Origin: Mycobacterium sp. 3519A
GTDB taxonomy: Bacteria > Actinomycetota > Actinomycetes > Mycobacteriales > Mycobacteriaceae
Length of the DNA: 64,000 nt
Direction: 5' to 3'
NCBI RefSeq assembly: GCF_900240945.1
Contig: NZ_OESG01000012.1
Location: 868,001 to 932,000 of the forward strand
Position 1 is the stretch's first letter; the number at the start of each line of letters is the position of its first letter. Of this stretch, positions 1-64,000 are shown in pieces. Both the position numbers and the translations under genes were made by a program. Under the pieces are notes generated by a model. It did no database searches. It saw only the letters and a list, made by a program, of their open reading frames with translations, and was not told the DNA's origin.

Positions 1-158
1 AGACCTCCCAGACCCTCGGCCTCATAGCGGGCCAACCACGAGTGCAACGTCTGACGCGACACCCCAACCTTCGAGGCGACCTGCGAAATCGACAATCCGT
101 CACTGATCACCGCCAACACGGCCTGATACCGCTGCTCAGCCACGCTCAACTCCCTCAT
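1..158 (-). CDS. IS481-type transposase, 5' end only (runs off the left edge)
   Basis: The minus strand reads an ATG at 158-156 followed by 52 sense codons to the window edge. The visible N-terminus (starting MRELSVAEQRYQAVL) is a helix-turn-helix of the kind that opens IS481-family transposases, with a SxxQVASKVGVSRQTLHSWLARYEAEG core. The catalytic DDE part lies outside the window. The upstream sequence was replaced by the neighbouring IS481 element, whose end touches this start codon, so no ribosome-binding site remains directly in front of it and the gene is probably poorly expressed. Whether the rest is intact cannot be seen. Confidence 0.7.
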   Translation of the reverse strand, partial: MRELSVAEQRYQAVLAVISDGLSISQVASKVGVSRQTLHSWLARYEAEGLGG

Positions 159-1151
159 CTAGGTGTACTGCCCAGGGAGGTTGGTCAACCGTGTGATGGG
201 CGGGACCTTGCCGATCGCCGAGTGTTGCCGGTGGTGATTGTAGGTATGGAGCCAGGCTGGAAGTGCGGATCGTCGGGCTAGTTCGTTGGGGTAGTGGCGC
301 GCGAAGGCCCATTCTTGGGCCATGGTGCGGTTGAACCGCTCGATCTTGCCGTTGGTCTGTGGGCGGTACGGCCGGGTGCGTTTGTGCTCGATCTGCAGTT
401 CAGCGCACGAGTCGCGCCATGCGTGGGACTTGTAGCAGGGGCCGTTGTCGGTGAGGACGCGTTCGATGGTGACTCCGCGCATACGGAACCAGCCTGCTGC
501 CCGGCGCAGGACACCAATGGCGGTCTGGGCGGTTTCGTTGTCGTGGATTTCGGCGTAGGCCACGCGCGAGTGGTCGTCGATGACGGTGTGCACGTAGGCA
601 TGCCCCATGATCGGTTGCCATCGATGGTTGCGGGTGGCGCCGGGAGTCGTAGTTCGATTCTTCGTGCCCTGGGCGCGGCCGACAAAGCGCCACCCACCGC
701 CCACGGGGATGTTGCCAAGCTTTTTAACGTCGATGTGCATCAGCGAACCCGGATGATCGTGCTCGTAGCGTCTAATAATCTCACCAGTTCGAATGTCAAT
801 GTGCGACAGGCGATTCAGTCGACACCGCACTAGCACCGCGTGCACCGTGGAGGCTGGCATCGACAACCGGGAGGCGATCGCTAAGGGTGAGAGTCGATGC
901 CGCCACCGTAGATGCTCAATCTTTCGTACCAATGTCGAGGGTGTGCGCGTGGGGCTGCGGTGCGGCCGGCTGGATCGGTCGGTCATGCCTTGTGGGCCCA
1001 TGGCCGCATACCGCGCGGCCCATCGCTTGGCGGTCGGCCAGGACACGTGGAAGTGCTCGGCGGCCCGAACAATCGGCCAGCCCTCCTCGACGACGCGACG
1101 CGCCAGTAGTAGGCGTCCACGAGGAGTCAAAACAGCATTAGCGTGGACCAC
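159..1151 (-). CDS. IS481-family transposase
   Basis: DDE transposase of 330 residues. The N-terminal ~110 residues hold a helix-turn-helix (RAAEHFHVSWPTAKRWAARY), followed by an rve/RNase H-like integrase core with the acidic residues in HIDVKKLG, VIDDHSR, VLTDNGPCY and KIERFNRTMAQEW. The start is taken as GTG at 1151 because AGGAGG stands five bases upstream and the family protein begins VVHANAxLTPRGR; the open frame extends 23 codons further upstream without support. The stop codon TAG (161-159) is formed partly by flanking DNA. The gene looks intact and potentially active. Confidence 0.9.
   Translation of the reverse strand: MVHANAVLTPRGRLLLARRVVEEGWPIVRAAEHFHVSWPTAKRWAARYAAMGPQGMTDRSSRPHRSPTRTPSTLVRKIEHLRWRHRLSPLAIASRLSMPASTVHAVLVRCRLNRLSHIDIRTGEIIRRYEHDHPGSLMHIDVKKLGNIPVGGGWRFVGRAQGTKNRTTTPGATRNHRWQPIMGHAYVHTVIDDHSRVAYAEIHDNETAQTAIGVLRRAAGWFRMRGVTIERVLTDNGPCYKSHAWRDSCAELQIEHKRTRPYRPQTNGKIERFNRTMAQEWAFARHYPNELARRSALPAWLHTYNHHRQHSAIGKVPPITRLTNLPGQYT
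161..185 (+). repeat. Left terminal inverted repeat of IS481 element
   Basis: Twenty-five bases that are an exact reverse complement of 1253-1277. The transposase gene reads through this repeat; its last residues (NLPGQYT) are encoded by it. Confidence 0.85.
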
Positions 1152-1252
1152 GAAGGCCTCCTGATAGTTGCGGTGAAGTGGTAGCAGCTCCACCCCACGA
1201 CAGGAGGCCTTCGCCATCAACGACCGCTACAGCGTGTCGTCACACTTCCCCA

Positions 1253-1277
1253 ACCAACCTCCCTGGGCAGTACACCT
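1253..1277 (-). repeat. Right terminal inverted repeat of IS481 element
   Basis: Exact reverse complement of 161-185. It lies about 100 bp upstream of the transposase start. Confidence 0.85.
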
Positions 1278-1309
1278 GATATGTAGGCACCGTTTGTCAA
1301 TAGGCAGGT

Positions 1310-1344
1310 GAAAGCCGCCCCGGTTTTGCGTCGGGGCGGCTTTC
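1310..1344 (+). terminator. Hairpin terminator beside the IS481 element
   Basis: A perfect 12-bp stem (GAAAGCCGCCCC / GGGGCGGCTTTC) with an 11-base loop, followed by a short T-rich run. It is typical in shape of mycobacterial intrinsic terminators; the gene it once served is not visible. Confidence 0.6.
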
Positions 1345-1583
1345 GTTTGATCGGGGTTAGTCGGTGTCGCGGCGGTCGTTGGTCAACGACGGTGGTGTCA
1401 GACTGATATGCGCGGGTTGGGTACCGCAAGACGATGGTTCGGTGCGAACGGTGGCTGCTCTCTAGGGACGGGCGTCACACCAGTACTTCGGGGAATGCTG
1501 TTGTGGCTCATAGCTGTAACGCAGATCCAGTTCGCCTACCTCGCCGTCGACCGGCTGACTCCGATCAAGTTCGGTGGCGGTTG
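1345..1583. other. Gene-free stretch between the IS481 and IS110 elements
   Basis: Together with 1278-1344 this is about 300 bp without a supported gene. A short plus-strand frame (about 1465-1587) encodes a hydrophobic C-terminal-like tail ending in VDRLTPIKFGGGC and may be the remnant of a decayed gene, but it has no ribosome-binding site. Nothing else was recognised. Confidence 0.4.
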
Positions 1584-2666
1584 TTAGTTCAGCGTGGCAA
1601 GTGACCAGCACCAGCCGGCCAGTTCACGGGCGATCGCGACATTGGCCACCACGTGGTGTTTCTTACGTTCGTTGAACCGGCACCACTGCTGGTGCAGGCG
1701 CCGGTTTCCGGCATGCCCGCGATCCTTGAGCGCCGGGTCGACCTTGGCCCAGCGTGCCCGCATCGTCGGTCCAGGATTGCGGTAGGCCGCCCGGTGATGC
1801 CACGCCGCCTCGATCAACAATCGCCGCACATGGGCGTTGCCGGCCTTGGTGATCGAGCCCTGCACCCGGGATGCACCCGAGGAGTACTCGGTGGGGACCA
1901 AGCCGACGTAGGCGCCGATCGAGGCGCCAGTGAACCGGGTCCAGTCACCGATCTCGACGCTCAACGCCAGCCCGGTCAGCGCCGAAATCCCCCGTAGACA
2001 CCCCAATCGATTGACCGGGTCAGCCCAGCGCGGCGAGGCTGCCACGGTGACGATCTGCTGGTCGAGACGATCTCTGGCGGCGGTGGCCGTCAAGACGGCG
2101 TCGAAGTGATGGTCGAATGCCGCCATGGTGTGGGAATCGTCAAATCGTTGTCGACGAAGCCAGGTTTCGTGCACCCCGTTCCATGCCTGCCCACCGCAGT
2201 ACACCCGGCCGTGGCGCAGCAATAGTTTGGACAACCGGTGCCGGACTCGCATCAGATCAGCGCGCGCGTCTTCACGCGCACGCACCAGATCGCGCACCGC
2301 CTCCACGTCGGCCTCGGGCACGGTGACCGCGGTGATCTCGCCCAGACGCAGTAACCGGGTCAGATGCGCGGCATCGCGGGCATCGGTCTTGACCCGATCC
2401 CCGGCAGGACGGATCAACTTCGACGGCGCGGCAACCACGCAGTCGATCTCGGCGGCGGCCAAAGCCCGCGCGAGCCCGAACCCCGTCGGCCCAGCCTCAT
2501 AGGCCACCCGTACCGGACCTCGCAGCCGGTCTAGCCACGCCAGGATCTCGCCGTGATCGGGACACAACCGTGCCCGCTCAACCCGCCCCGTTTCTTCATC
2601 GACGGCATGGGCAACCACCGAAAGCGCATGCACGTCCAACCCGACACTCGTACCGTTGAAACTCAC
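1584..2666 (-). CDS. IS110-family transposase
   Basis: Transposase of 360 residues of the DEDD (RuvC-like) type. The N-terminal domain carries GLDVH, YEAGPTG and TDARDAAHL, matching the acidic tetrad of IS110 enzymes; the C-terminal half has the transposase_20 region (LRGISALTGLALSVEIGD and GNAHVRRLLIEAAWHHR) with the conserved serine-containing segment SSGASR. GTG at 2666 is chosen because AGGAGG lies six bases upstream; a TTG seven codons earlier would place the Shine-Dalgarno sequence inside the gene. IS110 elements lack obvious inverted ends, so the element boundaries were not assigned. It appears intact. Confidence 0.9.
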   Translation of the reverse strand: MSFNGTSVGLDVHALSVVAHAVDEETGRVERARLCPDHGEILAWLDRLRGPVRVAYEAGPTGFGLARALAAAEIDCVVAAPSKLIRPAGDRVKTDARDAAHLTRLLRLGEITAVTVPEADVEAVRDLVRAREDARADLMRVRHRLSKLLLRHGRVYCGGQAWNGVHETWLRRQRFDDSHTMAAFDHHFDAVLTATAARDRLDQQIVTVAASPRWADPVNRLGCLRGISALTGLALSVEIGDWTRFTGASIGAYVGLVPTEYSSGASRVQGSITKAGNAHVRRLLIEAAWHHRAAYRNPGPTMRARWAKVDPALKDRGHAGNRRLHQQWCRFNERKKHHVVANVAIARELAGWCWSLATLN

Positions 2667-2789
2667 CGGAGGCCTCCTGATCTGCAACTGTGGCTCTACC
2701 GATGCGAGTGTTCACTCATCGTCGGCAACCCACGTCCGATTGCAGCCCGAGGCCTTCGGCCTCAAGTCGCCTCCATACCGTCTAGGGAG
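2667..2789. other. Intergenic, IS110 flank with small hairpin
   Basis: No gene is visible. A short perfect hairpin (6-bp arms GAGGCC/GGCCTC around TTC) lies at 2749-2763 and could be a terminator or part of the IS110 end. Confidence 0.4.
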
Positions 2790-2880
2790 TGTCAAGGATC
2801 AGCCGAAGTAGGTGTAAAGCATCAGCCGAAACACTGTCAGGCATCACCCGACATAGAAATGTCAGCCATCAACCGAGGTA
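2790..2880 (+). repeat. Four tandem-spaced direct repeats of ~21 bp
   Basis: Four copies start at 2790, 2813, 2835 and 2860, with consensus near TGTCAggCATCAgCCGA and a centre-to-centre spacing of 22-25 bp (about two helical turns). Regularly phased copies of this kind form transposase-binding ends of IS21-like and some IS481-like elements, so this is probably the orphaned end of such an element. The transposase of that element is not in view. The array stops six bases before the island's left attachment repeat. Confidence 0.6.
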
Positions 2881-2892
2881 ATACACCTCTGA

Positions 2893-2931
2893 AGTGGGGC
2901 GGGCGGGGCTCGAACCCGCGACCAACGGATT
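2893..2931 (-). repeat. attL: duplicated 3' half of tRNA(CAU)
   Basis: Thirty-nine bases identical to 18943-18981, ending one base before the anticodon equivalent; allowing one mismatch the identity extends left to 2886. It is the displaced 3' end of the target tRNA and marks the left border of the island. Confidence 0.9.
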
Positions 2932-3235
2932 CGGTTTTGGTGGTTCTCAACATCGCTCTGAGATCCGGTTATTTCCCAGTGCTACAAGGGATTCCAGTGT
3001 CGTTCGGTTTCCAACGATAGAGCGCGCATTCCGGTCGTATCCCATCCATAACCGATGAATAATGGATGGCGAAAATGAGTAGGGACATAGCCACATAATT
3101 TGGGGGCGCGAAAGAAGTCCACGGTGTGGGTCCGACCGTGTCAGGGCCCCCTCGGCGCGCTTGCAGCACGTCCGAAGATCCCGAGCGCTGTCGTCTATGC
3201 GCCCCGGACGCATCCCCTCAAACCTGTCCAAATCG
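2932..3235. other. Island left end without a supported gene
   Basis: About 300 bp between attL and the abiEi control region. Open frames on both strands lack ribosome-binding sites and family resemblance. Base composition is more A+T-rich than the core. Confidence 0.4.
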
Positions 3236-3281
3236 GATACGAAACGTCTACAGGTGGCATTATCTGTCAACGTTTCATATC
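3236..3281 (+). promoter_or_regulatory. Inverted repeat operator upstream of abiEi
   Basis: Arms GATACGAAACGT (3236-3247) and AACGTTTCATATC (3269-3281) match at all but one position of 12-13 and flank a 21-base centre. It ends 25 bp before the AbiEi start. AbiEi antitoxins are known to repress their own promoter by binding inverted repeats, so this is probably its operator. Confidence 0.55.
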
Positions 3282-3306
3282 ATCCTCGCACCTAGGAGGT
3301 GACATC

Positions 3307-3864
3307 ATGGATGCTCTGACGCCGAGCACTGCGGGGCAGGTCGGCCTCTCGCGCATCGGGCTCTTCCGTGCCGCGCGGGCCGGTCGGTTCGATCGCATCG
3401 CCCGCGGTATTTACCTGCCCGCGAACGCGTCGGCCACCGACTGGGATCAGATCGAGGCCGCGACACGGCGACCCGATGCGACGATCTGCCTGACCTCCGC
3501 GCTTTCTTATCACGACCTGACCGATGCGATCCCTGCCGCGCTGGACGTTGCGATCCCCCGGGGATCCAGGACGCCGGCGAGCACGGGTGCGATTGCGTGG
3601 CATCAGTTCGACCGAGCCACGTTCGAGGCCGGACGCGAGCACATCACGATCCCGGGATCGGGTCAGATGATCTGGATCTACTCCCCTGAGCGGTCGGTCG
3701 CCGACGCTTTTCGACTGCGTGGTGAGGTCGGGTACGAGCTGGGTCGCGACGCGCTGCGAGAATGGCTGCGTCGAGGTGGCAAACAAGGCCGGTTGATGGA
3801 CATCGCTTCGCGCCTCCCTAGAGCGAAGTCTCCGGTACTGCAGGCATTGGAGATGCTGGGATGA
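3307..3864 (+). CDS. AbiEi-type antitoxin (type IV toxin-antitoxin), orphan
   Basis: Protein of 185 residues resembling the AbiEi antitoxin/transcriptional regulator family: an N-terminal winged-helix segment (GLSRIGLFRAARAGRFDRIARGIYLP) followed by the C-terminal antitoxin domain (ICLTSALSYHDLTDAIP, VADAFRLRGEVGYELGRDALREWL). The ATG at 3307 has a perfect AGGAGGTGA Shine-Dalgarno sequence. In intact systems a nucleotidyltransferase toxin (AbiEii) follows, usually overlapping. Here only short frames follow: ATG AGC CCA GCG TGA overlapping the stop, and a GTG at 3872 giving 11 codons before TAA. The partner is therefore lost or truncated, and this is probably an orphan regulator or remnant. 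Confidence 0.78.
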   Translation: MDALTPSTAGQVGLSRIGLFRAARAGRFDRIARGIYLPANASATDWDQIEAATRRPDATICLTSALSYHDLTDAIPAALDVAIPRGSRTPASTGAIAWHQFDRATFEAGREHITIPGSGQMIWIYSPERSVADAFRLRGEVGYELGRDALREWLRRGGKQGRLMDIASRLPRAKSPVLQALEMLG

Positions 3865-3987
3865 GCCCAGCGTGACCGCGAAGCCAAATATCGTCAAGAA
3901 CCGCTAACAGAGTCACGGAGACGACTAATATCGGCGGGCGAAACGTTAAGGACTGAGATAGCCGGACCGTGGGGTGGGGGCGCCGCG

Positions 3988-5607
3988 TTGACCCAAGATT
4001 CAATCGCCGATGACTTACGCCGGAGGCTGGAGGATGATCCAGACCTTCGCGACCTAGCCTCCTGCATTCCGCGAATACAGGAGGCCGTGAAGGAAGTCTG
4101 GTCGACAAATTATCAACAATGGTTCACGGACCACGGCACTGCGCACAGCCGGCGCGTGGCTTCCTATGCGATGCAGCTGACGCAATTGCCATTACTTCAC
4201 GATTCTCAGAAGCTCACCACTCTTGAGATGTTCATTCTCTGGGCTTCTGCATGGCTACATGACATTGGCATGCAAGATCTGCGATCAGCTGGAGCACCAC
4301 TTGGACAGATGAACAGCGCGGATTACGCCCGCGTACGCCATGAGCACCCCGAGCGAAGCTCAGAGAATATCCTTCATGAATGGCGCAAGTTAGGACTCCC
4401 GGACGGTGATGCTGCTCTAGTTGACGTTGTCGCCGATGTCGCGCGCGCACACGGTACTAAATTTTACAAGGACACCGTCGAAAATCGCTTACATGATGTA
4501 TCAACCGTCCGAAACAAAGAAGTTCGACCGAGGCTTCTGGCGGCGATTCTCCTATTTGCAGATGAGCTAGACCTTCACAACCAGAGGGTGGTCTTGTTGG
4601 GTGGCTGGCCCAAGAACAACGCGGTATCGGAGGCTCACTCCTTCAAACACAGCATCGTCCGATCAGTGCGACCAATTTGTGAAAGAAACGGTGGAATTGC
4701 AGTCGAACTGGAATTGTTGTTTCCGCCTAAACTGCCCGTGACCGACCAACAGCATGTTCAGCGATGGATAGAAGTGAAACTTCAGAAGCAAATGGGGATG
4801 GTCGAGCCTCAACTGAGAGCAGGATTCACCGCCCAAGCCCACTTCGATCGAATTATTCGCACGAGTGTAAGCACTTCGCGCACTCAAACTCCCCTGCCAT
4901 CGGCAGCGGCGCTGGCCATTATTCGCGCTGAAACAAGCCGCGATGAGCTAATCAATCACCAAAGTACCTTCGATCGCGTTCAAAGAGAACTTGATAGCAA
5001 CGGTGTGGTCGTCGTCGTTCCAAGAGGGCGCGGCATCGTGTCCCCTCGGGATGACGGCCGCGCAGACCTGGTCGAGGCTTTGGCTGCCGCTGCAGAGTCG
5101 GCCGGCCGAAAGACATGTGTTAGCCGGCAGGCTGATCTCGCGCTTGGCGCGACCACCGCCAGCGATGTCCTCGCACAGTGGCTGGCGTGCCTTAGTCTGC
5201 CGGTCGATGGCTCTGATTCAGGAAGCGCTGACGTAGATGGGAGATTGAACCAGCTCTTAGATGCCCTTACGTCGCAGGCTGACGAGACATATCTCTTCGG
5301 GATCCTCGGGGGCGAGTTTTTGAACGAAACCGATCTTGTTTGGATCGCCGAACAGGCAGTTCCGCGCATCCGCGAACGCTGTCCTACTGCTGGATTCGCG
5401 ATCACCAACAGCGTCGATCGATCCTTCGTCGTTCCAGGTACTGCAGTAACAACTGTCTCTATGTCAGACTTGTCAGAGCAGGATGTGGCCGACTATCTGA
5501 GACGCTTCACTGGGGAGGACGTCGCTGCAGCCGAGAGCCGGACACTTGATTCATACAGCAAAGTGAAGCTGCAGGGACAAGAACACTTGCTCGCGCAGCG
5601 AAGGTGA
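3988..5607 (+). CDS. HD-domain protein with degenerate NTPase-like half (putative defence)
   Basis: Protein of 539 residues. Residues ~45-195 form an HD phosphohydrolase-type domain with H49 and H53 (DHGTAHS), H91-D92 in HDIGM, H118/H120, H155 and D192 in ADELD, so the metal ligands look complete. It resembles the HD domains found in bacterial conflict proteins. Residues ~310-539 look like a STAND/AAA-type module without a proper P-loop: a strand plus VVVVVPRGRG where GxxxxGK would be expected, an ILGGEF strand and an LSEQDVADYLRRF segment as seen before the winged helix of such NTPases. The start is TTG at 3988; no better start is present. The next gene continues in the same frame after two stop codons. 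Codon use is more A+T-rich than the core. Function is not established. Confidence 0.7.
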   Translation: MTQDSIADDLRRRLEDDPDLRDLASCIPRIQEAVKEVWSTNYQQWFTDHGTAHSRRVASYAMQLTQLPLLHDSQKLTTLEMFILWASAWLHDIGMQDLRSAGAPLGQMNSADYARVRHEHPERSSENILHEWRKLGLPDGDAALVDVVADVARAHGTKFYKDTVENRLHDVSTVRNKEVRPRLLAAILLFADELDLHNQRVVLLGGWPKNNAVSEAHSFKHSIVRSVRPICERNGGIAVELELLFPPKLPVTDQQHVQRWIEVKLQKQMGMVEPQLRAGFTAQAHFDRIIRTSVSTSRTQTPLPSAAALAIIRAETSRDELINHQSTFDRVQRELDSNGVVVVVPRGRGIVSPRDDGRADLVEALAAAAESAGRKTCVSRQADLALGATTASDVLAQWLACLSLPVDGSDSGSADVDGRLNQLLDALTSQADETYLFGILGGEFLNETDLVWIAEQAVPRIRERCPTAGFAITNSVDRSFVVPGTAVTTVSMSDLSEQDVADYLRRFTGEDVAAAESRTLDSYSKVKLQGQEHLLAQRR

Positions 5608-5616
5608 AGGTGAAGT

Positions 5617-7047
5617 ATGGACCGACTTGAGGCGCAAGCTTCTGTCCTCAGCGTCCCGCCGGCCTTCGATGCAGACGTCGCTGCGGATATCCTTCGCAGC
5701 TCGCACGCTTGGCTCTCCGAACTGAAGGGCGACGACTCAGACCCGATTTCCGCGCTCCGCATCGCGGGCCTCCTCGTCGAGTCGCAGGGCGTTATGAGAA
5801 TCGCCGATCCGTTGAGAGCCGAGCTAGCTCGCCGACTGGCGACGGATCATCCGGCTCAGTACCGAGAGTCGGCGACCGCCTTCTCGAGGCACGCGCGCAA
5901 CGGGTTTCATGGCCGTCTGGCCCACTTACTTGGAGACCGAGGAGCCATGGTGAGCGCTGCCACGCTCGGTTTGACGGCGGCGGACAAGGAATCGGAGCGG
6001 GAGCAGGCCGACTGGCTATTGGAGGTTTTGACTACCGAGCCGGTCCGGACTGTCGATGCTGCGGCAGCTGTCCGCCAGCTAGAGCGGTCACCGCTGCGCC
6101 GCCCAGAAACTGATCGATTGGCTGCGCTCTTGCACGGATTGTATGAGTGGGGCCAGGGATGCCAGCAGAACGCGTCGGAGCAGTTCGAACTGGTGTTGAG
6201 TCAGCGTGAAGGAGATCGCACCGAAGCAATCGCAGAATATCTCCTTGGTGCGTATCGCGCCGAACAGGGTGACCATAGTTCAGGTCTTCTACACCTCGGT
6301 GCGGCCATCGATCTCCTGCGGAAGCTAGACGACTCGCCGCGCCTTGCGAAGGCATTGCTTTCGTACGGACGTGCCTTAATTGCGGGGGGCCATGCCGGCG
6401 CCGCATCCATCGATACGGTGGAGGTGGCTTCCGAACAACTTCGCATGGCGACAGCGGCGCTTGAAGAGGCGGTTGCAATAGCTATTAAAGTTGGCGACGA
6501 TCTCATTAAGGGCTTAGCACTTTTAGAATTGTCTCGTGTCGAGTACTCATCCGAACGCATCGACGCAGCGATAAAACTGGCTGAAGATGCGGCGCGAGCT
6601 CTGGCGGACCATGACCGAGAGCTTTTGGGCGCCCTGACTTTCATGGGCTTTCTTTACAGAGAGGCCGGCTTGCGCGACGAAGCCCGTCAAGCATTAACAG
6701 ACGCCGCCAACCTCGCAGCTAGGACAGAAGCACCAGATTTGAGCCTCGCCAGGCTGCTCAATTTTCAAGCGAGTATGGACCAACGGGCAGGGCTGGTGCA
6801 CGAAGCGATCGATAACGCTCGAGAAAGTGTCGCAATCGGAAGACGATCGGGCGATCGCCAGCACACCGCGATTGCACTGCATACTCTCGCAGCCATCCTC
6901 CTTGATATAAATAGTGCTGACGCCACCAACGAAGCCGTCGAATACCTCCAAGAATCTCAAGCGCTGCTGAAAGATATCGATGACAAAAACGGAATTGAGA
7001 TGGTTGAACGGACGCTCGAGCGGGCGCGAAGCTCACCCTCAGCGTAA
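5617..7047 (+). CDS. Winged-helix/TPR protein, partner of the HD-domain gene
   Basis: Protein of 476 residues. Residues 1-80 have the pattern of the winged helix that follows the NTPase in STAND proteins (LSVPPAFDADVAADIL and LLVESQGVMRIADPLR). From about residue 150 to the end the sequence is helical repeats of TPR type (for example LLGAYRAEQGDHSSGLLHLG, LARLLNFQASMDQRAGLVHE, ALHTLAAILLD). ATG at 5617 follows the HD gene by nine bases, is in the same reading frame, and has the purine-rich GGTGAAGGTGAAG upstream as ribosome-binding site. The two genes together have the domain order of a single STAND sensor (effector, NTPase, wHTH, TPR) cut into two polypeptides. Confidence 0.7.
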   Translation: MDRLEAQASVLSVPPAFDADVAADILRSSHAWLSELKGDDSDPISALRIAGLLVESQGVMRIADPLRAELARRLATDHPAQYRESATAFSRHARNGFHGRLAHLLGDRGAMVSAATLGLTAADKESEREQADWLLEVLTTEPVRTVDAAAAVRQLERSPLRRPETDRLAALLHGLYEWGQGCQQNASEQFELVLSQREGDRTEAIAEYLLGAYRAEQGDHSSGLLHLGAAIDLLRKLDDSPRLAKALLSYGRALIAGGHAGAASIDTVEVASEQLRMATAALEEAVAIAIKVGDDLIKGLALLELSRVEYSSERIDAAIKLAEDAARALADHDRELLGALTFMGFLYREAGLRDEARQALTDAANLAARTEAPDLSLARLLNFQASMDQRAGLVHEAIDNARESVAIGRRSGDRQHTAIALHTLAAILLDINSADATNEAVEYLQESQALLKDIDDKNGIEMVERTLERARSSPSA

Positions 7048-7281
7048 TGCATTTAGCAGTTCGGTGCGAAACGGCGCTATCGTCGCACTATAAGTGATCG
7101 CTGTTGCGACGGTTTCTCCGTCTGGCGCTCGCAACATTGAGGGTGGTCAAGCTGTTCGCCCACAACGTCCGGCTGCGACCCACGGGGCTGACAAGATCGG
7201 AAGATGCGACCGCGCGACCCTGGCCGAACCTGACCCAAATTGAGTTGCTGCTCTGTTGCCTACTTTCGCAATAATTCTCTT

Positions 7282-8313
7282 GTGAGCACCAGCGAGGTGG
7301 GTCCCGGCGAGCAGAAGCCAACCTGGGACGTGAAAGAGATTAGACGCGACAATTGGGAGAAGTCCGAGCGGCCCGTGTTGCACTCGCGGGACGGCAACAA
7401 GGTCTACGTCCGAGCGGTTGATCCATGTGACCCCGAGCCTGAGATCGTCCAGGTCTATGAGGGCGACGAGGTGATCGTCATGGAGCATTACTCCCACATA
7501 AGTCACCACACGACCCCAGAGGGACCCGACGGATATCTGCTGCCACAACGCATCGTCCCGGACCGCGAAGAGCCGGGCAAGGTGTTCGCGCGGACCCTAC
7601 GCATCGGGGAGCCTGACGACGGGCGACGGGTGCATGTGCGCCCCGGCGATCAACTGTCCTTTGACGAAGGCGCAATCAGCCTCCACATCGACGACGTCGA
7701 CGAGTGGGAGAGCAAGGGAGTAATCGGTTATGTGCCCCTCACACCCGTCCTGTTCACGTGGATGTGCTTTGGCACGCACCATCCCGAAGAAAAGCAAAGA
7801 TATCTGCTGTCGGCTGCCAGGCGACTCGACCGGGCGCAGACGCTTTTCCGAAGGGTCAGCGAACTGCGATACGAACTCCAAGAGAGTCCCCCCGAGGGCG
7901 CGCCCGCCATTCGGCGCGCCGTCTTTGATCTGGTCGGTACAACGGAGCTGGCCCTTGTCGCCCTCAATCGCGCCATGGACATGTGCGTACAGGCATCGAC
8001 AGCGATCGGAGCGAACCAGGCGGTGCCGCCTGAAATTACGCGCCTGCGAAGGTGTGTGGGGGAGATCCGCGACGCTTACGAGCATATCGACGAACGCGCT
8101 GTGGGCGAAGTACGCAACAATCCAAACCCGAACGCTCTGTCCGTCTTTGACCATGACCGGATCATCGCGGATGGCGTCATCGCCTATGGCGGTTACCTGT
8201 TAGACCTTACAACTGACGTCCAGGATCTCATCATCGCTGCACGGCAGCACCTAAAAACGGTCACCGGCGAAGCCCTGCCAGCCACTTCTGTCAGCCCGAC
8301 CAACACAACTTGA
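7282..8313 (+). CDS. Unknown protein with HEPN-like RxxxxH motif
   Basis: Protein of 343 residues from GTG 7282 (a TTG at 7240 would add 14 residues). Residues ~10-155 look beta-rich and are unassigned. Residues ~165-330 are helical and contain RDAYEH (R263 to H268), which fits the Rx4-6H signature of HEPN RNases, followed by IDER. No family could be named. It follows the HD and TPR genes in the same direction after a 234-bp gap, so it may be a separate unit or the effector of the same system. No Shine-Dalgarno sequence is obvious before the GTG; an AATAAT box about 12 bases upstream would allow a leaderless transcript, but this is a weak inference. Confidence 0.6.
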   Translation: MSTSEVGPGEQKPTWDVKEIRRDNWEKSERPVLHSRDGNKVYVRAVDPCDPEPEIVQVYEGDEVIVMEHYSHISHHTTPEGPDGYLLPQRIVPDREEPGKVFARTLRIGEPDDGRRVHVRPGDQLSFDEGAISLHIDDVDEWESKGVIGYVPLTPVLFTWMCFGTHHPEEKQRYLLSAARRLDRAQTLFRRVSELRYELQESPPEGAPAIRRAVFDLVGTTELALVALNRAMDMCVQASTAIGANQAVPPEITRLRRCVGEIRDAYEHIDERAVGEVRNNPNPNALSVFDHDRIIADGVIAYGGYLLDLTTDVQDLIIAARQHLKTVTGEALPATSVSPTNTT

Positions 8314-8422
8314 TCGCGCACACTTGAGCGCACGCGGGCTGTCGACTAGCTCGATCCCAATGAAAACGATCGCGCATCCCCCTCTGCACTCGAATGAAGA
8401 GTGATCGCGAGTCACAGAGGGA

Positions 8423-11224
8423 TCACAGCTGAATACCGTGGTCCGGATTCGAGGTTCGGGTGACGTGGCGCTCACTCCATCGCTTACTGTCTGACGTGGC
8501 AATATGCGTCTGCTCCTGCCATTTCAGATAGTTCTTGCACCGGCGTTTAGCTGCTTTCGCGCGTTGGTCAACGAATGAGGCAACCGGCTCGGAGAGATGA
8601 TCCGGCTCGGTGGTGGCACTGACATCGTGAGCGGTGCGGGCTCGCGCGTCGTGAGTAGCGATGATGTCGCGCAACAGATGGGCAGCGTCGCGGCTGCTTC
8701 CGCGACGCGCGACGTAGATGTCCTCATGCTCGCTATGCTCGTGATCGCCATCCCCGACGCCGCGCTGAAACAGGTAGGCCGTGTTGGATTCGCGGCCGCG
8801 CGTCATCGCGACGTACAGCATTGCGCGGGTGCTGTTTTCGCCGAGGACGCTCTGAGTCGTGTCCGCGGTGACGCCTTGGGCAGAATGCACGGTGACCGCG
8901 TAACCGTAGGTGATGTGCTCCGTCAGGTAATCACCCGTCAAGACGGCGCGGGCGCCGTCGTCGAGGCGGCGCGCGGCGACGCGATCGTGTTCGGGGTCGA
9001 TGGCGTAGACGCGCCAGCGGTTGCCATTACGGACCGGGTCGGCAGCCGGCTCGTTCCGGGTGGCATCGAGGACCGGGAGGGCGGGGTCGTTGCGGCGGCT
9101 GATGATCAAGTCCCCGACCGCGACCCGATGTCCACGCGCGACACCAATCGTGGGTGCCTTCGGGTCGATGGTGTCGGTGTGGATGCGTCGGTTGAGTGCG
9201 TCGGCCATTTCTGTTGTGTCGCAGAGCAGCAGCGCGTCCTTGCCGTCTGCGGTGTCGGCGCGGTAAGCAGCTAGTGCGTCGGTGGCCATGGCGATTTCGT
9301 CGCCCGTGTGCAACCTGTCGTGGGTGCGGTACCAGTCGATCGCGCGGCGCACCGGTGCGGGCCCGCCGTCGCGCAGCGCGAGGGATGCGGCGCGTTCCTG
9401 GCGGTCGTGCATGCGCCACACCTCGGACAGTTTCTGGGTCCAGGGCAGGTCGTCGCAGAGTTGGGCGAACATGCCCCCGCGAGCCTTCACCGGCGCCAGC
9501 TGGTGCGCGTCTCCGACGAGCACGGTCTTGATGTTGGCTTTCGTTGTCGCGGTGAGTAGTTGGTGTAGTTCGGTGGTGCCGACCATGCCCGCTTCATCGA
9601 CAATTACGAGGTCGAGATGGTCGAATGTGAGGGCGCCGTTATGTAACTCGTGTAGGGCTTTGGCGATGGTGTATCCGGTGTCGCCGGCACCTTCGCGCAC
9701 GGCGACATCGACGGCCTTACCGGTTGGCGCGAGGACCAGAATGCGGCTCTGGCGGCGGCGCGCCACCGCGGCTAGCACCCGCATGGAAGTGGTCTTGCCG
9801 GCCCCCGCCGGCGCGCTCACCGGCTGCACCAACCACGGTGACTTCGCGATGTTTTCGACCGCCCGTTTCTGATCCGGCGAGAGCCCTGCCGTGTCGGTGT
9901 CTTTGACCAACATCGAGGCCCGCACATCGCGGGCGTCGACGAGGTCGAGCAGCGCGGCTTCCTCCGCCAGAATGGAATCGGTGGTGAAACGTTCATGGCC
10001 CTCGCGCTGGTGCGGCTGTCGGGTCGCGGTGAGCCGCACCGCGACGTGATCGACAGCGCTCTCCACCAGCGTGCGCGGCGTGTGCTCGGTGTCCACAGGC
10101 AGTCGCGCGCCGATGATTTCGATCAGGTCGGCGCGGGTGAACGCGGCCTTCTCGATGTGCTGCGCGGCGGCCACCAACCAGTCCCGATTCAGCGGTATCC
10201 GCGCGGCTTGTTCACGCATCTGGCGGGCTTGGCGCCAGGCAGCGCCATCGATCGCCAAACTCCGCTCATCGGTGCGCCACTGCGCTCGCAACTCGGCCCA
10301 CGAAACGTGCTCGAGTTTGAGTGGTCGGGTCGCCTTTTGGGCGGTCGCGAGCTGGGCTGGCGTGAGTCGGCGGGCGTCCGCCACGGCCAGGTTTCCCGCT
10401 GCCCACTGGCGCAGTTGGGTTGAGCGTTGCGACCACGCGGTGATGGTGTCGCGGCTGATGCCGGCGACCTCGGCCATCCCCGTGGCGGGGTCCGCCACGG
10501 TCCATTCCACCCCCATGAGCCGGTGGAGTTCGCTGCGCAAGGTGGCTTGGTAGATGACCCCGGCGGCGCGGGCTTCGTGATACAACGACGCGCCGTCAAT
10601 CGACACGAGTTGGCCGTCGGGGCGGGCCTGGCGGTTGGGCACGATCACGTGGGTGTGCAGGTGCGGATCACCCGCCCGCGATGTCTCATGTTGGTAGGCG
10701 ATCGCCACCAACCCGGGCAACTTCACCAGATCCTTCTCCCCCGTCACCAGGTTATGGACGCGGGTGTATCCGGCATGAGCCGCAAGGTATTCCATCGCCT
10801 CACTGATCGCGGCGGCATGCGCGGCGGAGATTGCTTTGTCGGCCACCTCGTCGGCCCGCAGCGCACGTATCAGCGACACAGTTTTCGGGGCGCAGAACGT
10901 CAGATCGAAGCCGTGGACGCCGCGCGTTCCGAACGCGCGACCGCACGCTCGGTTGGGCGCCACACCATCGTCGAGCCAGCGCGCCACCACCTCGGTATCG
11001 GCCTCCCCGCCGGCACGCCGCAGGTCGGTTAGGCCGACGAGTTTCGCAGCGCTGTGGGTGTCACCGGCGCACAACCAGACTGGCGTGCGGGTGTCGTGTT
11101 CGGTGTAGTACTCGCCCAAACCGCCGCCCGGTTTTCGGGCATCTTTGACCGCCTCGCCGACAGCGTTGGCGGTGTCGTTGTAGTACTTGATCGACCAGCG
11201 CGACAGCTTCGCGATCGTCAACAT
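8423..11224 (-). CDS. MobF (TrwC/TraI-type) conjugative relaxase-helicase
   Basis: Protein of 933 residues. The N-terminal relaxase domain begins [10 protein letters not shown] and has the paired tyrosines (Y14-Y15 in IKYYND) that attack nic, and the three-histidine metal site in [11 protein letters not shown] (H188, H190, H192). A RecD-like SF1 helicase follows with Walker [11 protein letters not shown] (~470-480), Walker [19 protein letters not shown], and the C-terminal motifs [12 protein letters not shown] and [12 protein letters not shown] 11224 is preceded by GGGTGGTGG and matches the family N-terminus. It would nick the island's oriT and unwind the transferred strand, using a type IV secretion system supplied elsewhere. 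The protein is short compared with many actinobacterial MobF relaxases, so the C-terminus may be reduced. Confidence 0.92.
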
Positions 11225-11269
11225 GTCGACCACCACCCGAATCGAGATCGCCTGGCGCACAGCGTCTAC

Positions 11270-11297
11270 GAGGCAGCACACGAACGTGTGCTGCCTC
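11270..11297. promoter_or_regulatory. Perfect palindrome upstream of the relaxase (candidate oriT hairpin)
   Basis: Two perfect 13-base arms (GAGGCAGCACACG and its complement) separated by two bases, 45 bp upstream of the relaxase start. A smaller inverted repeat (GCACA-CCT-TGTGC) follows at 11305-11317. MobF relaxases recognise a hairpin next to nic, often close to their gene, so oriT is the first guess; an operator for relaxase control is the alternative. Confidence 0.5.
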
Positions 11298-11838
11298 AAA
11301 CCTCGCACACCTTGTGCAAATGTGCCACAGCAATATTGGGGGTTTTTAGCGAATTGCCATGGAGCGCAATGACGTTGGGTGGCGTAATACTGTTAAGGCG
11401 GGAAATGTCGAGAATCTAGTATCATTGATAGGAGTCAACGGCTGCAGGCATGACGAGGCGGGTCGGGTATCGAGCATGAGCATCGGGAGTTGACCTTCGG
11501 CGGGAGTGGCGGGCATTCACTCGCGCCGCGAACCCAACGATGCACAAGCCGTTCAGAAGGATTCGCCCGCAAAACAGTTTCGCTCGAAGCGCACATGCCA
11601 GGCAGGCCGGGCTCCCGCGGTTGGGACTCGGCAATCAGAATCTCCGAGGAGGCGACCGAGTAGAACCATAGGGGATGTCAGAGATGATGCGTGACCGTCC
11701 TGGTGCGGCGGCGAAGGAGTAGGCGCTCATCGTCTCGTGGGCGCGCCCAGCGGGCAGGTCACTAACCCAATCAGTCCGTTCCTCCTAAATGGAGTCCGGG
11801 GAGCCAGTGAACACGACGGTCTAAGCGCTGCGTGTCTA
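11298..11838. other. Gene-free stretch between relaxase and HNH genes
   Basis: About 540 bp that would hold the rest of an oriT region (nic side) and the relaxase promoter. Short open frames are present on both strands but none has a convincing ribosome-binding site or protein-like sequence. Confidence 0.4.
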
Positions 11839-13032
11839 CTAACCGAAGTATCCGCCTCCGTAGTAACCGCCGCTGTCCCAAACGGTGGTGGCCGCGCGCC
11901 AACCTTCGATGTCCGCGATTGCTTCAATGCATTCGGGGTCACCCATCGTCCAGCTACCGGTTAGCGAGAATCGACCGTTAGCGAAAACATCGCCTTGCAA
12001 TGACTCGGTGCTGCCTCCGTCCGCACTCGCCACCACTGCCGAACCTGAAAGGACGGCGTCAAACTCACCTCCAAACGTGAATGAGAAGACCTCACCGTGT
12101 CTTTCGACGCCAACCTTATCGATATTGATATCGATGTCGCCGTCGACCTCATCGACCGTCACGTCTTCATTCCGATCTTTGAACTCATGCGACTCGAGTG
12201 CGGATACTGCCTCCTCGACAATGGTTTCTCGGAGTCGGCTCACAGGCTGTTGGAGAGCATCGTCTAACGTCAACTGACAGACGTCTTCTAGGACGACCAC
12301 ACTCCTGCGGTCTCTAACATCAAGCGTCACAGAGACCTGTTGTTGAGTGCCTTCAGCCGGATCACCGACCCAAACTGTCCGTAACTCGTCGAAGTCGTGT
12401 GCCTTAGCCGGGTCGATCGCGGCGAGCCTGCGTACTAGTGGTGTCATATGTTCCTGGAACATAGAAATGTTCTCGGACTTGTCAAAGTCCATCGCCGCGA
12501 TTGTCTTAAGAAACTTAGCAATAGCTGTCGGACCTTCGAAGAACTCAGCCCGCCGGATGACATCTTCCTGTTTGGCCAAAGCCGTATGCAGTGCAGTCGC
12601 CACGACCGGAAAGCCGGAGACATCGTGATTTGACTTTTTCAGATTGCACGGCGCACAGATCGGCGCCAAGTTGTACGGCGCATCTAAGTCATAGCCTTCT
12701 ACGCGATCAGGAGGAAGCCACTTCGCTAAGTCATCTTGCTTCGTAGAACTTGGAACAATGTGATCGATCTGGACCGCCGCATAGTCGCTCTGCGGCTTGC
12801 CACACCAATAGCACCGTGTCCGATATGCATCGAACAAGGCGAGTTTCAATATGCCGTTATCGCCTCCGCTTCGATACCTGATCTCGCTTGGCATTCTCAA
12901 ACGGTAGATCAAGGGGCATGCTCGTAGCCCCTCGTTCGTCCACTCGGGAACCTGTGGACGTTTGCACTGTACGTGGCAGCGTGCGCAAGTCTCCCCGTCA
13001 TGCCGCTCGAGGTAGCTGTGGAAGTCCGCCAT
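11839..13032 (-). CDS. HNH endonuclease with unassigned C-terminal domain
   Basis: Protein of 397 residues. An N-terminal cysteine pair (ETCARC, C16/C19) precedes a full HNH module: CYWC (C74, C77), DHIVPSS (D90-H91), YNLAPIC (N121) and CAPCN (C126, C129, N130), i.e. a zinc-stabilised beta-beta-alpha nuclease. The C-terminal ~180 residues, from about 225, are acidic and beta-rich and end in a glycine/tyrosine tail (GGYYGGGYFG); I do not recognise them. ATG 13032 has AGGGA upstream; TTG at 13071 is an alternative. It is divergent from gajA and shares a 170-bp control region with it, which suggests a functional link to that defence pair. Confidence 0.8.
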   Translation of the reverse strand: MADFHSYLERHDGETCARCHVQCKRPQVPEWTNEGLRACPLIYRLRMPSEIRYRSGGDNGILKLALFDAYRTRCYWCGKPQSDYAAVQIDHIVPSSTKQDDLAKWLPPDRVEGYDLDAPYNLAPICAPCNLKKSNHDVSGFPVVATALHTALAKQEDVIRRAEFFEGPTAIAKFLKTIAAMDFDKSENISMFQEHMTPLVRRLAAIDPAKAHDFDELRTVWVGDPAEGTQQQVSVTLDVRDRRSVVVLEDVCQLTLDDALQQPVSRLRETIVEEAVSALESHEFKDRNEDVTVDEVDGDIDINIDKVGVERHGEVFSFTFGGEFDAVLSGSAVVASADGGSTESLQGDVFANGRFSLTGSWTMGDPECIEAIADIEGWRAATTVWDSGGYYGGGYFG

Positions 13033-13202
13033 CTGGTGAGTCCCTGTTGCCGATCCGATTGGGACGATCAACTATGAGCTAGCCCGGGGCGTGCGCAGGA
13101 GGTCGAGTACATCCCTGAATTCAAAGACACGCCGTGGGCTACGTCAGGCTCCGGCGGTCGATGATTCTATTGTCGGATTCCTCGGCTTTCGAAGGGTTCT
13201 AC

Positions 13203-15065
13203 ATGTACCTATCGCAGTTGTCTCTCCGGCACTTTCGTTCATGCCGTGACACCTCGGTCGTCTTCACCCCCGACCTCACAGTGGTCGTGGGCGAAAACGC
13301 TGCCGGTAAGACAGCGATAGTTGACGCGCTGAGGTTGGTTGCTTTCCCCGCCTCAGGCCGTCAGACAGTTTGGTTTGTCGGCGAACGCGATCTATCTCAC
13401 GGAATTGCTGTTGGAACGTCGGTCGACCTGTCTGCGCGTTACTCGGGTCTTAGCGATGATGAGCAATCGATCTACCTTGCGCAACTGATTGATGCTCACG
13501 GTGATCTTGTGTACACGGCGAGTTTTGCGACCAAAGCGGACGTACCGAAGCGGAGTGTTCTCACATGGGGGATCGGCGATGCGCGAGCAGAAGATCCGGA
13601 ACCGGCGTTGAGACGGCGAATCTCATACGTGTACATGCCGCCGCTCCGTGACGCGGTCAGGGATCTGGATGGCGGCGACCAAGCCCAACTTCACGATGTC
13701 CTTAGGATCGTCGTTGGCTCAGACGCCGAGCTCGAGGCGGACTTCATCGGTACCGCGAACGATGCACTGAGACAGGTAGCAGAGCACGGTCTGGCCGTGA
13801 CAACAAGGGAATCCATTCAGGCGTTCTTCAAGCAAACGACTCCGCCTAACCGCGAACACGTCATCGAGCTGAATCAGCGGAAGCTCGAACTACGACGCAT
13901 CGCTCGCCTCCTTCGTATTCAGCTCGCCGAACGGGAAATACCGATCGGGGATATCGCCGCGACCGGCCTGGGGTACGCCAACCTGCTGTACATCGCGATG
14001 GTTGTGCTTCAGCTGGTTAGGGCGAAAGAAAGTGATCTGACTTTACTCCTCGTCGAAGAACCCGAAGCACATCTTCACCCTCAGCTGCAACTGGTTCTCC
14101 TGGACTTTCTTCATGATCAAGCGAAGTCGAGCGGCCAGACCCACGACCCCAGTCTTCCAAGCGGCAAGGTTCAGGTCGTCGTCACGACCCACTCGCCCGT
14201 ACTAGCCAGCACAGTTTCGATTCGTAATGTCGTTGTCGTAGCTCGCGACAGCGATAGTGCCGATTGGTGTACGAAGGTGACCGCTATCCGCGAGATCGGT
14301 ATAGAGCCGGTGCAACGCCGTAAGATCGACCGCTACTTGAACTCGACGCGCGCAGCGTTGTTGTTCGCCCGAGACGTTGTTCTTGTGGAGGGTATAGCCG
14401 AGATGCTAGTGCTGCCGTCGCTAGCTCCGCACCGGCTTAAGGAGGCGGCTGGGAAGATAGTGGCCTCCGGCGGAGGTGAGTCCGACATCGATGCAGTCAC
14501 CAAGAGGCTGCTACGTCAATTCCGCAGTGCCACTTTAATAAACATTGAAGGTGTCGACTTTGAGCCGTACCTGCGTGTGCTTCTGGATGGCGATCATCCC
14601 CGTGTTGATCGAGTCGTGGTGGTGACTGATCGAGACCATACAGGAGCCGGCGAAGAACGAAAGACGTTCTACGAGCAGCGGTTCTTCCAGCACCTTGAGG
14701 CTGGACGGTTAGCAGTTGTCGTAGGCGGCACGACATTGGAAGCTGAGATGTTCAGAGTGCCCCAGAACGAAGAGCTGTTACACGCCGCGTTTCTGGCGTT
14801 GCACCCGCAGTCCGATCATCACTGGAAGAAGGTGGTGGCTGCAGTCGAAGGCCGAGAACCGGACGCCCGCGCGGAGACCTTCGCCACTGCAATCCGGGCG
14901 ACGTCCGCCAGCGATGAATATTACCTGGATATCGCAAAAGGTGATTTCGCACATGTGGTTGCTGAGGCATTGGAGTCCAACGACGGCTCTTCCCTTGGTG
15001 TTCCGGAATATCTAAAGGCCGCCATTGACGCGGTCGCGCATGTCGATGCGGCACAAGGTGACTGA
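13203..15065 (+). CDS. gajA: GajA-like OLD-family ATP-dependent nuclease
   Basis: Protein of 620 residues. The ABC-type ATPase part has Walker A GENAAGKT (30-37), the GLGYAN segment (255-260), Walker B LLLVEEPEAHLHP (281-292) and the H-loop TTHSP (H330). The C-terminal TOPRIM nuclease has the catalytic glutamate in LVEGIAE (E396) and the DxD pair in VTDRDH (D476, D478). This is the OLD nuclease architecture; next to a UvrD-like helicase it fits GajA of the Gabija anti-phage system, which cuts DNA when nucleotide levels fall. ATG 13203 is chosen because the protein then starts at the family position (LSLRHFRS) and GAAGG lies upstream. It overlaps gajB by eight bases. Confidence 0.85.
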   Translation: MYLSQLSLRHFRSCRDTSVVFTPDLTVVVGENAAGKTAIVDALRLVAFPASGRQTVWFVGERDLSHGIAVGTSVDLSARYSGLSDDEQSIYLAQLIDAHGDLVYTASFATKADVPKRSVLTWGIGDARAEDPEPALRRRISYVYMPPLRDAVRDLDGGDQAQLHDVLRIVVGSDAELEADFIGTANDALRQVAEHGLAVTTRESIQAFFKQTTPPNREHVIELNQRKLELRRIARLLRIQLAEREIPIGDIAATGLGYANLLYIAMVVLQLVRAKESDLTLLLVEEPEAHLHPQLQLVLLDFLHDQAKSSGQTHDPSLPSGKVQVVVTTHSPVLASTVSIRNVVVVARDSDSADWCTKVTAIREIGIEPVQRRKIDRYLNSTRAALLFARDVVLVEGIAEMLVLPSLAPHRLKEAAGKIVASGGGESDIDAVTKRLLRQFRSATLINIEGVDFEPYLRVLLDGDHPRVDRVVVVTDRDHTGAGEERKTFYEQRFFQHLEAGRLAVVVGGTTLEAEMFRVPQNEELLHAAFLALHPQSDHHWKKVVAAVEGREPDARAETFATAIRATSASDEYYLDIAKGDFAHVVAEALESNDGSSLGVPEYLKAAIDAVAHVDAAQGD

Positions 15066-16812
15066 GACCAATCCATTCGGGCTTAGCGACGAACAGCTTC
15101 GAGCCCTCCGACCTGAGATTCGCCTTGTAGAGGCCGGCCCGGGCGCCGGCAAGACGAGGACCGTCGTCGCCCGGTTACGGAGCAACTTCGAAGATGGCCG
15201 CCGAGTTGCGATGTTGTCTTTCACCAACGCCGCTGTCGACGTGGCCCGGCTAAGAGGTCGCGACGTTCCGCAGCTCCTTGAGGCGCCAAACTTCGTAGGC
15301 ACGTTCGACTCATTTTTTCGCCGATACGTTGTCACTCCCGCAACGATGCGGGGCAGCCGACGACCCACCTACGTTACGTCTTGGGATGATCTCCGCAACT
15401 CGATGGCAGTTGTGAGACCTGCGAACGGTGGCATCGGTATTCGGCTTACGCGCTTTGTGCAGCGCGGGGGTGTTTGGGTTATCGACGAAGACTCGCTGAG
15501 TCGAGCGGAACGGCTGGCTTGGGACAAGCTCACGGAGTGGTCAAGAGAAAACCTCAACCAGATTGGTCATCAGCGCATCGTCACCCTCCAAGAGAGCCAC
15601 GTGTACGACACGGCTGCAGCGCGGAAACGCGCTCTCATAGTTCTGGACTCGGCCGAGTCGCCTTTACGGCTGCTGGCACGGCGGTTCAACGAGATCATTA
15701 TCGACGAGTTTCAGGACTGCGACGAGACGGAGCATGACATCGTCGATCGACTCACGAGCGCAGGCATACACGTCGTCGCCGTTGCCGATCCAGACCAGGC
15801 AATCTACGAGTTCCGCCAAGCCAATTCCGCGTTGTACGAGCGCTTTCGCGAGCGGGTCGCAGACGAGGAGCGGGTAGCGCTGACTACGTGTTTCCGCTCG
15901 AGTCCGGTGATCTGCTCAGTAATCAATAGCCTTCGCGCAGTCGGCCTCGGTCAGGTCGTTCCGAGTGAAGACCATCCTGGTGGGTCTTCAACTGTTCACG
16001 TTGTCGTTGGGTCGGGAGTGAAAGCCGGAGAACGCGCTTATAGGATCTTGCGCCAGTCCGGCGTTTCGCCGATGAAGACCAGAGTTATTGCACATCGGAA
16101 GTCGGATGCGCGAGCTCTCTTGCGTGCCGGTAAGGAGCCGCCGCACGGTAGTTCGCAAATCGAGCTGCTTCTTGTAGCGTTGGCTGACTTGCATTCGGGC
16201 ACAGACCCTTCCGGGCGGCTGAGAGCGATACGTCGTGTGGAGTCGTTCCTACTCAGCCAGTTCGATTGGGACGGCCAAGACGTCGAGGGAAAGAGCGATC
16301 AGATCGAACGCCTTGGGGTTGCGTCGGCGGACTTGCGTGGCGTAGCCAGCGCGTTATTGCGGTCCTCGCTCTCGTGGACAGACGAAGCCTCTTGCAAGGC
16401 GAATGTACGTCGAATAGTGGAGGACTTCTCGAATCGAACTGATGTCGAGCTTCGACCACGCTTGGGCAACAGACTAAGTATTCCGGAGAAGGTATGGAAG
16501 TTCTGGAAGAGTAGGACTGCGGGGCTATTGACCGACGGTGTATCGGATGCACTCCGCTGGGGTCACGTACACGGTGTGAAGGGCGACGAGTTCGAGGCCG
16601 TGATTATGGCCATTCCGTCGAAGGCAACAGGCCCGAGTCACGTATTGGACGACTGGCAGGGCGGTCGCAATTCGGAGCAGCGCCGAGTGCTGTACGTAGG
16701 CGTAAGCCGAGCAATGCGTGAGCTGGTGATCGTTGTGCCCCCATCGCGGCGAGACCAATTGGAAGCCATTTTAGCGGACGCAGAGATCAGTTACACCGTG
16801 GTTGTCGCCTGA
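15058..16812 (+). CDS. gajB: GajB-like UvrD/Rep-type SF1 helicase
   Basis: Protein of 584 residues with all superfamily 1A motifs: Walker A AGPGAGKT (26-33), Ia LSFTNAAV, II IIDEFQDCDE, III VADPDQAIYEFR, IV TCFRSS, V HGVKGDEFEAV and VI YVGVSRA. In Gabija, GajB partners GajA and its NTP hydrolysis contributes to activation. The start is uncertain: GTG 15058 overlaps the gajA stop and places the Q-motif region (GLSDEQLRAL) near the N-terminus; ATG 15046 or 15040 would add four to six residues. The overlap implies translational coupling. Confidence 0.85.
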   Translation: MTETNPFGLSDEQLRALRPEIRLVEAGPGAGKTRTVVARLRSNFEDGRRVAMLSFTNAAVDVARLRGRDVPQLLEAPNFVGTFDSFFRRYVVTPATMRGSRRPTYVTSWDDLRNSMAVVRPANGGIGIRLTRFVQRGGVWVIDEDSLSRAERLAWDKLTEWSRENLNQIGHQRIVTLQESHVYDTAAARKRALIVLDSAESPLRLLARRFNEIIIDEFQDCDETEHDIVDRLTSAGIHVVAVADPDQAIYEFRQANSALYERFRERVADEERVALTTCFRSSPVICSVINSLRAVGLGQVVPSEDHPGGSSTVHVVVGSGVKAGERAYRILRQSGVSPMKTRVIAHRKSDARALLRAGKEPPHGSSQIELLLVALADLHSGTDPSGRLRAIRRVESFLLSQFDWDGQDVEGKSDQIERLGVASADLRGVASALLRSSLSWTDEASCKANVRRIVEDFSNRTDVELRPRLGNRLSIPEKVWKFWKSRTAGLLTDGVSDALRWGHVHGVKGDEFEAVIMAIPSKATGPSHVLDDWQGGRNSEQRRVLYVGVSRAMRELVIVVPPSRRDQLEAILADAEISYTVVVA

Positions 16813-17441
16813 CTACCGGACTGTAGATACAGTAGCGCGCTAGCGAGAGACCGGGTCCCGCGGGAAGACGGAGTCAACGCATTGGGTGGCTTAGTGCGCT
16901 CAGGTCGCACGCAGCGCGAATGGCGCGGTGGTGCGCGTGGCGCTGGTGGTCGAGGCGGTTTCCCGGGAACCCGGCGTTGGCGGCACCATGCCTGGGGCGC
17001 TACTCCCGGCAATTCCAGCGCGACCGGCAAAGCCGGCTACCGGCCAGCGCGGCTGACCGATCTAACCGAGGACGCAGGTCGTCAGCGCGCTGGGCGTTTC
17101 AACATCCCTAGGCGGCATGGCCCGCGCCTGGCAGACAGGGACTGACAGGTCAGAAACCTCCGAAGGCATGTGGCCGTGAAGGCCGCCCAGTGCGCCAAGA
17201 CACGCAGTAACGAGACGCTAAGAGGTGTAGGCCCCGACACGGCTGAGGTTCGCTGCCAGGACAAATGGACCTACCTGGAACCCCGATGAGACGGTGGGGA
17301 CGCTGGCATCTTTACACGCCAGCGGTCGGGGATTCGACCCGATCGGCCGAATTGGTCAGTCTTGGGAGTCGCACAAGCCTCGTTGGCATCGGAGGATGGC
17401 AAGAGGCCAAGCCGTCGAAATGACGGCGGAGAGAAGGCGCA
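16813..17441. other. Long gene-free stretch between gajB and xis
   Basis: About 630 bp with no convincing gene; high G+C frames on both strands lack start signals. It contains several short inverted repeats, for example CGCTGGC/GCCAGCG around 17308-17331. Integrase and excisionase arm-binding sites or control sequences for the xis-int unit would be expected here or beside attR, but none was identified. Confidence 0.4.
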
Positions 17442-17648
17442 ATGGAGGACAACACCGACGAGAGGTGGATCACCCGCCAGGAGCTCGCCGACAGGTATGG
17501 CGTGCCGGTGAAGACGCCAGCCCAATGGGCTTCCAAGGGCACCGGACCGCCGTATGCCAAGTTCGGCCGCCACGTCCGATACCGCCTGCGCGACGTCGTC
17601 GCTTGGGAGGCAAAGCAACTCGACGTACATAGCCGCGACTCCGCATAG
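17442..17648 (+). CDS. Excisionase/AlpA-like helix-turn-helix protein
   Basis: Small protein of 68 residues with a MerR/excisionase-type helix-turn-helix: WITRQELADRYGVPVKT, then the wing with GTGPPYAKFGRHVRYRLRDVVAWE. ATG 17442 has GGAGAGAAGG upstream. It precedes the integrase by 77 bp in the same direction, the usual place for the directionality factor (Xis) of actinobacterial tRNA-integrating elements, where it would favour excision and may control int. Confidence 0.85.
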   Translation: MEDNTDERWITRQELADRYGVPVKTPAQWASKGTGPPYAKFGRHVRYRLRDVVAWEAKQLDVHSRDSA

Positions 17649-17725
17649 GGCCTACTTTGTCGGATGTGAGCGCTACGCTGCGCGAGAAGAGAGATGAGCG
17701 TTAACCGCCCGCGCAGTTGAGGACG

Positions 17726-18922
17726 ATGGCCGGCAGACCACAACTACGGATTGCCACCCATGGCAAGATCAAACGCATCTACCAGGGCGGCGGTGTCTGG
17801 CTGGCCCGGTGCCGGTACCGCGACACCGACGGCGTTACGCGTGTCGTCCAAAAGCTCGGTCCCGCAGACGAATACGACAAATACGGCAAGCTAGCCGAGG
17901 ATGCGCTGATTGCCGTTCTCTCTGAACGGAAACGCGCAGGGATCCACGGCGAGATCGGGCCGGACACCAAGGTGGCCGATCTCGTCGAGCAACACCTCAC
18001 GCGGCTGGCCGAGGACGGCCGTTCGCCCGTGACGATGTCGACGTACCGCTTCACCAACACGAAGCTGAAGAAATTCGTCGGCGGCCTGCGGGTGAGCGAG
18101 GCGACTCCCGCCCGCATGGACGCCGCTCTCAGGTCCATGCGGAATGCCCACGGCGCGACCATGGCCCGTCAATCCAAATCGATTCTGCGCGGCGCACTAC
18201 AGCTCGCTGTGATGGCCAGTGTCATCAACGCCAACCCGGTGCGGGACGTGCAGCCCGTGCGGTCCAAGAGCCAGCCTAAGGGCGCCGTCGCACTTACCGC
18301 CGACCAACTACGCGACCTTCTCGTCAACCTGCAGACATCAGAGTTCTGCGAGAAGCAGGATCTCGTGGACCCGATCACCCTCCTGATCGCCACGGGCATC
18401 CGCCGATCGGAACTGCTCGCCCTGCGCTGGTCCGACTTCGACGAGAAGACCGACATGCTCACCGTCGCCGGAAAAGTGATCCGAGTGCCCGGCGAGGGCC
18501 TGATGCGCGTGGACGAAACCAAGTCAGCCGCCGGCCGCCGCACCATTCCCCTGCCCCGCTTCGCCGTCGAGATGCTGCAAAAGCGTCGGCATCTCCCCTA
18601 CCTCGGCGAGCAGACCGTCATCTTCCCGTCCACCGCCGGCACCCTTCGCGATCCGAACAACTTCTTGAAGCTGTGGCGCACCGCGAGAGAGGAGCTCGGC
18701 GTCCCGGACGCGACCACCCACAGCTTCCGTAAGACCGTCGCCACCCTCATCGACGACGAAGGCCTCTCCGCCCGAATCGGCGCCGACCACCTCGGTCACA
18801 GCCACGTCAGCATGACCCAGGACCGCTACATGACACGCGGCCGCATCCACACTCAGGTAGCCGACCTGCTCGATCGCACAGTCCGCATAAACGATGAAAA
18901 AACGATGACTCACGACCACTGA
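17726..18922 (+). CDS. int: Tyrosine recombinase (island integrase)
   Basis: Protein of 398 residues of the phage-integrase family. The N-terminal part contains an arm-binding-like domain and a SAM-like core-binding domain (residues ~80-170). The catalytic domain has R226 in TGIRRSELLAL, H332 and R335 in HSFRKT, H358 in LGHSH and nucleophile Y368 in TQDRYMT, so it looks active. ATG 17726 has GAGG just upstream; TTG 17717 is possible. The gene ends 20 bp from attR and the tRNA, the standard arrangement for an integrase that recombines at a tRNA 3' end. Confidence 0.93.
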   Translation: MAGRPQLRIATHGKIKRIYQGGGVWLARCRYRDTDGVTRVVQKLGPADEYDKYGKLAEDALIAVLSERKRAGIHGEIGPDTKVADLVEQHLTRLAEDGRSPVTMSTYRFTNTKLKKFVGGLRVSEATPARMDAALRSMRNAHGATMARQSKSILRGALQLAVMASVINANPVRDVQPVRSKSQPKGAVALTADQLRDLLVNLQTSEFCEKQDLVDPITLLIATGIRRSELLALRWSDFDEKTDMLTVAGKVIRVPGEGLMRVDETKSAAGRRTIPLPRFAVEMLQKRRHLPYLGEQTVIFPSTAGTLRDPNNFLKLWRTAREELGVPDATTHSFRKTVATLIDDEGLSARIGADHLGHSHVSMTQDRYMTRGRIHTQVADLLDRTVRINDEKTMTHDH

Positions 18923-18942
18923 TCTTGAAAAATGGCCTCTGG

Positions 18943-18981
18943 AGTGGGGCGGGCGGGGCTCGAACCCGCGACCAACGGATT
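18943..18981 (-). repeat. attR: 3' half of tRNA(CAU), island right border
   Basis: Perfect copy of 2893-2931. It covers the tRNA from its 3' end to one base before the anticodon, so integration leaves the tRNA gene functional. Confidence 0.9.
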
Positions 18982-19018
18982 ATGAGTCCGCGGCTCTAAC
19001 CGACTGAGCTACCGCCCC
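18945..19018 (-). tRNA. tRNA with anticodon CAU, probably elongator Met
   Basis: Seventy-four bases fold as a full cloverleaf: acceptor GGGGCGG/CCGCCCC, D arm starting GCTC AGTCGGTTA GAGC, anticodon stem GCGGA/TCCGT with loop CTCATAA (anticodon at 18984-18982), and T stem GCGGG/CCCGC. CCA is not encoded. CAU is read as methionine unless TilS modifies it to an isoleucine tRNA; the sequence alone does not settle this. It is the integration target of the island. Confidence 0.93.
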
Positions 19019-19151
19019 AGCGCACAGTTTCGCGGCACCATGTTCGCACATGCCTTGCGGCTTGCCGTTGTTGAGTTGTCGCTCGTGAGCCGGGCGGAGG
19101 TACGGACCGTCTGCGCGTCGACTCTGGCCCCCGGGACGAAATCAACGGGAC

Positions 19152-19177
19152 GGTTAATTCCATAGCCGCGGGGGTAG
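19152..19177 (+). promoter_or_regulatory. Possible SigF-type promoter
   Basis: GGTTAA and GGGTAG are spaced so that GTTA-N15-GGGTAG fits the mycobacterial SigF pattern (GTTT-N15-17-GGGTA). It lies about 60 bp before the small membrane protein gene at 19240. Confidence 0.35.
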
Positions 19178-19239
19178 ACCGCCCGTAGCTAGGCGGCGAG
19201 GACACCCCGTGTGCTTGCCGGCCCGAGAGGAGGCACACC

Positions 19240-19464
19240 ATGAGCGGCCGTTCATCGGTTTTGCTGGGCGCAATACTGTTTGCCGTCGGAGCGGTAGGAG
19301 CGGCGATCTGGCTGTGGGTCAAGCGCAGGCAGCTGGCGCTCGCTGCGGCTGAAGCGGTACCGAAGGCGGCAACTGCGGCGGCCACGGAACAGGCGTCGGC
19401 GCTCCCGGATCAGGCATCGGCCCTAACGGACGCGGCACCAGAGCTTCGACCGTCACCGCAGTAA
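19240..19464 (+). CDS. Small single-pass membrane protein
   Basis: Protein of 74 residues. One transmembrane helix (SSVLLGAILFAVGAVGAAIWLW) is followed by a basic KRRQ stop-transfer and an alanine-rich tail. A strong GAGAGGAGG ribosome-binding site precedes ATG 19240, so it is likely real. No family was recognised. It is followed closely by a J-domain gene in the same direction; a SigF-like promoter upstream would suggest a stress or stationary-phase role. Confidence 0.7.
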   Translation: MSGRSSVLLGAILFAVGAVGAAIWLWVKRRQLALAAAEAVPKAATAAATEQASALPDQASALTDAAPELRPSPQ

Positions 19465-19485
19465 ACCCCGCAGGTGGACTCGCGA

Positions 19486-19785
19486 GTGGACTTTGATCCT
19501 TACGTCGTCTTGGGCGTGCCGCCAACCGCGACCGCCCATGAGATCCGCCACGCCTATCTCAGGCAAGTTCGAAAACATCACCCCGACGCCAAATCCGTTG
19601 CCGGGCAGTCGACGTCGTCCGCCGATGAGGCGTTTCGCCGGGTTAAGGCGGCCTACGAGCTGCTACGCGACCCCGATCGACGTGCACGGTATGACCGCGC
19701 ACGCGCACGTGTTGACTCCGCCTCCGCCTCCTTGCGTATCCCTGGCCTGAGCTTCCGCTTTCGCGTGAAGTGGCTTTCGGACTGA
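19486..19785 (+). CDS. Short J-domain (DnaJ-like) protein
   Basis: Protein of 99 residues consisting mainly of a J domain: DPYVVLGVPPTATAHEIRHAYLRQVRKHHPD with the HPD tripeptide that stimulates DnaK, then EAFRRVKAAYELLRDPDRRARYD. There is no G/F region or zinc domain, so it is a type III J protein that would recruit DnaK to a particular partner. GTG 19486 has AGGTGG eight bases upstream; GTG 19474 would add four residues. Confidence 0.85.
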   Translation: MDFDPYVVLGVPPTATAHEIRHAYLRQVRKHHPDAKSVAGQSTSSADEAFRRVKAAYELLRDPDRRARYDRARARVDSASASLRIPGLSFRFRVKWLSD

Positions 19786-19805
19786 ACCCCCGCAGCGTCC
19801 GGCGT

Positions 19806-20651
19806 CTAACCGACCACCGTCTGGCCGTCCGCGTCGATCCGGAACAGCTCCGTCCCCTCGGTCACCTGCGCCGCGTCCGCACCGAGCGCCACCATGATCT
19901 TGTTGCACGCATTGCGCATCACGTCCAGCGTCAGCTCGAACGCCTCCTCCTCGGTGAAGTGCTCCCGCACCCCGGCCACCACGTCCCGATCGATCCGCGA
20001 CGGCGTCCAGATCAACGCGTCCACATACCGCAGCGCCGCCTTATGCGCCTCCGACAACTGCGCGGACGACTGGTAGTCCTCGATGTCGGCATACAGCGTC
20101 TCCGATCCTCCGGCGTCCAGCGCACCGCCCTCGCGCCGCGACTTGCACAACCGACAGTTGTGCTGCGCCGCCCCCCGTAGCCGCACCACCTCCGTCGTCA
20201 CCGGATCCAACGCCCGAAGACGCGCCACCGCAGGCACGAAATCGTTGAGCAGCACGCCGATCGGATCGGTGTCGTGATCCCAGTCCGGTGTCCCGCCGTT
20301 GCCCGGCTTGCCCATCCCCAACGCCTCGAAGCCCGCCCACACCCGGGGCACAAAATCGGCGATGAACATCGCTACGACGGTGCGAAAAGCGTTCTTGCCC
20401 AACGCCGCAACGAACTGCGTCCGCTGATTGTCCCCGATGCCCGACACGTCGACCGTGAACTGCTCGGCAAATGCCGCCACCACCGCGTCGTGCTCGCGCG
20501 CCTCGTCGATGAGGTCGACTTCCGTCGGCAACGGCGGCAGCGACAGCGCCCTGCCGCACGTCAACCGGATCACCGTGTCCAGACGCGGGTCCCCCGACGA
20601 CAGCGCGACCAGTCCGGCCAGGCGCGAGGGCAAAGCTTCTTCGTCAGCCAC
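19806..20651 (-). CDS. Carboxymuconolactone decarboxylase/AhpD-like protein
   Basis: Protein of 281 residues. The middle carries [13 protein letters not shown], a CxxC motif in the AhpD/CMD-type helical fold, with further helices around ([33 protein letters not shown]). Such proteins are often peroxidase-like; substrate unknown. It starts at GTG 20651, only seven bases after the tldE stop, and is therefore probably the last gene of the tldD-tldE operon. Confidence 0.7.
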
Positions 20652-20658
20652 CCATGGA

Positions 20659-22032
20659 TTATTGCGCCTGACTGACCGAGGACATGTGAAAGTCAGGGAT
20701 CCGCAGCGACGGCATCGCGGCCCGCGTCGCCCAATCGCCCCACTCCCGCGGCAGCGTCACCTCACTGACACCCGCCTCGGTGGCGCGTCGCAGCAGATCC
20801 AGCGGGCTCTCGTTGAACCGGAAGTTGTTGACGGCCGCCGTCACCTCGCCGTCCTCGATCAGGTACACGCCGTCGCGGGTCAGGCCCGTCAGCAGCAGCA
20901 CGGTCGGGTCCACGGTGCGGATGTACCACAGCGTGGTGAGCAGCAGCCCCCGCTCGGTCCCCGCGATCATGTCCGCCAGGCCGGCCGACCCGCCCGTCAT
21001 CAGCAGATTCTCCGCGGGCACCGTCACCGGCGCCCCGAACTCGGCGGCCGCCGCGCGTGGATATGCCAGCGCGTTGATCGTCCCGTCCCGGACCCAGTCC
21101 ACCCGGCCGACGTCCATGCCGTTGTCGAACACCGACACCCGCTCCGACGAACTGGGCGCCACCACAAACGGGGTGCACTCCAACCCGGGGGCGTTCGGAT
21201 CGGAGTACAACGTCAGCGGCAGGTCGGTCAGCTTCTCCCCCACCCGGGTTCCGCCGCCGGGCGCCGACAACGCGGTACGCCCCTCCTGCGCGCCCCGGCC
21301 ACCCATCGACCAGGTCAGGTAGATCATCATGTCCGCCACCGTCGACGGCGGCATGATCGTCTCGTACCGCCCCGCGGGCAACTCGACGGTGCGCTTCGCC
21401 CACCCGAGTTGCGTGGACAGCCGCTCGATCAGCGAATCAATCGGCACGTCAACGAAATTCGGGGCGCCGACGCCCGCCCACGTGCTGGCGCCCTCGCGTT
21501 TGGCGTTGATCTCCACCGAACCGGTCGGCTGCGTGTACCGCCTCCGCAACCCGTTCGATGTCGCGACGAACGTCGTCTCCACGATGTGCCGGGCGTACCC
21601 GTACAACCGGTCCGCACCCCGAAACGCTTGCGCCAGCGGCTTGGCGATGTCCGCGAACACCTGCGCGCCGGTACCCGGCACCGGCGCATCCCAATCGGCC
21701 GGGACATCCCCACCCGGCAGCGGCGGCGCGCCGTCGCTCGCCTCGGGCGCCGACGCCGCCGTCTGCTGCGACGCCGCGACCAGATCCGCGATCACGGCCG
21801 GGTCAACGGCACTGGACCGCATCGACCCCACATGCGCCGTATCTCCCCGCCGCACAATCGAAATGACCGTCGTGGTCCGGCTCACCGACTCGCCGTTGGT
21901 GGTCATCGAATTGCCCGCCCAGCGCAGTGCGGCGTCGGCGCGGTCGGTCACCACGACGATCGTCTCGTCGGCCCCACCCAGTCGCGCCGCCTCGGCCAGC
22001 GCAGTGTCGACGACCTGCTGCGCGCCGATCAT
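20659..22032 (-). CDS. tldE: TldE/PmbA-family protein
   Basis: Protein of 457 residues of the TldD/PmbA (peptidase U62) family. It lacks the HExxxH metal motif, as expected for the TldE subunit that forms a heterodimer with TldD. Known TldD/E proteins act as proteases that unfold and cleave modified peptides and degrade antitoxins. The start overlaps the tldD stop by four bases (ATGA), so subunits are made together. The H37Rv counterpart by position is Rv2314c. Confidence 0.9.
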
Positions 22033-23546
22033 CGTCCCGCCTCCGCCACCGTGTTGAGCACGTTGATGCCGCGGAACAGCGCCGACGGACAGCCGTGGCT
22101 GACCGCCGCCACCTGACCCGGTTGTGCCTTACCGCAATTGAACGCGCCACCCAGCCGCCACGTCGACGGCCCGCCGACGGCTTCCATCGCGCCCCAGAAG
22201 TCGGTGGTGGTCGCCTGATAGGCGACGTCGCGCACCTGACCGTCCAGCCTGCCGTCGCGGATCCGGAAAAACCGCTGCCCGGTGAACTGAAAGTTGTAGC
22301 GCTGCATATCGATTGACCAGCTCTTGTCGCCGACGATGTAGATGCCGTCCTCGACGCGGGCGATCAGGTCGTCGGTGGTGACGTCGTCGGCGGAGGGCTG
22401 CAGCGACACGTTGGCCATCCGCTGGATCGGCACGTGGTGCGGCGAGTCGGCGTACGAACAGCCGTTGGACCGCGTGACACCGAGCCGCGGTGCGAACACC
22501 CGATCCAGTTGGTAGCCGACGAAGATGCCGTCGCGCACCAGGTCCCAACTCTGTGCTCGCACCCCCTCGTCGTCGAAACCGACTGTCGCCAAGCCGTAGT
22601 CGACGGTCCGGTCCGCGGTGACATTCATCACCGGCGAGCCGTAGCGCATGGTGCCGAGCTTGTCCGGCGTTGCGAACGACGTGCCCGCATACGCGGCCTC
22701 GTAGCCGATCGCCCTGTCGTATTCGGTGGCGTGGCCGATTGATTCGTGAATCGTCAGCCAGAGGTTGGACGGGTCGATCACCAGGTCGGTCGGCCCGGCG
22801 GTCACCGACGGCGCCTTGACCTTTTCGGCGAGCAGCGACGGCAGCTGCGCCAGCTCGTCGGTCCAGTTCCACGGCTCGTCGTCGACGACGTACTCCCAGC
22901 CCCGCGCCGTCGGCGGCGCCAGCGTGCGCATCGACTCGAACGTGCCCGCCGCGGCGTCGACCGTGACCGCCTCCAACGACGGCTGCACCCGCACCCGCTG
23001 CTGGGTGATCGACGTGCCGAAGGTGTCGGCGTAGAACGTCTGCTCCTTGGCCGTGTGCAGCCCGGCCGAGACGTGGTCGACGCCGTCGGCTGCCAGCAGC
23101 CGGCCCGAGTACTCGCCAAGCACTGCGATCTTGTCGGCAACGCCGACGGTGAACGGATCGACCCGGTAGTCCGACACCCACGTCACGTCGGAATAGACCG
23201 GTTCGGCGGCCAACTCGATGTGCTCGGCGTTCAACGGCGCCAGCGTTCTGGCCACCTGCACGGCGCGCCGCGCGGTCTCGGCGGCCACCGCCGGGTCCAG
23301 CTCCGCGTGGGAGGCGAAGCCCCAGGTACCGTCGACGATCACCCGCACCGCCAGGCCGATCTCGTGGTCGACGACCGCGGTCTCCAGTTCGCCGTCACGC
23401 AACTGCATGAGCTCGGTGGTGATGCCATGTATGCGCAGGTCGGCGTAGCTGGCACCGGCTTCGATGGCGGCGGTCAAGGCGGCGTCGGCGAGCTGATGTC
23501 GCGGCAACGCGAGGAAGTCGGGGTCCACCCGGTGCGGCGCTGTCAC
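22029..23546 (-). CDS. tldD: TldD metalloprotease
   Basis: Protein of 505 residues with the TldD zinc motif HESIGH (HExxxH) in LTIHESIGHATEYDRAIGYEA and the family C-terminal domain (PIQRMANVSLQPS). GTG 23546 is used: the open frame continues upstream but the family N-terminus is at DPDFLALPRHQLADAAL, and GGTGGTGG precedes this GTG. It is the first gene of the tldD-tldE unit and is divergent from uspA, 45 bp away. Confidence 0.93.
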   Translation of the reverse strand: MTAPHRVDPDFLALPRHQLADAALTAAIEAGASYADLRIHGITTELMQLRDGELETAVVDHEIGLAVRVIVDGTWGFASHAELDPAVAAETARRAVQVARTLAPLNAEHIELAAEPVYSDVTWVSDYRVDPFTVGVADKIAVLGEYSGRLLAADGVDHVSAGLHTAKEQTFYADTFGTSITQQRVRVQPSLEAVTVDAAAGTFESMRTLAPPTARGWEYVVDDEPWNWTDELAQLPSLLAEKVKAPSVTAGPTDLVIDPSNLWLTIHESIGHATEYDRAIGYEAAYAGTSFATPDKLGTMRYGSPVMNVTADRTVDYGLATVGFDDEGVRAQSWDLVRDGIFVGYQLDRVFAPRLGVTRSNGCSYADSPHHVPIQRMANVSLQPSADDVTTDDLIARVEDGIYIVGDKSWSIDMQRYNFQFTGQRFFRIRDGRLDGQVRDVAYQATTTDFWGAMEAVGGPSTWRLGGAFNCGKAQPGQVAAVSHGCPSALFRGINVLNTVAEAGR

Positions 23547-23591
23547 GCCACCACCGTAGTGGCAGGCCAGCGGGTTCGTTTTAATGGCTCG

Positions 23592-24464
23592 GTGGCAGCA
23601 AACCGGGTCCGGTCGACGACTTTGGGTTATACGCTGCTCGCCCCCAGCCTGTTCGGCATGGTGACCTTCCTGCTGCTGCCCATCCTGGTGGTGTTGTGGC
23701 TGAGCCTGCACCGCTGGGATCTGCTGGGCCCGATTCGGTATGTCGGACTGGACAATTGGCATGCCGTGCTCACCGACCGGTCGTTCGCGACGTCACTGCT
23801 GGTGACCCTGGCGTTCATCGCGATGGTGGTGCCGCTGCAAACGGTGCTCGGGTTGATTGCCGCGGCGATGCTGTCGCGCGGGCTTCCCGGCAGCGGATTC
23901 TTCCGGACGCTGTACGTGCTGCCGTGGATCTGCGCGCCGCTGGCGATCGCGGTGCTGTGGCGGTGGATTCTGGCGCCCACCGACGGCGCCGTCAGCACCC
24001 TGCTCGGCCATCAGATCGAATGGCTAACCGATCCGGGTCTCGCGCTGCCCGTGGTGTCCGCGGTCGTGGTGTGGACCAACGTCGGTTACGTCACGCTGTT
24101 CTTCCTGGCGGGCATCCTCGCCATCCCGGAGGAGATCCACAACGCGGCCCGCACCGACGGCGCGACAACCTGGCAGCGGTTCCGCCGCATCACGCTGCCG
24201 ATGCTGCGACCCACATTGTTCTTCGTGACGGTCACCGGGGTCATCAGCGCAGCGCAGGTTTTCGACACCGTGTACGCGTTGACCGGCGGCGGCCCGCAGG
24301 GTCGCACCGATCTGGTGGCCCACCGCATCTACGCCGAGGCGTTCGGTGCGGCGGCGGTCGGACGCGCCGCGGTGATGGCGGTGGTGTTGTTCGTGTTGCT
24401 GATCGGCGTGACGATCGTGCAGCACTTGTATTTCCGGCGGCGGATCACCTATGACCTCACCTAG
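23592..24464 (+). CDS. uspA: Sugar ABC transporter permease UspA
   Basis: Integral membrane permease of 290 residues with six predicted helices and the MalF-type EAA loop (EEIHNAARTDGATTWQRFRRITLPML). It forms the channel with UspB for uptake of a sugar; the M. tuberculosis homologue set binds amino sugars. GTG 23592 is chosen since earlier frame overlaps tldD on the other strand. The 3' end overlaps uspB by 14 bases. Confidence 0.9.
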   Translation: MAANRVRSTTLGYTLLAPSLFGMVTFLLLPILVVLWLSLHRWDLLGPIRYVGLDNWHAVLTDRSFATSLLVTLAFIAMVVPLQTVLGLIAAAMLSRGLPGSGFFRTLYVLPWICAPLAIAVLWRWILAPTDGAVSTLLGHQIEWLTDPGLALPVVSAVVVWTNVGYVTLFFLAGILAIPEEIHNAARTDGATTWQRFRRITLPMLRPTLFFVTVTGVISAAQVFDTVYALTGGGPQGRTDLVAHRIYAEAFGAAAVGRAAVMAVVLFVLLIGVTIVQHLYFRRRITYDLT

Positions 24465-25266
24465 CCGCGCCGTCATCTATCCCGGGCTGGCGATCGGCGC
24501 GGTGATCACGTTGGCGCCGTTCGCGTTGGGCCTGCTGACGTCGTTCACCTCGGCGCGCCAGTTCAACACCTCCTCGCCGCTGTCGTGGCCCGATCCGCCG
24601 ACGTTGGAGAACTACACCGGACTGGCCGACGCGGGGTTCGGCAGGGCGATACTGGTCACCGCGTTGATGACCGCGGTGATCCTGCTCGGCCAGTTGACGT
24701 TCTCGGTGTTCGCCGCGTATGCCTTCGCCCGGCTGCAGTTTCCGGGCCGCGACGCATTGTTCTGGGTGTACATCGCCACGTTGATGGTGCCCGCGACTGT
24801 GACAGTGGTCCCGCTGTATCTGATGATGGCCGAGGCCGGGCTGCGAAACACGTTCTGGGCGTTGGTGTTGCCGTTCATGTTCGGCTCGCCGTACGCCATC
24901 TTCTTGCTGCGCGAGTACTTCCGCGGGATTCCGGCCGACTTGATCAACGCGGCCCGCGTGGACGGCGCCCACACGCTGGACATCATCTGGCACGTGGTGG
25001 TGCCTGCCAGTCGGCCGATTCTGGTGACGCTGGCGCTGATCACGACCGTCAGTCAATGGAACAATTTCATGTGGCCGCTGGTCATCACCAGTGGCGGCAA
25101 GTGGCAGGTGTTGACGGTCGCGACCGCCGGCCTGCAGTCGCGGTACAACGCGCAGTGGACGCTGGTGATGGCGGCGACGACGGTGGCGATCGTGCCGCTG
25201 ATCGTGCTGTTCGTGGCGACGGGCCGCCACATCGTCCGCTCGATCGTCGTCACGGGGCTGAAATGA
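24451..25266 (+). CDS. uspB: Sugar ABC transporter permease UspB
   Basis: Permease of 271 residues, MalG type, six predicted helices and EAA loop (ADLINAARVDGAHTLDIIWHVVVP). ATG 24451 lies inside the uspA 3' end, and its stop overlaps the uspC start (ATGA), giving a coupled three-gene unit. Confidence 0.92.
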   Translation: MTSPSRAVIYPGLAIGAVITLAPFALGLLTSFTSARQFNTSSPLSWPDPPTLENYTGLADAGFGRAILVTALMTAVILLGQLTFSVFAAYAFARLQFPGRDALFWVYIATLMVPATVTVVPLYLMMAEAGLRNTFWALVLPFMFGSPYAIFLLREYFRGIPADLINAARVDGAHTLDIIWHVVVPASRPILVTLALITTVSQWNNFMWPLVITSGGKWQVLTVATAGLQSRYNAQWTLVMAATTVAIVPLIVLFVATGRHIVRSIVVTGLK

Positions 25267-26546
25267 CTTGGCGACCACGCGCTTCGACGCTGGTGTTCAC
25301 CGGGCTGGCGGTGACGTTGGCGGTGCTGCTGTTGTTCGCGACGCTGCTGGGCCGTTCCGGGGAGCCCGCGGGGCGGACGGTGGTGACGGTGCGGTTGTGG
25401 GACGAGCAGGTGGCCGCCGCTTATCGGGAGTCGTTCGCCGCGTTTACGCGTGAGCACCCCGACATCGAGGTCCGCGTCAACGTGGTGGCCTACTCGAGCT
25501 ACTTCGACACCTTGCGCACCGACGTGGCGGGCGGCGGCGCCGACGACATCTTCTGGCTGTCCAACGCGTACTTCTCCGGCTACGCCGACAGCGGTCGGCT
25601 GATGAAGATCGACCGTTCGACCGCGTGGGAGCCGTCGGTGGTCGAGCAGTTCACCCGGCACGGAACGCTGTGGGCGGTACCGCAACTGACCGATGCGGGC
25701 ATCGCGTTGTACTACAACGCCGACCTGCTGGCGGCCGCGGGCGTCAATCCGCGTGAACTGTCGTCGCTGCGCTGGTCACTCGACGGCGACGACACGCTGC
25801 GGCCTCTGCTGGCCCGGTTGACGTTGGACGCTGACGGCCGTCGGCAGTGGGGCTACAACGCCGCCAACGATCTGCAGGGCATCTACCTCAACTACATCGG
25901 GTCGGCGGGCGGGGTGTTCTCCGACGGCGACCGGTTCGCGTTCGACAACCCGCAGGCCGCGTCGGCGTTCGAATATCTGGTCCGCCTGATCAACACCGAT
26001 CACGTCGCTCCGCCCGCCTCGGACACCAACGACAACGGCGACTTCTCCCGCAACCAGTTCCTGCAGGGCAGGATGGCGCTGTTCCAGTCCGGCACCTACA
26101 ACCTGGCCGCCGTCGCCGATCAGGCACTGTTCCGCTGGGGGGTGGCGATGATGCCGTCCGGCCCGAAGGGCCGCGTCAGTGTGACCAACGGCATTGCCGC
26201 GGCGGGTAATTCGGCGACCAGACACCCCGACGCGGTGCGGCAGGTGCTGGCGTGGATGGGCAGCCAACGCGGTAACGAGTTCCTCGGCGCGAAGGGTTCC
26301 GCGATTCCGGCCGTGCTCGCCGCGCAGCCGGTCTACGACAAGTACTGGGCGTCGCGCGGCGTCGACGTGAGCCCGTTCTTCCGGGTGCTCGACGGACCCA
26401 GGATTCCGGCGCCGGGCGGGGCGGGCTTCGCGGCCGGATTCGATGCGTTGAAGCCGTACTTTGCCGAGATGTTCCTCGGCCGCGCCGATGTGCGGACCAC
26501 ACTGCGCGACGCGCAGAGGGCGGCCAATGCCGCCGCCGTGCGTTAA
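25263..26546 (+). CDS. uspC: Sugar-binding protein UspC
   Basis: Extracytoplasmic solute-binding protein of 427 residues, family 1 type. A hydrophobic N-terminal segment (STLVFTGLAVTLAVLLLFATLLG) exports or anchors it; there is no lipobox cysteine after it, so it may be held by an uncleaved helix rather than lipid. The mature part has the typical RLWDEQ, FTREHPDIEVRVN and GVAMMPSGPKG segments. ATG 25263 overlaps the uspB stop. No ATPase gene is nearby, so a shared sugar ATPase elsewhere must power the importer. Confidence 0.9.
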   Translation: MTWRPRASTLVFTGLAVTLAVLLLFATLLGRSGEPAGRTVVTVRLWDEQVAAAYRESFAAFTREHPDIEVRVNVVAYSSYFDTLRTDVAGGGADDIFWLSNAYFSGYADSGRLMKIDRSTAWEPSVVEQFTRHGTLWAVPQLTDAGIALYYNADLLAAAGVNPRELSSLRWSLDGDDTLRPLLARLTLDADGRRQWGYNAANDLQGIYLNYIGSAGGVFSDGDRFAFDNPQAASAFEYLVRLINTDHVAPPASDTNDNGDFSRNQFLQGRMALFQSGTYNLAAVADQALFRWGVAMMPSGPKGRVSVTNGIAAAGNSATRHPDAVRQVLAWMGSQRGNEFLGAKGSAIPAVLAAQPVYDKYWASRGVDVSPFFRVLDGPRIPAPGGAGFAAGFDALKPYFAEMFLGRADVRTTLRDAQRAANAAAVR

Positions 26547-26589
26547 GTAGTGCCGCGGCGAAACCGGCCGACTGCAGTGGCGCACTACT
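26546..26589 (+). terminator. Inverted repeat after uspC
   Basis: Eight-base arms AGTAGTGC and GCACTACT begin at the last base of the uspC stop and enclose 28 bases. There is no T run. It could end uspABC transcription. Confidence 0.35.
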
Positions 26590-26672
26590 GACGCCCACCG
26601 CCCGCCCGACGCGCGACGATCTTCGTAGCGGAACGCGAGCCTTCGCGATCACCGCTTCTAAAGGGGGAGACC

Positions 26673-27062
26673 ATGTTCAGGAAAATCTTGATCAGCATGG
26701 CGGCTGCCGCCGCCGTATCGGTTCCGTTCGCGGGTACGGCGTGGGCAGACCCGCCGTCCGACAACAACCCACCAGGTCACGCGTCCACGGGGCCCGGCCT
26801 ACCAAACGAGGCCGCGGGGTTGTTCGGGTCTCCCGACCCGATCACTCCCGGCTCGGTTTTCTCGACACTGCCGAAGGACAAGGGCGAAAGCACTCCGGAA
26901 GCCGTTCGCGACTTCTTGAATGACGTGTTCTACGCCGGCACGGGTGCGAGTTTCGCGCCGACTCCGCCAGGCGTCGCCATCAAGACGTTCACGCCTGCGT
27001 GCAAGAGCGGCCGAACGGCGAGCGACCCGGCCGTCGACGGCGGAGCGTCGATCTGTCACTGA
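26673..27062 (+). CDS. Small secreted protein of unknown function
   Basis: Protein of 129 residues with a classical signal peptide (FRKILISMAAAAAVSVPFAGTAWA, cleavage after AWA) and a mature part rich in Pro, Gly, Ser and Asp with one cysteine pair (C109 region and the C-terminal ICH). ATG 26673 has AAAGGGGGAG upstream. No family was recognised. It converges with the secreted-protein gene at 27150. Confidence 0.75.
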   Translation: MFRKILISMAAAAAVSVPFAGTAWADPPSDNNPPGHASTGPGLPNEAAGLFGSPDPITPGSVFSTLPKDKGESTPEAVRDFLNDVFYAGTGASFAPTPPGVAIKTFTPACKSGRTASDPAVDGGASICH

Positions 27063-27070
27063 CACCCGAG

Positions 27071-27133
27071 CGTTGACGCTGCGGTGGTGGCGTGAAAATG
27101 CGTGTCCGCGACGCCCTCACCGCAGAGTCAGCG
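27071..27133. terminator. Bidirectional terminator-like inverted repeat
   Basis: Arms 27071-27086 and 27118-27133 match at 14 of 16 positions (both contain CTGCGGTG or its complement). It lies between two convergent secreted-protein genes. Confidence 0.45.
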
Positions 27134-27149
27134 CGACGACGCACCCAGG

Positions 27150-27554
27150 CTAGTTCTGAGCACAGACCGGATTGTTGGGAAGTAGGCACGGGTTGAGCAT
27201 CGGCGGTGCCTGCGAGGTCGGCGGGGGCGGCGGCGGCGTCGGCGTATAGACCGGCGTGAACGTCTCGGTCCCGATGTCGGATGGATCATGAATTCGTGGC
27301 GGCACCGGCGTGAACGTCTCGGTTCCGATGTCGGATGGATCGTGCCACGATCCGGCAGGACCGGGGCCAGGTGGCGGCGCATCGCAGTCGTCCTGGTCGA
27401 CACTGTCGTCGGTACAGCTCTCGTAAGTTGTTAGGCTCCAGACTTTTTCCACGTGTGCCGCAGGATGGGTGCCAAGTGCGACAATGGTCGTCGCCGTCAG
27501 CATTGCCGCTATCGCAAGCAATTGCATACTGTTTTTGATGCCCATGTGCCTCAT
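27150..27554 (-). CDS. Secreted proline-rich protein with an internal duplication
   Basis: Protein of 134 residues. A signal peptide (NSMQLLAIAAMLTATTIVALGTHPAA) is followed by an acidic/cysteine part and a proline-rich tail. The 13-residue unit DPSDIGTETFTPV occurs twice with an 18-residue period. ATG 27554 follows AGGAGGCCTC; ATG 27545 would also be possible. No family was recognised; an exported cell-wall-associated protein is likely. Confidence 0.65.
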   Translation of the reverse strand: MRHMGIKNSMQLLAIAAMLTATTIVALGTHPAAHVEKVWSLTTYESCTDDSVDQDDCDAPPPGPGPAGSWHDPSDIGTETFTPVPPRIHDPSDIGTETFTPVYTPTPPPPPPTSQAPPMLNPCLLPNNPVCAQN

Positions 27555-27666
27555 GAGGCCTCCTTGACTTGGCAGAGGCGGTGTGGGTCCCCCGACGTGG
27601 CCGACTATAGGCCGATGACGGCTACGCCACGGCAACTCGGACAGCATTTTCAGAGCAAACTTCGCC

Positions 27667-30600
27667 TTACGGCAGCATCGCCGCCACCGCGAGAAAGCCC
27701 TCGGCTCCAAGCGTCGTCGCCATCTCCCGAAAATCCGTGGCGCACTCCCGAAAAGTCGCCTCGTCGCCCTGCGCCTGGGCCAGAAACGCGCGGACGATGA
27801 ACGCCACCATCTGGTCGAGTGCGTAGCGCGGACTGCTCAGTTCGGGGATCGACTCCACCACCCGGTGCGCCTCGCGCAAATCCTCTGCCCCACCACGAGC
27901 CAGGAGTAATTGCACGAGCGTTGCCGCGACGCCTCCCCTGCTCATCATTTCGCCCGTATCGGAGAGCCGGGCAAGGTTTGAGCGCACTGACTCGATGGCG
28001 CCGCCGAGGTCGCCCTTTGCCGCTCGCTCTTTGGCGAACACGTCCTCGATGTAGGGCAGGGTTGTGCTGCTGAACCGCTCCCGCAGGCAGGCGTCGCGGG
28101 TCTGTCGCAGCAGAGCCAGACCAGCCTCATGGTCCGCCCCGCTGAGGAACGTCAGGGTGACGCCCCGGACGAACCGCGCAGCGGTCAACGCGAAGTCGTC
28201 ACTTGATTTCTCCGCCAACTGCAACGCTTCCGCCGTCTCCTGCAGGGCTGTCTCGTCGGGCATCAACGCTCCGGCGGCGATGCCGAGGTACTTGTACATG
28301 ACCGCGAAGACGAAGCACGCCGGATCCCTGGCTCGCGCCATGTCGACGGCCCGATCCACATCGTCGCGCCAGCCGGCGATACCGACGCGATAACGCAGCG
28401 TTCCCCGGATTGCGAGCAGCAGTGACAGCGGCGAGCCGAAGATCAGGTTGCCCATGGCGGCGTCCCCGTCGGCCAGATCGATTGCGCGTTGCGCCATTTC
28501 GAGCGCCTCGCTCAACTCGCCGGCCTCATATTTGGCGAGAATCAGGGGAAACGCCAATCCGACCGTCAGCGCGGGGTCGCCGATCGCCTCGAACAAAGCC
28601 ATACACTCCGATGCGAGCCGGGACGACTCCCGATGGCGTGAATGCACCGTCAGCGCCATCACGAAACCGGACATTCCCATCGACAGCGAACGCTTGTCGT
28701 CGGTGAGGCCGGTCAGTTCGCGCAGTTCATCGAAACCCGAGTCGGCCACGCTGCCCCCAACTCGGAACGCCGACGCACACAGCAGAGTCCGTGGGGCTAT
28801 CCGCATCGCCTCGATATTCGCTGTGTCATCGGGCATTTGATCAGCGACCTGGCTGGCCCGCCGCCAACTGACCCGTGCGCCGAGGATGTCTCGGGTGGCC
28901 AACCACCCCGCCGCCCGCATGTGCCAGCCGTACGCCTGCTGCAGGTCGCCCGCCGCTTCCGAGTGTTCGGCGATCAACGACGCGTTGGCGTCGAGGGCTC
29001 CTGCGTGCCGTTGCTCGATCGCGGCCGCGCATCGCCGGTGCCAATCCGCGCGGTCGGCCTTCAGTTGCGATTCGTACGCCACGGTCTGAATCAACGGGTG
29101 CCGGAACGTGTACTCCGGTTGCGGGTGCGCGAGCACCTCCTCGATCAGCTCCGCGTCGGCCAACGCCGCAAGTGCAGGCGACACACCCAGGGATTCGAGT
29201 ATGTCTGCGGTGAACCGGGACCCGATCACCGCTGCGGCCCGCAGCGTCTGTTTGGCGTCCTGACCCAGGCGATCGATGCGCGCGGCGATGGTCGCCTGCA
29301 ACGTCGCCGGGACGCTGACGTCGGCCCCATCATCGCGACAGGTGTACGCGCCGCGGTTGCCGACCAGCACACCGCGGTCAGCCAGGTCGCGCACGATCTC
29401 TTCGGCGAAGAACGGGTTGCCTGCAGCGCGTTCGGTGACCAACGCGGCGACCCGACCGGTCGACGAATCGGCGCCCAACAGCTCCGCCGTCAATGCGCTC
29501 GCCTGCGAAACATCCAGCGGCGCAAGCGCAATCTGGGTTGCGTCGGCCATACGTGCGAGCGCCCTACGGTATTCGGGTCGATACGAGACGATCGCCATCG
29601 ATTGCGAGCGCGGCACCACCGCCAAGAAGTCCGCCAGCATCGCCTCACTGACTTCGTCGATCCAGTGCGCGTCTTCGATCACGTACAGCATTGGGCGTTG
29701 CGCCGACTGCAAGGCGGCAGTCAGCAGCGCGGTCAACCGTCGTCGACGGGCGTCCGGGTCGATGTCAGGCATCGCCGCATCGGGGTCGGCGATACCGAGC
29801 AGATCATCAAGCAGAAGCAGGTCTTCCGAGTCGGCGCCTGCGAACTGCGACCGGACCCGTTGGCGGGCAGCGCCATCGGGCAGGTCCGCGACACCGCACG
29901 CGGCACGAAACAGATTCGCGACGGCGTGAAACGCGATGTCCGCGGCATGCGCTTCACAGAACGCGACGTACACGTCGACACCAGCACCGCGCGCCAACGT
30001 GGTCGTCTCCCCGATGAATCGGCTTTTGCCGATGCCAGGCTCCCCGACCAGACAGAACATCCGGCCGTGGCCACCCCTCGACTGTGCGATGGCCTCGCCG
30101 ATGCTGCGCATCTCGTCCTCGCGACCGACGAACGTCGACCGCGACGGCTGTGGCCGTCGGGAATGGACCGCCAACAGTCGACGGGCCGGCACGCCCGTAT
30201 CCCGACCCTTGATCTGCACGAGTTCTGACTCGCCCAGCGCGGCAACGGCTTCCACAAGCCGCGCGGTGGATTCGCTGAGCATCACCTCGCCGGGCTGTGC
30301 GACGGACTCCATCCGTTGGGCCATGCCGACGTGTTCACCGATCACGGTGTATCCCGCAGCGCCTGCGGGCATTTCACCGGCAACCACCTGTCCCGAATTG
30401 AGGCCGACGCGCACCTTCAGTTCGACGCCGTCGCGGCTCCGCACTTCGGCTGCTTGGCGGTGCACCGCCTGCTGCAGGTCGAGCGCCGCACGGCAGGCGC
30501 GTAAGGCGTGATCTTCCAGGGCCGCCGGCGCGCCGAACAGCGCCATGATCCCGTCGCCGGTGAAACTCTGCACCGTGCCGCCGTGGCGCGCCACCACCGC

Positions 30601-30816
30601 GGCGGCGGCATCCACCAGTTCGGCGATGATCTCTCGCAACCGCTCGGGACCGACAGAACTCGCGATGTCCATCGAACGCACGACGTCGGCGAACAACACC
30701 GTCACCTGCTTGAACTCGGCGGGCTCACGCGCGTCGGCGATCGGCGCGCCGCACGAGTCGCAGAATCGGGCACCGTCGCGCGGTCGCACACCACACGAAT
30801 CGCATACGGTCGCCAT
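27667..30816 (-). CDS. Class III cyclase-like domain fused to AAA ATPase and TPR-like region
   Basis: Protein of 1049 residues. Order: zinc ribbon (CDSCG...CDSCG, residues ~5-25); cyclase homology domain (~37-200) with both metal aspartates (TVLFADV, SFTGDGIMAL); AAA/STAND ATPase (~230-560) with Walker A GEPGIGKS and Walker B YVIEDAHW; then helical repeats to the end. In the cyclase the segment normally reading VNLAARLE is VGMAQRME, so the transition-state asparagine is replaced by glycine and activity is doubtful. ATG 30816 is preferred for its spacing from GAGGGAG; ATG 30822 is an alternative. It is likely a nucleotide-dependent signalling or regulatory protein; its partner is unknown. Confidence 0.85.
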   Translation of the reverse strand: MATVCDSCGVRPRDGARFCDSCGAPIADAREPAEFKQVTVLFADVVRSMDIASSVGPERLREIIAELVDAAAAVVARHGGTVQSFTGDGIMALFGAPAALEDHALRACRAALDLQQAVHRQAAEVRSRDGVELKVRVGLNSGQVVAGEMPAGAAGYTVIGEHVGMAQRMESVAQPGEVMLSESTARLVEAVAALGESELVQIKGRDTGVPARRLLAVHSRRPQPSRSTFVGREDEMRSIGEAIAQSRGGHGRMFCLVGEPGIGKSRFIGETTTLARGAGVDVYVAFCEAHAADIAFHAVANLFRAACGVADLPDGAARQRVRSQFAGADSEDLLLLDDLLGIADPDAAMPDIDPDARRRRLTALLTAALQSAQRPMLYVIEDAHWIDEVSEAMLADFLAVVPRSQSMAIVSYRPEYRRALARMADATQIALAPLDVSQASALTAELLGADSSTGRVAALVTERAAGNPFFAEEIVRDLADRGVLVGNRGAYTCRDDGADVSVPATLQATIAARIDRLGQDAKQTLRAAAVIGSRFTADILESLGVSPALAALADAELIEEVLAHPQPEYTFRHPLIQTVAYESQLKADRADWHRRCAAAIEQRHAGALDANASLIAEHSEAAGDLQQAYGWHMRAAGWLATRDILGARVSWRRASQVADQMPDDTANIEAMRIAPRTLLCASAFRVGGSVADSGFDELRELTGLTDDKRSLSMGMSGFVMALTVHSRHRESSRLASECMALFEAIGDPALTVGLAFPLILAKYEAGELSEALEMAQRAIDLADGDAAMGNLIFGSPLSLLLAIRGTLRYRVGIAGWRDDVDRAVDMARARDPACFVFAVMYKYLGIAAGALMPDETALQETAEALQLAEKSSDDFALTAARFVRGVTLTFLSGADHEAGLALLRQTRDACLRERFSSTTLPYIEDVFAKERAAKGDLGGAIESVRSNLARLSDTGEMMSRGGVAATLVQLLLARGGAEDLREAHRVVESIPELSSPRYALDQMVAFIVRAFLAQAQGDEATFRECATDFREMATTLGAEGFLAVAAMLP

Positions 30817-30871
30817 CGGCATCGTCTCCCTCGGCCAAGGATAAAGCCAGGGCGCCGCCCTCACCGCGGAC

Positions 30872-31714
30872 TCAGCGCGTGGAAACCGTGCCCGCGACCG
30901 TCAATTCGAGCGTCAACGCGGCAGCGCACATCACCGCCACGATGGCCAACGCCACCCAGTCGGCGCGTTTCGGGCCCGACGGGACCGCCGAGATCTGTCC
31001 CGCGCCGCCACGCGCGGTGATCGCGTCGCCCATCTCGTCGGCGCGGCGCAGGGCGACCGTGATCCCCGCAGCGAGGATGTCGACAACTTCGAGAGCCCAC
31101 CGCTTACGGCGCTGACGTCGGGTGGTCGGCACCAGCTTCGGCCGCAACCTGCGGGCCGCATACAGCACCCGGAACTCGTCGATCAGCATCGGAAACGCCC
31201 GCAGCGCCAAGGCCAGCGCCACCGCCCAGTCGTCGACCGGGATGCGCAGCGGCCGCAGGGGACGGCCCAATTTCGCTACCGCAGGCGCGATTTCGGCGAC
31301 GTTGGTCGTCCACGACACCATCGCGCCGAGCCCGAGCAGCACGATCGACACCGCCGTGATGCGCAGGAAGGTGAGCAACCCACCCAACTCGAGGTGCGCC
31401 GAACCCACGTCGATGACCGGACTGCCTCCGGAGAACGCCGCCGTCGCACCGCCGATGAACAACAGCACCCACAGCCAGCGCGGAATCGACGGCAATGCGC
31501 CGCGCTGGATGTGTGCCAGCCGAGCCGCCGTCAGTATCAGGGCGGCCACCAACCCGATGGGCACCCAACCCGGGTAGAACGTCAGCAGCACGCCGATGCC
31601 CGCCACCGCGATGAGTTTCGTTCCGGCCCACAGCCGATGGATGACCGTGTCGCCCGGTACCGGCCGCACCAGCACGACGGGTGCGCGTTGCTTGGCTGCC
31701 GTCGGCGCACTCAC
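30872..31714 (-). CDS. ecfT: ECF transporter T component (EcfT/CbiQ family)
   Basis: Membrane protein of 280 residues with about five predicted helices and the cytoplasmic coupling helices with Ala-Arg-Arg-type motifs ([28 protein letters not shown]) that contact the ATPases. GTG 31714 overlaps the ecfA stop (GTGA) and has GGGAGAG upstream; an upstream frame lies inside ecfA. H37Rv counterpart by position is Rv2325c. It powers uptake of a vitamin or metal together with the neighbouring fusion protein. Confidence 0.85.
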
Positions 31715-33753
31715 GACATCTCTCCCGCCGCTGTCGGCGCCGCCAACTGCCCGTTGTGCAGGTGCAGGGTGCGCGGACACAGGTCTTCCAGGCCCGAGAA
31801 ATCATGGGAGATCACGACGACCGTCAGGCCGGCGTTGCGCCGCAGATCCTCCAGCAGACGTAGCAGGCCGCGCTGGCTCGCGGCGTCCAGTCCGGCCAGC
31901 GGCTCGTCGAGGATCAGCGCGCGCGGCGACCGGGCCAGCAATCCGGCAAGCACGACGCGGCGCATCTGGCCACCGCTGAGTTGATCGATGCGGCGCGTCG
32001 CCATTCCGGGATCCAGCCCGACGGTGCCCAACGCCGTGACCACGCGGTCACGGTCGCGGTGCGAGAACCCGGCGGCCGAAGCGATCTCCAGGTCGACGCG
32101 GCTGCGCATCAGCTGCAGCCGGGCCGCCTGAAACGAAATGGCAACGCCGCCAACCTGATCGGAGACCGGCTCGCCGTCGAGCAGGCAGCTGCCGACGGTC
32201 GGCACCGTCAGCCCCGCCATGATCCACGCCAGCGTGGACTTGCCCGAACCGTTCAAACCGTGGATCAACACTCCGTCGCCCTCGTGAACGGCGAAGTTGA
32301 TGTCGTGCAGAGCCGTTTTCGCCCAAGGTGTTCCGCTGGCGTACTCGTGCCCGACACCGATCAACTCCAGCACTGCATCTTCGGAACGCACCGCGGCGGG
32401 TGTCGTGCCGGTCGGAGCCGCGGCCGTCTCGACCATCTCGGTGTTGTCCGAGGCGCCGCCGTTACCGGTCAGGTTGATCACCCGGTCCGCGGCGTCGGCC
32501 TCGCTGTTGTAGTGCGTGATGTGTACCAGCGACATGCTGTGGTGCTGCGTCAGAGTCGACAGCATCGACATCAGTCCCTCGCGGCCGTCCTGGTCCACCA
32601 TGCTGGTGATCTCGTCGGCGATCAGCAGCGACGGCTCACGCGCCAGTCCCGCCGCGATCGCGAGGCGCTGCAACTCTCCGCCGGACAGCCCGCCGGTGTC
32701 CCGTTCGGCGAGCCCGTCGAGGCCCACCTCGGCGAGCAGTTGATGCACGTCGATGGTCTTACCGGGCGGCAATCCCCAGACCACGTCGTCGGCGACGCGG
32801 GTGCCGAGCACCTGGCTCTCCGGGTGCTGCATGACCACCGCGGTGCCGCCGAGCTTGCCGAGGCCGACGGCGCCGGGCCGGTCGATGGTTCCCGAGGTCG
32901 GTTCGCGACCTGCGAGCATCAGCATCAACGTCGTCTTGCCCGAGCCGTTGGCGCCCGTCACCGCGACGTGCTCACCGGGTTCGACGCGCAGCGACACCGG
33001 ACCCAGCGCGTCGTGGTCGGTCTTCGGATAGCGGAACCTGACGTCGTTCAGGCGCACCGGCACCGGCGCGATGGGCCCTGCGTCGGCCGACGACTCCAGC
33101 TTGTGCACATCGGGGATTCCAAGCAGCCGGGTCATCACCCGCGACAACGCCCACCAACCGATGAACGTGACCATCACGATGGACAGCACCGAGGATCCGA
33201 AGAACAGGAACGGCCAGTAGTGCAGCGCGGTGGCGAAGTCGTTCTTCAGCCGTTCGGCGGCGGGCTCCAGATTCGGAATGCGGGAGAGGATCACGGCGAG
33301 CCCGTTGATGTTGGCGGTCACCGTGTCGAACATCAGGTGACGCAACCGGGACAGGATGGCCAGCGCCGTCACCGTCAGGACGCCGAACAGCGCGCCCGCG
33401 ACGACGGCCGCGGCCAGCACGGTCAGCAGTCCCCGCCCGCGACGTTTGACGGTGCCGGTCAGCCCGCCGATGTAGGCGCAGTTGACCACAGTCATGAAGC
33501 CGCCAAGGCCCGCGATCAGAAACGCGATGACCGCACCGGCGACCGTCGCGGCGATCAACACCCGGAACCGGTACCGGTAGGCGAGCAGACCCATCGGCAC
33601 GGTGCCCAGCAACGACACGCCCGCGGCGAACGGGACGACGACGGCGATGATCGCGGTGGCTGCGCACAGCGCCGCCATCACCGAGGCCTGCGCAAGTTCG
33701 ACCGGTTGCAGCGAGCCGGCCCGACGCGGGGCGCTCGGCTCGGTTACGGTCAT
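31711..33753 (-). CDS. ECF transporter fusion: membrane domain plus two ABC ATPases
   Basis: Protein of 680 residues. Residues ~20-210 form a hydrophobic domain with about six helices, possibly the substrate-binding (S) unit. Two ATPase domains follow: the first with [16 protein letters not shown] and LLIADE; the second with [16 protein letters not shown] and LILDEP. With EcfT it could make a complete importer from two genes. ATG 33753 ([11 protein letters not shown]) is chosen; a longer frame upstream has no support. It matches Rv2326c by position and layout. It is divergent from marR. The substrate is not evident. Confidence 0.85.
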
Positions 33754-33833
33754 TTCTCGATTCTGCCAGCCACCCGTCGCGGCCCCCGCCCCCGACGCTG
33801 TGAGCGGCGACACGCCCGGCAAAATTTGAATCG

Positions 33834-33848
33834 CATAGTAAACCTATG
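33834..33848. promoter_or_regulatory. Inverted repeat upstream of marR
   Basis: CATAG-TAAAC-CTATG, in an A+T-rich patch 13 bp before the marR start and between divergent ecfA and marR. It is the likely operator for MarR autoregulation. Confidence 0.45.
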
Positions 33849-33860
33849 TAATCTTTGGGC

Positions 33861-34301
33861 ATGTCCCCGACGCTCGGAGCCGATCTGCTGTCCGTGGTGG
33901 CCCGGATCAACCGGCTGGCCACCCAACGGGTTCGTATGCCACTGGGTTACGCCCAGGCGCGGCTGCTGTCGACGATCGAGGATCAAGGCGCGACCCGGAT
34001 CTCGGATCTGGCCGCGCTGGACCATTGCTCGCAGCCGACGATGACCACCCAGGTCCGCCGGCTCGAAGACGCGGGCCTGGTATCGCGCACCGTCGACCCC
34101 GACGATGCGCGGGCGGTGCTCATCCGAATCACCCCCAAGGGCGTCGACACGCTGCGCCAGGTGCGCATCGATCGCGCCGCGGCTGTCGATCCGTACCTGG
34201 AGCGGCTCGACGCCGCGGACCGGCAAACGCTCACCGACGCCGTGCGTGTGATGCGACGACTTCTCGAGGATGCGGCCGCCCCGACCCCAACCAAGAAATA
34301 A
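33861..34301 (+). CDS. MarR-family transcriptional regulator
   Basis: Protein of 146 residues with the MarR winged helix: QARLLSTIEDQGATRISDLAALDHCSQPTMTTQVRRLEDAGLVSRTVDPDDAR, including the DxR wing. ATG 33861 lies close to the predicted promoter, so the leader is short; TTG 33855 is an alternative. It is 23 bp upstream of an MFS transporter in the same direction and probably controls it and possibly the divergent ECF genes. Confidence 0.9.
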   Translation: MSPTLGADLLSVVARINRLATQRVRMPLGYAQARLLSTIEDQGATRISDLAALDHCSQPTMTTQVRRLEDAGLVSRTVDPDDARAVLIRITPKGVDTLRQVRIDRAAAVDPYLERLDAADRQTLTDAVRVMRRLLEDAAAPTPTKK

Positions 34302-34324
34302 CCGCAAAGGAGTAGCCGCACCGT

Positions 34325-35536
34325 ATGTGGCGCCAACCCAAGGCTGTTTGGGCCGTTGCCTTCGCGTCCGTCGTGGCGTTCATGGGCATCGGTCTCGTCG
34401 ACCCCATCCTCAAACCGATCGCCGACAACCTCGACGCGTCGCCGTCGCAGGTGTCGCTGCTGTTCACCAGCTACATGGCGGTGATGGGCGTGGCCATGCT
34501 CATCACCGGTGTGGTGGCCAGTCGCATCGGCCCCAAACGCACCCTGCTGATCGGCCTGGTGATCATCATCGCCGGCGCGGGTTTGGCGGGACTGTCCGAC
34601 TCTGTGATGGAAATCGTTGGCTGGCGGGCACTTTGGGGTCTTGGCAACGCGCTGTTCATCGCGACCGCGCTGGCCACCATCGTGGGCTCCGCGCGCGGCT
34701 CCGTCGCCCAGGCGATCATCCTCTACGAGGCGGCACTGGGCCTCGGCATCGCGGTCGGGCCGTTGGTCGGTGGCGTGCTCGGCTCGATCTCCTGGCGCGG
34801 CCCCTTCTTCGGAGTGTCGGCGTTGATGGCGGTCGCATTTGTCGTCACGGCGTTCCTGTTGCCGTCAACGCCGCGCGCTGAACGCGCCACCACACTGGCC
34901 GACCCGTTCCGTGCGCTGCGTCACCGTGGCCTGCTGGGCGTCGCAATCACCGCACTGCTGTACAACTTCGGCTTCTTCACGTTGCTGGCGTTCACCCCGT
35001 TCCCGCTCGACATGGACGCGCACGAGATCGGGCTGATCTTCTTCGGCTGGGGTCTGGCGCTGGCGTTCACGTCGGTGGTCGTCGCGCCGCGGTTGCAGCG
35101 CCGCTTCGGCACCGTGCCGACGCTGATCGTCAACCTGCTGGCGATGACCGCGACGCTGGCGGCGATGGCCGTCGGCACCGACAACAAAGCCGTGTTGGCG
35201 ACGTGCGTGGTAGTCGCGGGTCTGTTCATCGGCATCAACAACACGCTGATCACCGAGACGGTCATGAAGGCAGCGCCGGTCGAACGCGGGGTGGCCTCTG
35301 CCGCTTACAGTTTCGTGCGGTTCGCCGGTGCCGCGCTGGCGCCCTGGCTGGCCGGCGTGCTCGGCGAGCAGATCAACGTGCACGTGCCGTACTGGGTCGG
35401 TGCTGCAGCGGTGCTGTTGGGCGCGGGCGTGCTGTTCGCCAGCCGACGGCATCTGGCCGGGATCGACGTCGAGGAGTCGGAACTCGACGAACTCACCGAG
35501 CAGGCGGAGGCCGTCACCGTCGGCAGCGACAGCTGA
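34325..35536 (+). CDS. MFS efflux transporter
   Basis: Membrane protein of 403 residues with 12 predicted helices. The loop after helix 2 (GVVASRIGPKRTLLIGL) is the MFS motif A (GxxxDRxGRR-like, degenerate) and the GxxxGPxxGG motif C (GLGIAVGPLVGGVLG) marks drug antiporters of the DHA1 type. ATG 34325 has AAAGGAG about 12 bases upstream. With the preceding MarR regulator it looks like a drug- or metabolite-export pair. Confidence 0.88.
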   Translation: MWRQPKAVWAVAFASVVAFMGIGLVDPILKPIADNLDASPSQVSLLFTSYMAVMGVAMLITGVVASRIGPKRTLLIGLVIIIAGAGLAGLSDSVMEIVGWRALWGLGNALFIATALATIVGSARGSVAQAIILYEAALGLGIAVGPLVGGVLGSISWRGPFFGVSALMAVAFVVTAFLLPSTPRAERATTLADPFRALRHRGLLGVAITALLYNFGFFTLLAFTPFPLDMDAHEIGLIFFGWGLALAFTSVVVAPRLQRRFGTVPTLIVNLLAMTATLAAMAVGTDNKAVLATCVVVAGLFIGINNTLITETVMKAAPVERGVASAAYSFVRFAGAALAPWLAGVLGEQINVHVPYWVGAAAVLLGAGVLFASRRHLAGIDVEESELDELTEQAEAVTVGSDS

Positions 35537-35537
35537 G

Positions 35538-36269
35538 TCAGACGACTGTCCCGACGAGATGGCCGACGACGTACGTCGCGGCGATCGCAACGGTCCCGAA
35601 CACCAACTGACGCAAGGACGCAAACCACAGCGGCTTCTTGGTGAATCGCGCGGCCACTCCGCCGGCGATCAGCAGCCCGACGCCGCCGAACAGCAGGCCG
35701 AGCCACAGGGACTGGAAGCCGAGGAAGTACGGGATCAGCGGCACGATGGCCCCGATCGCGAATGTGACGAAGCTGGACCCGGCCGCGACCCATGGGGATG
35801 GCTTTTCGTCCGGATGGACGCCCAACTCCTGCGACACATGCACGTTCAGCGCCCGGTTCTCGTCGCGGTGAATCTCCTCGGACGCCTTCTCCGCGGTCTC
35901 GGGACTCATGCCCATCTCGACGAGCATCCAGACCAACTCGGTTTCTTCCGCCTCGGGGTGCTTGCTCAGCGCGCGACGCTCCATCCGCACCTCGGCGTCC
36001 AGTTGCTCGTTGGCGGTGGTGACGGACGTGTATTCGCCCAACGCCATGGAGAACGCGCCGGCGACCAGTCCCGCGAAACCGCTGATGACCACCGTGTGCG
36101 CATCGGCCGCAGCGCCAACGCCCGCGATCAGCGCGGTGTTGCTGACAAGCCCGTCCATCGCGCCGAACGTCGCCGCCCGCAGCCACCCCCCTGACACGTC
36201 CGAGTGTCGATGGTGCGGGATGTGCGGCATACCGGTCGGCGATACCGGCGCCTCGTCTGACTCGGTCAT
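35538..36269 (-). CDS. VIT1/CCC1-family membrane transporter
   Basis: Protein of 243 residues. The N-terminal helix segment GGWLRAATFGAMDGLVSNTALIAGVGAA is the signature of VIT1/CCC1 (Fe2+/Mn2+) transporters; a charged metal-binding-domain-like stretch (residues ~75-150, rich in E and H) separates the first two helices from three C-terminal ones. ATG 36269 is assumed; earlier starts at 36287 and 36323 exist. It converges with the MFS gene and its stop lies one base from the MFS stop. Confidence 0.82.
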   Translation of the reverse strand: MTESDEAPVSPTGMPHIPHHRHSDVSGGWLRAATFGAMDGLVSNTALIAGVGAAADAHTVVISGFAGLVAGAFSMALGEYTSVTTANEQLDAEVRMERRALSKHPEAEETELVWMLVEMGMSPETAEKASEEIHRDENRALNVHVSQELGVHPDEKPSPWVAAGSSFVTFAIGAIVPLIPYFLGFQSLWLGLLFGGVGLLIAGGVAARFTKKPLWFASLRQLVFGTVAIAATYVVGHLVGTVV

Positions 36270-36364
36270 GCCCAAATTCAACGTCATCGATTTCTGCAGG
36301 TCCAGCAAGGCTAGGTTTGCCACATCACAGTTTCCGCGGGGGCCGAAAGGGCTACCGTCTGGAT

Positions 36365-38287
36365 ATGACCACCACTGCGGAGCATCTACGCAATACGCTG
36401 GACGGCCGTTGGCGCGATGTGAAGAACCGAATGCGCGAGGAACTGTCCAACGAGGTCTTCCGCCCGCACTACACCCCCAACACCGTCATCGCGCGCACCA
36501 AGGTGATGGAGCAGATGAAGATCATGGCGGCCCATGGCGCCGCCGAGGACGGATTCAAAAAGGAACACGGCGGCAACGGCGACGTCGCCGCGGCAGTTAC
36601 CCGGATCGAGATGTTGGCGATGTCCGATCTGTCGCTGATGGTCAAGGCGGGCGTGCAGTGGGGGCTGTTCGGCGGGGCGATCGAGAACCTCGGCACTGAA
36701 CGCCACCACGAGGCCTATGTGCCACGGATCATCAGCCTGGACCTGCTCGGCTGTTTCGCGATGACCGAGACGGGCCACGGCAGCGACGTACAGTCGTTGG
36801 AGACGACGGCGACGTACGACCCGTCGACGCAAGAGTTCATCATCGACTCCCCCACCAGGACCTCGCGCAAGGATTACATCGGCGGCGCCGCCGAGACAGC
36901 CACGGTCGCAGCGGTTTTCGCGCAGTTGATCACACCCGACGGCGAAGGTCACGGCGTGCACTGCTTTGTGGTGCCGATCCGCGACGAGGATGGCAACGAC
37001 CTGCCCGGGGTGACGACCGGCGACTGCCACTACAAGGGTGGCCTGCCGGGGGTGGACAACGGCCGCATCCAGTTCGACCATGTCCGCATCCCGCGCGAGA
37101 ACCTGTTGAACAAGTACGCCGACGTGGCGGAGGACGGCACGTACTCCTCGCCGATCGAGAACCCCAACCGCCGGTTCTTCACCATGCTCGGCACGCTGAT
37201 CCGCGGCCGGGTCACCGTCGGCGGCAGCGCCGGTGCGGCGGCCCGTGTGGCACTCGACATCGCGACGCGGTATGCGTTGCAGCGCAGGCAGTTCCAGGCG
37301 CCGGGCGATGACCGCGAGGTGCTGCTGATGGACTACCTGGTGCATCAGCGGCGGTTGTTGCCACTCATCGCGCGCTCGTATGCGTTGCAGTTCGCGCAGA
37401 ACGAGCTGGTCGCCAAGACGCACGAACTACAGAGCGCGGAGGATCCCGACCGCGAGGAGCAACGCGAACTGGAGTCGCGCGCGGCCGGCCTGAAGGCCGC
37501 CAACACGTGGCACGCCACCGCCGCCATCCAGGAGGCTCGCGAAGCATGCGGTGGCGCAGGCTATCTCGCCGAGAACCGGCTCATCGCGCTGAGGGCCGAC
37601 ACCGACGTGTTCACCACCTTCGAGGGCGACAACCACGTGCTGACCCAGTTGGTGGCCAAGGAACTGCTGACCGCCTACGCCGACGACATCAAGGGCATGA
37701 GCCCGGTCGAGTGGGTGCGCTTCGCAGCCAACTTCGCCGGTGAGCGGGTGTTGAAACGCACTGCGGCCGAGACGATCATGCAGCGCATCCTCGACACCCG
37801 GCAGGACAACGAGGAAGAGGGCAGCCTGTTCAACCGCGGCACCCAGGTCAAGATGTTCGAGGACCGCGAGGAGTACATGATCGCGACGGTGGCCCGTCGG
37901 CTACGCGGCAAGTCGAAGGAGATGAGCGCCTTCGACGCGTTCAACGCGGTGCAAGACCACGTGCTGCACGCGGCGTCGGCACACATCGACCGAATCATTC
38001 TCGAGGCGTTCGTCGCCGGCATCGATTCCTGCGAGGACGACGAGGCACGCAAGATCCTCGAGATGGTGTGCGACCTGTATGCGCTGTCGGTGATCGAGGA
38101 CGACAAGGCCTGGTTCATCGAGCATCAGTTCCTGTCGACCGAACGCGCGAAGGCCGTCACCCGCGGGATCAACGAGCGGTGCCGAACGTTGCGGCCTTAC
38201 GCGGAGGTCCTCGTCGACGGCTTCGGCATCCCCGAGCAGTTGCGCTACGCCGAGATGCTGCATCCGGAGAACATCGTCGACACGTAA
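36365..38287 (+). CDS. Acyl-CoA oxidase/dehydrogenase
   Basis: Protein of 640 residues with the acyl-CoA oxidase layout: N-terminal helical part, CFAMTETGHGSDVQ flavin-binding strand, GLPGVDNGRIQFDHVRIPRENLLN middle domain, CGGAGYLAENRL C-terminal helix bundle, then an extra ~200-residue C-terminal domain as in peroxisomal-type ACOX. The FTTFEGDN segment holds the catalytic glutamate region. It should introduce the 2,3 double bond in acyl-CoA during beta-oxidation. ATG 36365 matches the family start. Confidence 0.88.
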   Translation: MTTTAEHLRNTLDGRWRDVKNRMREELSNEVFRPHYTPNTVIARTKVMEQMKIMAAHGAAEDGFKKEHGGNGDVAAAVTRIEMLAMSDLSLMVKAGVQWGLFGGAIENLGTERHHEAYVPRIISLDLLGCFAMTETGHGSDVQSLETTATYDPSTQEFIIDSPTRTSRKDYIGGAAETATVAAVFAQLITPDGEGHGVHCFVVPIRDEDGNDLPGVTTGDCHYKGGLPGVDNGRIQFDHVRIPRENLLNKYADVAEDGTYSSPIENPNRRFFTMLGTLIRGRVTVGGSAGAAARVALDIATRYALQRRQFQAPGDDREVLLMDYLVHQRRLLPLIARSYALQFAQNELVAKTHELQSAEDPDREEQRELESRAAGLKAANTWHATAAIQEAREACGGAGYLAENRLIALRADTDVFTTFEGDNHVLTQLVAKELLTAYADDIKGMSPVEWVRFAANFAGERVLKRTAAETIMQRILDTRQDNEEEGSLFNRGTQVKMFEDREEYMIATVARRLRGKSKEMSAFDAFNAVQDHVLHAASAHIDRIILEAFVAGIDSCEDDEARKILEMVCDLYALSVIEDDKAWFIEHQFLSTERAKAVTRGINERCRTLRPYAEVLVDGFGIPEQLRYAEMLHPENIVDT

Positions 38288-38296
38288 GCCTGTCGG

Positions 38297-38773
38297 CTAT
38301 TGGGCGGGGATCGGGTCGAGCGCCTTGAGCTTGCCGTCTTCGATCTTGAAGCGGACCGTGGCCGCGCCCGACGGGCAGCACGCCGGATCCTGGCCCTGCC
38401 GCCATTTGTATTGCACCGCCGCGGTGTCGCCGCCCGCGGCGCTGATCGTGACGTAGGGCCGTGGCTCGGGAGTCGCGGTGCCAATTGGTGTCTTGCGGTC
38501 GAAGAACAACACCTGGCCCGGACTGTCGGACGCATCGCCCGACGTGACGACGACCCAGTGCAGGCTGCAGTCGTCGGTATGCCCTCTGACGACTTCAAGC
38601 CACGACGCCGCGGGCAGTTTGGCGATCTCGGCTGTCACCGTGTCGTCGTCAGGCCCCTCGGCCGGTGTGCATGCTGCCGGGGTGGTGGGTGACGATGCCT
38701 GCTGCTTGTCAGCCCCGCAACCGGCGATGAGCAGGCAAGCGAAGACAACGGCGATCAGCCGGAAGGGGCGCAT
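38297..38773 (-). CDS. lppP: LppP/LprE-family lipoprotein
   Basis: Protein of 158 residues with a lipoprotein signal (RLIAVVFACLLIAGC, acylated Cys in the lipobox LIAGC) and a beta-rich LppP/LprE domain (SWLEVVRGHTDDCSLHWVVV, QVLFFDRKTPIGTATPEP). It is membrane-anchored on the outer face. ATG 38773 is the start in register with the signal peptide. H37Rv counterpart by position is Rv2330c. It converges with the acyl-CoA oxidase gene. Confidence 0.85.
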   Translation of the reverse strand: MRPFRLIAVVFACLLIAGCGADKQQASSPTTPAACTPAEGPDDDTVTAEIAKLPAASWLEVVRGHTDDCSLHWVVVTSGDASDSPGQVLFFDRKTPIGTATPEPRPYVTISAAGGDTAAVQYKWRQGQDPACCPSGAATVRFKIEDGKLKALDPIPAQ

Positions 38774-38838
38774 GGCCACAACCATACGTGGAGCCATGCG
38801 ACCCTCGACGCCCGGCCCAAAATGCTTGCGCGCAGCGG

Positions 38839-39228
38839 TTATCCAGCGGCGAGCTGCTTCTTGCCGTAGACCCGCTCCAAAAGCGCGGTATCGCCGTGTA
38901 CCTCCATCCGGACGGTCTTGCCGTCACGGATTGTCATCACGTCGGCGTCCTCGCCGGATTGGCCGTCAACACTCACGTCAGTGATGGCGACGACAATGTC
39001 GTCTTCGGCGACAAGCTTCCTGACCGTCACGGTCGGGGCCTTGGCGGCCAGACGCTGCATGTGCTCCATCACTTCGGCTTTGCCGTGAAATGTGCCACTG
39101 ACCGCGCTCTCGCCTGGCTGCACCCACTCGATGTCGTCGTCGAACAGGTCCATCAGCGTCTGCATATCACCGGCGGCGAAGGCGTCGTATCCCCGTTGGA
39201 CGAGTTCTTTGTTTTCTTGCGCTGACAT
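38839..39228 (-). CDS. SnoaL/NTF2-like protein
   Basis: Protein of 129 residues with the cone-shaped NTF2/SnoaL fold pattern: LVQRGYDAFAAGDMQTLMDLFDDDIEWVQPGES, GTFHGKAEVMEHMQRL and the C-terminal beta strands. Members bind small hydrophobic molecules or act as isomerases/cyclases; no catalytic assignment is possible. The ATG 39228 has GGGGGAT upstream. The ~290 bp upstream to the next gene hold nothing recognised. Confidence 0.85.
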   Translation of the reverse strand: MSAQENKELVQRGYDAFAAGDMQTLMDLFDDDIEWVQPGESAVSGTFHGKAEVMEHMQRLAAKAPTVTVRKLVAEDDIVVAITDVSVDGQSGEDADVMTIRDGKTVRMEVHGDTALLERVYGKKQLAAG

Positions 39229-39517
39229 TTAGATCCCCCTTCGTGCATCCGGCAGTGGCCACTGTGGTCGCCACCAACCTGGATTATTGTCCCGCGGCGA
39301 TCGGTGGCGAAAGCGTTCAGCGACAAACAGATTGACGCCGTTGACGACGCAACCACATCGCGCCGCGGTCGCGTTTGCTGCGCTCTGGAGTGATGTTGCC
39401 CGGCGGATAGAAAACCCTTCCCCGACGGAAAAAGATTCTGGCTCTACCGGGATTACGTCGACCGCCATGCGATCGCGACCGTTGACGACTACCACCGCCC
39501 AACCCTCAGGAGCAGAA

Positions 39518-39816
39518 ATGACAACCAATGCCGCGGGCTCGACCCGCTTGCGACGCCTCGTACCTTCAGTCCTCATCGCGACGGCCGCGTTCGGGGCCAT
39601 CGCCGGTGCGTCGATCGAGGCGGCAGGGGCATCGCCTCGGCGAGGCCAAACCAATGTGAAGACAACGTGTGCCATCCACCGCATCCGCCCAATGAATCCA
39701 CTCACCCCGCGGGGTCGAATCCGAATCTGCCGCTGGGACCCGCCACGCCGCCGGCCCCCACGCAAAGCTGCTTCATCTACTACAAGGACCGCTGCGTGAA
39801 CAACTACGAATTCTGA
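39518..39816 (+). pseudogene. Small secreted peptide gene, apparently frameshifted
   Basis: ATG 39518 with AGGAG upstream starts a signal peptide (LVPSVLIATAAFGAIAGASIEAAG). In that frame the sequence then degenerates into Arg/Pro-rich nonsense. One base shift at the GGGG run 39626-39629 instead gives ...GIASA followed by RPNQCEDNVCHPPHPPNES... ending SCFIYYKDRCVNNYEF and a stop at 39816: an AxA signal-peptidase site and a mature peptide with four cysteines. A one-base deletion, or a sequencing error in the G run, is the simplest explanation. No family was recognised. Confidence 0.6.
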
Positions 39817-39820
39817 TCGG

Positions 39821-39896
<76 letters not shown>

Positions 39897-40038
39897 CTGC
39901 ATGCTTGGTGCGGACTGCGCCGCGAACCAAGACTGTAGCGTACCTGCCGGTCGCGTCGCCAATGCGATCCCGCCCCGGCCATCCTCAGCCAAGTGAGGCA
40001 GGATGGAGGCCGATGCACCGTCGACTGGGAGGGGCCCT

Positions 40039-40290
40039 GTGATCCGGTATCTCGTCGTATTGGCTGTCGGCTACGTACTGGGTTCAAAGGCGGGCCGACG
40101 CCGTTATGAACAGATCGCCGGAACTTACAAAGCCGTGACCGAGAGCCCGGCCGCCAAGGCCGTGATCGACGCGGGGCGGCGCAAGATCGCCGACCGGGTC
40201 TCCCCCGATCCGGCGATGGTCAAGTTGACGCCGATCGACACTCGGACTGACGTGTTGCAGCCCGAGGCGACGGCCAAGAAGAACGGCTAA
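40039..40290 (+). CDS. Small membrane-associated protein, Rv2342-like
   Basis: Protein of 83 residues. One N-terminal hydrophobic segment (IRYLVVLAVGYVLGSKAG) is followed by a basic RRRYEQI and an amphipathic tail. GTG 40039 has GGGAGG upstream; the frame extends to 40003 without a site. Position next to dnaG corresponds to Rv2342 of H37Rv. Function unknown. Confidence 0.7.
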   Translation: MIRYLVVLAVGYVLGSKAGRRRYEQIAGTYKAVTESPAAKAVIDAGRRKIADRVSPDPAMVKLTPIDTRTDVLQPEATAKKNG

Positions 40291-40593
40291 TCAGCCGATC
40301 GGTTGGGTCCAGCTCTGCGACGGCAGCAGCGGTCCCGTGCTGAACCCGACGCCACCACCAGGGTTGCTACCCGCGTTGGGGCCGAAGATGCCCCAGTCCG
40401 GCGTACCGGCGAAGACCGGCTGACCGTTGGAGTACGACAGGCACTTGCCGTCCTCTTTGTTGCCGAACCACGCCAGGCACGCCGGTGACGCGGTGACCTG
40501 CGCGTGATCGGAGCTCACCGTCGCGGCATAGAGCGGAACGGCCACCGCAGCGGCCACAAAAGCGCCCGCGACCAGCCGATTAAGGTTTGACAC
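40291..40593 (-). CDS. Small secreted protein
   Basis: Protein of 100 residues with signal peptide (LNRLVAGAFVAAAVAVPLYAATVSS) and a mature domain with two cysteines (SPACLAWFGNKEDGKCLS) and a glycine/proline/serine tail. GTG 40593 has GGAAGG upstream; the longer frame overlaps dnaG and is rejected. It converges base-to-base with the preceding gene. No function assigned. Confidence 0.75.
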   Translation of the reverse strand: MSNLNRLVAGAFVAAAVAVPLYAATVSSDHAQVTASPACLAWFGNKEDGKCLSYSNGQPVFAGTPDWGIFGPNAGSNPGGGVGFSTGPLLPSQSWTQPIG

Positions 40594-40651
40594 AAGCCTT
40601 CCTCTCCATACGGGCCCCGACAGCCCATCCACCATAACCTGCTTAGCGCAT

Positions 40652-42577
40652 TTACGCAGTAAGGTCGTCGCCGCTGGCCTGCTCGAGCAGGCTGCGCCGA
40701 TAGGCCTCCATCGCGACCAGATCACCGAACAATGCGTGGTACTCGTCGCCCTGCTCCACCGGCGACATCCGCTGCAATTTCGACTTGACCTCGGCGATCT
40801 GGCGCCCGACCCATACTTCCTGCAGCCGGGCCAGCACTCCGCCGATGTAGCGCGGCAGTTTCTCGTCGTCGTCGACGTTGATGGCCTCGACACCCAGTTC
40901 GTTGACCAGGCTGGCGGCCGCGGGCGTCGCCGTCTGCGCGCGCACTGCTTCGATCCACTGCGCGCCCGCCAGGCCCGCCGACGCGCCGCCTGCCGTGTCG
41001 ATGGCCGCGCGCACCGCCGCATATCCCGGGTGCGTGAAACTCTCGACCGTCAACGAGTCGAACACCGGTCCCGCCACCGCCGGATACTGCAGCGCGGATT
41101 TGAGCGCCTCACGCTGCGGCCACAGCGTGGGATCCGCCGGATCCGGCCGCAACGTGGCGACGTTCTGACCGCGGGGCTCACGCGGCTGCGTCGTCTCGGC
41201 GCGGCGCCTGCCCTTCTCCGGCATGCCGCGCTTCTGTGCTTCTTCGCGGACCCTGCTGATCACTTGGGCTTCGTTGGCCCAGCCGACCCATCCGGCCAAC
41301 CGTCGCGCGTACTCGTCGCGCAGCATGCTGTCCTTGATCCGCGCCACCATCGGCACGCATTGCCGCAGGGCGTTGACCCGGCCCTCGGCGCTGTCCAGGT
41401 CGTGTTCGGCCAGCGCGGTGCGAACGGCGAACTCGAACAACGGCGTCCGCCGCGCCACCAGATCGCGCAGCGCGCTGTCGCCGAAATGAAGCCGGATGTC
41501 ACACGGATCCATCCCGGCCAAATCCTCCTCGGAGGCCACCGCGACGAACGACTGCCCGGCCAGATTCTGTTCGCCTTCGAAGGCCTTCACCGCCGCCGCG
41601 CGTCCGGCCGCATCGCCGTCGAACACGTAGATCAGTTCACCGCGAAAGAAGTTGTCGTCCATCATGAGTCGGCGCAGCATCGACAGGTGCTCGTCGCCGA
41701 AGGCGGTGCCGCACGAGGCCACCGCGGTGGTGACCCCGGCGAGGTGCATCGCCATCACATCGGTGTAGCCCTCCACCACCACCGCCTGATGACCCTTGGC
41801 GATGTCGCGCTTGGCCAGGTCGAGTCCGAACAACACCGACGACTTCTTGTACAGCACCGTCTCCGGGGTGTTGATGTACTTGGCTTCCATCGTGTCGTCG
41901 TCGAAGATGCGCCGCGCACCAAAGCCGATCACCTCGCTGCTGCTCGCCCTGATCGGCCAGAGCAGGCGCCGGTGGAAACGGTCCATCGGCCCGCGCCTGC
42001 CCTCCCGCGACAGGCCGGCGGCCTCGAGCTCCTTGAACTCAAATCCCTTGCGCAGCAGATGTTTCGTCAGCGAATCCCACCCCGACGGGGCGAAGCCGCA
42101 ACCGAACTGGGTCGCGGCCTGCATGTCGAAGTTGCGGTCGAGCAGATACTGCCGCGCGGGTGCGGCCTCGTCGGACTGCAGCGCCTCGGCGTAAAACTCC
42201 TGCGCGGCGGCGTTGGCGGCGAGCAGTCTGCTGCGGCTGCCGCGGTCGCGCTGCACCTTCGTCGCCGACGCACCGGTGTAGGTGACCGTGTAGCCGACCC
42301 GGTCGGCGAGCAGTTCGACGGCCTCGACGAAGCTGACGTGTTCGATCTTCTGGACGAACGCGTAGACGTCGCCACCCTCGCCGCAGCCGAAGCAGTGGAA
42401 GTGCCCGTGGTTGGGCCGCACGTGAAACGACGGCGACTTCTCGTCGTGGAACGGGCACAGCCCCTTCAGCGAATCGGCGCCCGCCCGCCGCAGCTGCACG
42501 TAGTCGCCGACCACGTCTTCGATCCGGATGCGTTCACGAATGGCCGCGATATCGCGATCAGGGATGCGGCCGGCCAC
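40652..42577 (-). CDS. dnaG: DNA primase DnaG
   Basis: Protein of 641 residues. The N-terminal zinc-binding domain shows CPFHDEKSPSFHVRPNHG and CFGCGEGGD (ligands C, H, C, C); the TOPRIM catalytic core has VVVEGYTDVMAMH and VFDGDAAGRAA; the C-terminal helical domain (~residue 480 on) would bind the DnaB helicase. It makes RNA primers for replication. It lies downstream of dgt in the same direction, as in H37Rv (Rv2343c-Rv2344c). Confidence 0.97.
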   Translation of the reverse strand: MAGRIPDRDIAAIRERIRIEDVVGDYVQLRRAGADSLKGLCPFHDEKSPSFHVRPNHGHFHCFGCGEGGDVYAFVQKIEHVSFVEAVELLADRVGYTVTYTGASATKVQRDRGSRSRLLAANAAAQEFYAEALQSDEAAPARQYLLDRNFDMQAATQFGCGFAPSGWDSLTKHLLRKGFEFKELEAAGLSREGRRGPMDRFHRRLLWPIRASSSEVIGFGARRIFDDDTMEAKYINTPETVLYKKSSVLFGLDLAKRDIAKGHQAVVVEGYTDVMAMHLAGVTTAVASCGTAFGDEHLSMLRRLMMDDNFFRGELIYVFDGDAAGRAAAVKAFEGEQNLAGQSFVAVASEEDLAGMDPCDIRLHFGDSALRDLVARRTPLFEFAVRTALAEHDLDSAEGRVNALRQCVPMVARIKDSMLRDEYARRLAGWVGWANEAQVISRVREEAQKRGMPEKGRRRAETTQPREPRGQNVATLRPDPADPTLWPQREALKSALQYPAVAGPVFDSLTVESFTHPGYAAVRAAIDTAGGASAGLAGAQWIEAVRAQTATPAAASLVNELGVEAINVDDDEKLPRYIGGVLARLQEVWVGRQIAEVKSKLQRMSPVEQGDEYHALFGDLVAMEAYRRSLLEQASGDDLTA

Positions 42578-42618
42578 TGCGTCAGTCTAGAGCGCCGGAC
42601 GTCCGGCGCGATCACAGC

Positions 42619-43869
42619 TCAGCCCGATTCGAGGCGCTCCAATCGGCCTTCCGTCAACGACGCGATCTGGTCGATGACCACCCGCAACCGCGCACCGTCG
42701 TCAGCGGCGTCGTTGAAGGCCGGCACAAAGACCGGGTCGAGCGTGGCCGGTGCGCCCGCGAGCACCCACTGTGCGACGCGGTGGATCCGGTCCCGCTGCC
42801 TGGCCTGCAGTTCGAGGTGCCGCGGGTCGGACATGATGAATTGCAGCGCCAGGATCTTGAGCACCGTGACCTCGGCGCGCACCAGGTCGGGCACCCGCAA
42901 CTCGGCCTGGTAACGCACCAACGGACCGGGCCCGTAATCCTGCCGGGTGGCGGCGATGGCCGCGGACGCGAACCGGCCCACCAGCTCGCTGGTCAACCGT
43001 TTGAGCGCGACCGACGCGGCGAGCGTGCCGTCGTATTTCCCGACGGCGGCGACGATCGGCAGGGCCGACAGCCGCTCGGCGGCGGCCACCAGGTCGTCGG
43101 CCAGCAGCCCCGCCCCCATCCCGTGCGACTCGCCGAGACGTCCCAGCACCGCGGCCGCGTCGTCATCGGCCAGCACCCGCATGTCGATGCGGCCCGAGAC
43201 GACGCCGTCCTCCACGTCGTGCACCGAGTAGGCCACGTCGTCGGCCCAATCCATCACCTGCGCCTCCAGGCACGGCCTGCCCTCGGGAGCCCCGGACCGC
43301 ACCCAGTCGGCCGCCGCGCCGTCGTCGCTGTAGAAGCCGAACTTGCCGTTCGCGGTACCGCGACGCCACGGGTACTTGGTCACCGCGTCCAGCCCCGCCC
43401 TCGTCAGGTTCAGCCCGGCACTGTGCTGTTGGGAGTCAAGCACTTTCGGTTCCAGGCGGGTGAGGATGCGGAAGTTCTGCGCGTTGCCCTCGAAGCCACC
43501 GTGCTCGGCGGCGACTTCATTGAGCGCACGTTCGCCGTTGTGGCCGTACGGCGGATGGCCGATGTCGTGGGCTAGTCCCGCCATGTCGACGAGGTCCGGG
43601 TCGCAGCCCAACCCGATGGCCATGCCGCGCCCGATCTGGGCCACCTCCAGGGAGTGGGTCAACCGGGTGCGCGGCGTCTCGCCCTGCCGCGGCCCGACGA
43701 CCTGTGTCTTGTCGGCCAGTCGGCGCAGGGCCGCACTGTGCAGGACGCGGGCCCGGTCACGCGCGAAGTCGGTGCGGTGCTCGGTGTCTGTGCCAGGAAG
43801 CGCGGCACCTTTCGGCGGTTCGACCACCACCCGCGCGCGGTCGAACTCGTTGTAGGGATCTCCAATCAC
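42619..43869 (-). CDS. dgt: Deoxyguanosinetriphosphate triphosphohydrolase-like (Dgt)
   Basis: Protein of 416 residues with HD motifs: [16 protein letters not shown] and [17 protein letters not shown], then a third histidine helix [16 protein letters not shown]. It hydrolyses dNTPs to nucleosides and tripolyphosphate. GTG 43869 is used since the protein family begins near [10 protein letters not shown]; upstream codons have no support. It precedes dnaG by about 40 bp. Confidence 0.93.
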
Positions 43870-43909
43870 AGCCACCGACGGACAGTCTGCCAGTACTACA
43901 TTGACGACC

Positions 43910-45892
43910 ATGCGCATCGCCCGTTTGCTCGGCCTCGTGTTCGCGGTGACGACCCTCGGCGCGCTGCTGGCGCCGACCGCGACCGGTCAGCCGCCGTTTC
44001 GGTTGCCCAGCTATGTGAACGACAGCGCCAACGCGCTCAGCGGTTCGGAATTCAGCAAGGTGCAACAGGCCGTCGACAAGCTGTACAACGACCGCCGGAT
44101 CCGGTTGTGGGTCGTCTACGTCGACACGTTCGACGGGAGGGATGCCACCAGTTGGACGGACGCCACCATCCGCGCCAGTGGCATCAACCGCGACGAGGAT
44201 GCGGTCCTGGCGGTGGCGACCGCGGACCGCGAGTACGCGTTCAGCGCGCCGTCGAGCATGAGCCGCAGTGCCGCCGATGACTTGCGCCGCAACCAGATCG
44301 AACCCGCGCTGCGTCAAGGGGATTGGGGCGCCGCGGCCATCGCGGCCGCCCAGGCACTCGACCCGCCGGATACGAACATCTCCTGGTTCGGCATGCTGGT
44401 GGCCCTCGCGGTGCTGGCGGTGGTGGCGGTGTTGGTGTGGCTGTGGGTTCGGCGGCGCAGGCGCAAGCGGCGGGAGGCGGAGTTCGCGGCGGCGCGACGG
44501 GTGGATCCCACCGACCCGAGCGCACTGGCCGCCGTTCCGCTCGATGCGCTCGACGAGCTGTCCAAGTCCATCGTCGTCGACGTCGACAACGCCGTCCGCA
44601 CCAGCGACAACGAATTGAGTTTGGCCGTAGACGAATTCGGTCCCGAGGAGACCGCGCCGTTCTCCACCGCGGTCGCCAACGCCAAGACGACGCTGGCGCA
44701 GGCGTTCAACGTGCGGCAGATCCTCGACGACGCCGTGCCGGAGTCACCGCAGCAGCGACGCGATCTGTTGACGCGGGTCATCGTCGCCGCCGCGAAGGCG
44801 GATCGTGAACTCGACGCCCGCCGCGAGGCATTCGAGCAGTTGCGGGATCTGGTGATCAACGCGCCGTCGCGCCTCGACGCCCTGACCCAGCAGATGGTCG
44901 AACTGACCGCGCGGATCGGCCCGTCGGAGCAGACGCTGGCCTCGCTGCACAACCAGTTCTCCGACACGGCGTTGGCGTCGGTGGCGGGCAACGTCGAAAC
45001 CGCCAAGCAGCGACTGGAATTCGCCGACCAGAACATCACCAATGCCCGCACGCTCGTCGCGCGCCCGGTCGGTCGGCAGACCGGGTTGATCGACTCCATC
45101 CGCGCGGCCGAATCCGCGTTGGGTCAGGCCCGCACACTGTTGGACGCCATCGACAGCGCGGGCACCGACATCACCAGGGCCGTGGCCAACCTGCCCGCGG
45201 TCGTCGCCGACATCCAGAACGGCATCAATCAAGCGGGAACGATATTGGCTCAGTCCAAGACGGCGCATGCAGCCGAGCTCAGCGCCGCCCGCGACGCCGC
45301 GGTCAAGGCGGTGGCAGACGCGCAAAGCACAGGCGACGCAGATCCGTTGGGGGCGTTCACCAAACTGACGCAGGCCGACGCGGAACTGGACCGGCTGCTG
45401 GCGAACATCGCCGAGGAACGCGAGGCCACCGAGCGGCTCAGCCGCGCGTTCGACCAGGCGTTGTTCACCGCGCAGTCCCGGGTGCGCGGCGTCTCCGACT
45501 ACATCGACACCCGGCGCGGCAGCATCGGCCCTGAGGCGCGGACCCGGCTCGCCGAAGCGGTGCGGCAACTACAGGCCGCCCAGGACAAGAGGGCCGTCAA
45601 CCTCAACGAGGCCATCGCACACGCGAACGGCGCGTCGGTGCTCGCGGCGCAGGCGCAGGACCTTGCCAACGCCGATGTCCGTGCGGCACAACGCTCCTAC
45701 GCCGGGCAGTACGGCCAGGCCGGCGGCTCTAACATGGGCGCGGTGCTCGGCGGCATCATCATCGGCAACATCCTGTCCGGTGCGCTGCGCGGCGGGATCG
45801 GCGGCAGCATGGGCGGCGGTTGGAGTCCGACGTCGTTCGGCGGGTCGTCCGGTTCATCCGGCGGCGGCTACATCGCGGGCGGGCGGTTCTGA
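43910..45892 (+). CDS. TPM-domain membrane protein with coiled coil (Rv2345-like)
   Basis: Protein of 660 residues. Signal peptide ([23 protein letters not shown]), then a TPM (TLP18.3/Psb32-like) domain ([42 protein letters not shown], ~30-150), a transmembrane helix (~165-185), long alpha-helical segments likely to coil (~200-600), and a glycine/serine-rich tail (GGSMGGGW..., [10 protein letters not shown]). ATG 43910 is preferred to TTG 43901. It is divergent from dgt. Function is not established; TPM domains occur in membrane and phosphatase-like repair proteins. Confidence 0.88.
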
Positions 45893-46609
45893 CTACCTCC
45901 AGGCGAACACCGGTTGTTCGAGTCCGTCGACCGGGTCGTCGCGGCCTTCGAGGCACAGCCACCGCAGTTGCAGCAGCACCGCGCCCGTCGGCGCATGGAT
46001 GAGGTCATTGCCCAACGGGATCTGCACCACGGGTCGCGGGCTCTCCGGAATCGAGATGAACCGCGGCGAATCCGCACGTTGCAGTTGGTGCAGTCCCACC
46101 CGGTAGACCGCGGCCACCTCGGCGGGCGCGGGCCTCAGGTCGAGTCGGCCGCCGCCCCACAGCACCACCGGGGTGATCACGTATCCCGACCGGGTCGGAT
46201 AGTCGTCGAGCAGGCCCAGCACCGCAGACTCGGGCAGCGTGACCCCGACCTCCTCCTCGAGTTCGCGCAGTGCGGCTTCGACGACGGTCTCCCCCGGATC
46301 CACCCTGCCGCCAGGCAGCGCCCACTGCGCGGAATGCGAGTTGAGGCGAATCGCCCTACGGCACAGCACAAACGCCGCGCCGCCGGACACGTCGACCATC
46401 CGGCCGTCGAGGCCGGCCTCCATCAGCAGATCCGCGATGAAGTCGGCCGCGCCGACCGGGTCCACCCTGTCCTCACCGACCTCGGAGTCGACCAGCACGA
46501 CGGCCACGGCGGCGTGTCGCTTGGTCGGGTCGGTCACGGTGCGGCGGTCGTGGGCCGCCAGGCGTTCGGAGATCTGTTCTCGCAATGACTCGTCGTAGGA
46601 GATCGTCAC
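45893..46609 (-). CDS. Nudix hydrolase
   Basis: Protein of 238 residues with a complete Nudix box GGRVDPGETVVEAALRELEEEVGV (pattern Gx5Ex7REUxEExGU) inside a CoA-diphosphatase-like context (SAQWALPGGRVDPGE). It hydrolyses a nucleoside diphosphate derivative; the substrate is not fixed by sequence. It converges with the TPM-domain gene, whose stop codon it abuts. Confidence 0.9.
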   Translation of the reverse strand: MTISYDESLREQISERLAAHDRRTVTDPTKRHAAVAVVLVDSEVGEDRVDPVGAADFIADLLMEAGLDGRMVDVSGGAAFVLCRRAIRLNSHSAQWALPGGRVDPGETVVEAALRELEEEVGVTLPESAVLGLLDDYPTRSGYVITPVVLWGGGRLDLRPAPAEVAAVYRVGLHQLQRADSPRFISIPESPRPVVQIPLGNDLIHAPTGAVLLQLRWLCLEGRDDPVDGLEQPVFAWR

Positions 46610-46846
46610 CCCTCGACCATAGGGAGCGCGGCAAACGGCCCGTCGGCTGAGGGACGATCTGTGAGCAGGTGCTCAGCCAATCCGGCCCCCAGCCCGCTAC
46701 TGAATCCGTCGTCAAGCGGACACTTTGGGCTCGGATGTAACGTCGTTCACCGGATAGGCTTCGTTAAATGTCCAGCTAGTAACGCCTCTATGAGAGTTCT
46801 CTGAACTTGGCGATGGACCACTGAATCCGTACTAGGTTTCAATGTG

Positions 46847-47274
46847 ATGACTGTCACAACTCTGCGAATGCATCGCCCCGAGACCGCACCCATCGACGAT
46901 TCACACCGCTGCGGCAGAGCGACCTTCGCCGTGCGGCACCCGTCATCCACCCGCGTTGCGGTCGCCGTGCTCGGCGACGTCGACGCGTCGAATGCCCGCG
47001 AACTCGGCCGCTACGTCGAGAGCCACATCCACTTGTCCAAACAACTCGTCCTCGACCTGCGGGCCGTCGAGTTCTTCGGCGCTCAGGCCTTCACCGCGCT
47101 GTACTACATCAGCGTCTACTGCACCCGCGGCGATGTGGACTGGATCATCGTCGGCAGCCCGACGGTCCGGCGTCTGCTGGCGATCTGTGACCCGCAGAGC
47201 GAATTGCCGTTGGTCGACGACCTGTCCTCGGGGCTGGGCCGACTCGACCGCCTGGCGCACTGCCGCTACGCGAT

Positions 47275-47278
<4 letters not shown>
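46847..47278 (+). CDS. STAS-domain protein (anti-sigma antagonist-like)
   Basis: Protein of 143 residues. Residues ~30-135 are a STAS domain: [44 protein letters not shown] and [17 protein letters not shown]. At the place of the phosphorylatable Ser/Thr of SpoIIAA-type antagonists (usually xDSSGL) it reads FGAQAF, so classical switching by a kinase is unlikely. ATG 46847 or GTG 46844. It overlaps glyS by four bases tail-to-tail. The 234 bp upstream show no clear promoter. Confidence 0.8.
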
Positions 47279-48666
<1,388 letters not shown>

Positions 48667-48697
48667 GGGTGAAACCTTAGCGACCGCGGCGTCATCG

Positions 48698-48725
48698 TTG
48701 ACATGCGCGGTCGTGCATGTATTCT
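48698..48725 (+). promoter_or_regulatory. Promoter of smtB-zur
   Basis: TTGACA (48698-48703) and TATTCT (48720-48725) with a 16-base spacer form a good SigA-type promoter. Transcription would begin near 48732, making the smtB message leaderless or nearly so at ATG 48735. Confidence 0.65.
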
Positions 48726-48734
48726 GACGGCATA

Positions 48735-49094
48735 ATGAAAATCGTTTCCACTTTGCCTGACGATGAGCGCCACGACCACGGCGGGGCGCCCCTGCCGGAC
48801 CTGCCGCCGCGCGATGTGCTCGACACCGCCGGTGACCTCTTGCGGGCGCTGGCCGCGCCGGTGCGGATCGCGATCGTGTTGCAACTGCGCGAGTCGGCGC
48901 GCTGTGTGCACGAACTCGTCGACGCGCTGGAGGTGCCGCAACCGCTGGTCAGCCAGCACTTGCGGATCCTCAAGTCGGCGGGCGTGGTGGCAGGTGAGCG
49001 GACCGGCCGCGAGGTGATGTACCGACTGGTCGACCACCACCTCGCCGACATCGTCGTCGCGGCGGTGACCCATGCAGGCGAGGGCGGCACATGA
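48735..49094 (+). CDS. smtB: Zinc-responsive ArsR/SmtB-family repressor
   Basis: Protein of 119 residues with the ArsR winged helix ([64 protein letters not shown]) and a His/Asp-rich N-terminus (DDERHDHGG) plus the C-terminal [17 protein letters not shown] helix that supplies alpha5-type metal ligands. An ATG at 48717 lies within the -10 box of the promoter, so 48735 is the start. It overlaps zur by four bases (ATGA). H37Rv counterpart is Rv2358; in excess zinc it releases DNA and relieves the operon. Confidence 0.93.
48736..48750. promoter_or_regulatory. SmtB/Zur operator-like palindrome over the smtB start
   Basis: TGAAAATCGTTTCCA is an imperfect palindrome of the TGxAAAnnnTTTxCA type seen in bacterial Zur/SmtB-family sites. 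It overlaps the start codon and the expected transcription start, so a bound repressor would block the operon. Confidence 0.5.
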
Positions 49095-49483
49095 GCGCGA
49101 CGGGGGTGCGGGCCACCCGGCAGCGCGCCGCGATCTCCGCGCTGCTGGAGAAGCTCGACGATTTCCGCTCAGCCCAGGAGTTGCACGACGAACTGCGTCG
49201 TCGCGGCGAAGGCATCGGGCTGACGACCGTGTACCGCACGCTGCAGTCGATGGCGGCCAACGGTCTGGTCGACACGTTGCGCACTGACACCGGCGAGTCG
49301 GTCTACCGACGCTGCTCCGATGATCACCATCACCACCTGGTCTGCCGGGTGTGCGGCTCGACGGTCGAGATCCAGGGCGGTGACGTCGAGGCGTGGGCGG
49401 CTCAGGTCGCTCGCGAACACGGCTTCTCCGACGTCAGCCACACCATCGAGATCTTCGGCGTCTGCGGCTCCTGCTCCGGCTGA
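49091..49483 (+). CDS. zur: Zinc uptake regulator Zur (FurB)
   Basis: Fur-family repressor of 130 residues: winged helix (TRQRAAISALLEKLDDFRSAQELHDELRRRGEGIGLTTVYRTLQSM) and the dimerisation/metal domain with HHHHLVCRVCGSTVEI and a C-terminal CGSC, giving structural and regulatory zinc sites. With zinc bound it represses zinc-uptake and ribosomal-paralogue genes. It is coupled to smtB, so both zinc sensors are controlled together as in Rv2358-Rv2359. Confidence 0.95.
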   Translation: MSATGVRATRQRAAISALLEKLDDFRSAQELHDELRRRGEGIGLTTVYRTLQSMAANGLVDTLRTDTGESVYRRCSDDHHHHLVCRVCGSTVEIQGGDVEAWAAQVAREHGFSDVSHTIEIFGVCGSCSG

Positions 49484-49493
49484 GGTGGGCCGC

Positions 49494-49560
49494 GTCGAAA
49501 GCGACGTTTTGCAGACGTCCACTCGAACTTTCGCTGCGAAACGTGACTTTCGTCGAAACG
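49494..49560. repeat. Cluster of TTTCG/CGAAA inverted repeats
   Basis: Between the convergent zur and 49565 genes the short words TTTCG and CGAAA alternate six times (for example TTTCG-CTG-CGAAA and TTTCG-T-CGAAA). Several small hairpins can form, and the block is unusually A+T-rich for this genome. It may act as a bidirectional terminator. Confidence 0.45.
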
Positions 49561-49564
49561 AGCG

Positions 49565-49972
49565 CTAGCCGGCCAGGTCGCGACGAATGTCGGCACCCGT
49601 GGTGAGCACCAGCAGGATCAGCGTGCGCAGCGCCTCGTCAGCCAATCCGGCGCCGGGAAAGTTGTAGCGCAGCAAGACATCGCCGGCCTTCTTCGAATTG
49701 CCTTTGGCGCCAGCGCTTTTCTCCACCAGCGAGACCGTGCCGAGCAGCGTGTTGCGCGCATGCCTCGCGACCTTGTTGCGCAGTTTGGCGTCCACTGGCA
49801 GGTCCCAGGCCAGGATCTGCGTCAGCGACACCATGTCGAGTCCCTCGGCGATGGTCACCACACGCAGGGATGCGATGGTGTCGTCATGGCGGACGGTGAG
49901 CGCACCGTCGTCCTCCTGCTGAACCGACAGGATGTCGTCGAGGACCGAAGCGAGCCTCTGCTCCAGCGCCAT
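49565..49972 (-). CDS. Conserved hypothetical, Rv2360c-like
   Basis: Protein of 135 residues starting [15 protein letters not shown] at ATG 49972. The pattern (N-terminal helix, beta strands TVRHDDTIASLRVVTIAEGLDMVSLTQILAWDLP, long helices, C-terminal helix) suggests a YbjN/type III chaperone-like fold, which is only an impression. The uppS stop and this start overlap by one base (TGATG), so it is translationally coupled. No function is known to me. Confidence 0.75.
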   Translation of the reverse strand: MALEQRLASVLDDILSVQQEDDGALTVRHDDTIASLRVVTIAEGLDMVSLTQILAWDLPVDAKLRNKVARHARNTLLGTVSLVEKSAGAKGNSKKAGDVLLRYNFPGAGLADEALRTLILLVLTTGADIRRDLAG

Positions 49973-50853
49973 CAGGCCCGCCCGAATCTGCGGTTGCGGT
50001 TGACGTACTCCTCGCACGCCTCCCACAGGTCGCGTCGGTCGTAATCCGGCCACAGCTTGTCCTGGAAGACGTATTCGGCGTACGCGGCCTGCCAGAGCAG
50101 GAAGTTGCTGGCCCGCTGCTCCCCCGACGTGCGGATGAACAGGTCGACGTCCGGGATGTCGGCGCGATGCAGGTGCTTGGCAAACATCGCCTCGCTGATC
50201 CGGTTCGGGTTGACCTTGCCGTCGGCGGCTTCCTGGGCGAGCTCGCGAGCCGCCTCGACGATCTCGGTGCGGCCGCCGTAGTTGACGCAGTAGTTGATGG
50301 TGATGACGTCGTTTCCGACCGTCATCTGCTCGGCGATGTCGAACTCCTTGATGACGCTGCGCCACATCCGCGGACGTGAGCCCACCCAGCGCATGTTCAC
50401 GCCCATGTCGTTGAGGTTCTCCCGCCGCCTGCGGACCACCTCGCGGTTGAATCCCATCAAAAAACGCACCTCCTCGGTGCTGCGTTTCCAGTTCTCGGTG
50501 GAGAACGCGTACACCGTCAGGTGCTTGATGCCGATTTCGATGGCCCCGCAGGTGATGTCGATGAGCACCGCCTCGCCCATCTTGTGGCCCTCGGTGCGGT
50601 GCAGGCCGCGTTGCGTCGCCCACCGCCCGTTGCCGTCCATCACGACGGCGACGTGGTTGGGCACCTGGTCGGCGGGGATCTGCGGGGCCGCGGCCTTCGA
50701 GGTGTGTTGCGGTGGCCGCGCGAACCTGCCATTGGTATGCGGCGGCAGGTCAGGAAACACCACCGGCCACGACGACTTGTCGGGAAACGTCGGATAGTCG
50801 TCAGGCGCCGGGGGCAGCTGTGGGTAGCTGGTCTTCGCCCGCTTGATCGCCAT
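49972..50853 (-). CDS. uppS: Polyprenyl diphosphate synthase (decaprenyl type) UppS
   Basis: Cis-prenyltransferase of 293 residues with the signature [17 protein letters not shown] (catalytic Asp), FSTENWKR and the C-terminal [27 protein letters not shown]. In mycobacteria the Rv2361c enzyme makes decaprenyl phosphate for cell-wall polymer export; the ~75-residue N-terminal extension before the domain is like that homologue. ATG 50853 ([11 protein letters not shown]) or 50862. It overlaps recO by about 50 bases, downstream of it. Confidence 0.93.
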
Positions 50854-51667
50854 GGCTGACATCCTGCCCGAACACCGAAACGCGATGCTCAGCAGCCACC
50901 GCGGTGCGGTGATCGGCAAGTGTGCGATCTATCCGGTAGCCCCGTTCGACCAGCGGCAATGTCCGCAGCTGACGTTCCAGATGCCACTGCAGATGCGCGG
51001 CCACCAACCCGCTGGCCTGGCTGCGGTACGACGGCGTCGACGCCTGCGCGTGCTCCCAGTCGCCGTCGTAGAGCGCAGCCATCAGGTCGAGCACGCCTTG
51101 CGGCGGGGTGGCCGACCCGGACGGCCTGCAATGCACGCACACGCTGCCGCCCGCCCCGACGTGAAACGCCCGATGCGGACCGGGGGTGGCGCAGCGGGCG
51201 CATTCGGTCAGCGCAGGCGCCCAGCCCGCGATTCCCATGGCGCGCAACAGATAAGCGTCGAGCACGAGTTCCCGGGGACGACTACCGTCGGCGACCGCCC
51301 GCAGCGCGGCCACGGTGAGCCGGTGCAGCGCGGGCACCGGGGCCCGCTCCTCCCCCGCCAGCCGCTCGGCGGTCTCCAGCACCGCGCACGCGCAGGTGTA
51401 ACGGCCGTAGTCGTTGACGATGTCGGTGGCGAACGCGTCGATGGCCTGCACCTGGGTGACGATGTCGAGGTTGCGGCCGGGATGCAGCTGAACGTCGATG
51501 TGCGCGAACGGTTCCAGCCGCGCCCCGAACTTGCTGCGGGTGCGCCGCACCCCCTTGGCCACCGCGCGCACCAACCCGTGGTCACGGGTGAGCAGGGTGA
51601 CGATCCGGTCGGCCTCGCCGAGCTTGTGCTGGCGCAGCACCACCGCCCGGTCTCGATACAGCCGCAT
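50801..51667 (-). CDS. recO: DNA repair protein RecO
   Basis: Protein of 288 residues: N-terminal OB fold ([41 protein letters not shown]), helical middle, and a zinc-binding CARC...CVHC module in the C-terminal part. It loads RecA together with RecR at gaps. It is the first of the recO-uppS-Rv2360c-like unit and is divergent from amiA2. Confidence 0.95.
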
Positions 51668-51730
51668 TAAGAAAGTCTCTCACCATGCTCTGACAGTTGC
51701 TGGTTGGCAACGCCGATATTCTTGTACGCG

Positions 51731-53245
51731 ATGGTCGAATCCTCGAAACGCCACACCCGATTTCCCACGATCACCACCCAGCTTTACCAGCTTGCCGCAG
51801 GCACAGTGACGTCGGATCAACTGGTACGGCGATCACTTGACGCCATCGACGAGAGCCAGTCGACGCTCAACGCGTTCCGGGTGGTGTTGCACGAGAGCGC
51901 CTTGGCCGAGGCCGAGGCCGCCGACCGGAAACGTGAAGCGGGAGTAGAACTTCCGTTGCTCGGCATCCCGATGGCGGTCAAAGACGACGTCGACGTCGCT
52001 GGCGTGCCCACCCGGTTCGGCACTGACGGGAACGTCACGCCGGCGGACCGCGACTCCGAGGTGGTGCGCCGATTGCGGGCCGCGGGCGCCGTCATCGTCG
52101 GCAAGACCAACACCTGCGAACTGGGTCAGTGGCCGTTCACCAGCGGACCAGCGTTCGGGCACACCCGCAATCCGTGGTCGAGCGAACACACCCCTGGCGG
52201 CTCGTCGGGTGGCAGCGCGGCGGCCGTCGCGGCCGGATTGGTGGCGGCGGCCATCGGTTCCGACGGCGCGGGCAGCGTGCGGATCCCCGCGGCGTGGACA
52301 CATCTGGTCGGCATCAAGCCGCAGCGCGGCCGCATCTCCACCTGGCCGCTGCCCGAGGCGTTCAACGGCATCACGGTCAACGGCGTGCTGGCGCGGACGG
52401 TGACGGACGCGGCGCTGGTGCTCGACGCCGCGTCCGGTAACGCGCAGGGCGATCTGCATCAGCCGCCGCCGGTGCGGGTGTCGGATTTCGTCGCGCAGGC
52501 ACCGGGCCCGCTGAAGATCGCGATGTCGACGAAGTTCCCGTACACCGTCTTCAAAGCCAAACTGCACCCGGAGATCCGGGCGGCCATGCAGACGGTCGCC
52601 GGTCAACTCGAACAACTGGGTCACACGGTGGTCGAGGCCGACCCCGACTACAACCTGCAAATGTCATGGAGCTTCCTGTCCCGGTCGACGGCAGGGTTGC
52701 TGGACTGGGTGGATCGCCTCGGCCCGAACGTAAATCTGGACAAGCGGACGTTGGCCAACACCAGAACCGGGTGGCTGTTGTCGCAGCACACGCTGCGCAA
52801 GGCCCGCGCCAGGGAGGCGAAGGCGCAGCGCCGCATCGGGTGGACCTTCAACCTGTACGACGTGGTGCTCGCGCCGACCACCGCACTGCCCCCGCCGCGC
52901 GTCACCGACTTCGATCACCGCGGCGGGCTGTCCACCGACCGCGCGATGATCCGCGCATGCCCGGTGACCTGGCCGTGGAACCTGTTGGGGTGGCCGTCGA
53001 TCAATGTGCCCGCCGGGTTCACCTACGGCGGGCTGCCGATCGGGGTGCAGCTGATGGGGCCGGCCAACAGTGAGCCGCTGCTGATCTCGCTGGCCGCCGA
53101 GTTGGAGGCCCTCAACGGTTGGGCGCTGCGCCAGCCCGAGGTGTGGTGGGACCGCAGGCAACAGGTCGCGACGCCTGCGCCGGTTCCCGAGGCCACTTTG
53201 GGCAATCTTGTCGCTGACGAGCCGGTTCGCGACGAGGTCGCGTAA
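51731..53245 (+). CDS. amiA2: Amidase AmiA2
   Basis: Amidase-signature enzyme of 504 residues. The Ser-cisSer-Lys triad is visible: Lys in PMAVKDD, the GGSSGGSAAAVAAGL loop with catalytic serines, and DGAGSVRIPA. It hydrolyses a carboxamide; substrate unknown. ATG 51731 lacks a Shine-Dalgarno sequence but a TATTCT box lies about 12 bases upstream, which fits a leaderless message; TTG 51704 is less likely. By position it is Rv2363 (amiA2). Confidence 0.9.
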   Translation: MVESSKRHTRFPTITTQLYQLAAGTVTSDQLVRRSLDAIDESQSTLNAFRVVLHESALAEAEAADRKREAGVELPLLGIPMAVKDDVDVAGVPTRFGTDGNVTPADRDSEVVRRLRAAGAVIVGKTNTCELGQWPFTSGPAFGHTRNPWSSEHTPGGSSGGSAAAVAAGLVAAAIGSDGAGSVRIPAAWTHLVGIKPQRGRISTWPLPEAFNGITVNGVLARTVTDAALVLDAASGNAQGDLHQPPPVRVSDFVAQAPGPLKIAMSTKFPYTVFKAKLHPEIRAAMQTVAGQLEQLGHTVVEADPDYNLQMSWSFLSRSTAGLLDWVDRLGPNVNLDKRTLANTRTGWLLSQHTLRKARAREAKAQRRIGWTFNLYDVVLAPTTALPPPRVTDFDHRGGLSTDRAMIRACPVTWPWNLLGWPSINVPAGFTYGGLPIGVQLMGPANSEPLLISLAAELEALNGWALRQPEVWWDRRQQVATPAPVPEATLGNLVADEPVRDEVA

Positions 53246-53255
53246 TCTCCCGAAC

Positions 53256-53735
53256 GTGGCACTTATCCGGCATGCGCTGCCCGTAGCGGCGGTGGTGGTT
53301 GCCGCCGTGGCCGGCATGCCTTCAGCGAATGCCGACAACAAGCGGCTCAACGACGGTGTGGTGGCCAACGTCTACACCATCCAGCATCAGGCCGGCTGCA
53401 CCAACGACGTGAAGATCAATCCGAAGCTGCAGTTGGCCGCCGAGTGGCATGCCAACGACGTGCTGAACAACCGCGCGTTGGACGGGGACATCGGTTCAGA
53501 CGGGTCGACACCGCAGGACCGGGCCCGCAACGCCGGCTTCGTGGGCGCCGTCGCGGAGACAGTGGCCATCAATCCCGCGCTGGCGATCAGCGGCGTCGAG
53601 ATCATCAACAACTGGTACTACCGGCCCGACTACATGGCGATCATGTCGAACTGCGCCAACTCCCAGATGGGTGTGTGGTCGGTCAACAGCCTGGACCGCA
53701 CCGTCGTCGTCGCGGTGTACGGCCAGCCCGCTTAA
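53256..53735 (+). CDS. Secreted CAP/SCP-domain protein
   Basis: Protein of 159 residues with a signal peptide (LIRHALPVAAVVVAAVAGMPSANA, cleavage after ANA) and a CAP-superfamily-like body: CTNDVKINPKLQLAAEWHANDVLNN, GAVAETVAIN and NNWYYRPDYMAIMSNC with two cysteines (paired C near 45 and 133). CAP proteins are exported; members bind sterols or act in the wall. GTG 53256 starts the signal peptide. It follows amiA2 by 10 bp and may be co-transcribed. Confidence 0.78.
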   Translation: MALIRHALPVAAVVVAAVAGMPSANADNKRLNDGVVANVYTIQHQAGCTNDVKINPKLQLAAEWHANDVLNNRALDGDIGSDGSTPQDRARNAGFVGAVAETVAINPALAISGVEIINNWYYRPDYMAIMSNCANSQMGVWSVNSLDRTVVVAVYGQPA

Positions 53736-54580
53736 CGCATTCGGAGTGCGGCGGCCAGGATTCGGTCGAGTGTCCGATCGGGCAGGATGCGCACCAGATT
53801 CAGTAGCGCGGCTTCACGGCCGACGGTGTAGCGGGTGCGTGGCTTGCGCGCCGTCACCGCCTTTGCGATCACGCGGGCGGCGGCGTCGGCAGGCAGGCCC
53901 GACTTGGTGTGCGCGGCGGTCTGCGCGGTGATGGCCTTCACCAGAGCGCCGTAGCGCCGACTCTGGTCGGGTGTCATGGCCGAGGCCAACTCATTCGCGG
54001 TGGCGATCGCGCGGTCGGGCATCTCCGTGCGGATGGCGCCCGGTTCGATCACGACCACATCGACGCCAGACGGGGCGAGCTCTCGCCGCAACGAGTCGCT
54101 GACCGCTTCGAGTGCGAATTTGGTGCTCGCATACGGACCATAGGTGGCCATCGCGATTCTGCCGCCGACCGAACTGATGTTGACGATGCGACCCTTGCTG
54201 CGGATCAGGTCCGGCAGGAGCGCTTGTGTCACCGCGACGTGGCCGAACAGGTTGACCTCGAACAGTTTTCGCCACCGGTCGATCGCGTACGCCTCGACCG
54301 GGACGTTGACTCCAATGCCTGCGTTGTTCACGATGGCCCTTACCGCTCGACCTCGCTCGCGCACCCTGTCCGCCAGCGCGCGAATGTGGTCCGGCTCGGT
54401 GATGTCGAGGATCAGCGGCTCGACCCCCGGGCCGCGGATGGCGTCTGCGTCCCGGTCGCGCCGGACGCCTGCGAGCACGAGAAACCCTCGCCGAGCCAGT
54501 TCCCGGGCGGTCGCCGCGCCGATGCCGGTCGACGCACCGGTGACAACGACGATCTCACAGGTTCCAGATGACACTGTCAT
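53732..54580 (-). CDS. Short-chain dehydrogenase/reductase
   Basis: Protein of 282 residues. Rossmann motif VVVTGASTGIGAATA, NNAGIGVN, catalytic Ser in VNISSVGG, YxxxK in YASTKFALE and a typical SDR body. Cofactor is not decided with certainty, but VRRD after the second strand would favour NADP(H). It is divergent from a TetR regulator; the palindrome at its start codon indicates repression by that TetR. Substrate unknown. Confidence 0.92.
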   Translation of the reverse strand: MTVSSGTCEIVVVTGASTGIGAATARELARRGFLVLAGVRRDRDADAIRGPGVEPLILDITEPDHIRALADRVRERGRAVRAIVNNAGIGVNVPVEAYAIDRWRKLFEVNLFGHVAVTQALLPDLIRSKGRIVNISSVGGRIAMATYGPYASTKFALEAVSDSLRRELAPSGVDVVVIEPGAIRTEMPDRAIATANELASAMTPDQSRRYGALVKAITAQTAAHTKSGLPADAAARVIAKAVTARKPRTRYTVGREAALLNLVRILPDRTLDRILAAALRMR

Positions 54581-54582
54581 CT
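54566..54582. promoter_or_regulatory. Palindromic operator 1 of the SDR/TetR pair
   Basis: Perfect 17-bp palindrome AGATGACACTGTCATCT, arms of eight bases around one C. It covers the SDR start codon. Confidence 0.65.
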
Positions 54583-54600
54583 CAATGAAGCTACGCTTTC

Positions 54601-54617
54601 AGATGACGTTGTCAACA
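54601..54617. promoter_or_regulatory. Palindromic operator 2 of the SDR/TetR pair
   Basis: AGATGACGTTGTCAACA keeps the first arm and the TGTCA core of operator 1 with three changes. Its centre is 35 bp from that of operator 1 and it lies 16 bp before the TetR start. Confidence 0.6.
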
Positions 54618-54632
54618 TAAGCTGGGTGGATC

Positions 54633-55202
54633 ATGAATCGCATCGAGTCAGCCGCCGCCACGCGCCGCGCTCTGCTCGACGACGCCGCCGCACTGCTCGA
54701 CAGCGGAGGTCCCGCCGCGGTGACGCTGCGCGAGGTCGGGGCGCGGGCAGGCGTGAGCCGCGGGGCGCCCTATCGGCACTTCGCCGACAAAGAAAGCCTG
54801 CTGACCGCGGTCGCCGCCGAGGGCTGGGAGCGTGTCGGCGATCAGATGCACGCGCTTCGCACCGACGCGCGACTTCTCCCCCGAGACAAGCTGCGCGCGG
54901 CCCTTCGCGTTCTCGTCACCGTGAGTCGCGAGCAACCGCACTTGTACCAATTGATGTTCAGCACACCGGCGGCGGACCCGACCGCGGTGGTCCGAGCCGC
55001 GCAACGCGGTTGCGACGAGTTCCTCGCGATCGTCGCCGCGGTCGTCGGCGAGCAGGATGCCCAGCGTTGCAGCGCAATACTTTTGACCGGCGCGCACGGC
55101 GCCGCGGGCCTGGAATCCAGCGGCCTGCTGCACACCGACAAATGGCACACCACCGCCGACGAACTCGTCGACGCTTTGGTCGCGATGGCCGTCGGCGCTT
55201 AG
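54633..55202 (+). CDS. TetR-family transcriptional regulator
   Basis: Protein of 189 residues with the TetR helix-turn-helix (AAALLDSGGPAAVTLREVGARAGVSRGAPYRHFADKESLLTAVAAEGWE) and a helical ligand-binding domain. It is divergent from the SDR gene, with two copies of the same operator in between. It probably represses both genes until a ligand binds. ATG 54633 is the start. Confidence 0.92.
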   Translation: MNRIESAAATRRALLDDAAALLDSGGPAAVTLREVGARAGVSRGAPYRHFADKESLLTAVAAEGWERVGDQMHALRTDARLLPRDKLRAALRVLVTVSREQPHLYQLMFSTPAADPTAVVRAAQRGCDEFLAIVAAVVGEQDAQRCSAILLTGAHGAAGLESSGLLHTDKWHTTADELVDALVAMAVGA

Positions 55203-55309
55203 AACCCAAGGCGGCCAATCGGTCTCCAGATGTAAGGCAAACACCTTATTTCTTTGCATCTCCCGCACGGTTAGCGTCGATTCGGAGCAAGCGAACGGGG
55301 GAACGAATC

Positions 55310-55768
55310 ATGAAGCCCAAAGCCGAATACAGCTCATTGCTGCCACTGACCGCGGCGATTGCCGCCGTCGCCGTCGCCATTCCTGCACCGGCACTGGCGG
55401 ATCCGCTGCCCTACGGCCCAGATACCTGTATCCAGGGCTTCGTCTGGCGTGAAGCACGTGGCGGTGACACCGTCTGCGTCACGCCGGATGTGCGCTCGGC
55501 GGTCGCCCAACAGAACGGCACGCCGGGCGCCAACAAGGACCCCAACGCTGGGTCCGGACCGCAGTCCTGCTCGCAGGGCTACGTCTGGCGCGAGGCCTTC
55601 GACGGCGACACCATCTGCGTCACGCCCGCGTTCCGGCAGCAGATGTTCGAAGCCAACGCGGCCGCCAGCAGCCGCAAGCAGGCCAACGCACCCGCACCGG
55701 CGCCCGCGCCCGCCCCTGTACAGAACCCGTTGTGTGGCAGCGGCATCCCGTTCATACCGGGCTGCTGA
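55310..55768 (+). CDS. Secreted protein with two VWREA repeats
   Basis: Protein of 152 residues with a signal peptide (LPLTAAIAAVAVAIPAPALA) and two copies of a cysteine-flanked unit: CIQGFVWREARGGDTVCVTP and CSQGYVWREAFDGDTICVTP, each with a Cys pair that likely forms a disulfide. An Ala/Pro linker and a third cysteine pair close the C-terminus. ATG 55310 has GGGGGAA upstream. The unit is found in mycobacterial exported proteins of unknown role. Confidence 0.75.
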   Translation: MKPKAEYSSLLPLTAAIAAVAVAIPAPALADPLPYGPDTCIQGFVWREARGGDTVCVTPDVRSAVAQQNGTPGANKDPNAGSGPQSCSQGYVWREAFDGDTICVTPAFRQQMFEANAAASSRKQANAPAPAPAPAPVQNPLCGSGIPFIPGC

Positions 55769-55773
55769 CACCG

Positions 55774-56673
55774 TCAGAACCCAAGTCGCCCAAGCTGTTT
55801 AGGGTCACGCTGCCAGTTCTTGGCGATCTTCACGCGTAGATCCAGGTACACCTTGGTGCCCAGCAGCTTCTCGATCTGCGTGCGCGCCGCGGTGCCGACC
55901 TCACGCAGTCGCGCGCCGCCCTTGCCGATCACGATGCCCTTCTGGCTGTCACGTTCGACGAACAGGTTGGCGTGCACGTCAATCAGGTCGTCGCGGCCTT
56001 CACGCGGGCTGACCTCCTCGATGACGACGGCCAGCGAGTGCGGGAGTTCGTCGCGCACACCTTCCAGCGCCGCCTCGCGGATCAGCTCGGCCATCAGCGT
56101 CTCCTCGGGCTCGTCGGTCAGCTCGCCGTCCGGGTAGAAGGCGGGCCCTGGCGGCAGTTGGTTGGCCAGCACGTCGGTCAGCACGTCGAGGTTCTCGCCG
56201 GTGGTCGCCGACACCGGAACGATCTCGGCCTCCGGGCCTGCAAGCTCGCTGACCGCGATCAGCTGCGCGGCCACCCGGTCCTTGGCCACCTTGTCGATCT
56301 TCGTGACGACGACCACCAGCGTGGTCTTCGGCGCGATGGTGCGGATCTGCTCGTAGATCCACCGGTCCCCCGGCCCGATCTTCTCGTCGGCCGGAATGCA
56401 CAGGCCGATGACGTCGACCTCGGAATAGGTGTCCTTCACCAGATCGTTGAGCCGCTGCCCCAACAGCGTGCGCGGCCGGTGCAGACCGGGCGTGTCGACC
56501 AGGATGATCTGGAAGTTCTCCCGGTGCACGATGCCGCGGATGGTGTGCCGGGTGGTCTGCGGCCGGTTCGACGTGATCGCCACCTTCGCGCCCACCAGCG
56601 CGTTCGTCAGCGTCGACTTCCCGGTGTTGGGCCTGCCGACGAAGCAGACGAAGCCGGAGCGGAACTCGGTCAT
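55774..56673 (-). CDS. era: GTPase Era
   Basis: Protein of 299 residues. G1 GRPNTGKST, G2 region TSNRPQTTRHTIRG, G3 DTPGLHRP, G4 TKID, then a C-terminal KH domain (GKGGARLREVGTAARTQIEKLLGTKVYL). It assists 30S maturation at the 16S rRNA 3' end. Its start overlaps the preceding gene by four bases. By position it is Rv2364c. Confidence 0.97.
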   Translation of the reverse strand: MTEFRSGFVCFVGRPNTGKSTLTNALVGAKVAITSNRPQTTRHTIRGIVHRENFQIILVDTPGLHRPRTLLGQRLNDLVKDTYSEVDVIGLCIPADEKIGPGDRWIYEQIRTIAPKTTLVVVVTKIDKVAKDRVAAQLIAVSELAGPEAEIVPVSATTGENLDVLTDVLANQLPPGPAFYPDGELTDEPEETLMAELIREAALEGVRDELPHSLAVVIEEVSPREGRDDLIDVHANLFVERDSQKGIVIGKGGARLREVGTAARTQIEKLLGTKVYLDLRVKIAKNWQRDPKQLGRLGF

Positions 56674-56987
56674 AGCGGTGCGCCGCTGCGGTCGGTGACG
56701 ATCACCGTGGCGTCGGCCGACAATTCGCGCACCGCCGCCACGCCTGCGTCGTCGGCCGAACCGCCGACCAGCACCGCGGCCTCGAGCCCGCTCGCTCCGC
56801 TGGACACCGCGGCGGCCACGGCTGCCTGCAGCGCGGTCAATTGCAGAGCCTGGAGTGCGACCGGCGCCCCCGCATAGGTGCGGCCGTCGGCGTCACGCAC
56901 CGCCGCGCCGCTGGACGCCTCGGCCCGGCCCATCGCGCCGCGCGCCAGCGTCACCAGCTTGGCGTCCTCGGCATCGAGCTCACTCAT
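56670..56987 (-). CDS. Cytidine-deaminase-like protein lacking catalytic residues
   Basis: Protein of 105 residues. [31 protein letters not shown] follows the outline of the cytidine deaminase zinc helices, but the H/C-A-E and C-x-x-C residues are replaced by Ala, Leu and Gln. It should therefore be inactive and may serve a structural role. It overlaps era and the CorC-like gene by a few bases, so it is kept inside a tightly coupled operon. Corresponds in position to Rv2365c. Confidence 0.7.
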
Positions 56988-58272
56988 TGTCGCTCTCCTC
57001 GGGCTTCTCGGTCGGACTGACCAGGACCGTACCGACCCGGACCCGGCCGCGGTGGTCGGGCCCGCCTTCGGCGCGCAGGCGCAACCCGTCCCACGTCACC
57101 TCGGCGCCCGGTAGCGGCACGCGGCCCAGTTCCAATGCCAGCAGGCCGCCGACGGTGTCGACGTCGAGGTCCTCGTCGAACTCGATGTCGTACAGCTCAC
57201 CGAGATCCTCGATCGGCAACCGCGCCGACACCCGAAAATGCTTGTCGCCCAAGTCTTCTACCGGCGCCACCTCGTCGGTGTCGTATTCGTCGGCGATCTC
57301 GCCGACGATCTCCTCCAGGACGTCCTCGATGGTGACCAGGCCGGCGATCGCGCCGTACTCGTCGACCAGCAGCGCCATGTGGTTGCGGTCGCGCTGCATC
57401 TCGTTGAGCAGCGCGTCGAGCGGTTTGGAGTCCGGCACGAACACCGCCGGGCGCATCACATCGGAGACCTTGGTGTCGCGGCCGCCGTTGGTCGAGTAAT
57501 ACGTCCGCTGCACAAGGTCTTTGAGGTAGACGACGCCGACCACGTCGTCGACGTTCTCGCCGATCACCGGGATCCGCGAGTGACCGCTGCGCACCGCCAG
57601 CGACGTGGCCTGACCCGCGGTCTTGTCGCTCTCGATCCACACCATCTCGGTGCGCGGCACCATCACCTCGCGTGCGGGGGTGTCGCCGAGTTCGAAGACG
57701 GACTGGATCATCCGGCGTTCGTCGTCGGCCACCACGCCGCGCTGCTGAGCCAGATCGACCACCTCACGCAGTTCGATCTCGGAAGCGAACGGGCCGTTGC
57801 GGAAACCGCGGCCAGGCGTCAGCGCGTTGCCGATCAACACCAACAGTCGGCTGATCGGGGTGAGCAGCACCGAAATCGCCTGCAGCGGAAGGGCCGCCAT
57901 CAGTGAAATGCTGTAGGCATTCTGCCGTCCGACGGTGCGCGGGCCGACGCCCATCACGACGAAGCTGACCACCACCATGATCGCGGCGGCGGTGAACATC
58001 CCCCAGCCGACGCCCAGCAGGCCGTCCAGGTAGGCGACCAGCAGCACCGTCGCCGTCACTTCGCATGTGATACGCAGCAGCACAACGAGATTGATGTAGC
58101 GCGGCCGCTCAACCATCACCCGGGCCAGCCGCACGGCGCCGGGGCGCTCGTCGCGCACCAGTTCCTCGACGCGGGCCACCGACACGGTGCTGACCGCGGC
58201 GTCGATGGCCGCGAACAGGCCGCCGAGACCAATGAGCGCGATCGCGCCGATCAGGGGGCCGATGCCGGTCAC
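56980..58272 (-). CDS. CBS-domain HlyC/CorC-family membrane protein
   Basis: Protein of 430 residues. Four transmembrane helices form a DUF21 (CNNM) domain (~residues 5-190), followed by two CBS domains ([14 protein letters not shown]..., [34 protein letters not shown]) and a C-terminal CorC/HlyC domain. It is likely a Mg2+/divalent-cation exporter or related regulator. GTG 58272 overlaps the ybeY stop (GTGA). By position it is Rv2366c. Confidence 0.93.
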
Positions 58273-58802
58273 GGTTCGTCGAAATATCGGGACTTGTCCA
58301 GCAGTCGCCGGTCCTTCTCGGACTGGCGGTCCTGGTGGTAAGCCTCGACCTGGTCGGCCACCCACTCCTCGAGCAGTTGGCGCTGCAGCGCGAACATTTC
58401 CTTCTCCTCGTCCGGCTCGGCGTGGTCGTAGCCGAGCAGGTGCAGGACGCCGTGCACGGTCAGCAGCGCAAGCTCCTGACCGAGCGTGTGACCGGCCGTG
58501 GTGGCCTGCTGCGCCGCGAACTCCGGGCACAGCACGATGTCACCGAGCATCGACGGACCTGGCTCCGGAGCGTCGGGCCTGCCGCCCGGTTCGAGCTCGT
58601 CCATCGGGAAGCTCATCACGTCGGTGGGCCCCGGCAGGTCCATCCAGCGCATGTGCAGATCGGCCATCGCGGCGGTGTCGAGCAGCACCATCGACAGCTC
58701 CGCCGCGGGGTTGACCTTCATCTTGCGGATGACGAACCGTGCGACGCTGATCAATTCCTCTTCGGAGACGTCGATGCCCGACTCGTTGGACACCTCGATG
58801 GT
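58269..58802 (-). CDS. ybeY: Endoribonuclease YbeY
   Basis: Metal-dependent RNase of 177 residues with the histidine motif [11 protein letters not shown] and [10 protein letters not shown]. It matures the 3' end of 16S rRNA and removes defective ribosomes. GTG 58802 has GAAGGTGAG upstream; ten codons further upstream are not used. It overlaps the CorC-like gene by four bases and follows phoH by seven. Confidence 0.95.
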
Positions 58803-58809
58803 CACGCGC

Positions 58810-59847
58810 TCACCTTCGCGGTCTTGCGGCACCGGAAGCGCGCCGCTGGGCCCGGTTCATCAGTGCGGGCTCTTCGGATTTGGCGTAGGCGTCGACGATG
58901 TCGGACACCAGTCGGTGTCGTACTACGTCGGCACTGGTGAGCTCGGAGAAGTGGATGTCGTCGATGTTGTCGAGAATCCGCATCGCCGCACGCAGACCCG
59001 AGGCCGCACCGCCGGGCAGGTCGACCTGCGTGATGTCGCCCGTCACAACGATTTTCGAATTGAAACCGAGCCGGGTGAGGAACATCTTCATCTGCTCCCC
59101 GGTGGTGTTCTGCGCCTCGTCGAGGATGATGAACGCGTCGGAGAGGGTCCGGCCACGCATATACGCCAGCGGTGCGACCTCGATGATCCCGGCGTTCATC
59201 AACTTCGGGATCGATTCGGGATCCATCATGTCGTACAGCGCGTCGTACAGCGGGCGCAGGTACGGGTCGATCTTCTCGCTCAGGGTGCCCGGTAGGAAAC
59301 CGAGTCGCTCGCCAGCCTCCACCGCGGGGCGGGTCAGGATGATCCGGTTGACCTGTTTGGTCTGTAATGCGTTGACCGCCTTGGCCATTGCCAGATACGT
59401 CTTGCCGGTGCCCGCAGGGCCGATGCCGAACACGATGGTGTGGTTGTCGATCGCGTCGACGTATCGCTTCTGGTTCAACGTCTTCGGCCGGATCGTCTTG
59501 CCGCGCCGCGACAGGATGTCGAGTGTCAGCACCTCGGCGGGCGATTCGTCACCGGTGCCGGTCAGCATCGCGACACTGTGTCGGACGGCGTCGGGTGTCA
59601 GCCGTTGACCGCTGGCGACAATCGCGACCAGTTCGGAGATCACCCGCTCGGCGAGCGCCACATCGGCCGGTTCACCGGACAGGGTCAGGGCGTTGCCGCG
59701 CGCGTGGATGTCGGCGGCGAGGATGTTTTCGAGTGCGCGCAGATTCTCGTCGGCGGAACCCAGCAGGCCCACAACGAGGTCGGGCGGAACATTGATGCTG
59801 CTGCGAACGGGCGAGTCCGAGTCAGCGTTCGTCTCGCGGGGCGTCAC
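58810..59847 (-). CDS. phoH: PhoH-like ATPase
   Basis: Protein of 345 residues, PhoH family: [18 protein letters not shown] (Walker A), [29 protein letters not shown] (Walker B) and [12 protein letters not shown]-terminal KH-like segment (~residues 20-85). It is an ATPase/helicase linked to RNA metabolism. Starts at GTG 59847. By position it is Rv2368c. Confidence 0.95.
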
Positions 59848-59883
59848 GTGGGGTTTTCTGCCTGCTTTCTTGGTTGTGGCCGT

Positions 59884-60477
59884 TCAGGTTCGCTCTCGAA
59901 TACCCAGTTTACCGTCCTGGGCACGGACGTACCGGTATCCGTCGTAGGCCAGCAACACCGCGTGCAGGGCTCCCCACTCGAACGGCAGGTAGTCGCGGGT
60001 CCGGACCAGCTTTTTCGCCGCGTCCGGCGACTGGTCGGCCAGGATCGCCCTGGCGCGCAGCGCGTGGAAGGTGTTCGACGCGATCTTGATCGCCGGGCTG
60101 TCGGCAAGGAAGGGCAGCGCGTTGGCGATGTTCTCCTCAGTCGTCGTCGAGCGGTCTTCGATCACGATGTTGCCGGGTGGCAGATGCAGCACCCGCACCG
60201 CGTAGTCGGCCATCATCTGCGCTTCGGAAACCCGGGTTCGCACGGCGCCGCCGCAGAACACGAACCGGGCGACGCTCGGATCGGTGGAACGCACCGCGAT
60301 GCGGACCCGCCAGCGGTGCAGTGGCACCAGCGGGCACCCCAGCACCAGGACCGTTTCGCCGGCTTCGACGCGACCGGCATCGGTGCCGCCGGCGGGCAGC
60401 AACGCCCGCGAGGCCGCCCAGGTCGCGAACTCGACCGCACCCAGCGCGGCGGCCACCACCGCGACGGTCCACTTCAC
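59884..60477 (-). CDS. YdcF/DUF218-family protein
   Basis: Protein of 197 residues with an N-terminal hydrophobic anchor ([21 protein letters not shown]) and a DUF218/ElyC-like domain: [50 protein letters not shown] and [14 protein letters not shown]. Family members affect envelope polymer synthesis; the exact reaction is unknown. GTG 60477 overlaps the rsmE stop (GTGA), so translation is coupled. Confidence 0.85.
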
Positions 60478-61217
60478 GACCGCCACCGCGCGGTCAGCAC
60501 GCCGAGCGCCCCCAACGCCACCGCCGCTGCGGTCGAGGTCCGCAGCACCGTTGGCCCCAACCGGACCGCCGTCGCACCCGCGTCGGAGAGCACCGCGATC
60601 TCGTCGTCGGAGACACCGCCCTCCGGACCGACCACCAGCCACAACGAACCCGCTTGCGACAGCGGCACTTCGGTGAGTTTGACGGTCGCACTCTCGTGTA
60701 ACACCAGCACGGCGGCGGTGCTGTCGGCCATCTGCGCGGCCAGTTGCGCCGTCGACACCACACCAGTGACCGATGGAATGTACGGGCGCCGCGACTGCCG
60801 CGCCGCCGACCGCGCGACCGCGTCCCACCGGCGCAGGCCTTTGTCGATCTTCGCCGCGGATTCCCACCGCGCCACGCACCGCTGGGCCTGCCACGCGACG
60901 AACGCGTCGGCACCGGCCTCGGTGGCCAACTCGATCGCGAGTTCGGAGCGGTCCGACTTGGGCAGCGCCTGCACCACGGTGACGGACGGCGATGCGGGTT
61001 CGACCGTCGTCCGGTCGAGCACTTTCGCCGTCAGGCGGCCCTTGACGACCTCCTCGACGACGCAGTGCGCCACGGTGCCTGCGCCGTCGCCGAGGTCGAG
61101 TTCCTCGCCGGCCCGGATGCGCCGGACGTTGGCCGCGTGAAAGCCCTCTTCGCCGTCGACGACCGCGAGCTCACCGATCGAGGGCAGCGCCTCGACGTAA
61201 AACAGCGCGCGCACCAA
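60474..61217 (-). CDS. rsmE: 16S rRNA m3U1498 methyltransferase RsmE
   Basis: SPOUT methyltransferase of 247 residues: N-terminal PUA-like domain and C-terminal knot with [15 protein letters not shown] and [19 protein letters not shown]. It methylates U1498 of 16S rRNA. It is three bases downstream of dnaJ2. By position it is Rv2372c. Confidence 0.95.
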
Positions 61218-61220
61218 AGA

Positions 61221-62363
61221 TCAACGGCCGGTGAAGGTTTCGCGCAACCTGCTGAAGAAGCCGCTGCCCGTCGCGGCGCTCTGGGTGGACCGGACCTCGG
61301 TGACGTCGCGGGTGCGCTTCTCCTTGAATTGCTGCAGCAGTTCGATGTCCTCGTGGTCGAGTCGCGTCGGCACCACCACCTCGATGTGGGCGTGCAGGTC
61401 GCCGCGCACCCCTGAGCGCAGATGCGGCATTCCGTGGCCGCGCAACGTCGTCACCGAACCGGGTTGCGTGCCCGCGGGGATGGTCAGTTCGGTCGGACCG
61501 TCGATGATCGCGTCGACGGTGACCGTCGTGCCCAGCGCGGCGTCGACCATCGGCACCGAGACGGTGCAGTGCAGGTCGTCGCCGTCGCGGACGAACACCT
61601 CATGCGGCTTCTCGTGTACCTCGACGTACAGGTCGCCCGCGGGGCCGCCGCCGGGACCGACCTCACCCTGGGCGGCGAGACGAACCCGCATCCCGTCGCC
61701 GACGCCTGCCGGGATCTTGACGCTGATGTCGCGGCGCGCCCGCACCCTGCCGTCGCCGCCGCAGCGGTGGCACGGATCGGGGATGACCTCGCCGACGCCG
61801 CCGCACACCGGGCACGGCCGCGACGTCATCACCTGACCGAGCAGCGAGCGCTGCACCGTCTGGATCTCGCCGCGTCCGCCGCAGGTGTCGCAGGCGACGG
61901 GCGTCGAATTCCCGTTGGTGCCCTTGCCGTGGCACAGATCGCACAGCACCGCGGTGTCGACGGTCACCTGTTTGGTCACGCCGGTGGCGCATTCCTCCAG
62001 GTCCAGCCGCATCCGCAGCAGCGAGTCCGAACCGGGCCGCACCCGGCCGATGGGGCCGCGCGACGTGGTTCCACCGCCGAAGAACGCCTCGAACACGTCC
62101 CCGAGCCCGCCGAAACCGGCGAACCCGTTGCCCGCGGCGGCCGCGTTCTCCAGCGGGTCGCCGCCCAGATCGACGATGCGCCGCTTCTCCGGGTCGCTCA
62201 GCACCTCGTAGGCGACGCTGATCTCCTTGAACCGGGCCTGGGCCTCTTCGTCGGGGTTGACGTCGGGGTGCAGTTCACGAGCAAGCTTCCGATAGGCGCG
62301 TTTGATCTCCGAATCGCTGGCCCCCCTGCTCACTCCGAGTTGCCCGTAGTAATCGCGTGCCAC
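61221..62363 (-). CDS. dnaJ2: Chaperone DnaJ (second copy, DnaJ2)
   Basis: Full-length type I J protein of 380 residues: J domain with HPD ([14 protein letters not shown]), a G/F-rich segment ([21 protein letters not shown]), four zinc repeats ([32 protein letters not shown]) and two C-terminal substrate-binding domains. It drives DnaK with substrates. It lies 31 bp after hrcA, as in H37Rv (Rv2373c-Rv2374c). Confidence 0.97.
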
Positions 62364-62394
62364 GCTTGACCTTGCCTACCTTTTCTCAGCCGAG

Positions 62395-63423
62395 TTACCG
62401 GCTACCCAAGACTTCGCCTATATAGAGAGCAACCGCAGCGACATTAGCGATAGTTCCCGGATAGTCCATCCGCGTGGGTCCCAGAACGCCCATGCCTCCG
62501 TATACCTTGCCCGAACTGCCGTAAGCGGTGGAGACCACCGAGGTGCCCGCCATCTGTTCGGCCTCGGTCTCGTGCCCGATCCGCACGGTCACCTTGCCGG
62601 CTTCCTGCTGGGCCGCGAGCAGTCGCAACACCACGACCTGCTCCTCCAGCGCCTCCATCACCGAACGCAGCGAGCCGCCGAAGTCCGCGGTGTTCTGCGC
62701 CAGGTTGGCGGTGCCGCCGAGGACCAGACGTTCCTCGCTGTGCTCGACCAGCGTCTCCACCAGCACGGTGGCCGCCCTGCCGACCGCATCGGCGAGCCGG
62801 CCGCCGTTGAGCTGCGACGCCAGATCAGACACCGCCATCGAGGCGGCGGCCAGCGGTTTGCCTTCCATGGCCTGGCCGAGCCGGTCGCGCAGTTGGGACA
62901 GTTCGTGGTCGTCGATGGCGTCGCCGAGTTCGACGATGCGCTGGTCGATGCGGCCGGAGTCGGTGATCACCACCAGCAGCAGCCGGGCCGGGGTCAACGC
63001 GACCACCTCGAGGCGTCGCACACTCGACGTGCTCAGCGTCGGGTATTGCACGATGGCCACCTGGCGGGTGAGCTGGGCCAGCAGCCGCACGGCGCGGCGC
63101 AGCACGTCGTCGAGGTCGACACCGGATTCGAGGAATGTCAGAATCGCGCGCCGCTCGGAGGACGACAGCGGTTTGACGTCGTCGAGGCGGTCGACGAACT
63201 CGCGGTACCCCTTTTCCGTCGGCACCCGGCCCGAACTGGTGTGCGGTTGGGTGATGTAGCCCTCGGCTTCCAGCACCGCCATGTCGTTGCGGACGGTGGC
63301 GCTGGACACCCCCAGGTTGTGCCGTTCCACGAGCGTCTTCGAACCGATCGGCTCCTTGGTGGCGACGAAGTCGGCGACGATGGCGCGCAGCACCTCGAAG
63401 CGGCGGTCGTCGGCGCTACCCAA
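62395..63423 (-). CDS. hrcA: Heat-shock repressor HrcA
   Basis: Protein of 342 residues: N-terminal winged helix ([49 protein letters not shown]) and the HrcA dimerisation/GroEL-sensing body (QHPxT-type [21 protein letters not shown]). TTG 63423 is taken because GGGGAGG lies seven bases upstream. It represses groE genes through CIRCE operators; no CIRCE element is visible near this gene. It opens the operon that runs to era. Confidence 0.95.
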
Positions 63424-63583
63424 TTGGTCACCTCCCCGTCAACAGACACAAGCATGCAGTCTGTACCCATTTTACGGGCATCATCTGGGCGGATACCGCG
63501 CGAGCAGGTGTTCGCGTGGCGGATAGCTCGGTTACGACTAGCCTTTGGCCTGTGACCCCGACACCACCTGTGAGATCACGCCG

Positions 63584-63898
63584 ATGATCTTCAAGGGAGT
63601 GCGGGAGGGCAAGCCCTACCCCGAGCACGGTCTGTCCCAACGGCAATGGGCGCAGATCCCGCCCCGGCAGATTCGTCTCGACGAGTTGGTCACCACCACC
63701 ACGGTGCTGGCGCTGGACCGGTTGCTGTCCGAGGATTCGACGTTCTACGGCGACCTGTTTCCGCACGCGGTGCGGTGGAAGGGCATCGTCTACCTGGAGG
63801 ACGGCCTGCACCGCGCGGTGCGGGCGGCGCTGCGGAACAGGACGGTGCTACACGCTCGCGTGTTCGACATGGACGTCCCGCTTGCGCAGCAGACCTAG
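63584..63898 (+). CDS. Conserved hypothetical, Rv2375-like
   Basis: Protein of 104 residues (starting MIFKGVREGKPYPEHGLSQRQW), divergent from hrcA. The body (QIRLDELVTTTTVLALDRLLSEDSTFYGDLFPHAVRWKGIVYLEDGLHRAVRAAL) is strongly conserved in mycobacteria to my memory, but no domain of known function was recognised. ATG 63584 is preferred; a TTG lies at 63545. Its 3' end overlaps a convergent gene by 51 bp. Confidence 0.75.
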   Translation: MIFKGVREGKPYPEHGLSQRQWAQIPPRQIRLDELVTTTTVLALDRLLSEDSTFYGDLFPHAVRWKGIVYLEDGLHRAVRAALRNRTVLHARVFDMDVPLAQQT

Positions 63899-64000
63899 CG
63901 CCACCGCGGCACTGAACACCTGCCACGCCAGGATCGAATAGACCGGTACGCGTTCGACGATGCCGACGGGTGCGTACCGGTAGGTCCACAGGTTGTAGTT
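63848..64000 (-). CDS. C-terminal end of an unidentified membrane protein
   Basis: The last 50 codons of a minus-strand gene entering from the right edge, ending in TAG at 63850-63848. The visible sequence (NYNLWTYRYAPVGIVERVPV, then YSILAWQVFSAAVALGLL) has one hydrophobic helix and a basic end, and looks like the end of a polytopic membrane protein. No name can be given. It overlaps the convergent 63584-63898 gene tail-to-tail. Confidence 0.55.
   Translation of the reverse strand, partial: NYNLWTYRYAPVGIVERVPVYSILAWQVFSAAVALGLLRKRDVHVEHASV

Follow-up and report, generated by a model that had tools for sequence, protein, structure and literature searches.

RESULTS

Organization of the locus and its surroundings

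The locus lies near the start of the window, the whole 64,000-nucleotide stretch of DNA that was analysed, and comprises three genes arranged head to tail on the + strand. Gene 1 (3988–5607, 539 aa) encodes an HD-CE domain followed by a STAND NTPase fold that lacks a P-loop, and gene 2 (5617–7047, 476 aa) encodes a probable winged helix (wHTH) followed by a TPR array, which would make it the sensor or regulatory half. Gene 3 (7282–8313, 343 aa from the GTG at 7282) encodes a HEPN-like protein that we regard as a neighbour outside the unit. All three genes of the first-pass annotation are real in the ORF list of the window, with open reading frames at 3988–5607, 5617–7047 and 7240–8313. The TTG at 3988 is the probable start of gene 1, judging by alignment with full-length relatives, while the frame of gene 3 opens at 7240 (up to 357 aa), with the GTG codons at 7282 and 7297 being equally likely starts. 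Genes 1 and 2 are separated by 9 bp, and genes 2 and 3 by 192–249 bp, the value being set by the choice of the gene 3 start. The GC fraction is 0.53–0.61 over 4001–8000 as compared with 0.62–0.71 over 17–64 kb of the window, consistent with the earlier description of the block as A+T-rich. Within 3600–8700, one promoter-like site was found against 1.8 in shuffled sequences, and nine terminator-like sites against 4.1 (sd 2.0), those on the + strand all lying within genes.

As the first-pass annotation had placed it, the locus sits between an abiEi gene and a relaxase gene, with other defence genes nearby. Upstream lies an orphan AbiEi-like antitoxin gene (3307–3864, + strand; PADLOC AbiEi, E 1e-46), and the window ORFs include no AbiEii-sized frame between it and gene 1. 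In the stretch 3307–3900, the AbiEi-like gene is followed by a short GTG-started peptide and then a stop, possibly what is left of a partner gene; a comparison with the relatives L036 and L037 favoured neither answer as to whether the pair of genes 1 and 2 was inserted into an abiE operon. Downstream of gene 3 lie a MobF relaxase gene (8423–11308, − strand; NCBIfam MobF, E 1.3e-72), a gene for an HNH protein whose weak matches are PtuB-like and GmrSD_C-like (11839–13071, − strand) and, adjoining the latter, the Gabija pair GajA (13134–15065; PADLOC E 3.9e-178) and GajB (15025–16812; PADLOC E 9.6e-110), whose frames overlap by 41 bp. A tyrosine integrase gene (17717–18922; Pfam Phage_integrase, E 1.3e-19) and the tRNA-Met gene beside it (18944–19018) probably mark one end of the island at 17717–19018. 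The start of the window holds IS481-type and IS110-type transposase genes (159–2687, − strand), and tRNA is the only Rfam match over its first 20 kb.

Gene 1 combines an HD-CE domain with a P-loop-less STAND fold

The HD domain of gene 1, reported earlier as having intact metal ligands, is confirmed by its match to Pfam HD-CE (PF24391) over residues 45–234 (4120–4689, + strand; E 9.6e-26, 91.5 bits where the cut-off is 27). The predicted metal ligands are H49, H91, D92, H120, H155 and D192. The last five are invariant in all 45 rows of the gene 1 alignment, and H49 is present in 44, the remaining row having a gap. This alignment contains the window protein and 44 of 56 matches (P0001, P0034, P0041 and P0048–P0056 were left out), obtained from a protein search that, like the one with gene 2, scored about 8,000 candidates having most words in common with the query. 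Among the matches listed, the closest named relative of gene 1 is a Mycolicibacterium record with 91% identity.

The C-terminal half of the protein (residues ~317–539; 4936–5604, + strand) is predicted to fold like the ORC/Cdc6 and apoptosome NTPases, with a best Foldseek E value of 3e-3 for the model. The P-loop lysine is absent from all 45 rows, so that the "degenerate NTPase-like half" of the first-pass annotation is well founded, and the GK[ST] motif is mostly replaced by G-R-x-D, position 358 being R in 33 rows, Q in four, S in three, A in two, C and L in one each and a gap in one. A GxxxxGK[ST] motif past residue 250 occurs in only two of the 56 matches, the AAA fusions P0050 and P0053, neither of which is in the alignment. 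The first acidic residue of Walker B is also mostly lost, with D or E in 4/45 rows at position 440, a position assigned by eye. Since the fold is devoid of a P-loop, it probably acts as a scaffold. In other matches the HD-CE domain is fused to EAD7, pYEATS, trypsin, AAA or STAND-TPR domains, which fits an effector module. Comparison of the gene 1 model with viral structure models gave no match at E ≤ 0.001, and a PDB-sequence profile search with the HD alignment gave sub-significant matches only.

Gene 2 encodes a TPR array preceded by a probable winged helix

The TPR array of gene 2 (residues ~205–452; 6229–6972, + strand) is recognized by Pfam TPR_12 (E 3.3e-13) and by TPR matches in the PDB. 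The TPR part of the earlier wHTH-TPR assignment is thereby secured, and its winged helix is likely rather than established. In a colinear alignment, the N-terminal part of gene 2 coincides with the position that the wHTH occupies in single-chain STAND relatives (see below), and the candidate segment (residues ~40–80; 5734–5856, + strand) occupies the place of the STAND wHTH. Taken by itself, however, this match is no better than shuffled columns: the first 150 residues score 15.4 against the single-chain profile, as compared with up to 17.6 for the shuffles. The search with gene 2 found 11 proteins among the approximately 8,000 candidates scored, several of them on contigs as long as those bearing gene 1 matches, and the gene 2 alignment comprises ten of these 11, the proteins of six loci and that of the window.

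Genes 1 and 2 are conserved as a pair

A scan with one genome per species gave 80 matching stretches, 17 of which are loci encoding gene 1 relatives. The HD gene is immediately followed by a gene 2 relative in each of the seven other actinobacterial loci (L003–L008 and L015), and in the five loci with a whole HD frame the two genes overlap or sit 1 bp apart. The HD and TPR proteins are the only ones common to the loci among the 133 ORFs of the seven neighbourhoods and the window (E ≤ 1e-4). Pairwise distances of gene 1 and gene 2 are correlated (r 0.98, 11 pairs), a value to which shared host ancestry contributes.

In two of the eight loci (L007:7965–9531 and L015:8001–9558), the HD gene is broken by a frame change and the TPR gene is open; the change may reflect decay, sequencing error or frameshifting. 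The context of the pair is mixed among the neighbours scanned. Two copies have defence-like neighbours: an OloB-like protein is encoded beside one (L003:12767–14335, − strand), and a type II methyltransferase and a GmrSD protein resembling NsnA/PD-T4-2_A beside another (L004:4648–7133). At L007, the pair adjoins apparent gatCAB genes, recognized by eye, and is followed by a small gene, HepT-like by eye, and an HTH-nucleotidyltransferase gene identified by Pfam (L007:11106–11953, − strand).

Single-chain relatives share the domain order of the pair

Four of the ten non-actinobacterial loci encode single-chain proteins of 893–1109 aa in which an HD-CE domain, a P-loop NTPase and a TPR region follow one another: L009 (7998–11192, Planctomycetota), L012 (7998–11234, Nitrospirota), L014 (2233–5562, Riflebacteria; NB-ARC, E 2.2e-10) and L016 (7532–10213, Deltaproteobacteria). 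The domain order is that of the pair. By comparison with the pair, these proteins are one chain and retain a P-loop, GLGGxGKT, the first G of which reads A in L012; L009 and L012 additionally end in SEC-C. Each of the four may itself be an NLR-like protein. In L013 the same content is split over two frames. Among the remaining loci, the near-identical archaeal copies L010 and L011 combine HD-CE with a STAND-like NTPase and have no TPR match (L010 scanned). In L018 the HD-CE domain is joined by an AAA ATPase, L019 carries its own P-loop, and in L017 no P-loop or TPR is apparent.

Profile comparison relates the two arrangements. Over the HD domain, the profile of the split form aligns with that of the single chains at an E value of 5.6e-44, and the concatenation of gene 1 and gene 2 (prepared without L007 and L015, in which the HD frame is interrupted) aligns with the single chains along one path of 876 columns with a score of 364. 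The reversed concatenation breaks into two pieces, scoring 316 and 80; as these sum to more than 364, the order test is a modest one. The NTPase half alone is barely above chance, with a score of 18.9 against a best of 17.9 among 40 column shuffles (P 0.19), and the case for a split receptor is therefore carried by HD homology, fold, domain order and the TPR part.

In the HD tree (47 rows, P0029 having been removed by a length filter), the actinobacterial P-loop-less type groups together (29 rows, support 97/79; 28 of these, 98/92), apart from L009, L012, L013, L014, L016 and L017 (six rows, 98/92). The tree shows long branches, and an unusual letter make-up in exactly those six rows, which makes its deeper joins unsafe. 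L017–L019 are labelled "single" in the tree, though they are not HD-STAND-TPR proteins.

DISCUSSION

A probable split NLR-like module

The conserved HD/TPR pairing, together with single-chain relatives of the same domain order, indicates that the pair is best read as a split NLR-like receptor. On balance we favour a two-gene, STAND-type anti-phage module in which effector and sensor reside on separate proteins. Gene 1 would be the effector, an HD metal-dependent phosphohydrolase borne on a STAND fold that serves as scaffold, and gene 2 the wHTH-TPR half, which in the single-chain relatives belongs to the same polypeptide as the HD and STAND domains. In the resting state, the two proteins may form a complex that holds the HD activity off. 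An infection cue might then be sensed by the TPR surface or the STAND fold, upon which the complex would rearrange without an ATP switch and release the HD site. The released site would hydrolyse a cellular phospho-substrate, most likely nucleotides, and thereby stop phage replication and cell growth.

NLR-type receptors from bacteria, plants and animals are usually modelled as being switched by nucleotide exchange in their STAND domain. A conserved clade having an effector, a STAND fold and a TPR half, with no P-loop in any aligned member, would allow one to ask how a receptor is gated without ATP; the pair would, in addition, extend the range of NLR effectors to an HD phosphohydrolase, whose enzymatic output can be tested. 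A more far-reaching proposal, which we put forward tentatively and would sooner doubt than adopt, is that these proteins form an Actinomycetota lineage of split NLR-like receptors that has given up the ATP switch, the HD activity being gated purely by binding between the nucleotide-free STAND scaffold and its TPR partner.

Distribution and alternative roles

The pair could instead be a signalling or housekeeping regulator, namely a TPR-controlled HD phosphodiesterase or nucleotide hydrolase with no defence role. The distribution of the pair argues against this. It is rare and very patchy, being present in one of 396 sampled genomes of the phylum, which is its own genome, and in two of 396 genomes of the order around G1026, both already known; among 61 relatives, its own genome was joined by one weak partial match in G011 (E 3.4e-4). 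The position of the pair on an integrated island with Gabija also speaks against such a regulator, which we consider improbable.

Phages or plasmids as the home of the HD gene were also considered and rejected. In sets from which close kin of the window may have been omitted, a tblastn search with the HD gene of 72,556 plasmid records and of 50,697 phage records yielded nothing at E ≤ 1e-5, viral_contigs contained no match either, and the DNA of 3100–8400 gave no distant match among the plasmids.

It is also rather unlikely that the two genes form a toxin-antitoxin-like pair, in which the HD protein would be toxic alone, the TPR protein would be a plain inhibitor, and the main role would be to stabilize the mobile island and not to sense phage. 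The adjacency and tight spacing of the genes would suit such a pair, as would the relaxase and integrase carried by the island, but the TPR and STAND architecture and the existence of P-loop single-chain relatives point to a regulated receptor and not to a labile antitoxin.

Comparison with known systems

No system profile of PADLOC-DB 2.0.0 fits the pair or gene 3, and the pair does not qualify as a member of AVAST/Avs. Gene 1 matches only RT_UG24 (a short segment, 15.8 bits), gene 2 matches only a generic TPR profile, and gene 3 matches none. Avs and bNACHT are bacterial STAND/NLR-like defence proteins. Measured against this class, the pair possesses the NTPase fold and the C-terminal superstructure repeats, the latter being TPRs on a separate polypeptide, gene 2, and has no functional P-loop.

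Inactive STAND versions have been described, one of them fused to GT4 or HEPN effectors (PMC7159879, PMC8195603), and the HD domain has been listed among the potential enzymatic effectors of conflict proteins (PMC8195603). With these and other bacterial STAND/NLR-like proteins, the pair shares an effector, a STAND fold and superstructure repeats. It differs from the inactive-STAND systems, as set out in the cited passages, in its HD-CE effector, its two-polypeptide receptor and the lack of a MoxR-vWA partner common to the loci. The ternary iSTAND MoxR-vWA system was rejected as an assignment: no third protein is common to the eight loci, and no vWA or MoxR family was found in the eight window proteins scanned.

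Clover resembles the pair, by description, in being a two-gene operon with a partner-controlled HD phosphohydrolase effector, the HD dNTPase CloA. Its partner CloB is a nucleotidyltransferase (PMC12265719), whereas here the partner is a TPR protein. Membership in Clover was rejected, the TPR gene being the only neighbour common to the eight loci, with no shared nucleotidyltransferase partner. As in gene 1, BrxB has a STAND/ORC-type fold without Walker motifs that is kept in a defence system (PMC12839542); BrxB, by comparison, belongs to BREX, and the available text of that source describes no HD domain for it. DefensePredictor (PMC13092281) includes validated TPR systems, and the phrase "HD domain" appears nowhere in its available text. 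Among the titles and abstract openings of the literature searched, no HD-STAND-TPR defence pair was found, and searches for HD-CE or PF24391 gave nothing related by title. The proposal of an undescribed defence-like system in the first-pass annotation is accordingly retained for a two-gene HD/TPR unit without a PADLOC match, and dropped for the HEPN gene as a member.

Gene 3 as a HEPN-like neighbour

Gene 3 has no Pfam match above the cut-off of any family, and a PDB-sequence profile search with its alignment gave sub-significant matches only. The RxxxxH motif noticed earlier (8068–8085) is well supported: R263 and H268, in the numbering from the start at 7282, show a conservation of at least 90% across 53 rows (the window protein and 52 of 120 listed matches), and the predicted model is a helical bundle (pLDDT 92.3) with the motif at the end of helix 250–267. 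The HEPN rule places Rx4-6H where a helix of the bundle ends, with a polar residue after the R (PMC3710099). Gene 3 conforms to it, having a polar D after the R, and differs from the superfamily as described there by its N-terminal beta part.

The earlier grouping of all three genes into one HD/wHTH-TPR/HEPN system invited a search for their co-occurrence, which upheld the HD and TPR genes (7/7 loci) as the only two found together elsewhere. Such a system can hardly be maintained from the order and common strand of the genes in the window and from the general occurrence of HD, TPR and HEPN domain types in defence systems, because the HEPN family is absent from all seven other genomes carrying the pair, no gene 1 relative occurs in the two further records with a HEPN gene that were searched, namely G604, a genome, and, for Tsukamurella, a plasmid only, so that all three genes co-occur in none of these nine genomes or records, and 192–249 bp separate genes 2 and 3. 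The HEPN gene thus appears to represent a family of its own that adjoins the HD/TPR pair. This family has no match in viral_contigs and is found in two of 251 genomes of the bacterial family, in one of 394 of the class and on one plasmid, that of Tsukamurella, where the gene 3 relative is flanked by genes for an AAA ATPase and for an ApeA-like HEPN protein (L038:18902–23729). Members of the family (e.g., P0079) are named "light-mediated development protein DET1" in one source, which looks like a mis-transferred plant name.
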